33,419 nt of DNA from Bacillota bacterium (GTDB lineage Bacteria; Bacillota; SHA-98; UBA4971): contig JAAYRV010000078.1 in the NCBI GenBank assembly GCA_012518595.1, positions 1-33,419 of the forward strand, read 5' to 3'. Shown here piece by piece: positions 1 through 33,419 of the stretch (its first letter is position 1; every line of letters begins with the position of its first letter). The position numbers and the translations under genes are program-made. Under the pieces are notes generated by a model. The model was not told the DNA's origin, searched no databases, and saw only the letters and a list, made by a program, of their open reading frames with translations.

Positions 1-189
1 AAAGCAGCGCTCAAGAAGGGCTTCATAGATCCAGGGGAATCTATAGTAATGATATCGACTGGAAACGGGCTTAAGGATATTGTCAACGCCCAGCGTGCAG
101 CGCCTCCACCCATCGAGGTACTCCCATCCGTCAAGGAGCTGGAAAATAACCTCAAGGAAAAGGCGCCTGATCTACTCAAGGGGGAATGA
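1..189 (+). CDS. Threonine synthase-like PLP enzyme, C-terminal part (5' truncated by window)
   Basis: Frame 1 reads KAALKKGFIDPGESIVMISTGNGLKDIVNAQRAAPPPIEVLPSVKELENNLKEKAPDLLKGE*, with the GNGLKD motif typical of threonine synthase C-termini. Confidence 0.6.
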   Translation, partial: KAALKKGFIDPGESIVMISTGNGLKDIVNAQRAAPPPIEVLPSVKELENNLKEKAPDLLKGE

Positions 190-192
190 GCC

Positions 193-729
193 TTGCTTGG
201 TGCAAGAATACGGGCAAAACGCAAGGAACGCGGGAAGAGCCTCAGTGAGCTTTCTCAGCTGACCGGGCTGACCGCCAGTTTCCTGAGTCAGGTTGAAAGG
301 GATGTCACTGAGCCGTCTATTACATCTTTACGCAAAATTGCAAAAGCTCTCGACGTTCCGATATTCTACTTTCTCCTAAATACTGAAGAATACAGTCCGG
401 TGGTGAGAGCTGAAAACCGTAAAGTCCTAAGGTTTCCGCAATCCCATTTGACATTCGAACTCTTGACTCCGGATCTTAGCAGGCAAATGGAGTTAATGAT
501 CGCTACTCTTGAACCGGGCACATCCACTTGTGATGAACCCCTTACTCATCCGGGTGAAGAGTGTACTTTCGTCCTCAAAGGTGAGATGGAGATCCAAGTC
601 GGAGAAGACATCTATCATTTGAAAGAAGGGGACAGCATCTATTATTATTGCGCTATTCCCCATAAAATCACAAGCGTAGGCAAACAAGACCTGATTTTTA
701 TGTCGGCAATCACACCGCCGTCTTTCTAG
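193..729 (+). CDS. XRE-family transcriptional regulator with C-terminal cupin domain
   Basis: N-terminal HTH (ARIRAKRKERGKSLSELSQLTGLTASFLSQVERDVTEPSITSLRKIAKAL), then a cupin (HPGEECTFVLKGEMEIQVGE..LKEGDSIYYYCAIPHK); TTG start. Confidence 0.9.
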   Translation: MLGARIRAKRKERGKSLSELSQLTGLTASFLSQVERDVTEPSITSLRKIAKALDVPIFYFLLNTEEYSPVVRAENRKVLRFPQSHLTFELLTPDLSRQMELMIATLEPGTSTCDEPLTHPGEECTFVLKGEMEIQVGEDIYHLKEGDSIYYYCAIPHKITSVGKQDLIFMSAITPPSF

Positions 730-871
730 CTGACAGGTAGATTGTGATTCTAAGTCGCCGGATGAAAATGATAAAGGACGAGCTTCGTAAGGGGAATTCT
801 GCTATAACAGAACATGGAAAAACAGAAATAAGTAGGGTTTGGCGGAGGGTTAGAGGAGGGGGATTATATCA

Positions 872-1807
872 GTGCAGCAAACAATCGTCTTAGCGCTGGG
901 CGGTAATGCTATTTTGAGACCGGGCCAAAGAGGAACCGCAGAGGACCAGTTTGCGAATGTCAAGACAACATGCGAAAGCATCGCACGCATGGTCAAACAC
1001 GGTTATCGGGTAGTCATAACCCACGGTAACGGCCCGCAGGTTGGAAACATACTTATCCAGAACACACATTCACAAGACCTTGTCCCTGCCATGCCTTTAG
1101 ATGTATGTGGCGCGAAGAGCCAGGGACTCATAGGATACATGATTCAACAAGCTCTCCACAACGAGCTGGTCAAAGAGGACATCAACGTTCCTGTTGCCAC
1201 CGTCCTTACTCAGGTGATAGTCGATGAAAACGATCCTGCGTTCAAAAATCCTACTAAACCCATAGGACCTTTCTATACAGAGGACGAAGCGCGGCGGTTC
1301 GAAAAAGAGCGCGGTGAAAAGTGGGTGGAAGACTCAGGCAGAGGCTGGCGCAAAGTTGTCCCGTCGCCTCTCCCGGTTGAGATATTCGAGAAATCCGCAA
1401 TCGCAGCCCTCATCAAACAAGGCACCGTAGTGATTGCTGCAGGTGGCGGAGGCATACCCGTTATTCAGAAAGACAATACGCTACGAGGAATCGAAGCTGT
1501 TATAGACAAGGATCTGGCAAGCTCCAAGTTGGCAGGAGATATCAAAGCCGATATCCTAATGATCCTTACAGACGTTGAAAGAGTTGCAATCAATTACCGC
1601 ACTCCGGCTGAAACATATCTTACTGAAATTACCGTTGATGAAGCTAAGAAGTACATGGAGGAAGGACATTTCAGTGCAGGCAGCATGGGTCCTAAAGTTC
1701 AAGCTGCAATTGACTTTGCTTCCGGTGGCGGAACTTCAATTATTGCATCTCTCAAACGAAGCTTAGATGCACTAAGAGGTACAAGCGGCACGAGAATCAA
1801 GTTGTAG
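872..1807 (+). CDS. arcC: Carbamate kinase
   Basis: ALGGNAIL, ITHGNGPQVG, IAAGGGGIPVI, LTDVERVAINY, FSAGSMGPKVQAAIDF motifs; GTG start after GGAGGGGG. Confidence 0.95.
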   Translation: MQQTIVLALGGNAILRPGQRGTAEDQFANVKTTCESIARMVKHGYRVVITHGNGPQVGNILIQNTHSQDLVPAMPLDVCGAKSQGLIGYMIQQALHNELVKEDINVPVATVLTQVIVDENDPAFKNPTKPIGPFYTEDEARRFEKERGEKWVEDSGRGWRKVVPSPLPVEIFEKSAIAALIKQGTVVIAAGGGGIPVIQKDNTLRGIEAVIDKDLASSKLAGDIKADILMILTDVERVAINYRTPAETYLTEITVDEAKKYMEEGHFSAGSMGPKVQAAIDFASGGGTSIIASLKRSLDALRGTSGTRIKL

Positions 1808-1891
1808 GAAACACACAAAATAAAGACTGTCTAAAAGAACATCTCAAGAAAAATATCTTCCACCAAATGTGACATAAAGGTGAGCAACATC

Positions 1892-3271
1892 ATGAATTAC
1901 CTTATCAAAGGTGGCATCGTAATAACTGAAAAAGGCGCGCTCCCTCAAGATGTGGCCATCGATAACCAACGAATATCCGCAGTAGGACGTGACCTGCCTG
2001 ATTCTCCCGGTAGAGTCACATTGGACGCTAAAGGGAAATATGTGCTTCCCGGTGTAATTGATGCTCATACCCATTTCGCGCTCCGTTCCCGCGGCACAAT
2101 AACAGCTGATGATTTTGCATCGGGGACAATGGCTGCAGCGTGCGGCGGAGTCACAACTGTCATTGATTTTGCGGATCAGATACCCGGCAAAAGCCTGGCA
2201 GACGCGGCTCAGGTACGCATTGACGAAGCAGAACCCCATGTGGCGACAGATTTTGCCTTACACATGACTATGACAAAAACCCCGGACAATCTTGACGGTG
2301 AACTCAGAGACCTCCTTGAGTTGGGAGTAAGCGCAGTTAAACTATTCACAACGTACAGGGCTGCAGGATACCTCCTTGAGAAGGATGATTTTATTCGGCT
2401 CTCAAAAGCCGCACACCGGGCAGGCCTTCTTGTGACAGTTCACGCAGAAGACAATGATCTTGTTGAAAATCTTGAAGCCCGAATGCAAGAAAAGGGTGAA
2501 ACCGCCCCTTCCTACCATGCGGCATCAAGACCTGCGAAAGCGGAAGCGTCGGCAATCCGGAATACTGCGTCTATCCTGGGTGAAGCAGGGGTGCCCGTCT
2601 ACTTCGTCCATGTATCCAGCGGCCCGGGGCTGGAAGCGGTCAGAGAGGCCAGAGGGAAAGGCTACTCAATCTATGCTGAAACCTCGCCTCATTACTTAAC
2701 ACTCACTTCTCACCTATACGCAGGGGATGACGCGAGAGAGTTCATCATGACTCCCCCGCTCCGAGACTCCTGCGACATAGACACTCTTTGGGACGGGGTT
2801 CTAAACGGTGAATTTCATGTTATCGCAACTGACCATTGCTCTTTTACACGTAAGCAAAAAGCCCAAGGGACGTCATGCTTTAATACTCTCCCCGGGATTC
2901 CCGGGGTTGAAACCTTACTTCCTCTGGTTCACTACGAGGGTGTAGTAAAGCGGGGCATGCCCCTTTCCGAACTGGCGCGAATGCTTTCGTTTTGCCCTGC
3001 GAAATTGTTCGGGCTCTATCCGCAAAAGGGCACAATAGCGCCAGGCGCAGACGCGGATATAGTCATTTTCGATCCAAATCTGCCAAAGACCATAACTGCT
3101 GACTCACAGCACTCTAAGGCAGATTACACACCGTATGAGGGCAGGACCGTACAAGGGTACCCCACTACTGTCCTTGTTCGTGGCAAAGTTGTATATGATA
3201 ACGGAGTTTTTCTCGGAGTTCCGGGAAGCGGCAGATTCATTGCTTCGAAGGGGCGTAAAAACCGAGATTAA
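1892..3271 (+). CDS. hydA: Dihydropyrimidinase / D-hydantoinase family amidohydrolase
   Basis: MNYLIKGGIVI..GKYVLPGVIDAHTHF..GVSAVKLFTTY..VHAEDNDL..HVSSGPGLEAV..ETSPHYL..ATDHCSF..GLYPQKGTIAPGADADIVIFDP; ATG 1892 preceded by AAAGGTGAG. Confidence 0.9.
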   Translation: MNYLIKGGIVITEKGALPQDVAIDNQRISAVGRDLPDSPGRVTLDAKGKYVLPGVIDAHTHFALRSRGTITADDFASGTMAAACGGVTTVIDFADQIPGKSLADAAQVRIDEAEPHVATDFALHMTMTKTPDNLDGELRDLLELGVSAVKLFTTYRAAGYLLEKDDFIRLSKAAHRAGLLVTVHAEDNDLVENLEARMQEKGETAPSYHAASRPAKAEASAIRNTASILGEAGVPVYFVHVSSGPGLEAVREARGKGYSIYAETSPHYLTLTSHLYAGDDAREFIMTPPLRDSCDIDTLWDGVLNGEFHVIATDHCSFTRKQKAQGTSCFNTLPGIPGVETLLPLVHYEGVVKRGMPLSELARMLSFCPAKLFGLYPQKGTIAPGADADIVIFDPNLPKTITADSQHSKADYTPYEGRTVQGYPTTVLVRGKVVYDNGVFLGVPGSGRFIASKGRKNRD

Positions 3272-3341
3272 CTATCAAACGCGTAACTCGAAAAACGCAT
3301 TGATAGGTTAACAATTCAATAATTACGAAGGGGGACGTTTT

Positions 3342-4556
3342 ATGAAATTTACAGACGAGCAAATGGCAAAAATCAGGGAAGCTTCAGAAAAGTATACAGA
3401 TGATATTGTCGCATTTCTCAGAGACCTTATTGAAATACCCAGTTTTAGTTCAGAAGAAGGAGACTGCATAAAGAGGATTAAGGAGGAAATGGAGAAGGTC
3501 GGGTTTGACGACGTGAAGATTGACGCCATAGGTAACGTCATTGGCACAATCGGAAACGGCCCGAGAAAGATCCTGTATGACTCCCACATTGACACAGTGG
3601 CTATCGCAGACCCAACTGCATGGGAGCATGATCCTTTCAAAGGTGCGATAAAAGACGGCATCATCTATGGACGCGGCGCTTCCGACAACAAGGCAGCGAT
3701 AGCGTGTATGGTTTACGCGGGAAAAATCATCAAAGAGCTTGGTCTTCTACCTGATGATATTACCCTTTATATCGCAGGAGTCGTTCAGGAAGAAGACTGT
3801 GACGGTTGGGCAGTGTACGAGATGATTACCACACAGGGAATCAAACCCGACTGCGTTCTGATAGGCGAATGCACCAACCTGGCAATCAACCGCGGCCATC
3901 GTGGACGTTGTGAAATCAAAGTCACCACTAAAGGAGTCTCCTGTCATGCAAGCGCTCCTGAGCGCGGCCTAAATGCAGTCTACAAAATGGTCCCGATCAT
4001 ACAAGGAATCGAGAAGCTTCAGGGCAATCTGAAAGACGATCCTTTCATAGGACCTGGCAGCATCGCTGTTACATCCATCGAGTGCAAGACCGGTTCACTA
4101 AACGTTGTGCCTGATGAGTGCACCATCTATATTGACAGACGGATGACCGTAGGCGAGACAACCGAGTCTTCCATAGAAGAGATCAAGGCTCTGCCAGGCG
4201 CTGAAGAAGCTGAAGTCAGCCTTCTCCAGTATGAAACACCGAGTTGGACCGGATATACGCCTGAGTGGGATAAGTACTTCCCCACATGGGTGCTAGAAGA
4301 AGATCATCCGGTGGTCCAGGCAGGAATGGATTGCGGCAAGGCCCTCTTTGGCGAGATGCCCCCGACAAGCAGATGGGTATTCTCAACTGACGGCATATCC
4401 ACCATGGGCAGACTGGGCATACCTACAATCGGATTTGGCCCTGCGGAAGAAAGGCACGCCCACTCCGTTGATGACCAGGTAAGGATTGATCATCTGACAA
4501 AATCGGCTATGTTCTACTCTTTGTTCCCTGCAGTGTACTCTAAGCGCGTTAAGTAA
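3342..4556 (+). CDS. ygeY: YgeY-type M20 family metallohydrolase (selenium-metabolism-linked hydrolase)
   Basis: LIEIPSFSSEEGD, DSHIDTVAIADPTAWEHDPFKGAIKDGIIYGRGASDNKA, VQEEDCDG, GECTNLAINRGHRGRCEI, FSTDGISTMGRLGIPTIGFGPAEERHAHSVDD. Confidence 0.9.
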   Translation: MKFTDEQMAKIREASEKYTDDIVAFLRDLIEIPSFSSEEGDCIKRIKEEMEKVGFDDVKIDAIGNVIGTIGNGPRKILYDSHIDTVAIADPTAWEHDPFKGAIKDGIIYGRGASDNKAAIACMVYAGKIIKELGLLPDDITLYIAGVVQEEDCDGWAVYEMITTQGIKPDCVLIGECTNLAINRGHRGRCEIKVTTKGVSCHASAPERGLNAVYKMVPIIQGIEKLQGNLKDDPFIGPGSIAVTSIECKTGSLNVVPDECTIYIDRRMTVGETTESSIEEIKALPGAEEAEVSLLQYETPSWTGYTPEWDKYFPTWVLEEDHPVVQAGMDCGKALFGEMPPTSRWVFSTDGISTMGRLGIPTIGFGPAEERHAHSVDDQVRIDHLTKSAMFYSLFPAVYSKRVK

Positions 4557-4682
4557 TACGGAGGCTACGAAGTCACAGACCCGGTAATTGAACGTCAGCA
4601 GTCGGTAGTCTGGGACGAGGCAGAAAACAGACTCCATGTAGCTAAAGCCATAATGGCATTGACGATGGGAGGTAGGTCGTAA
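4557..4682 (+). pseudogene. C-terminal remnant of an OTCase/YgeW-type transcarbamoylase
   Basis: In frame directly after the yge[45 protein letters not shown], matching the transcarbamoylase C-terminal pattern EVT(D/E)xVxExxxSVVxDxAENRxHxxKAxM; no start codon or upstream catalytic portion. Confidence 0.7.
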
Positions 4683-4729
4683 GTAACCTCCAAGCGGGAT
4701 AGCCTTTTGTAAGGAGAAGGTGATTCATA

Positions 4730-5269
4730 ATGGGTGATATGCCGGGCGCCGTTAATACAGGTACACCATCTTCCGTAAAGTCCACTCTTGAGGTGTCTAT
4801 GGAAGTAAATGGAGATACTGTACGAAGGGAGGTCCCGGCATCCCGCACTCTGATAGACTTTTTGCGGGATGACTTGGGCCTTACAGGTACAAAAGAAGGT
4901 TGTGGCAAGGGAGAATGCGGTGCTTGCACCGTCCTAGTTGACGGCAAGCCTGTAAACTCATGCTTAATGTTGGCTTATCAAGCAAACGGATGCAAGGTCA
5001 CGACTATCGAAGGCTTGGAAAGAAACGGAGAATTGCACCCTCTACAGGAAGCGTTCATGGAAGAAGGCGCAGTGCAATGCGGATTCTGCATACCGGGAAT
5101 GATTATGGCTGCCAAAGCCATACTGGATGCTAACCCTGAACCAACACGTGACGAGATTCGTCAGGGGATTTCAGGTAATATCTGTAGATGCACAGGCTAT
5201 GTCAAGATAATTGATGCGATTGAAGCTGCTGCAGAACGTAAGTGCAAGAGTTGCTCATGTGAGGAGTAG
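4730..5269 (+). CDS. Molybdenum hydroxylase (xanthine dehydrogenase family) 2Fe-2S subunit, set 1
   Basis: GCGKGECGACTVLVDGKPVNSCL and QCGFCIPGMIM...GNICRCTGYVKI double 2Fe-2S motifs. Confidence 0.95.
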   Translation: MGDMPGAVNTGTPSSVKSTLEVSMEVNGDTVRREVPASRTLIDFLRDDLGLTGTKEGCGKGECGACTVLVDGKPVNSCLMLAYQANGCKVTTIEGLERNGELHPLQEAFMEEGAVQCGFCIPGMIMAAKAILDANPEPTRDEIRQGISGNICRCTGYVKIIDAIEAAAERKCKSCSCEE

Positions 5270-5278
5270 TCACTTATC

Positions 5279-5905
5279 ATGATAGGCGCAATTATTCTGG
5301 CAGCCGGAGAATCTAAGAGAATGGGAACCTTGAAACAGGTTTTGCCATGGGGTGACAAGACAGTGATTGAAGCCTCAGTGGATGCAGCTTGCAATGCCCC
5401 GGGAGTCAGTCAAGTAGTGACCGTGCTTGGGCATGAAGCTGCCAGGATTCGAGCTGTCCTGGATAAAGAGAGCCGGCCCAAATTGCGACTTACGTTGAAC
5501 CCTGACTACAAGTCAGGCATGTTTTCATCAGTTAAGGCGGGAATTAGTTCCCTTGACCCGAGAATTGAAGCGTTTTTTGTAGCGCCTGCGGATCAACCGG
5601 AGATACAACCTGAGGTGTATGAGAAGATCCTCGAAGTATTCAGACGCCAGGGGCAGTCCGACGATATAGTAATCCCTGTATACCAAGGACGAGGAGGACA
5701 TCCTACACTATTTCGGGCTGCTCTCCGCAGCGAGATCATGAGTATGCCCTACGATGGAAACGGACTACGCGATGTAATCCGGAAGCATGAAGATAGGGTG
5801 TTCCGTGTGAATATGGAGTATTCAGGCATCATTTATGATCTGGACACCAAAGAAGACTACCATCGGGCAATGTATAGGAGGACGAGACATGACAGCTCGA
5901 CCTGA
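5279..5905 (+). CDS. mocA: MocA-like molybdenum cofactor nucleotidyltransferase
   Basis: AIILAAGESKRMGTLKQVLPWGDKTVIE ... FFVAPADQPEI ... GRGGHPTLF. Confidence 0.9.
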   Translation: MIGAIILAAGESKRMGTLKQVLPWGDKTVIEASVDAACNAPGVSQVVTVLGHEAARIRAVLDKESRPKLRLTLNPDYKSGMFSSVKAGISSLDPRIEAFFVAPADQPEIQPEVYEKILEVFRRQGQSDDIVIPVYQGRGGHPTLFRAALRSEIMSMPYDGNGLRDVIRKHEDRVFRVNMEYSGIIYDLDTKEDYHRAMYRRTRHDSST

Positions 5906-6725
5906 TGATTCTATAGCTGTATACGAAGGCATACACCGGGCAATTCAAGAAGGACGGCCTGCCGCCCTCGCAGTCGTAGTGGCAACCAGCGGGTCATCAC
6001 CGGGCCTGCCTGGTTTCAAAATGCTGGTTTTTGCCGATGGAACATCAATCGGGACTGTAGGCGGAGGAGAACTTGAAGCCCGGATCATAAGAGAAAGTAC
6101 ACACGTTTTTGTGGAAAATGTACCTAAGTTTATGGAAGTCGATCTTACTCCAATGGACAGAGACAACCTGGGAATGGTTTGCGGTGGGCGAGCTAAGATC
6201 TATATAGAACCTGTCGTTCCCCGCCAGAGAGCAGTTATATTCGGGGCAGGCCATGTAGGAATCGCCACTGCTCACATCGCCGGAATCGCGGGGTTTCGAG
6301 TGACTGTAGTTGACGATAGGCCTGAGTTCGCCAAGGCAGCCGAAGCCGCAGCTGACGAAGTTATAATATCTGATTTCGAGGAAGCTGTAGACAATTTAGA
6401 AGTGGATTCCAGGACATATATAGTCATTGTCACACGCGGCCACAGCCATGACAAAGAAACACTGGCAGGATGCCTTAAGAAAAGCCAACCTTATCCTTCG
6501 TACATCGGCATGATTGGCAGCAAAACGAAAGTAAGGAAGACTTTCGATGCACTGAAAAGCGAAGGATTTTCCGAGGAAGATATCGAAAGAGTATATTCAC
6601 CAATCGGGCTTTCAATCGGGGCCCAAACTGCCCAAGAAATAGCTGTAAGTATCGTTGCTGAGATGGTTGCCGTTAAGAACAACAAACTATGGAATCCCGG
6701 TAGTGATCACAAGGAGGCAAATTAA
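5889..6725 (+). CDS. XdhC/CoxI family molybdenum hydroxylase maturation factor
   Basis: ALAVVVATSGSSPGLPGFKMLV.DGTSIGTVGGGELEARI, VVPRQRAVIFGAGHVGIATAHIAGIAGFRVTVVDDRPEFA, YIGMIGSKTKVRKTF..YSPIGLSIGAQTAQEIAVSIVAEMVA; ATG 5889 overlaps the mocA 3' end. Confidence 0.9.
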   Translation: MTARPDDSIAVYEGIHRAIQEGRPAALAVVVATSGSSPGLPGFKMLVFADGTSIGTVGGGELEARIIRESTHVFVENVPKFMEVDLTPMDRDNLGMVCGGRAKIYIEPVVPRQRAVIFGAGHVGIATAHIAGIAGFRVTVVDDRPEFAKAAEAAADEVIISDFEEAVDNLEVDSRTYIVIVTRGHSHDKETLAGCLKKSQPYPSYIGMIGSKTKVRKTFDALKSEGFSEEDIERVYSPIGLSIGAQTAQEIAVSIVAEMVAVKNNKLWNPGSDHKEAN

Positions 6726-6726
6726 C

Positions 6727-8067
6727 GTGAGCGTCCGACCAAAAATGAAAGAACTTTCACTTGAAGAACGGAAAGCCGGATTTGATGAGGTGGAGAAGGG
6801 GCTTGCCCGCCACCAAGCGCTTCCGGAAGCTTCAAGATGCCTTTTCTGTCACGAAGCGCCGTGTGTCACCGGATGTATTGCCGGAATTGATGTGGTTGGT
6901 TTCATACGTCGCCTCAAAACAAGAAACTTTATAGGAGCTGCAAGACTGGCAAGAGAGGCTAACGTTTTCTCCGCAGTATGCGCCAGAGTGTGCCCGTCGG
7001 AAGAACAGTGTGAAAAACCGTGCTCCAGCACTAACCTGGCTGAACCTATTGCTATTTCAGCACTACATCGGTTTATCACTGACGAAGAACTGAAACGAGG
7101 CATACGCCCTCAGAAAGCCGGCGCCCCTACAGGGAAAAAAGTCTCAATAATAGGAGCAGGGCCTGCAGGACTCACATGCGCACACGAGCTTGGCAGATTA
7201 GGACACGAAGTCACAGTCTTCGAGGCTGAGGATGCGCCCGGAGGGCTTATGATCCATGGGATACCAAGATACAGGCTCCCCAGGGAAATCGTAAGCGCAG
7301 AAATCGAATATGCCCTATCCCCCGGCGTTAAGATGAGAACCGGCGTCTCAGTGGGCAAAGACATTTCATTTGATGGGGTACGTAAAGACTCAGACGCTGT
7401 TTTCATTGGGATAGGCCTGGGTTACAGGTCCGAGCTGAACACTCCCGGACACGATCTTCCCGGTGTGCTCCAAGCAGGAGAATTCTTGCGTATGGCAGCG
7501 CTTGGAGATGTGCCTGAACTATCAGGAACAGTCGCAGTTATCGGTGGCGGCAATGTAGCCATGGACGCAGCTTGTTCCGCGGTCCGGGCCGGCGCAAGTG
7601 AAGTCATTGTACTTTATCGACGTCGAGAGGAAGACATGCCTGCATGGGAAAGGGAACGGGAGTTTGCCAAGAAAGAAGGCGTAAAATTCCAGTGCCTCAC
7701 CGTTCCTCAGAAATTCATTGAGAAAGACGGTAGGCTGACCGCAATTGAGTGTGTTTCCACAAAACTTGGTAAGCTCGACTCAAGCGGACGTCCTCGCCCT
7801 GAGGTTATTCCCGGCAGCGAGCACACTATCGATGTTGACACCGTTATCCTGGCCACAGGTCAGGCGCCGTGGCCTGAGCTTTCTTCAGTATTCGGCGGTA
7901 TTCGACTTAGCTCTTCCGGAACTATTGAGGTAGATCCGGAAACTCTCGCTACGTCAGTAGAAGGGATTTTTGCAGGAGGAGACGCTGTCAACAGAGGCCA
8001 AACTGTGGTTCAAGCTGTCGCTGACGGCAAATTGGCAGCTAAATCTATTAATGATTTACTCTCTTGA
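6727..8067 (+). CDS. preT: PreT-like / GltD-like NAD(P)-dependent oxidoreductase (dihydropyrimidine dehydrogenase flavoprotein subunit)
   Basis: CLFCHEAPCVTGC..VCARVCPSEEQCEKPC, VSIIGAGPAGLTCAHELGRLGHEVTVFEAEDAPGGLM, AVIGGGNVAMDAACSAVRAGASEVIVLYRRREEDMPA, EGIFAGGDAVNRGQTVVQAVADGK; GTG start. Confidence 0.85.
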   Translation: MSVRPKMKELSLEERKAGFDEVEKGLARHQALPEASRCLFCHEAPCVTGCIAGIDVVGFIRRLKTRNFIGAARLAREANVFSAVCARVCPSEEQCEKPCSSTNLAEPIAISALHRFITDEELKRGIRPQKAGAPTGKKVSIIGAGPAGLTCAHELGRLGHEVTVFEAEDAPGGLMIHGIPRYRLPREIVSAEIEYALSPGVKMRTGVSVGKDISFDGVRKDSDAVFIGIGLGYRSELNTPGHDLPGVLQAGEFLRMAALGDVPELSGTVAVIGGGNVAMDAACSAVRAGASEVIVLYRRREEDMPAWEREREFAKKEGVKFQCLTVPQKFIEKDGRLTAIECVSTKLGKLDSSGRPRPEVIPGSEHTIDVDTVILATGQAPWPELSSVFGGIRLSSSGTIEVDPETLATSVEGIFAGGDAVNRGQTVVQAVADGKLAAKSINDLLS

Positions 8068-8142
8068 GAGATGAATATATACCACGCGACTAATAACTTT
8101 GGTCGTCGAAATGTTTAGGACTAATACGAGGAGGGACCGTAC

Positions 8143-9342
8143 ATGGTTGATTTATCATTGGAATTCTGTGGCGTGAAGTTCCCGAACCCATTCACCCTTG
8201 CTGCAGCGCCAACCACTGACTCTGCTGAGATGATAGCAAGAGCATTTGAAGCCGGTTGGGGCGGAGCAATCTTAAAGACAACATCAGTGGAAACAGAAGT
8301 AGTTGAACTTGTCTACCCGATGATGTCAGGTATAGACCTTGAAGACAAGAAACTCATGGGACTGCAGAATATCGACTTAATTTCCGAACGGCATATCGAC
8401 GAAGTTGAAAAAGACGTAAAAACCTTAAAGAAGGAATTCCCTGACAAAGTAGTGGCTGCCAGCATCATGGGGGCAAAGAAAGAGGACTGGCAGCAACTGG
8501 TGAGGCGCCTGGAAGCTGCCGGCGTGGATCTTATTGAGTGTAGCTTCTCCTGCCCGCACGGTATGCCTGAGCGTGGCATGGGTTCCACGATAGGACAAGA
8601 TCCTGAGCTTACAGAGCGTACAGCTCGCTGGGTAAAGGAAGCTGCCACAAGGGTGCCGATAGTCATCAAACTCACCCCGCAGATTGCTGATATCACCTCA
8701 GCAGCCGCGGCGGTAAAGAGATCAGGCGCTGACGGAGTATGCGCTATTAACACACTGAAAAGCATGATAGGAGTTGATCTCGACACATTCATCCCCTATC
8801 CCAACGTCGGTGGGTATTCCACATACGGCGGATACTCAGGCCCTGCCATCAAGCCTGTGACCTTGAGGTGTGTAGCTGAAATCGCCAAGTCAGTGGATAT
8901 TCCCATAGCTGCAGTAGGCGGAATCAGCACATGGAGCGACGCAGTGGAATTCCTCCTCCTCGGAGCCACCAACATTCAGCTCTGCACAGCTGTAATGCAT
9001 AACGGCTTCAGGATTATTGAGGACCTTATTGACGGCCTCAGTGTTTACCTCGAGGAAAAGGGTATGAATTCCGTTAAAGAGCTGGTTGGTAAGGCATTGC
9101 CGTACATTGTCGACCACTCCAAGCTATCGAGAGATTACCAAGTTGTCTCCTCTGTGAACCGTGAGACGTGCATCAAGTGCGATGTCTGCTACATTGCATG
9201 TATGGACGGAGCTCATCAAGCCATAGAGCTCGATGAGAACAGACTTCCCGTCATTGATGAAGATAAGTGTAAAGGCTGCGGAATGTGTGAAACAGTATGT
9301 CCTGTCGAGGAGTGCATAACTCTTAAACCAAGGGAGAGTTGA
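8143..9342 (+). CDS. preA: PreA-like dihydropyrimidine dehydrogenase catalytic subunit with C-terminal 2x[4Fe-4S] ferredoxin domain
   Basis: LSLEFCGVKFPNPFTLAAAPTTDS..GWGGAILKTTS..IECSFSCPHGMPERGMGSTIGQDPEL..IKLTPQIADI; C-terminal CIKCDVCYIAC and CKGCGMCETVCPVEEC. Confidence 0.9.
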   Translation: MVDLSLEFCGVKFPNPFTLAAAPTTDSAEMIARAFEAGWGGAILKTTSVETEVVELVYPMMSGIDLEDKKLMGLQNIDLISERHIDEVEKDVKTLKKEFPDKVVAASIMGAKKEDWQQLVRRLEAAGVDLIECSFSCPHGMPERGMGSTIGQDPELTERTARWVKEAATRVPIVIKLTPQIADITSAAAAVKRSGADGVCAINTLKSMIGVDLDTFIPYPNVGGYSTYGGYSGPAIKPVTLRCVAEIAKSVDIPIAAVGGISTWSDAVEFLLLGATNIQLCTAVMHNGFRIIEDLIDGLSVYLEEKGMNSVKELVGKALPYIVDHSKLSRDYQVVSSVNRETCIKCDVCYIACMDGAHQAIELDENRLPVIDEDKCKGCGMCETVCPVEECITLKPRES

Positions 9343-9344
9343 GT

Positions 9345-10217
9345 ATGACCAGACTCCATGTGGCAATTCCCACAAGCATTGACGAGACCCTTGGACTGCT
9401 TGAAAAATGGGGGCATGATGCTGCAGTAATCGCAGGTGGCACCGACCTTGTTGTCGAGCTGAAAGACAAGCTGAAATCCCCGAAAGCACTGATAGATATC
9501 GGACGTGTCCCTGAGGTCCGCGGAATAAGGGAGGCTGAGGGCAATCATGTGTGGATAGGAGCCATGTCCACACATGCAGAAATAGCTTCTTCCACCGTGG
9601 TCAAGGAGATCGCACCCATATTGGCAAAGGCCTGCGCTCAAGTGGGATCCCCTCAGATAAGGAATAGGGGCACCATAGGCGGGAATATGTCTACAGCATC
9701 ACCTGCAGGCGATACAATACCTGCACTATATGTCCTGGAAGCGTCTGTGGAAATCATAGGGCCCAGGGGTAAGCGAACCGTGCCTATAGAGTCGTTTTTC
9801 CAAGGCCCGAAGAAATCTGCATTAGCTCCTGATGAGATAGTCCTTGGGGTCAAGTTTCAGAAGTTGGGTAAAGAGTACGTTTCGTTCTTTAGGAAACTGG
9901 GACAACGAAAATCACTTGCAATATCCATAGTAAGCGTAGCGTTTGTCGGAAAATGCCAGAAACCCGGCCTCTTCACTGACGTTAGAGTTGCCCTTGGCTC
10001 GGTGGCACCGACAGTGGTTCGGGCACGCACAGTCGAAAACGCCATTCGCGAGAAGCAATTGGATCCGAAGACTGCCGAATACATCTCGAAGCTTGCATTT
10101 CGCGACTGTGTGCCTATAACCGATGTAAGAGGTTCTAAAGGTTATCGCGAGCAAATGGCATGCAATCTTCTATATGAAGGGTTACTCTCTTTGCTGTCAT
10201 GTTGCGAGGCTTGTTAG
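9345..10217 (+). CDS. Molybdenum hydroxylase FAD-binding subunit, set 1
   Basis: AAVIAGGTDLVVELKDKLKSPKALIDI..IGAMSTHAEIASS..KACAQVGSPQIRNRGTIGGNMSTASPAGDTIPALYVL. Confidence 0.93.
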   Translation: MTRLHVAIPTSIDETLGLLEKWGHDAAVIAGGTDLVVELKDKLKSPKALIDIGRVPEVRGIREAEGNHVWIGAMSTHAEIASSTVVKEIAPILAKACAQVGSPQIRNRGTIGGNMSTASPAGDTIPALYVLEASVEIIGPRGKRTVPIESFFQGPKKSALAPDEIVLGVKFQKLGKEYVSFFRKLGQRKSLAISIVSVAFVGKCQKPGLFTDVRVALGSVAPTVVRARTVENAIREKQLDPKTAEYISKLAFRDCVPITDVRGSKGYREQMACNLLYEGLLSLLSCCEAC

Positions 10218-10257
10218 AATTCTAAGGGGAGTATCAAGCTAAGGAGGTTCGGAAGAC

Positions 10258-10488
10258 GTGAAAATCAATGTATGTCTCTTCGGTCCAATGAAAAAATACG
10301 CAGATAAGGATAAATTCCAGCTGGAACTCGAAGAAGGCGCGACGATTACTGATCTTCTGGACCGCCTGAAAATCGAAGACAGAATCTACATTGTCGTCCT
10401 CATTAATGGTAGGCGAGCCTATGATGAAGATGAGCCTCTCTCTGACGGCGCCGAGGTGCTCATTATGGCTCCAACCGGCGGCGGTTAA
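10258..10488 (+). CDS. MoaD/ThiS-like sulfur-carrier protein ending in Gly-Gly-Gly
   Basis: 76-aa beta-grasp-like small protein MKINVCLFGPMKKYADKDKF..EEGATITDLLDRL..VVLINGRRAYDEDEPLSDGAEVLIMAPTGGG*; preceded by AAGGAGG. Confidence 0.85.
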   Translation: MKINVCLFGPMKKYADKDKFQLELEEGATITDLLDRLKIEDRIYIVVLINGRRAYDEDEPLSDGAEVLIMAPTGGG

Positions 10489-10542
10489 GAGAGAGGCTGA
10501 GGCTCCATACGGCTCTAACTAGATGAGGAGGGGGTAACACAA

Positions 10543-12825
10543 ATGACAAAAACCAAGTGGGTTGGTATGGACGTCACGCGGATTGATGCAAAGGATAAAG
10601 TCCGAGGCGCGCTAAAATATATGTCGGATCTTTCTTTGCCAAATATGATACACGGCGCAGTGCTAAGGAGTAAGCATCCTCATGCCCTGATAAAGAAAAT
10701 TGACACGAAACGCGCAAAAGAGCTGGACGGAGTGGTAACAGTCCTGACCCATGAGGACGTCCCCGGCTTAAACGGGTTTGGCATCGCCATCCCTGACCAA
10801 CCGGTGTTATGCGGGGACAAGGTGCGATACATGGGAGATGCTGTTGCGCTTGTAGGAGCGGAATCAAAGGAAACAGCAGAACGTGCCCTGGAATTAATAG
10901 AAGTTGAGTATGAGCCTCTGCCTCTTGTTTCAGACCCTGAGCAAGCAATGCTCGAGTCGTCCCCTCTCGTGCATGAGACCGGAAATATCCATAATCATGT
11001 CAAAATCGAACGAGGCGACGTGGAGGCAGCATTTAAAGAAGCCCATGTTGTAGTTGAAAATACCTACTCTACGCCCAGGCAGATGCATGCCTTCCTTGAA
11101 CCCGAAAGCGGCGTAGCTACTATAGACGAGGATAAGAACATCACTATTTGGTGCGGAGGACAACACCCGTACAGAGACCAGCTTCAAGTAGCACGGGCCC
11201 TCGGCATGAATCCAAGGAAAATCCGCATAGTCAACACGCCTGCCGGAGGAGCGTTCGGTGGTAAGGATGAGATTACCCTTCAAATATACCTTGCGCTTCT
11301 TGTGTTGCATACAGGTAGGCCGGCGAAAATCGTGATTTCGCGGGAAGAGTCAGTAGTTGCCGGGATGAAACGTCATCCCATGAAAATCTACATGAAAACT
11401 GCAGCTTCAGCCGACGGAACCATTCTTGCCAATCAAGCAAGGGTTGTCTCTGATACAGGCGCGTACGCGTCTCTCGGAGGCCCGGTTATCGGGTTTGCGA
11501 TAGAGCACTCCTGCGGCGCGTACAGAGTGGAAAATGTGGACCTGGAAGGTTTCTGCGTATACACAAATAACTGTGTGGCAGGAGCGTTTAGAGGATTCGG
11601 AGCGAACCAGGTCACTTTCGCAGTAGAGACTCAGCTTGACATGATCGCAGAGAAGCTCGGCATGGGTAAACTGGACATTCGCAAGAAAAACGCCTTGCGA
11701 AAAGGCGACATAGCTGCGTTAGGACATAAGATGGAAGCTTCAGTCGGATTGATGCGTACACTGGAAGCAGCAGAAAACTCAAGGCTGTGGCAGATTAGGG
11801 AAGAGCTTAAGGCAAAGCCCAGTGCTCCCCATAAGAAGCGTGGTATCGGTATAGCCTGCGCATTCCAAGGATGCGGCCTTGGAAAAGGGCTTCCGGACTA
11901 CGGCGCTGCCACAATTGAGCTCTTACCTAACGGACAGTTTGCCATAGGTATCAGTTGTCCTGAAATAGGACAGGGCAATACCACTGCTTTCGTGCAAATA
12001 GCAGCAGACTACATAAAGTGTTCCATTGATGACATAGTAATGTTATCAGGCGATACAGGGCATACCCTGGACTCCGGGACATCCACGGCTTCACGTTCCA
12101 TCTATACCGGTGGAAACGCACTGAAGCTCGCTGCCGAAAACCTGCATGATGCCATATCGACTGTGGCGGCTGAGATCCTTTCCGTACCTGGAAATGATAT
12201 AGATATCAGGTATGAATCCGCAGTCTCAAAATCCTGTCCGGAAAAGACGGTTTCGTTCAAGACAATTGCGGAGTTCGTGAAGAAGAAAGGTAAAACAATA
12301 AAGAGTGAAGGCCACTTCCTATGGCCGGTTTCCGAGACTGAGCTTGAAGGATATGTCGGCATACCTCACCTGCTCTATAGCTATATCACTCAGATAGCTT
12401 TAGTTGAGGTCAACACGTTGACAGGTGAGACCGAAGTCGTCGAAGCAGTATCAGTCCCTGATCCGGGTAAAGCCATAAACCCACAAGGCGTGGAAGGCCA
12501 ATCTGAAGGCGGAGTCGTCATGGGCATGGGCTATGCCTTAACTGAGGATACAATTATTGAGGAAGGGATAACCCTTACTCGGAACTTCTCCACCTATATA
12601 CTTCCTACCAGCTTAGACATGCCCCACAAAATCGACACAATCATCGCTGAAGAGCTCGAGCCTTCGGGCCCGTTCGGCGCAAAAGGTATAGGTGAAGCAG
12701 TGTGTGTCCCGATAAGCCCTGCTATTACCAATGCCATTTACGATGCTGTCGGAGTATGGATGAAGCAAATTCCTGCCACAGCTGAACGAGTGTATACTGC
12801 ACTTAAGAATAAAGAGGTATCCTAG
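10543..12825 (+). CDS. Xanthine dehydrogenase family molybdopterin-binding subunit, set 1
   Basis: DAKDKVRGALKYMSDL..MIHGAVLRSKHPHA..GAFGGKDEI..AGAFRGFGANQV..GQGNTTAFVQIAAD..GPFGAKGIGEAVCVPISPAITNAIYDAVG. Confidence 0.93.
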   Translation: MTKTKWVGMDVTRIDAKDKVRGALKYMSDLSLPNMIHGAVLRSKHPHALIKKIDTKRAKELDGVVTVLTHEDVPGLNGFGIAIPDQPVLCGDKVRYMGDAVALVGAESKETAERALELIEVEYEPLPLVSDPEQAMLESSPLVHETGNIHNHVKIERGDVEAAFKEAHVVVENTYSTPRQMHAFLEPESGVATIDEDKNITIWCGGQHPYRDQLQVARALGMNPRKIRIVNTPAGGAFGGKDEITLQIYLALLVLHTGRPAKIVISREESVVAGMKRHPMKIYMKTAASADGTILANQARVVSDTGAYASLGGPVIGFAIEHSCGAYRVENVDLEGFCVYTNNCVAGAFRGFGANQVTFAVETQLDMIAEKLGMGKLDIRKKNALRKGDIAALGHKMEASVGLMRTLEAAENSRLWQIREELKAKPSAPHKKRGIGIACAFQGCGLGKGLPDYGAATIELLPNGQFAIGISCPEIGQGNTTAFVQIAADYIKCSIDDIVMLSGDTGHTLDSGTSTASRSIYTGGNALKLAAENLHDAISTVAAEILSVPGNDIDIRYESAVSKSCPEKTVSFKTIAEFVKKKGKTIKSEGHFLWPVSETELEGYVGIPHLLYSYITQIALVEVNTLTGETEVVEAVSVPDPGKAINPQGVEGQSEGGVVMGMGYALTEDTIIEEGITLTRNFSTYILPTSLDMPHKIDTIIAEELEPSGPFGAKGIGEAVCVPISPAITNAIYDAVGVWMKQIPATAERVYTALKNKEVS

Positions 12826-12857
12826 CAAATGGCAGGCGAATGGAGGCGATGAACAGT

Positions 12858-15182
12858 ATGAGCTCGTTTACCGTAGTAAACCAACCAATAAGCCGGATAG
12901 ACGCCATTGAAAAAGTAACAGGCAGAGCTAGATTTACAGACGATCTCGCCTTTGACGGAATGCTCTACGGACGAGTTCTAAGGGCAAAATATCCACATGC
13001 CAAGATCCTTGAACTCGATACCCGTAAAGCGGAAGAGCTCCCCGGTGTGGCCGCAGTCATTACCTACGCCGATATTCCGGGAGCGCAGGCAATCGGACCT
13101 GTCCGATCCGACATGCCCATTTTCGTGTCCACACGGACAATGTACTTAGGTGATGCAGTTGCCATGGTCGTGGCGGAAACGCCTGAGATCGCAAATCAAG
13201 CGCTCGCCCTAATACGCGTAGAATACGAAGAGCTTCCAACCTTATTTGACGTTGAGGAAGCCGTGTCTGAAGACGCGCTCCAGCTTCACAAAGACTGTCC
13301 CGGTAATATTGTGAACCACTACCCCCTCAGAAAAGGTAACGTAGAAAAGGGGTTCAAAGAGTCAGACGTCATTCTTGAACGGACCTACACTACACAGTTG
13401 ATTGAACATGCATACATTGAACCTGAAGCAGCTATCGCTGTACCGGGAGCAGCTGACGGCACTGTCACTGTGTACGGATCCATCCAGAATCCTTTTACCG
13501 CCAGGCGGCACGTGGCTCAAGTCCTCGGAGTAAGCCTCAATAGGGTAAGAATCATACAGTGCGCTATGGGAGGTTCCTTCGGAGGTAAAGACGACGTAGT
13601 GTCTGCAATCTGCGCAAGGGCAGCTGTAGCAGCGGTGAAGACCAGGCGGCCTGTGAAGATAGTCTACACCAGAGAAGAGTCGCTTATTGAAAGCTACAAA
13701 CGTCACCCATATGTGATGAAGTACAAAGTCGGAGCGACCCGTGACGGCAAACTCCAAGCCATGGAGATATACATGTTGGCAGACGGGGGCCCCTACTCTT
13801 CCATGACGCCTTTTGTAACATGGCGTTCGGTGGTTCAGGCAACAGGTCCGTATGAGGTTCCCAACGTCAAGACAGACATATACGGAGTCTTCACAAACAA
13901 CACATATACCGGCGCAATGAGAGGCTTCGGAAGCCCACAGATTATATTCGCGCAAGAATCCCTTATGGACGAGCTTGCAGAAGAGTTGGACATGGATCCT
14001 TTGGAATTCCGTCTTGCGAACGCGTTCAAACAAGGCTCCGTAACCGCCAGCGGACAGGTCCTGGATGAACATACGGTAAGCCTTATCAATGTGATCGAAA
14101 AAGCGACGGAAGCCATAGGATACTCGGAAAAGCGAAAGGCTTATGCAGAAAACAAAGGATCGAAAGGGAAAGTCCGTGGCGTAGGTTTTGCTGCAAGTCA
14201 CCGTGGAGTGAGCCTGGGTGCGGAAGGAGTGGACGCTGCAGGAGCGCTGGTGTCAGTACAACCTGACGGAAGCGTATATCTGCATTCCGGACTCGCAGAA
14301 AACGGACAAGGGCTTAAGACTATCTTTTCACAAATCGCAGCTGAAGAGCTTGGTTGCAGGTTTGAAGATATCATGTTTATGGATACGGATACATCTGTCA
14401 TACCTGACAGCGGAGCTACAGTCGCCTCCCGTAGCACAACAATGGGCGGGAGCGCTGTCCGGAACGCTGCGAAAAAAGTAAAAGAGGTGCTCCTCGGGGT
14501 CGCAGCTGAACTTCTTAATGCACCGCACGAAGAGATAACAGCAGCCGGCGGCAAAATATATGTAAAGGAAGACCCTGCAAGGTGCGTGGAATTTAAGGAC
14601 GTAGCCAGGGCTGCTTATGGCAAAGGCCAACTAATGGCTGCCATCGGTTGGTTCCAGGCGCCAAAGGTCTCATGGGACGAGGAAACAGGTCAAGGCAAAG
14701 CATACTTCACGTATGTTTACGGGTGCCAGGCAGCTGAAGTTGAAGTGGATTGCGATACCGGACAAGTCAAGGTTCTAAAAGTGGCAGCAGCGCATGACGT
14801 AGGCCGTGCCATTAACCCCGCTACCGTGAAAGGCCAGATATACGGCGGCGTCACAATGGGAATGGGTTATGGCATCTTGGAAGAAGTAGAACTTCAAGAC
14901 GGTGTCACTAAGACCCGAAACCTTGACGAGTATCTCATTCCTACGTCTATGGACGTGCCGGAAATTGTTCCGATCATAGTGGAAAACCCTGACTCATACG
15001 GGCCCTATGGTGCAAAAACAATAGGTGAGCCTACTTGCGAATTGCTGGCTCCTGCAATAGCTAACGCAGTCTATAACGCGTGCGGAAAGAGAATTCGTAA
15101 GTTGCCGCTGGACCTTGAGCGAGTGCTCCTAGGTTATTCGCTTAGAGCAGCCCGAGGCAAGAGGGGAAGTGAACAGGCATGA
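12858..15182 (+). CDS. Xanthine dehydrogenase family molybdopterin-binding subunit, set 2
   Basis: DAIEKVTGRARFTDDLAFDGMLYGRVLRAKYPHA..GGSFGGKDDVVSA..GAMRGFGSPQI..ENGQGLKTIFSQIAAEELG..GPYGAKTIGEPTCELLAPAIANAVYNACG; start 12858 chosen from GGAGG spacing (ORF opens at 12840). Confidence 0.93.
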   Translation: MSSFTVVNQPISRIDAIEKVTGRARFTDDLAFDGMLYGRVLRAKYPHAKILELDTRKAEELPGVAAVITYADIPGAQAIGPVRSDMPIFVSTRTMYLGDAVAMVVAETPEIANQALALIRVEYEELPTLFDVEEAVSEDALQLHKDCPGNIVNHYPLRKGNVEKGFKESDVILERTYTTQLIEHAYIEPEAAIAVPGAADGTVTVYGSIQNPFTARRHVAQVLGVSLNRVRIIQCAMGGSFGGKDDVVSAICARAAVAAVKTRRPVKIVYTREESLIESYKRHPYVMKYKVGATRDGKLQAMEIYMLADGGPYSSMTPFVTWRSVVQATGPYEVPNVKTDIYGVFTNNTYTGAMRGFGSPQIIFAQESLMDELAEELDMDPLEFRLANAFKQGSVTASGQVLDEHTVSLINVIEKATEAIGYSEKRKAYAENKGSKGKVRGVGFAASHRGVSLGAEGVDAAGALVSVQPDGSVYLHSGLAENGQGLKTIFSQIAAEELGCRFEDIMFMDTDTSVIPDSGATVASRSTTMGGSAVRNAAKKVKEVLLGVAAELLNAPHEEITAAGGKIYVKEDPARCVEFKDVARAAYGKGQLMAAIGWFQAPKVSWDEETGQGKAYFTYVYGCQAAEVEVDCDTGQVKVLKVAAAHDVGRAINPATVKGQIYGGVTMGMGYGILEEVELQDGVTKTRNLDEYLIPTSMDVPEIVPIIVENPDSYGPYGAKTIGEPTCELLAPAIANAVYNACGKRIRKLPLDLERVLLGYSLRAARGKRGSEQA

Positions 15183-16051
15183 CCTTTGGATTCATTCGAC
15201 CTGGAACAATCCGTGAAGCAATAGAATTCCTCAGCGAACATAAGGACAATTCAAGGATAGTCGCAGGCGCAACCGACGTTATGGTTCAGATGAGGAGCGC
15301 GAAACCCGCTGAAGAGAAGCCTCTTTGGCTGGTGGATATCACAAGTATCCCTAAGCTGTCCTATGTTAACCTTGAGAACGGCATAGTAAGAATAGGAGCT
15401 ATGACCACCCATAGAGACGTCGCGAGAAGCGCTGTTATCCATGATGTAGCGCCTTTCCTTGCTGACGCATGTCTAAGTGTGGGTTCGCCTCAAATCAGGA
15501 CACGAGGAACAATAGGCGGAAACATTGTGAATGCGTCACCTGCGGCAGACTCTCTCCCGCCGCTTACCGCCCTTTCCGCAAGGTTGCGACTAATCAGCAG
15601 GAAAGGCTCGCGGGATGTAGCGCTTGAGGAGTTTTTCAAGGGTCCCTATAAGACAATAATAGAACCTGATGAAATACTTGAGGAAGTATACTTTCAGGCG
15701 CCTGAACAATCTTCCTGCTGTGCCTTTTTGAAGCTTGGCAGAAGAGAGTCCCTTGCCATAGCTCGCCTTAGCGTAGCCGTGCTCCTTGATGTAGACGAGT
15801 CAGGCAAGATATCAAAGGCTTCAATAGCTCCGGGAGCATGCCTTCCTATGCCCGGTAGGATAACACCTGCAGAAGAAGCTCTCACAGGGAAAACCCCTGA
15901 TGAAGAAACAGTCAATCTGGCCGCTCAGGAAGTGGGCGCAGAGATGATAAGAGTCAGCGGAGTGAGATGGTCCACAGAGTATAAGAAGCCTGTTGCTTGC
16001 GCCCTCACAAAGCGGGCTATTTGGAAGGCGCTGGGGGTGGATGAAGATTGA
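15179..16051 (+). CDS. Molybdenum hydroxylase FAD-binding subunit, set 2
   Basis: SRIVAGATDVMVQMR..ADACLSVGSPQIRTRGTIGGNIVNASPAADSLPPLTAL; ATGA overlap with the upstream stop. Confidence 0.93.
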   Translation: MTFGFIRPGTIREAIEFLSEHKDNSRIVAGATDVMVQMRSAKPAEEKPLWLVDITSIPKLSYVNLENGIVRIGAMTTHRDVARSAVIHDVAPFLADACLSVGSPQIRTRGTIGGNIVNASPAADSLPPLTALSARLRLISRKGSRDVALEEFFKGPYKTIIEPDEILEEVYFQAPEQSSCCAFLKLGRRESLAIARLSVAVLLDVDESGKISKASIAPGACLPMPGRITPAEEALTGKTPDEETVNLAAQEVGAEMIRVSGVRWSTEYKKPVACALTKRAIWKALGVDED

Positions 16052-16545
16052 AAAAAGTTGAACCGGAACACAAGAAACTAATAACTTTTACTGTAAATGG
16101 CGATGATGTTGAGGTCGAAATATCCTCAAGCGACAGACTCATTGACGTGCTCAGGAATAAGCTGGAGCTCACAGGGACAAAAGAAGGATGCGGTATAGGT
16201 GAATGCGGAGCATGTACCGTGCTCATGGATGGAAAGCCTGTTAACTCATGTCTTGTGCCTGCATTCCAAGTAGAAGGCAGCGAAATAGAAACCGTGGAAG
16301 GTCTGGATAAATCCGGCAAACTCCATCCACTTCAAGAAGCGTTCGTGGAACATACGGCAATCCAATGCGGTTTTTGCACCCCTGGCATGCTCATGTCCGC
16401 TTTGGCTCTTCTCAGAGAAAATCCTAAGCCTACCAGGGAGGAAGTAGCCCGTGCGATCTCAGGAAACCTTTGCAGATGCACGGGATATCAGCAGATAATT
16501 GAAGCAATAGAGGATGCCGCAACAAAATTGAAAGCTTTGGAATAA
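16048..16545 (+). CDS. Molybdenum hydroxylase 2Fe-2S subunit, set 2
   Basis: GCGIGECGACTVLMDGKPVNSCL and QCGFCTPGMLM..GNLCRCTGYQQI; TTG start overlapping the upstream stop. Confidence 0.93.
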   Translation: MKKVEPEHKKLITFTVNGDDVEVEISSSDRLIDVLRNKLELTGTKEGCGIGECGACTVLMDGKPVNSCLVPAFQVEGSEIETVEGLDKSGKLHPLQEAFVEHTAIQCGFCTPGMLMSALALLRENPKPTREEVARAISGNLCRCTGYQQIIEAIEDAATKLKALE

Positions 16546-16558
16546 GGAGGGATACTTG

Positions 16559-17887
16559 ATGCTAATTGTGGGAAACGGCTTGCTAATCACGCTGGACGCT
16601 GATGGCAAGGTAATCCAAGACGGTGCCGTGGCCATAGAAGACGGGATCATCAGTAAAATAGGTGATACCGCAGAGATCAAGGCACGCTATCCGGACGCGG
16701 AATTCATTGACGCGCAAGGAAAGGTGATCATGCCTGGGATGATCAACACCCACATGCATCTCTACAGTACTTTTGCCAGAGGGATGGCGTCAAAAGATGC
16801 GCCACCCCGGACGTTCGTTCAGATTCTTGAGAGACTTTGGTGGAGATTAGATAAGACCCTGGGCCCTGAAGACATCTACATAAGCTCGCTCGTACCTATC
16901 ATTGATTGCATCCGCTTCGGAGTCACGACAATCCTGGATCACCATGCAAGTGCAATGTCAATTCCGGGAAGTCTGGATGAATGCGCAAAAGCAGTCCAAG
17001 AAGCAGGAATCCGTGCATGTCTTGCTTATGAGGTCTCAGACAGGGACGGCATGGAGATCAGGGATCAGGGTATCGAAGAGAACGTGAGGTTTATCAAGAG
17101 ATGTCGGGAAGAAGCGAGTCCATACCTGGCAGCTTCATTCGGACTCCACGCGCAAATGACCCTATCTGACGATACGCTGAAAAAGTGTAGAGAAGCAGCG
17201 GAAGGCCTTGATGTAGGTTTTCACGTCCATGTGGCTGAAGGACCGGAAGATCTTGAAGACTCTCTAAAGAGATCCGGCAAGCGAGTGGTTGAAAGACTCG
17301 ACTCCTTCGGAATCCTGGGCCCGAAAACCATAGCGTGTCACTGCGTGCATATAAACGAGGCTGAAATGGATATCCTTAAGGACCGTGACGTGAACGTTGT
17401 GCATAATCCCGAATCTAATATGGGTAATGCCGTCGGAGTCGCACCTGTCCTAAAAATGATGGAAAAAGGCGTAAGAGTGGGCCTCGGCACTGATGGGTAT
17501 ACATCGGACATGTTTGAAGCAATCAAAGTCGCTAACATGCTCCATAAACTAAACGAAAAGAATCCAAGCGCAGCATGGGGCGAAGTGCCTACCATGGTAT
17601 TTGCGAACAATCGCGATATTGCAAAGCGCATCTTAGGTATGAATATAGGCATACTGGAACCGGGTGCCCTAGGCGACGTAATTGTTGTGGATTATGACCC
17701 ATGGACTCCTTTGACATCGGAGAATTTCTACAGTCATATTCTGTTCGGCATGTCAGGAGGACTGGTAGATACGACTATTGTGGCAGGACGCGTTCTAATG
17801 CGTGACCGCGAACTTACTACTGTTGATTCAGAACGAATCCTCAGCCGTTCGCGGGAGCTTGCCAAAGAAGTGTGGACACGATTCTAG
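16559..17887 (+). CDS. ssnA: SsnA-like aminohydrolase (guanine deaminase/ATZ-TRZ-type amidohydrolase)
   Basis: GKVIMPGMINTHMHLYSTFARGMASKDAPPRTFVQILERLWWRLDKTL..GVTTILDHHAS..ACHCVHINEAEMDIL..NPESNMGNAVGVAP..GLGTDGYTSDMFEAIKVANMLHK; ATG after AGGAGG. Confidence 0.85.
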   Translation: MLIVGNGLLITLDADGKVIQDGAVAIEDGIISKIGDTAEIKARYPDAEFIDAQGKVIMPGMINTHMHLYSTFARGMASKDAPPRTFVQILERLWWRLDKTLGPEDIYISSLVPIIDCIRFGVTTILDHHASAMSIPGSLDECAKAVQEAGIRACLAYEVSDRDGMEIRDQGIEENVRFIKRCREEASPYLAASFGLHAQMTLSDDTLKKCREAAEGLDVGFHVHVAEGPEDLEDSLKRSGKRVVERLDSFGILGPKTIACHCVHINEAEMDILKDRDVNVVHNPESNMGNAVGVAPVLKMMEKGVRVGLGTDGYTSDMFEAIKVANMLHKLNEKNPSAAWGEVPTMVFANNRDIAKRILGMNIGILEPGALGDVIVVDYDPWTPLTSENFYSHILFGMSGGLVDTTIVAGRVLMRDRELTTVDSERILSRSRELAKEVWTRF

Positions 17888-17924
17888 CAATTTAGTAAAC
17901 AGAAGTAAACGGAGGGAAAATTTA

Positions 17925-18965
17925 ATGCTCAACTGGGCGAGAAATCAAAAACCATATGATAATATCCTACAGGCTGCCGGCTTGACGCCGATGGTCAGAA
18001 TAAACAGGGTCGCAAAAGACGTTGACGCCACAATCTATGGAAAAGTAGAATACTTCAACCCAAGCGGAAGCTTAAAGGACAGAATCCTATGGCGTATGGT
18101 GGAAGCCGCCGAGGAACGCGGGGAACTGAAACCTGGAATGACTCTTATCGAGGGAACGACAGGAAATACCGGTATTGCTACCGCCTGCGTAGGCGCAGTA
18201 AAGGGATATAAGGTCATCATTGTCATGCCTGAGGGCATGAGTGATGAGCGCAAGAAGACCATTCGCGCATACGGCGCAGAGCTTGTTTTCACAGAAGGCG
18301 CAGAAAGCGATGTAGATATAGTCCTTGACAAGGTTGAAGAGATAAAAGCAAAGAATCCGGGTAAAATGTGGGAAGTGGGCCAGTTCTCAAATGTTGACAA
18401 CGTCAAGGCGCACTACATGACTACAGGCCCTGAAATCTGGGAACAGACTGAAGGTAAAGTTGATGCCTTTGTCGCCTCCCAAGGAACTGCCGGCACTGTA
18501 AGCGGAGTAGGCAAATATCTGAAGGAGCAAAATCCTGATGTCATGATATTCGCAGTTGAACCTGCTGAATGCCCAATCCTCTCAGGTGGCGAGTGGGGAA
18601 GCCATCAAATCGAAGGCATAGGCGACGGGTTTATTCCGGATGTGCTGAATCTCGATGCTATTGACGGAATCATTCAGACCACATCAGAAGAGTCAATAGA
18701 AATGGCCCAAAGGCTGTCACGTGAAGAGGGCATTTTCTGCGGCATATCCTCAGGCTGCAACGTGGCAGCTGTGCTCAAGCTGGCTCGCAAATATCCGAAG
18801 CTCAAGAAAATCGTGACAATGATTAACGATAACGGACTGCGCTACTTCACGACTGCGCTTTGCGGCGAGAAGGTGGAAGTCGAAATCCCTGACCGCGACC
18901 ACCCAATCAGTGACGAGGATAAGGAGAGACTCAGGAAGAAGAACTTAATCGTAATCCCCTCATAA
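17925..18965 (+). CDS. Cysteine synthase-family fold-type II PLP enzyme (substrate uncertain)
   Basis: EYFNPSGSLKDRILWRMVEAAEERGELKPGMTLIEGTTGNTGIATACVGAVKGYKVIIVMPEGMSDERKKTIRAYGAELV..SQGTAGTVSGVGKYL..GISSGCNVAAVL; ATG after GGAGGG. Confidence 0.85.
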   Translation: MLNWARNQKPYDNILQAAGLTPMVRINRVAKDVDATIYGKVEYFNPSGSLKDRILWRMVEAAEERGELKPGMTLIEGTTGNTGIATACVGAVKGYKVIIVMPEGMSDERKKTIRAYGAELVFTEGAESDVDIVLDKVEEIKAKNPGKMWEVGQFSNVDNVKAHYMTTGPEIWEQTEGKVDAFVASQGTAGTVSGVGKYLKEQNPDVMIFAVEPAECPILSGGEWGSHQIEGIGDGFIPDVLNLDAIDGIIQTTSEESIEMAQRLSREEGIFCGISSGCNVAAVLKLARKYPKLKKIVTMINDNGLRYFTTALCGEKVEVEIPDRDHPISDEDKERLRKKNLIVIPS

Positions 18966-18994
18966 ACAGCCTGGATAGAATTACGATAGTAAAC

Positions 18995-19035
18995 ACTGTG
19001 CACCGGTTATGTGAATCACGGGACCGGTGCACAGT
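18995..19035. terminator. Bidirectional intergenic stem-loop between convergent genes
   Basis: ACTGTGCACCGGT ... ACCGGTGCACAGT, perfect 13-bp inverted repeat between convergent 17925-18965(+) and 19041-21368(-); followed on + by TATTATTAGTT rather than a strict T-tract. Confidence 0.65.
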
Positions 19036-19040
19036 TATTA

Positions 19041-21368
19041 TTAGTTACTAAACGATTTTCCGTCACTCTCTGTAGGTAGAACCACCGTGAACATGGCGCC
19101 TGTCCCGCCTCGCACGTTTTCCGCCCGTATTGTCCCGTCGTGCAGCCTTATAATGTGCATAGATATGTTAAGTCCAAGGCCTGTCCCATGTCTCTTCGTG
19201 GTGAAAAAGGGTCTGAACATCATCATCATTGCTTCCCTGCTTATGCCCGGCCCTGAATCGCGGAATTCTATTTCGGCATTTCGCCCGTCCTTTGAAATCC
19301 GAACCTCAACGCGAAGCTCGCCCCCGCTTACGCCCATGGCTTCAACAGCGTTTCTACAGATATTCAGGAACGCTTGCTGTAATTTACCTGCATCCCCAGG
19401 TATTTCTGGGACGTCATCCTGGTATACGCAGACTATGGAGATATTAGTATCTGCAACTTGTGACTCCATTGTGGCAAGGACTTCTTCCATGAGATTAGGC
19501 AGGTGAATCAAGGACATCTCTGCTGTCGTGAGTTTCACAAGGCCTGCCAGATCATCTGCGATTCGACTTATCTGTTCCACTTGCCTAAGGAGGCGTTCTA
19601 TTCTTTGTCTTATTTCCGGAGACAACCCTTGGTCCAATTGCATTATCTGCATATAGCCTTTGATGACCGAAAGCGGATTTTTTATTTCGTGGGCTGTCCC
19701 TACTGCCAGTTGCTCCAAGGTTTCTATGCGTTCCAACATAGCTTCCACCGCAGGACTGATTCTAGGTTTTATGCGGGCCATAAATTTCTCCCATACCAGC
19801 ATCAGTTCGTGGCGCACACTTTCACAGAAATCTATGTCTTCTTCGTAAAACCTGTCGCCTCTGGGTTTACCCATAATAAAGCATCCAATAGTATCTCCTC
19901 CGCTGACAAGCGGCACTGCCAAGCATGAAGGCCAGCTGCTGTCATGCATGTAAAAAGGCCGGATGAACATATGGGTTATATCCGGCTCCAATTGCTTGAG
20001 CGCCTTATTCGCCCATTCTTCAGCTTCCGGATCCCCGAGCACAATACTTGCGGATGTATCGCCGGATGCTCCAGGGAAGTAAAAGTCTCCGGTTATGTCC
20101 TGACTTTCAAATTCACCGGAATGAGCAATCAGAGGATCAGTAGATGAAAACAGCACTGAGAACACTTGAAATCCATTATGGTAATTCACGAACGCGCCCA
20201 CCTGAAAGTTGACTGTCTTCCTTAATCCGGTCAGAAGCTCTCTGGAAATATGCGTAACATCTTCTGAAGCCCGGCTGGCAATGGAAACATACTCGGCTAA
20301 AGCAGTCTTTGTCCATGTACCTAAACCGGCAGAAAACATATGGGTGTCCATGAAAGCCCTCTCAGCAACGGATGCAATAGCACGGATAAGCCTCATATCC
20401 GCTGTATCCAGGTTTTCATCAGGGGGATTCCATAATGACAGGACTGCTATATTCCCTGAATCATCTGAGAAAGGCACGCAAATTGCCGGAACGTTCTCCG
20501 ACCGACTTAAGGAGGAGTAACATTGATGAGGATCTACATACCTGGGAATTCGTGTTTTCGAAGGAAGGCACATAACAGAACACTTGGATGCCGGTACGTG
20601 AGAGCGCATATCTAAACCTTCGTGGTTCCCTGCTAACGCAACCAACTTGAGCATATTCGTGTCTCCATCCAGGATACGAACATACGCGGATTCAGCCAGC
20701 TTCAAACTAACCGCAAGTTCAAGCAAACCGTCCAGCGTACCGCATAATTCACTTACTGACAGAAGAATATTGCGGGCCCTGAGCACCCTTGAAACCTTAC
20801 GGGATCTCAGTTGCGTGTTTTCAGGGGAGATTGCTGCATGCAATACATCTGTAAACTTACCGGTAAGACGGGAAAGTATCTTCTCATCCTCAGAATCAAA
20901 CGGGCGGGACGAAGAACCGGTAAATACCGCAATAACTGAACCGCCTTTTGCGTAATCGAAAACCGGAGATACCAATACAGTCCCAAGATTAAGAGCGTCC
21001 CTGAGACTTTCAGGGATATTCAAGGGAACCCCCAGTCTGACGCTTTCCCCAATGTATGCTGCCATGTATTCCCATAGCTTCGCTTCCTCATCTGAGACAG
21101 GTTCAGGGTAGATGTACGTTCTACTTGATTCGTCATGGGGATATGCATGAGCACCCACTATGAGCACAGCGTAATCAGCCCTGCAAGCGCGGACCGTAAA
21201 TCGCAATACCCTATCGTAAACCACTTTTTCTCTATACGGTATATATCTCCTGCCAATTCCTTTTCGAGAGCCTATCCAGTATGAGTGTGCATTTGCGGAA
21301 TTTCCTCGCCTTCGGGACGGAGAGTGTTCGTCTTTTTCCATCTCACCGAAATGCTCGCGATTAGACAT
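19041..21368 (-). CDS. Sensor histidine kinase with several GAF-like N-terminal regions
   Basis: H-box LAVGTAHEIKNPLSVIKGYMQIM, N-box QQAFLNICRNAVEAM, G-boxes FRDSGPGIS..FFTTKRHGTGLGLNISMHIIRLHDGTI; no transmembrane stretch obvious; likely start MSNREH at 21368. Confidence 0.88.
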   Translation of the reverse strand: MSNREHFGEMEKDEHSPSRRRGNSANAHSYWIGSRKGIGRRYIPYREKVVYDRVLRFTVRACRADYAVLIVGAHAYPHDESSRTYIYPEPVSDEEAKLWEYMAAYIGESVRLGVPLNIPESLRDALNLGTVLVSPVFDYAKGGSVIAVFTGSSSRPFDSEDEKILSRLTGKFTDVLHAAISPENTQLRSRKVSRVLRARNILLSVSELCGTLDGLLELAVSLKLAESAYVRILDGDTNMLKLVALAGNHEGLDMRSHVPASKCSVMCLPSKTRIPRYVDPHQCYSSLSRSENVPAICVPFSDDSGNIAVLSLWNPPDENLDTADMRLIRAIASVAERAFMDTHMFSAGLGTWTKTALAEYVSIASRASEDVTHISRELLTGLRKTVNFQVGAFVNYHNGFQVFSVLFSSTDPLIAHSGEFESQDITGDFYFPGASGDTSASIVLGDPEAEEWANKALKQLEPDITHMFIRPFYMHDSSWPSCLAVPLVSGGDTIGCFIMGKPRGDRFYEEDIDFCESVRHELMLVWEKFMARIKPRISPAVEAMLERIETLEQLAVGTAHEIKNPLSVIKGYMQIMQLDQGLSPEIRQRIERLLRQVEQISRIADDLAGLVKLTTAEMSLIHLPNLMEEVLATMESQVADTNISIVCVYQDDVPEIPGDAGKLQQAFLNICRNAVEAMGVSGGELRVEVRISKDGRNAEIEFRDSGPGISREAMMMMFRPFFTTKRHGTGLGLNISMHIIRLHDGTIRAENVRGGTGAMFTVVLPTESDGKSFSN

Positions 21369-21573
21369 TACCCTTCCCACCCTACTATGGCATTTGCTCT
21401 TCCTTTCCACAGAACGCCGACACAAAGCACCGAGGGATGGTAACAGCAAAGCGGGTAGCACTTCAATCTTCGATGGGCTTGCAGAATATCCTGCCACTTT
21501 TTGACGCTTTTCTTCATTTTATGCCATTTTCTTAAATGTAGTGCAGATGTAGCACAAATCTGACCCCCACTCA

Positions 21574-22017
21574 TCAGCCTAAGAGCAGTCCGGCGCCGAT
21601 GGCAAGAAGCACCAAACCCAGCCCTTTAAGCCATGTGAAAGGCGCCGGATTTAGGCCAAAAAGCCCGAAATGGTCTATGATGAGAGCTGTGAGGGTCTGT
21701 CCGACAATAATGGAGGTAGTCGCTACTGCTACACCCAGTTTAGGTATGCTGGAAACAACACCCCAGACAATGAGGACACCTAGCAGACCGCCAATCAAAG
21801 AGTACCATGGTCCCTGAGTTATGCGGCCAAGATCCCCTTTCCCTATCCTAAACACGAATAGAAGGATCAAGATAGTGGCAAGGCCTACTACGTGTACGAC
21901 GAGAATGGCTTCCCAATTGCCTATGACCTGTCCAAGCCTGGTGTTTATTGATCCCTGTATCGCCATGGATACACCGGCTGCCAACGCGATAACAAGAGCG
22001 AGGATTCTTGGAGACAT
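21574..22017 (-). CDS. YdcZ/DUF606-like DMT family small membrane transporter
   Basis: MSPRILALVIALAAGVSMAIQGSINTRLGQVIGNWEAILVVHVVGLATILIL..WYSLIGGLLGVLIVWGVVSSIPKLGVAVATTSIIVGQTLTALIIDHFGLFG. Confidence 0.8.
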   Translation of the reverse strand: MSPRILALVIALAAGVSMAIQGSINTRLGQVIGNWEAILVVHVVGLATILILLFVFRIGKGDLGRITQGPWYSLIGGLLGVLIVWGVVSSIPKLGVAVATTSIIVGQTLTALIIDHFGLFGLNPAPFTWLKGLGLVLLAIGAGLLLG

Positions 22018-22044
22018 TCCACACGCCACCTCTTATTCACAGGA

Positions 22045-23385
22045 TTAACCTGCGCCTGGAACACCGATGCTGACCTCGCCGGAGATTACGTGGACATCTT
22101 CACCGGACTTAGTGCGAATGATTAGCCTGGCATCAGAGTCTATGTCTACTGCAATCCCCTGAATCGGCATCCCAAGCCGCGAGACGGTAACTTCCCGTCC
22201 AAGCGTGTCGCAGTATTCCCTTACCTCTTGCAGTATCTCCAAAAAACCCTCAGATAAAAACTGTTTGTACAAACGAGAGAAGTTGTTCAATATGGACGCT
22301 GTCAACGCCTCACGCGCCCCGGATGCATACGGGTAATCCGGACTTAAGAGAGTTGCTGAAGTCTCCTTAACGTCAAGGGGAAGCAAATCCGTATCGATTG
22401 CGACATTGACTCCTATTCCAACAATTGCAAAGTCCATCTTATCTCCGAGAAACCTGGTCTCAGGTAAGATCCCACACACCTTCTTCCCGGAGATCAGCAC
22501 ATCATTGGGCCATTTGACTACTGCGGGGAGCTGAAACGTTTCTCGAATTGCAGAAGATACGGCAACACCCGCTATAAGAGAAAGCCTACCCACATCCTGT
22601 GATTGAATCGTCGGCCGCAGCAATATGGAAAGCCATAATCCACCGGGTGGCGAGTGCCATACCCGTCCTCGCCTTCCCCTACCTGCGCTCTGAGTTTCCG
22701 CTATGACGCAAGTGCCTTCAGTCGCGCCAACAGACGCAAGATTAGCAGCTATGGTATTTGTCGATTCTACCTCGGTAAACCGCGTGACTTGCCAACCCTT
22801 ACGATTCTGGTCCGCATAATGCCACCAGGGCGCTGCCTCAAATAAGCGAAGGCCTGTCCACACCTGGAGATCTTGGATGAGAGATTTAATTCGACGTCCG
22901 TCAGGTATTACGAGGTCAGGGTTTACCTCAGCTAATGGAATAATGACAAACCCCCTCTCCCAAATCCGAGGATGAGGAAGAGTCAAAGTCGGAGTATCCA
23001 TCTTTACCTCCGTACCGTCCTCGCCGCTGTTTCCCAAACCACTCAAAAGAGTATCGTCTGATTCCGCAAAGTACATGAGAATATCGATATCAAGAATCCT
23101 TGGCCCCCATCTCACCGTGGGCTTTCGACCAACCCGAACTTCTACGTCTTTGCACAGGGACAGCAGGTCCAGGGGTGAAAGATCCGTCTCTACCCGGGCA
23201 ACAGCGTTCAAGAATAACCCCTGCTGAGTGTAGCCTACAGGTTCTGTCTCATAGAGAGAAGATACCTCAGTAACCTTCACCTGCCCGGATTCATGTAACA
23301 TGGCCAGGCCTTCAGCAATATTTTCTCGCCTGTCTCCTAAGTTAGAACCAAATGCCAAATATACGTGCGCGTGCGTCCTTGTCAC
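22045..23385 (-). CDS. Fusion: 2-amino-4-hydroxy-6-hydroxymethyldihydropteridine pyrophosphokinase (HPPK) + biotin protein ligase
   Basis: N-terminal HPPK motifs AFGSNLGDRRENI, SSLYETEPVGYTQQGLFLNAV, RWGPRILDIDIL, LPHPRIWERGFVIIPLAEV; C-terminal BPL motifs GRGRRGRVWHSPPGGLWLSILLRP, VVKWPNDVLISGKKVCGIL, IVGIGVNVAI; one uninterrupted 446-aa ORF. Confidence 0.92.
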   Translation of the reverse strand: MTRTHAHVYLAFGSNLGDRRENIAEGLAMLHESGQVKVTEVSSLYETEPVGYTQQGLFLNAVARVETDLSPLDLLSLCKDVEVRVGRKPTVRWGPRILDIDILMYFAESDDTLLSGLGNSGEDGTEVKMDTPTLTLPHPRIWERGFVIIPLAEVNPDLVIPDGRRIKSLIQDLQVWTGLRLFEAAPWWHYADQNRKGWQVTRFTEVESTNTIAANLASVGATEGTCVIAETQSAGRGRRGRVWHSPPGGLWLSILLRPTIQSQDVGRLSLIAGVAVSSAIRETFQLPAVVKWPNDVLISGKKVCGILPETRFLGDKMDFAIVGIGVNVAIDTDLLPLDVKETSATLLSPDYPYASGAREALTASILNNFSRLYKQFLSEGFLEILQEVREYCDTLGREVTVSRLGMPIQGIAVDIDSDARLIIRTKSGEDVHVISGEVSIGVPGAG

Positions 23386-23750
23386 CCCCGGCTATGCCTT
23401 GTGATTTCCACCTCAACATGGTCTACCACTCCACCCATGGGAACACTGGGCTTTCTTACTCTTACAACTACATAGTCCAATGAGTACGCTGACAAGATCT
23501 CCCCTGCGATGTTTTCAGCTACGGCTTCGATTAGATTATAGGTCCTCTCCTGGACAATGTCCTGCACGATTGTGTACACGTCAACGTAATTAATGCTTTG
23601 CTCCAAATCATCGGTTTGCCCCGGAACCGAAAGGTTTGTAGCCAATTCAACGTCAACTTCGAATCTTTGTCCAAGTTCCTTCTCACCTTCGAACACTCCG
23701 TGATAGCCATAAAACACCATGTTGCTCAGGGTTATCCTGTCACCCTTCAC
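23382..23750 (-). CDS. folB: Dihydroneopterin aldolase
   Basis: MKGDRITLSNMVFYGYHGVFEGEKELGQRFEVDVEL..SINYVDVYTIVQDIVQERTYNLIEAVAENIA. Confidence 0.93.
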   Translation of the reverse strand: MKGDRITLSNMVFYGYHGVFEGEKELGQRFEVDVELATNLSVPGQTDDLEQSINYVDVYTIVQDIVQERTYNLIEAVAENIAGEILSAYSLDYVVVRVRKPSVPMGGVVDHVEVEITRHSRG

Positions 23751-25002
23751 AAGCGCTCCCTCCCCTCACGATTGCGTCAGCCATCCGAGCCACTCTGGCC
23801 ATATATTTCACATCGTGAACACGGACAATATCAACACCGGACGCTATCCCCAGGGCAACAGTGGCAGCTGTGCCTTCGACTCTGTCTTCCACCGGAAGTC
23901 CCAGGGTCGTTCCGATGAACGATTTACGAGAGGTGCCTAAGAGTATCGGATAACCAAGGCTTCTTAGTTCGTTGAGACGCCTTAGCAGTTCAAGGTTATG
24001 GGCGCATGTCTTGCCGAACCCGATGCCCGGATCAATGAGCAAATTCTCTTTTGATATCCCATATTCCTCGGCCCGGGCAATAGATGCGCGAAGAAACTCG
24101 GCCACCTCGGATACCACTGATTCATACTCCGGGTTCTCCTGCATATCTCTGGGCCGGCCTTTCATGTGCATCAGCACGATGGGGACTTTGGCTTCAGCTA
24201 CGACTTCTCCTAGACGCGGATCTATTGCCAAAGCCGAGATATCGTTAATCATGTGAGCGCCTGCGGCAATGGCTGCTTCCGCTACCCCGCTCTTATATGT
24301 GTCCACTGAGATAGGAACAGGAAAATCCTCACCGAGCGCCTCAATAACAGGGGCCACTCGGCGAATTTCCTCTGCCAGCGGTGTAGGAGCGCAACCGGGC
24401 CTGGTAGACTCACCGCCAATATCAATAATGTCCGCGCCTTCTTCCACAAGACGCCAAGCATGTTCCACTGCTGCGTCTACCGTAATGTGTGTCCCACCGT
24501 CAGAAAATGAGTCAGGCGTTGTATTGAGAATACCCATGATATAAGTCTTGGTACCCAGGGTCAGAGTATGCCTGCCAAGTTGAAGGCGTCTAGCACCTAG
24601 GGGTTCCAAGGCATTAAGAACCTCCAGGATCTCTTCTGCTATTTGAGGCAAACCAAAAGGTTGACGCATGAGCCCTTCTGAAGCTTTGCGAAGCTGACCG
24701 GTTGTACCCATGAGTATGATATCAGTAAAGTCGCCGGCAAGAGACGCTACTTTACCACTTACAGCAGCATCTCCTCCTTTTGACAACATTTCCTGCTTGA
24801 TAATTATGGCCTGTCTTAAGGATACCTGTTCAAGTAGGATTACCCGAAAGACGCCCTTTTTCTCCATTATCTGAATGCCTTCAGGGAAAACGCCGATTCT
24901 TTCCATTTCCGAAACCATGTCACGTTCGCATTCAATCATCAAAGCGCGAGCATTATGGTGTTTATGTTGCTGCAATTTGCCGGTTTCTGTCAGGGTTATC
25001 AC
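23740..25002 (-). CDS. folP: Dihydropteroate synthase with ~150-aa N-terminal extension
   Basis: MGILNTTPDSFSDGG, GADIIDIGGESTRPG, HMINDISAL, LMHMKGRPRDMQ, LLIDPGIGFGKT, ILLGTSRKSFIG; extended N-terminus before the DHPS core; exact start uncertain. Confidence 0.92.
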   Translation of the reverse strand: MITLTETGKLQQHKHHNARALMIECERDMVSEMERIGVFPEGIQIMEKKGVFRVILLEQVSLRQAIIIKQEMLSKGGDAAVSGKVASLAGDFTDIILMGTTGQLRKASEGLMRQPFGLPQIAEEILEVLNALEPLGARRLQLGRHTLTLGTKTYIMGILNTTPDSFSDGGTHITVDAAVEHAWRLVEEGADIIDIGGESTRPGCAPTPLAEEIRRVAPVIEALGEDFPVPISVDTYKSGVAEAAIAAGAHMINDISALAIDPRLGEVVAEAKVPIVLMHMKGRPRDMQENPEYESVVSEVAEFLRASIARAEEYGISKENLLIDPGIGFGKTCAHNLELLRRLNELRSLGYPILLGTSRKSFIGTTLGLPVEDRVEGTAATVALGIASGVDIVRVHDVKYMARVARMADAIVRGGSACEG

Positions 25003-25043
25003 TCCTTGGCGATTTTTTGATAGCGCAAGTCAAACGTATCATA

Positions 25044-25565
25044 CTATACGACGGTTACACCCAGGGTTTGCTCCATTTCTTTGAGAGCGAACTTGTGCGC
25101 TGCTTCATCAAATGATGACATGCAGTCTCTGAGAGCTGTAACCTTGTAATTCAACATCCTGGCATCTGCTGCCGTGTACAAGTTACAGATATTAGTGCAG
25201 ACCCCTACCAGCACTACTTCGTCTATGTCAAGCTCTCTTAAGGTAAGATCCAGATCCGTCTGAAAGAAGCCACTGTATCTTCGTTTAGGAATAATCTTAT
25301 CCCCTGGATGAGGCTTTAGCTCATCAACTACTTCCGCGCCGGGTGTTCCGATAATGCAATGAGGCGGGAACATATTAAACTCCGGATCGTCCTTGCTGTG
25401 CGTATCGCACACATAGATTATCGGCCATCTGCAAGACCTGGCCTTTTCGATTTCCCGAGAAATGGCTTCAACCACACCCTTTGCGGTGGGACCAATATAA
25501 AGCTTGCCGTCAGGCTCAACGAAATCTCTCAGCATATCTATTACGATAAGAGCTTTCTTCGGCAT
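25044..25565 (-). CDS. Isochorismatase-family cysteine hydrolase (nicotinamidase-like)
   Basis: KALIVIDMLRDFVEPDGKL..IIYVCDTHSKDDPEFNMFPPHCIIGTPGAEVVDEL..VVLVGVCTNICNLYTAADARMLNYKV. Confidence 0.85.
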   Translation of the reverse strand: MPKKALIVIDMLRDFVEPDGKLYIGPTAKGVVEAISREIEKARSCRWPIIYVCDTHSKDDPEFNMFPPHCIIGTPGAEVVDELKPHPGDKIIPKRRYSGFFQTDLDLTLRELDIDEVVLVGVCTNICNLYTAADARMLNYKVTALRDCMSSFDEAAHKFALKEMEQTLGVTVV

Positions 25566-25820
25566 GTCCTATCACTCCTCCCTTAGCGCAACACCTTCTA
25601 CATGCAGCACAGTACACACAGCACACCGTATCCCTCATCTTACTACATTCCGCATGCAGCAGGGCACATCCTGTCCCTTACCTCTATACACCCCACGTCA
25701 GTGCCATGCATTTCACATTCAACGCAACGTAGCCTACACACAATAAATTCCTGTGCGCATAAATTGCCAATGTCTACGCATATGAATGCTTACATACATG
25801 GATGCCCATATACATGAATC

Positions 25821-26015
25821 CGGAGCGCCTTCTTAGTTTACTACAGAGTAACACAGGTGTTATGCACGTAAATTTCCAGCGCCTCTCCGATTGTCAGGTG
25901 ACACTTGTTACAGCATGACTTTCCGGCGTCTATTCGGTTTGCAAGTAACACAGATGTTACGGCGTGGCTTTCCAGTATCTGTTCGCAGCCAATTACAGAA
26001 TGGCGCATGTCGCGC
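25821..26015. repeat. Degenerate tandem repeat, ~48-nt period, about four units
   Basis: Units related to TTCCRGCGYCTMTTCG..AGTAACACAGRTGTTAYGCRTG, with AGTAACAC/AGGTGACAC/AGTAACAC beginning at 25847, 25896 and 25944; a fourth decayed unit follows (TTCCAGTATCTGTTCG..AATTACAGAATGGCG). Confidence 0.65.
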
Positions 26016-26026
26016 GCGTGGATCTT

Positions 26027-26710
26027 CTAAAGTGACTGCTGGATTTGTGCCATAACCCGTTCAAAAATGTCACTCCCTGATGACATGCAATTTGCCACAT
26101 CGCCTTCTATGCACTTGACAAAAGACGCATCTTTGATCGAAGGCAAATTAACCCTTACATTGAAATACGCGCCTCTCATCCCGGCCCAAGCGCTAAGACA
26201 GGCAACTGCCACATCTGAAAGCGCACTTTTCATCCCATACTCTACCATAGCCTCTGTAAGACGCAATACTTCCAGTGCACACGTGACTACTTCAGCCGGC
26301 ACACGACACGCATCTTTAAGCGCATCTTGGATAGCAAGAGACCTGGCTTGCTTCTCCTCTTCAGTGCTCTTAGGCAACTTATAAGCGGTCATTACCTTAT
26401 CATAAGCTGCCGAATCCTCGTTGGCAAGATCCAAGAAACGCGCTTGGAGATGGTTAGCAGTGTTTACCATATCGAGCATACGTTGTTTCAGGGCTTGATT
26501 CTCGCACTGAGTGTCACTATCTTCTCCATCGCGTTTTCCTGACGTCTTAGCCTGTACCCGGGCAGCGGTTAAAGAGCCAACCATGCCTACCAAGGCAGAT
26601 GAAAGGCCTACTATTAAAGCGGACACACTTCCCCCTCCCGGAGTGGGAGACCCTTCAGCGACGGCTTGGATAAACTCAGATACCGTTAATTCCCCAAATT
26701 TGACAGTCAA
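26027..26710 (-). CDS. fchA: Cyclodeaminase/cyclohydrolase family protein (formimidoyl-THF cyclodeaminase / methenyl-THF cyclohydrolase)
   Basis: LTVSEFIQAVAEGSPTPGGGSVSALIVGLSSALVGMVGSLTA..MVNTANHLQARFLDLANEDSAAYDKVMTAYKLPK. Confidence 0.9.
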   Translation of the reverse strand: MTVKFGELTVSEFIQAVAEGSPTPGGGSVSALIVGLSSALVGMVGSLTAARVQAKTSGKRDGEDSDTQCENQALKQRMLDMVNTANHLQARFLDLANEDSAAYDKVMTAYKLPKSTEEEKQARSLAIQDALKDACRVPAEVVTCALEVLRLTEAMVEYGMKSALSDVAVACLSAWAGMRGAYFNVRVNLPSIKDASFVKCIEGDVANCMSSGSDIFERVMAQIQQSL

Positions 26711-28032
26711 GACACAATTCGCCTCCCTTCGCTTACAACAAGCCTTCCTTCTTTGATTACTTTGTCCACAATATTCGTGCCTGGTTTGTACGGAATCTTC
26801 AGGTGTGTGTCAGCATCTATAACAACCATATCCGCAAGCTTCCCTATCTCGAGACTTCCCACCTGGTTTCCCCGCATTAACCCATGTGCAGCATTGATAG
26901 TGCTTGCGCATATAATTTCCGCCGGGTGTAGCTTCATTCCAAGGGCAGCTACGTTCATGACAAACTGCATAGACAGGGTAGGACTGGTGCCCGGATTAAA
27001 ATCGGTAGCCAAAGCTACAGGGCAGCCAGCCGAGATGAACGCTCTGGCATCTGCGTATCGCCCCAGCCCGAGAGTGAACGAAGTCGCCGGAAGAAGCGTC
27101 GCTGTCACCCCTGCCTCCGCCATTTTACGAATGCCTTCTTCTGAAGCGTACAGCAAATGTTCTGCAGAGACGGCTCGGATTTCCGCTGCCAACTCAGCTC
27201 CACCTAAGGAAGCCATTTCATCTGCATGAATCCTGGGAAGAAGGCCTAAAGCAAGTCCTGCCTCCAATATCCTTCTGGATTGCCGGACTGAAAACACTCC
27301 TTCTTCACAGAACACGTCGCAAAACTCTGCCAGGCCCTCCTCTTTGACCGCGGGAAGCATGTCATCTATCACATGCCGCACATATCCTTCCGTATCTCCG
27401 GCAAATTCAGGCGGCACAGCATGAGCGCCCATGAACGTGCTAACCACATCAATCGGGTGAAGCTTGTCTAATTCCCGTATGACGCGAAGAGTTTTCAGTT
27501 CCTCATCTACGGATAACCCGTACCCGCTTTTGATTTCTACGGTAGTCGTTCCGTGGCACATCATTGTGTCCAGATATGCGAGACCTAAGTCCACAAGATG
27601 GGAATGAGTGGCATTGCGTGTGGCTCTGACTGTAGAGAGAATTCCACCGCCGGCTGATAATATCTGAAGGTAGGTCTTCCCTTCAGCCCTTTGAATGAAC
27701 TCTTTTTCTCTGGAGCCTGCAAAAACCAGATGGGTGTGGGAATCCACAAATCCGGGCAAGACCACCATACCTGTAGCGTCTATTACTTCTGCGTCTGGCA
27801 CCGGCTCAACTCTTCTCCTAACCTCATGGGTTTCTCCTACTGCTACAATACGTCCGTTAAACGCAGCTACGCTCCCACCTGAGATTATCGATAGATCCCT
27901 CATGGAAGAGCCGATACGCGGCCCGGCTGCTCCGCCTTTAGATGGATCAGCTGCAAGAGTAATAAGTTCGGACGCGTTCTCAACCAGCAAATCAGCGCGA
28001 ATACCCGAACCTCCTCTATTCATGAATATCAT
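26707..28032 (-). CDS. hutI: Imidazolonepropionase-like amidohydrolase
   Basis: MVVLPGFVDSHTHLVFAGSREKEFIQRAEGKTYLQILSAGGGILSTVRATR..EIKSGYGLSVDEELKTLRVI..IHADEMASLGGAELAAE..ATDFNPGTSPTLSMQFVMNVAAL. Confidence 0.9.
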   Translation of the reverse strand: MIFMNRGGSGIRADLLVENASELITLAADPSKGGAAGPRIGSSMRDLSIISGGSVAAFNGRIVAVGETHEVRRRVEPVPDAEVIDATGMVVLPGFVDSHTHLVFAGSREKEFIQRAEGKTYLQILSAGGGILSTVRATRNATHSHLVDLGLAYLDTMMCHGTTTVEIKSGYGLSVDEELKTLRVIRELDKLHPIDVVSTFMGAHAVPPEFAGDTEGYVRHVIDDMLPAVKEEGLAEFCDVFCEEGVFSVRQSRRILEAGLALGLLPRIHADEMASLGGAELAAEIRAVSAEHLLYASEEGIRKMAEAGVTATLLPATSFTLGLGRYADARAFISAGCPVALATDFNPGTSPTLSMQFVMNVAALGMKLHPAEIICASTINAAHGLMRGNQVGSLEIGKLADMVVIDADTHLKIPYKPGTNIVDKVIKEGRLVVSEGRRIVS

Positions 28033-28077
28033 TAACCCCCTTTGTCGGGAGACCGGTCACCGTATTTCAACCAGGCT

Positions 28078-28980
28078 CTATTCGCCCCATATTTTAGCTT
28101 CTAACACCTGTTCCCTGGAGAAGTCCTCAAAGCGGAGGTAATGCTCGGCTGCATCCAAGAGAGCGTCCATAGGAGCAAGGCCTATAAGCTCACTACCGAC
28201 AACAGACACGCCGTAGCGTTCAGCTTCTGTCTTCACCAAGTTAAAAACCACATGAATAGGGGTCTTCTTGAAATTCGTGAGGTTCATGGAGACTTGAGCC
28301 AAATTCCTGTCATCCAGCATGATGCCAAGGGCTTTCACATACATCAAGCCGCCGCTGCTTGCTCGAACCCGCCGAGCTATCTTCTTTGCAATAGAAACAT
28401 CAGGCGTGCTGAGATTAATATTGTAAGCAACCAGATAATTACGGGCTCCTATGACTGTAGCGCCTGCAGTAGGATGCATAACAGGCTCGCCGAAGTCAGG
28501 ATGCCTCGCCGGGAGACTAATCTCCTTCTTGAGACCTTCATATTCTCCTCTCCGGATGTTGGCGAGGTTTCGTCGGTCTTCACGAGTAGCTGCTTCTTCA
28601 TAAAGATATACCGGAACATGAAGCTTCTCTGCGACTTCTTCGCCCAAGGATCGTGCCAGGTCTACGCAGTCATCCATAGTGACTCCACTCACCGGCACAA
28701 AAGGAACGACATCTGTAGCTCCGATACGTGGATGCTCTCCTTGGTGCTTCTCCATATCTATGAGTTCAGCAGCACGTGAAATTGCCCTAAACGCTGCAGA
28801 TTTTACTGCGATAGGTTCACCGGCAAAAGTCAGGACAGACCGATTATGGTTTACGTCAGACGTCTGATTCAGTAGTCTTACTCCCGGAACGCTTTTGACT
28901 GCATCTGCAATTTCCTGTACTACCCCAGGCCTTCGTCCTTCACTAAAATTAGGGACACACTCTACAATTCTTGTTTTCAT
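28078..28980 (-). CDS. ftcD: Glutamate formimidoyltransferase-like protein
   Basis: MKTRIVECVPNFSEGRRPGVVQEIADAVKSVPGVRLLNQTSDVNHNRSVLTFAG..HQGEHPRIGATDVVPFVPVSGVTM..DFGEPVMHPTAGATVIGARNYLVAYNINL. Confidence 0.92.
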   Translation of the reverse strand: MKTRIVECVPNFSEGRRPGVVQEIADAVKSVPGVRLLNQTSDVNHNRSVLTFAGEPIAVKSAAFRAISRAAELIDMEKHQGEHPRIGATDVVPFVPVSGVTMDDCVDLARSLGEEVAEKLHVPVYLYEEAATREDRRNLANIRRGEYEGLKKEISLPARHPDFGEPVMHPTAGATVIGARNYLVAYNINLSTPDVSIAKKIARRVRASSGGLMYVKALGIMLDDRNLAQVSMNLTNFKKTPIHVVFNLVKTEAERYGVSVVGSELIGLAPMDALLDAAEHYLRFEDFSREQVLEAKIWGE

Positions 28981-29026
28981 AGGATCTGCTCTTACCTCCT
29001 GTACCTCCTGCATGCTATCTACGGCC

Positions 29027-29293
29027 TTATTTCGTCAGGGGCGCCGTCTTTCCTTCCCGATTTTGTCCCTTCGTTCCCGATTTGCGCCTGGCCAGCTCCT
29101 TGAGCGCCTCATGTACGTCGTTCGCCATGTCCCATACATTGCAGTCCTGATTTGCGAGAATCGCAACTACAGTGCCAGTATCAGGATAATATCGGAGAAC
29201 ACCGTCGACGCCGGGGTTTCCGCCGTCCTTCTGCATGTACATGATCCTGCAGCTGCCCGGTTCGAGCGCGAATTCGAATGCGTATCCCATCAT
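29027..29293 (-). pseudogene. C-terminal remnant of a beta-lactamase/PBP-like serine hydrolase
   Basis: GYAFEFALEPGSCRIMYMQKDGGNPGVDGVLRYYPDTGTVVAILANQDCNVWDMANDVHEAL resembles the class C beta-lactamase-fold C-terminus (GHGGGxPGxxxxxxxYPDxGxxVVVLAN); SxxK and YxN parts absent; TGA shortly upstream in frame. Confidence 0.6.
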
Positions 29294-29456
29294 TAGGTTT
29301 CACATCCATTCTGACAACAGGTTGCACTATGCTCATCTCAACACGGCATGCGTGGCTCGCATAAAAGGCGCCGACATTCAGCCTATGAATACGCTGAACA
29401 CGGCGCGTTGAACTTATCTTATGAGTCAACTAACCCACGGGTTTTCGGCTGAAGTT

Positions 29457-29783
29457 TTATAACTTAGCGTCAACAAGCCTTGCAAGTTCCTGCTTAGGCC
29501 TGAACCCTACGAATCGCTCCACAGCTTCTCCGCCTTTGAAGAGAATAAGCGTAGGTATGCTCATTACTCCATACGCACCAGCTGACTCAGGATTCTCGTC
29601 TACATTCAACTTCGCTACCTTCATTTTCCCTGAGTACGCCTGTGCCATCTGCTCCACTACCGGAGCCATCATCCGGCACGGTCCGCACCACTCAGCCCAG
29701 AAATCCACAAGCACAGGTTCAGTAGCGTTTAGAACTTCGTCTTTGAATGTTGCGTCCTTAACCTCAATTACTCCGCCTGCCAT
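29457..29783 (-). CDS. trxA: Thioredoxin
   Basis: [63 protein letters not shown]. Confidence 0.96.
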
Positions 29784-29853
29784 ATCTAACCCTTCCTTTC
29801 TTCCCGCTATAAGTCTGTCATATTAAAGCTCTTCATATGTCTATAGGCTATAC

Positions 29854-30210
29854 CTACGCAAGCTTGCTGAAAAGTCTTGCGAAACCCGCAATTTTGTCGC
29901 TGCAATTTCCTTCCCCTGAGGAGACACTCCGTGCAACACACTCAACTAAGTGCGACCCTGCTATGGCTACACCTGCTTGCGTTACAGCGGCCTTTAAGGC
30001 AGCAACCTGGATGATAATGTCTTCACAAGGCCGTCCCTCTTCAACCATTCTTTGGACTCCCCTGGCCTGACCTTCTATACGCCTTAGCCTTGTCACAATA
30101 TCATTCTTAGCATTTTCACTAAGTAGTAATGTATTCTTATCATCGTCAGTCAGTGTTGGCATATCAGGCTCAACAACTCCTCGTTGCCTGGGTAATTCGC
30201 TTTGTTTCAC
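29854..30210 (-). CDS. CsoR-family metal-sensing transcriptional repressor (DUF156)
   Basis: IVTRLRRIEGQARGVQRMVEEGRPCEDIIIQVAALKAAVTQAGVAIAGSHLVECV, with Cys...His-x3-Cys ligand pattern; GTG start uncertain (alternative ATG further in). Confidence 0.88.
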   Translation of the reverse strand: MKQSELPRQRGVVEPDMPTLTDDDKNTLLLSENAKNDIVTRLRRIEGQARGVQRMVEEGRPCEDIIIQVAALKAAVTQAGVAIAGSHLVECVARSVSSGEGNCSDKIAGFARLFSKLA

Positions 30211-30381
30211 TCCTTCTTACGCACCTCCTCCTTGCCTACCTGCGCCTGTCAAGCTGCTCCTGCCTACCTGCTCCTTGCGGGCTGCGCCAGGGGCACGATC
30301 AGCCGTGTGGCAGCCGGTGCGATAGGCAGCCTACTTCACAAAACAATAAGCGATGATACTGTACTCACTCATATGCCCTCA

Positions 30382-30399
30382 TATACCCTACGGGGTATA
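30382..30399. promoter_or_regulatory. CsoR-type operator palindrome
   Basis: TATACCC-TACG-GGGTATA, perfect 7-bp arms, GC-rich core flanked by AT, as in known CsoR-family operators; upstream of the CsoR-family gene and abutting its -10 box. Confidence 0.75.
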
Positions 30400-30427
30400 A
30401 TATACCTCGTCAAGAAACTTTTGTCAA
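30399..30427 (-). promoter_or_regulatory. Sigma-70/A-type promoter for csoR-trxA transcript
   Basis: Minus strand TTGACA-N17-TATATT (AAAGTTTCTTGACGAGG spacer). Confidence 0.75.
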
Positions 30428-30568
30428 TAGGGGCTACGGGCGCCTCTAATGAACTGTAATGGTGAAAATGTGGCAGGAAATCAGCATATGTCAGCTAATG
30501 ACACTAAATCACAGGCAGCAGTTACCCAACTCGAATCAATTTCGAGTACATTTTTGATGGGACAATAT

Positions 30569-30588
30569 TATGTCAAGCCGTTGACATA
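30569..30588. promoter_or_regulatory. Operator-like palindrome overlapping the -35 box
   Basis: TATGTCAA-GCCG-TTGACATA perfect 8-bp inverted repeat. Confidence 0.6.
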
Positions 30589-30610
30589 TGTTACAAAGCA
30601 GTTATATAAT
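30581..30610 (+). promoter_or_regulatory. Near-perfect sigma-70/A-type promoter for ABC transporter operon
   Basis: TTGACA-N18-TATAAT, 72 bp upstream of the 30683 ORF. Confidence 0.8.
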
Positions 30611-30682
30611 GGTAATAAGCCATTTCATAAATGGCCAAGGGAAGCGGCCGCCCCTAAAAAAACGAGTTGAGGAGGAAGAAGC

Positions 30683-31969
30683 ATGAAGAAAGCGAGACTC
30701 CTAACGTTAGCACTCTGTTTAATGCTTATCTTTTCTTTTTCATCCGCTCTGGGGTTTGCTCAAACAACTGTTGATGTAACCGTACTTAATTCTAAAGGTG
30801 AGATTCAAACTCAATTGGAGGAGATTGCAGAGCACTATAACAGGGCAACTTCTGGAGTGAAGGTAGAGATCGTACCTTGTCCGGTTGGGCAATCGCCTTT
30901 TGAGAGAACTATGGCTATGTATTCTGCAGGTAATGCACCTACTATCGCTATGCTGGATCCTGCAGATGTAGTGAGATTCCAAGATAAAGCTTTAGACCTT
31001 ACTGCAGAACAATGGGTAAAAGATGCAATTGAGAGAAGTTTGGACAGGTCAACCTTACCTAATGGCAGTGTGATCGGGTTTCCCTTTACGGTCGAAGCAT
31101 ATGGTTTTATCTACAACAAACAAGTAGTGGACAAAGCGGTGGGAGGTAAGTTTGATCCTATGTCAATTAAGACCACCGCTGACTTGGAAGCATTGTTCAA
31201 CAAAATTGAATCTTCAGGCACAGGAGCTTTAGTTATTTCACCTATGGATTGGTCTTTAGGCGCACATTTCTTGGCTGTGTCTTATACAACCCAGTCCGCC
31301 AATTCTTCTGGCATTGATGAGTTCTTCTCAAAACTTAGAGACGGCAAAGCTAATCTAGCAGCAAACAAACAATTTATTGGTTTAATGGACACCTTTGATA
31401 TGATGAAAAAATATAACGTTGACAAGAACGATCCCTTATCTGGAACATATGACAGGGGACCAGAACTATTAGGTAAAGGTAAAGTTGGTATTTGGTTTAT
31501 GGGTAACTGGGCATGGCCAAACATAAATGAATTTGATACTGCTAATGGCCAATATGGTTTCTTGCCGGTTCCGATCAGCAATAACCCCAGTGATTATGGC
31601 AACTCTCAGATTCCGGTAGGTGTAACCAAGTATTTTATTGTTGATCGAGAACAGAGTACTGAAGCACAGCAGAAAGCAGCAAAGAATTTCTTGAACTGGT
31701 TGGTATATGACGAGAAAGGTCAAGAATATGTTGTAAATCAAGCCAATGTCATTCCAGCCTTCAAAAACGTTACAGTAGAACCTAAAGATCCCTTGGCTAA
31801 ATCAATATTAGAATATGTCATGAATGGTAAAACCCTAGAGTTCATGACTCAATTACCAGCAGATCACTGGCCTGTAGTAGGAGCTTCGATGCAGAAATAT
31901 TTAGCTGGAGCTATCGACAGAAATGGATTAGCTGCTGAAATTGAAGGATATTGGAGTAAGTTGCGGTAA
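30683..31969 (+). CDS. Carbohydrate ABC transporter extracellular substrate-binding protein (family 1)
   Basis: N-terminal signal peptide MKKARLLTLALCLMLIFSFSSALGFAQ; SBP-like ..IAEHYNRATSGVKVEIVP..NAPTIAMLDPADVVRF..PFTVEAYGFIYNKQVVDKA..GKVGIWFMGNWAWPNI..FLNWLVYDEKGQEYVV. Confidence 0.9.
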   Translation: MKKARLLTLALCLMLIFSFSSALGFAQTTVDVTVLNSKGEIQTQLEEIAEHYNRATSGVKVEIVPCPVGQSPFERTMAMYSAGNAPTIAMLDPADVVRFQDKALDLTAEQWVKDAIERSLDRSTLPNGSVIGFPFTVEAYGFIYNKQVVDKAVGGKFDPMSIKTTADLEALFNKIESSGTGALVISPMDWSLGAHFLAVSYTTQSANSSGIDEFFSKLRDGKANLAANKQFIGLMDTFDMMKKYNVDKNDPLSGTYDRGPELLGKGKVGIWFMGNWAWPNINEFDTANGQYGFLPVPISNNPSDYGNSQIPVGVTKYFIVDREQSTEAQQKAAKNFLNWLVYDEKGQEYVVNQANVIPAFKNVTVEPKDPLAKSILEYVMNGKTLEFMTQLPADHWPVVGASMQKYLAGAIDRNGLAAEIEGYWSKLR

Positions 31970-31982
31970 AACTTTAGACTAA

Positions 31983-32023
31983 AGGCACTAAATAACGGGC
32001 ATCATGCCCGTTATTTAGTGCCT
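31983..32023 (+). terminator. Intra-operon stem-loop (attenuator or mRNA-stabilising hairpin)
   Basis: AGGCACTAAATAACGGGCA-TCA-TGCCCGTTATTTAGTGCCT, perfect 19-bp arms with 3-nt loop; no T-tract after. Confidence 0.85.
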
Positions 32024-32100
32024 GATAAATTATTGGCTTCTGAATAGAATCTTATGATAATGAGTGTCTGCCGGAAGTATGATATGAGGAGTTAAAGAAG

Positions 32101-32985
32101 ATGGATACAGCAAAGAGTTTTCTTAAGAAATTAAGAACATTCTTAATATTTGCTGGACCGACTACTTTTGTCTTCTTATTTGTTGTTATTTTTCCTTTTA
32201 TCTTTGGTATTTATTTATCCTTGACCAACTGGGATGGGATAGCATCTGTCTACCGTTTTATTGGTTTTAGTAACTACTTAACTGTCTTTCAAGATCAGTT
32301 CTTTTGGAATTCATTTTTGCTTACAGTTAAATATGTTTTATATACCGTTATTTTTGTTAACTTAATCGCTTTTACCCTAGCTTATTTACTGACTAGTGGT
32401 ATTAAAGGGGAAGAAGTTCTGCGAGCAGGGTTTTTTGTTCCTAATCTTATTGGTGGAATAGTTTTAGGACTCATCTGGCATTTTGTTTTCTCGCGCGCTC
32501 TAGTTTTTCTAGGTAAGAGTCTGAACTTGGAACTGTTTTCTTATTCATGGTTGGCAAATCCACAAAAAGCATTATGGACATTAGTTATTGTTAGTGTTTG
32601 GCAGTATTCAGGGTATATGATGCTAATACATATTGCAGGTTTGGTAAATATACCTAAAGAAGTAATAGAGGCTGCCCTCATAGATGGTGCTAATGACGGA
32701 CAACGGATAATAAGAATTATTCTTCCACTGATGGTACCATCGTTTGTTGTATCTATGTTTTTGACGTTGCAGAGAGGTTTCATGGTTTATGATGTTAACT
32801 TGGCTCTTACCAATGGAGGCCCTTTTAGAAGTACTGAGCTAATATCCATGCATGTCTATAAAAAAGCATTCTTGGCTCAAGAATATGGAATAGGACAGTC
32901 CCAAGCATTTATCCTCTTTATCATAGTAGCTGCGATAACTCTTACGCAAGTTTATTTTAGTAAGAAGTTGGAGGTGGAGATGTGA
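32101..32985 (+). CDS. Carbohydrate ABC transporter permease (MalF/UgpA type)
   Basis: Multiple TM segments; EAA-loop-like PKEVIEAALIDGANDGQRIIRIILPLMVPS. Confidence 0.92.
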   Translation: MDTAKSFLKKLRTFLIFAGPTTFVFLFVVIFPFIFGIYLSLTNWDGIASVYRFIGFSNYLTVFQDQFFWNSFLLTVKYVLYTVIFVNLIAFTLAYLLTSGIKGEEVLRAGFFVPNLIGGIVLGLIWHFVFSRALVFLGKSLNLELFSYSWLANPQKALWTLVIVSVWQYSGYMMLIHIAGLVNIPKEVIEAALIDGANDGQRIIRIILPLMVPSFVVSMFLTLQRGFMVYDVNLALTNGGPFRSTELISMHVYKKAFLAQEYGIGQSQAFILFIIVAAITLTQVYFSKKLEVEM

Positions 32986-33419
32986 TGAAATACGGAAAAG
33001 CAAAGGCAAGAGGCAAGAATATTCTTGGCTATTTTAAGTACGGTCTTTTATACATATTATTACTTATATACTTATGCCCTTTCTATCTGGTGGTCATAAA
33101 CTCATTCAAAAACAGAACAGAAATCATCTCCAATCCTCTAGGATTTATTAGTAAGATGGATTTCTCTAACTTTGTTAATGCATTTAGACAAATGAATTAT
33201 TTGGATGCCTTCATTAATTCGTTAATTATTACCTCTATTAGCGTATTGATCATTGCCTTATTTTCTTCGATGACAGCTTACTTTTTTGTCAGGTTTAAAT
33301 GGAAAATTAACAAGTTCTTGTTTTTCATGATGGTAACCTCTATGCTCATTCCGTTTCAATCAATCATGATTCCGTTGGTACGAATTTATGGGGCAAATTT
33401 GAAGTTGTTAGACAATAAA
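32985..33419 (+). CDS. Carbohydrate ABC transporter permease (MalG/UgpE type), 3' truncated by window
   Basis: MKYGKAKARGKNILGYFKYGLLYILLLIYLCPFYLVVINSFKNRTEIISNPLGFI..NFVNAFRQMNYLDAFINSLIITSISVLIIALFSSMTAYFFVRFKWKINKFLFFMMVTSMLIPFQSIMIPLVRIY; no stop before window end. Confidence 0.88.
   Translation, partial: MKYGKAKARGKNILGYFKYGLLYILLLIYLCPFYLVVINSFKNRTEIISNPLGFISKMDFSNFVNAFRQMNYLDAFINSLIITSISVLIIALFSSMTAYFFVRFKWKINKFLFFMMVTSMLIPFQSIMIPLVRIYGANLKLLDNK

Follow-up and report, generated by a model that had tools for sequence, protein, structure and literature searches.

In the reductive uric-acid pathway, YgeW catalyses the phosphorolysis of one ureido group of 2,3-diureidopropionate, and the carbamoyl phosphate thus formed goes to carbamate kinase and supports ATP formation (PMC12507026). 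Which ureido group the enzyme attacks is disputed (PMC12990295). A variant of this system is described in C. difficile, where UacY has replaced both YgeW and YqeA, and a PreA-type reductase is found instead of YgfK (PMC12507026). Another transcarbamoylase, the oxamic transcarbamylase of E. coli, consists of three subunits, AllF, AllG, and AllH (PMC11326118). For ornithine carbamoyltransferase (OTC), the ornithine-binding motif DxxxSMG and the roles of the motifs have been defined (PMC4581275).

The window analysed here is a stretch of 33,419 nucleotides from a Bacillota bacterium (contig JAAYRV010000078.1 of assembly GCA_012518595.1), whose draft genome, G000, comprises 322 contigs and is 91.7% complete. 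It is very likely that the feature at positions 4557–4682 of the forward strand derives from a transcarbamoylase gene, from which a short-range deletion of ~950 bp took away the leader and the initial ~290 codons and left the 3′ end. The loss removes the step that normally feeds the neighbouring carbamate kinase. The feature is an ordinary gene relic, a product of gene decay, of modest interest because the gene was lost more than once and a kinase was orphaned. It offers a clean case of the repeated loss of one energy-yielding step, with retention of the other genes of the cluster, among them that of the kinase using the product of this step.

The uric-acid-type cluster in the window

The genes around the relic, all on the forward strand, begin with an intact carbamate kinase of the arcC/yqeA type (872–1807; TIGR00746, 440 bits, cut-off 358). 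It is followed by a hyuA-type dihydropyrimidinase/hydantoinase (1904–3271; TIGR02033, 435.6 bits, cut-off 393) and by ygeY, which encodes an M20 hydrolase and forms the intact left flank (3342–4556; TIGR03526, 538.6 bits, cut-off 321.5). The intact right flank is a xanthine dehydrogenase (XDH)-type Fe-S subunit (4730–5269) recognized by homology. Further downstream lie a PreA-type dihydropyrimidine dehydrogenase subunit, which corresponds to UacX of the reductive urate pathway (8143–9342; NF006183, 546.5 bits, cut-off 335), and SsnA, whose gene serves as a marker for the reductive uric-acid cluster (16556–17887; TIGR03314, 626 bits, cut-off 455). SsnA, PreA, HyuA, YgeY, and ArcC thus exceed curated cut-offs, and the XDH subunits are assigned by homology, with scores below the equivalog cut-offs. 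This is the gene set of the reductive uric-acid pathway, which the cluster resembles. YgeX (diaminopropionate ammonia-lyase) is absent from the cluster, and the gene at 17922–18965 exceeds the cysK cut-off instead. The cysteine-synthase-like PLP enzyme that it encodes adjoins SsnA, the usual site of YgeX in uric-acid clusters. The region 9339–16545 contains two XDH-type sets, with two Mo and two FAD subunits, and two Fe-S subunits if the one at 4730 is counted. A second YgeY-family hydrolase, which exceeds the PRK13004 cut-off and is ~40% identical to that of the window, is encoded on another contig of the window genome (C96, L118:281–1471). On the minus strand, at 26027–29013, there are genes for imidazolonepropionase, glutamate formiminotransferase, and a cyclohydrolase/cyclodeaminase-like protein, a set of the histidine-degradation type.

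The cluster shares with the C. difficile variant the lack of YgeW and the presence of the PreA-type reductase. It differs from that variant in having an intact carbamate kinase, and among the genes of the window cluster none resembling a D-aminoacylase was noticed. Two such genes occur elsewhere in the genome and have counterparts in species that retain the transcarbamoylase. A UacY-type replacement was considered and rejected: matches to PF07969 are found in all 13 genomes of the family comparison, including those with the intact enzyme. To call the window cluster a complete uric-acid pathway would be a wrong annotation for this species.

The transcarbamoylase tail and the lost enzyme

The 41-codon frame at 4557–4682 begins directly 3′ of the ygeY stop codon TAA (4554–4556) and stays open in the ygeY frame. 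The preliminary description spoke of a relic fused to ygeY, which is incorrect, since the in-frame stop separates the two. Its reading of the peptide as a transcarbamoylase C-terminus devoid of a start turned out to be sound. There is no start codon (the first ATG is internal and late in the frame), and residues 3–41 correspond to residues 291–329 of the protein (329 aa) encoded by the intact gene of G002, a genome of the same genus. The suggested profile comparison gives a match to the C-terminal part of the Asp/Orn-binding domain (Pfam OTCace, PF00185, profile positions 124–156 of 157) with an E-value of 2.1e-10 and 41.3 bits, above the curated cut-off of 29.4. OTC chains in the PDB are matched with E-values down to 5e-11, and the identity to the tail of the syntenic intact G002 gene is 89% over 38 aa. 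Against plasmids, the peptide gives ordinary matches only, with 67% identity among the matches listed. The open frame alone is weak evidence, because ~65% of simulated neutral copies with an equal number of changes also stay open; homology and synteny carry the case. The carbamoyl-phosphate (CP) motifs SxRT, HPxQ, and HxLP, present in the intact relatives, are all located upstream of the retained part. With all of them gone, no enzyme can be made from the relic.

At the deletion junction (4554–4566, forward strand), the ygeY stop TAA is followed by TAC and then by GGAGGCTACG of the old gene. The sequence ACAG, which occurs on both sides of the junction site in the intact relative, possibly served as a 4-bp microhomology at the deletion. 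The distance from the ygeY stop to the xdh start is 173 bp in the window vs. 1126 bp in G002; the window retains the last 39 codons of the gene, and ~950 bp are missing. The left breakpoint lies just after the ygeY stop and the right one just after the HCLP motif. The segment 4620–4729, covering the end of the relic and the xdh leader, shows an interspecies similarity above that of the four-fold sites of the neighbouring genes.

The gene was then compared among relatives, ygeY having been searched for in 40 of them, with 13 genomes forming the family comparison. In G002, whose ygeY is 93% identical, an intact transcarbamoylase gene encoding 329 aa separates ygeY from the xdh Fe-S subunit. It starts 90 bp past the ygeY stop and is preceded by the ribosome-binding-like sequence AAGGAGG. 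Of the six sister-genus genomes, five (G007, G008, G009, G011, and G012) have the same arrangement, with enzymes 78–79% identical to that of G002; in the remaining one, G010, a more distant transcarbamoylase adjoins a ygeY that is itself distant. The relatives thus possess a syntenic intact gene whose body and start are missing in the window. The interval between ygeY and xdh, which the preliminary description had interpreted as the scar of a carbamoyltransferase deletion, is indeed whole in these relatives, and in other species it is scarred or free of the gene. Two more genomes of the genus, G001 and G005, have kept the carbamate kinase, and neither a close ygeY homologue (best E-values 1e-6 and 2e-10, respectively) nor a ygeY cluster was found in them. 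In G005, argF was not found.

The preliminary assignment of the lost protein as "YgeW/OTC-type" holds for the fold. The intact gene, however, scores below both NCBIfam cut-offs: 239.4 and 226.5 bits for YgeW (TIGR03316, cut-off 500) and 275.8 and 280.5 bits for OTC (TIGR00658), the latter narrowly under the cut-off of 280.85. OTC models give the top scores for both the relic and the intact gene, and the C-terminus DEAENRLH is typical of OTC. However, the DxxxSMG motif of OTC is absent, its place being taken by YPKSWGALM in the intact relatives, and a separate argF is present in the window genome. With YgeW, the intact relatives share the CP-binding motifs, YPKSW, and a proline-rich loop of the knotted class, SYMKPMSVPQ, which aligns with SYGKPLSVPQ of YgeW (SYxKPxSVPQ). 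The AlphaFold model of the intact enzyme has a pLDDT of 47.7, too low to show the knot. The neighbourhood, with HyuA, YgeY, carbamate kinase, SsnA, and XDH, is also that of YgeW. Unlike YgeW, the intact protein has 329 rather than ~396 aa and is devoid of the N- and C-terminal extensions, and of this protein the window has the tail only. The description that best suits the lost enzyme is that of a short YgeW-like transcarbamoylase, and the relatives point to an uncharacterised subfamily of such enzymes. By analogy with YgeW in the reductive uric-acid pathway, we infer that the putative substrate would be the product of HyuA, in which the enzyme would phosphorolyse a ureido group, feeding carbamoyl phosphate to the adjacent carbamate kinase.

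Recurrent loss of the gene in the genus

Three further genomes of the genus have a damaged or empty interval. In G006, the same tail begins 15 nt past the ygeY stop and is in frame with ygeY. G004 has a shorter tail, out of frame with ygeY, which is a twice-deleted scar. In both, GCGGACAG from the old gene follows the stop after an equally short interval; they hence have a common junction, unlike that of the window. In G003, there is no tail at all, and the gene is lost completely. Since the G004 and G006 scars have another junction and G003 has lost the gene entirely, the loss of the transcarbamoylase in the genus is recurrent.

The loss in G000 is best explained as separate from those in G004, G006, and G003 and later than the divergence of the species, as suggested by the junctions, the trees of the flanking genes, and the distribution of relic differences over codon positions. 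It is also possible, if rather unlikely, that G000, G004, and G006 inherited a single ancestral deletion, after which G000 lost another 9 bp and G004 underwent a second deletion. Such a course would account for the agreement of the G000 and G006 breakpoints within about 10 bp and for the location of the 9-bp difference between ACAG repeats. The rpoB tree, which differs by outgroup, joins G000 with G004 and G006 when rooted on G005. The trees of the flanking genes (ygeY and xdhS+mobA, rooted on G003), however, pair G000 with the intact G002 (100/100 each). Moreover, over the 40 shared codons, the G000 and G006 relics differ at 6, 1, and 14 sites at codon positions 1, 2, and 3, i.e., at 7 of 80 first and second positions, whereas the divergence at the four-fold sites of neighbouring genes is 0.38 for the same pair. 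Such a bias among codon positions would not be seen in an old neutral relic and therefore speaks against a single old deletion. The argF tree did not resolve the relationships within the genus, and a marker tree for fixing the number of losses was abandoned, as the far outgroup makes the root of the genus unstable.

In addition to the separate late losses that we favour, one may ask whether selection acts on the relic because it is still in use, either as the xdh operon's leader RNA or as a short tail that read-through adds to YgeY. This seems quite improbable. The relic and leader are more alike between species than four-fold sites are (G002 and G004 have 1 difference in 63 nt), and the relic is in the ygeY frame in both G000 and G006. 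Between the G004 and G006 relics, there is 1 difference in the 42 first and second positions and there are 5 in the 21 third positions; given their common scar, such a bias would not be expected of a neutral relic, the numbers being small. On the other hand, the relic has no start codon, is out of the ygeY frame in G004, is missing in G003, and in G006 has lost the conserved Trp and His to substitution. A search for a structured leader RNA gave a fold z-score of -1.15 and no Rfam match, and no promoter or terminator was found inside the relic on the forward strand. There is just as slim a chance that repeated deletions spare the 3′ end because the surviving DNA is regulatory (the xdh leader) or serves as a read-through tail of YgeY.

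That a collapsed or chimeric contig conceals an intact gene is extremely improbable: the window does come from a draft genome, but the junction is set 4.5 kb into a contig of 33 kb, the relic has amino-acid changes of its own, and the independent assemblies of G004 and G006 are scarred at the same place with other junctions. A full gene in relatives had been regarded beforehand as a sign of misassembly; it is not, because scars with differing junctions occur in several independent assemblies. Several of the genomes compared for scars are likewise separately deposited metagenome-assembled Bacillota/Clostridia records, which makes an assembly error in any single one less likely.

The carbamate kinase and remaining sources of carbamoyl phosphate

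All 13 genomes of the family have one arcC each, the copy in G003 being cut by a contig end, and the carbamate kinase of the window is the only one found in its genome. The other single-chain transcarbamoylases of this genome are ArgF and PyrB only, and no other YgeW-like gene was found in it. An intact copy of the lost gene may reside on a contig missing from the 91.7%-complete assembly.

As in the allFGHK set of E. coli, the window genome has allF, allG, and probably allH side by side, on another of its contigs (C265, L120:8269–12130), and their products could supply carbamoyl phosphate. AllF exceeds the FdrA cut-off, AllG is recognized by Pfam PF06545, and AllH is assigned by position and length only. 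Unlike in E. coli, there is no allK of its own next to these genes, nor any other carbamate kinase gene beside them. Next to allFGH, the same contig carries genes for a PucR/CdaR-type regulator and a purine/uracil-type permease, and it has a fragment of an XDH large subunit at its end. AllFGH is also found in G002 and in most of the sister genus, and is absent in G003. The idea that it was a replacement permitting the loss was rejected, since it also occurs in species with the intact transcarbamoylase and is missing in G003.

With AllFGH and ArgF present and no other YgeW-like gene, it is plausible, as proposed earlier, that ArcC obtains its carbamoyl phosphate from elsewhere. AllFGH or ArgF are possible remaining partners of the carbamate kinase, AllFGH being a likely one. 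After the loss, the sole carbamate kinase would be retained for carbamoyl phosphate from one of these sources, and this is probably why it was kept.

In G004, a true YgeW scoring 765 bits is encoded elsewhere in the genome (contig C123, L117:4395–5591). It lies about 0.8 kb from an integrase-like gene (2626–3582) and near a type I restriction-modification gene, and it may be a horizontally acquired replacement for the lost transcarbamoylase.
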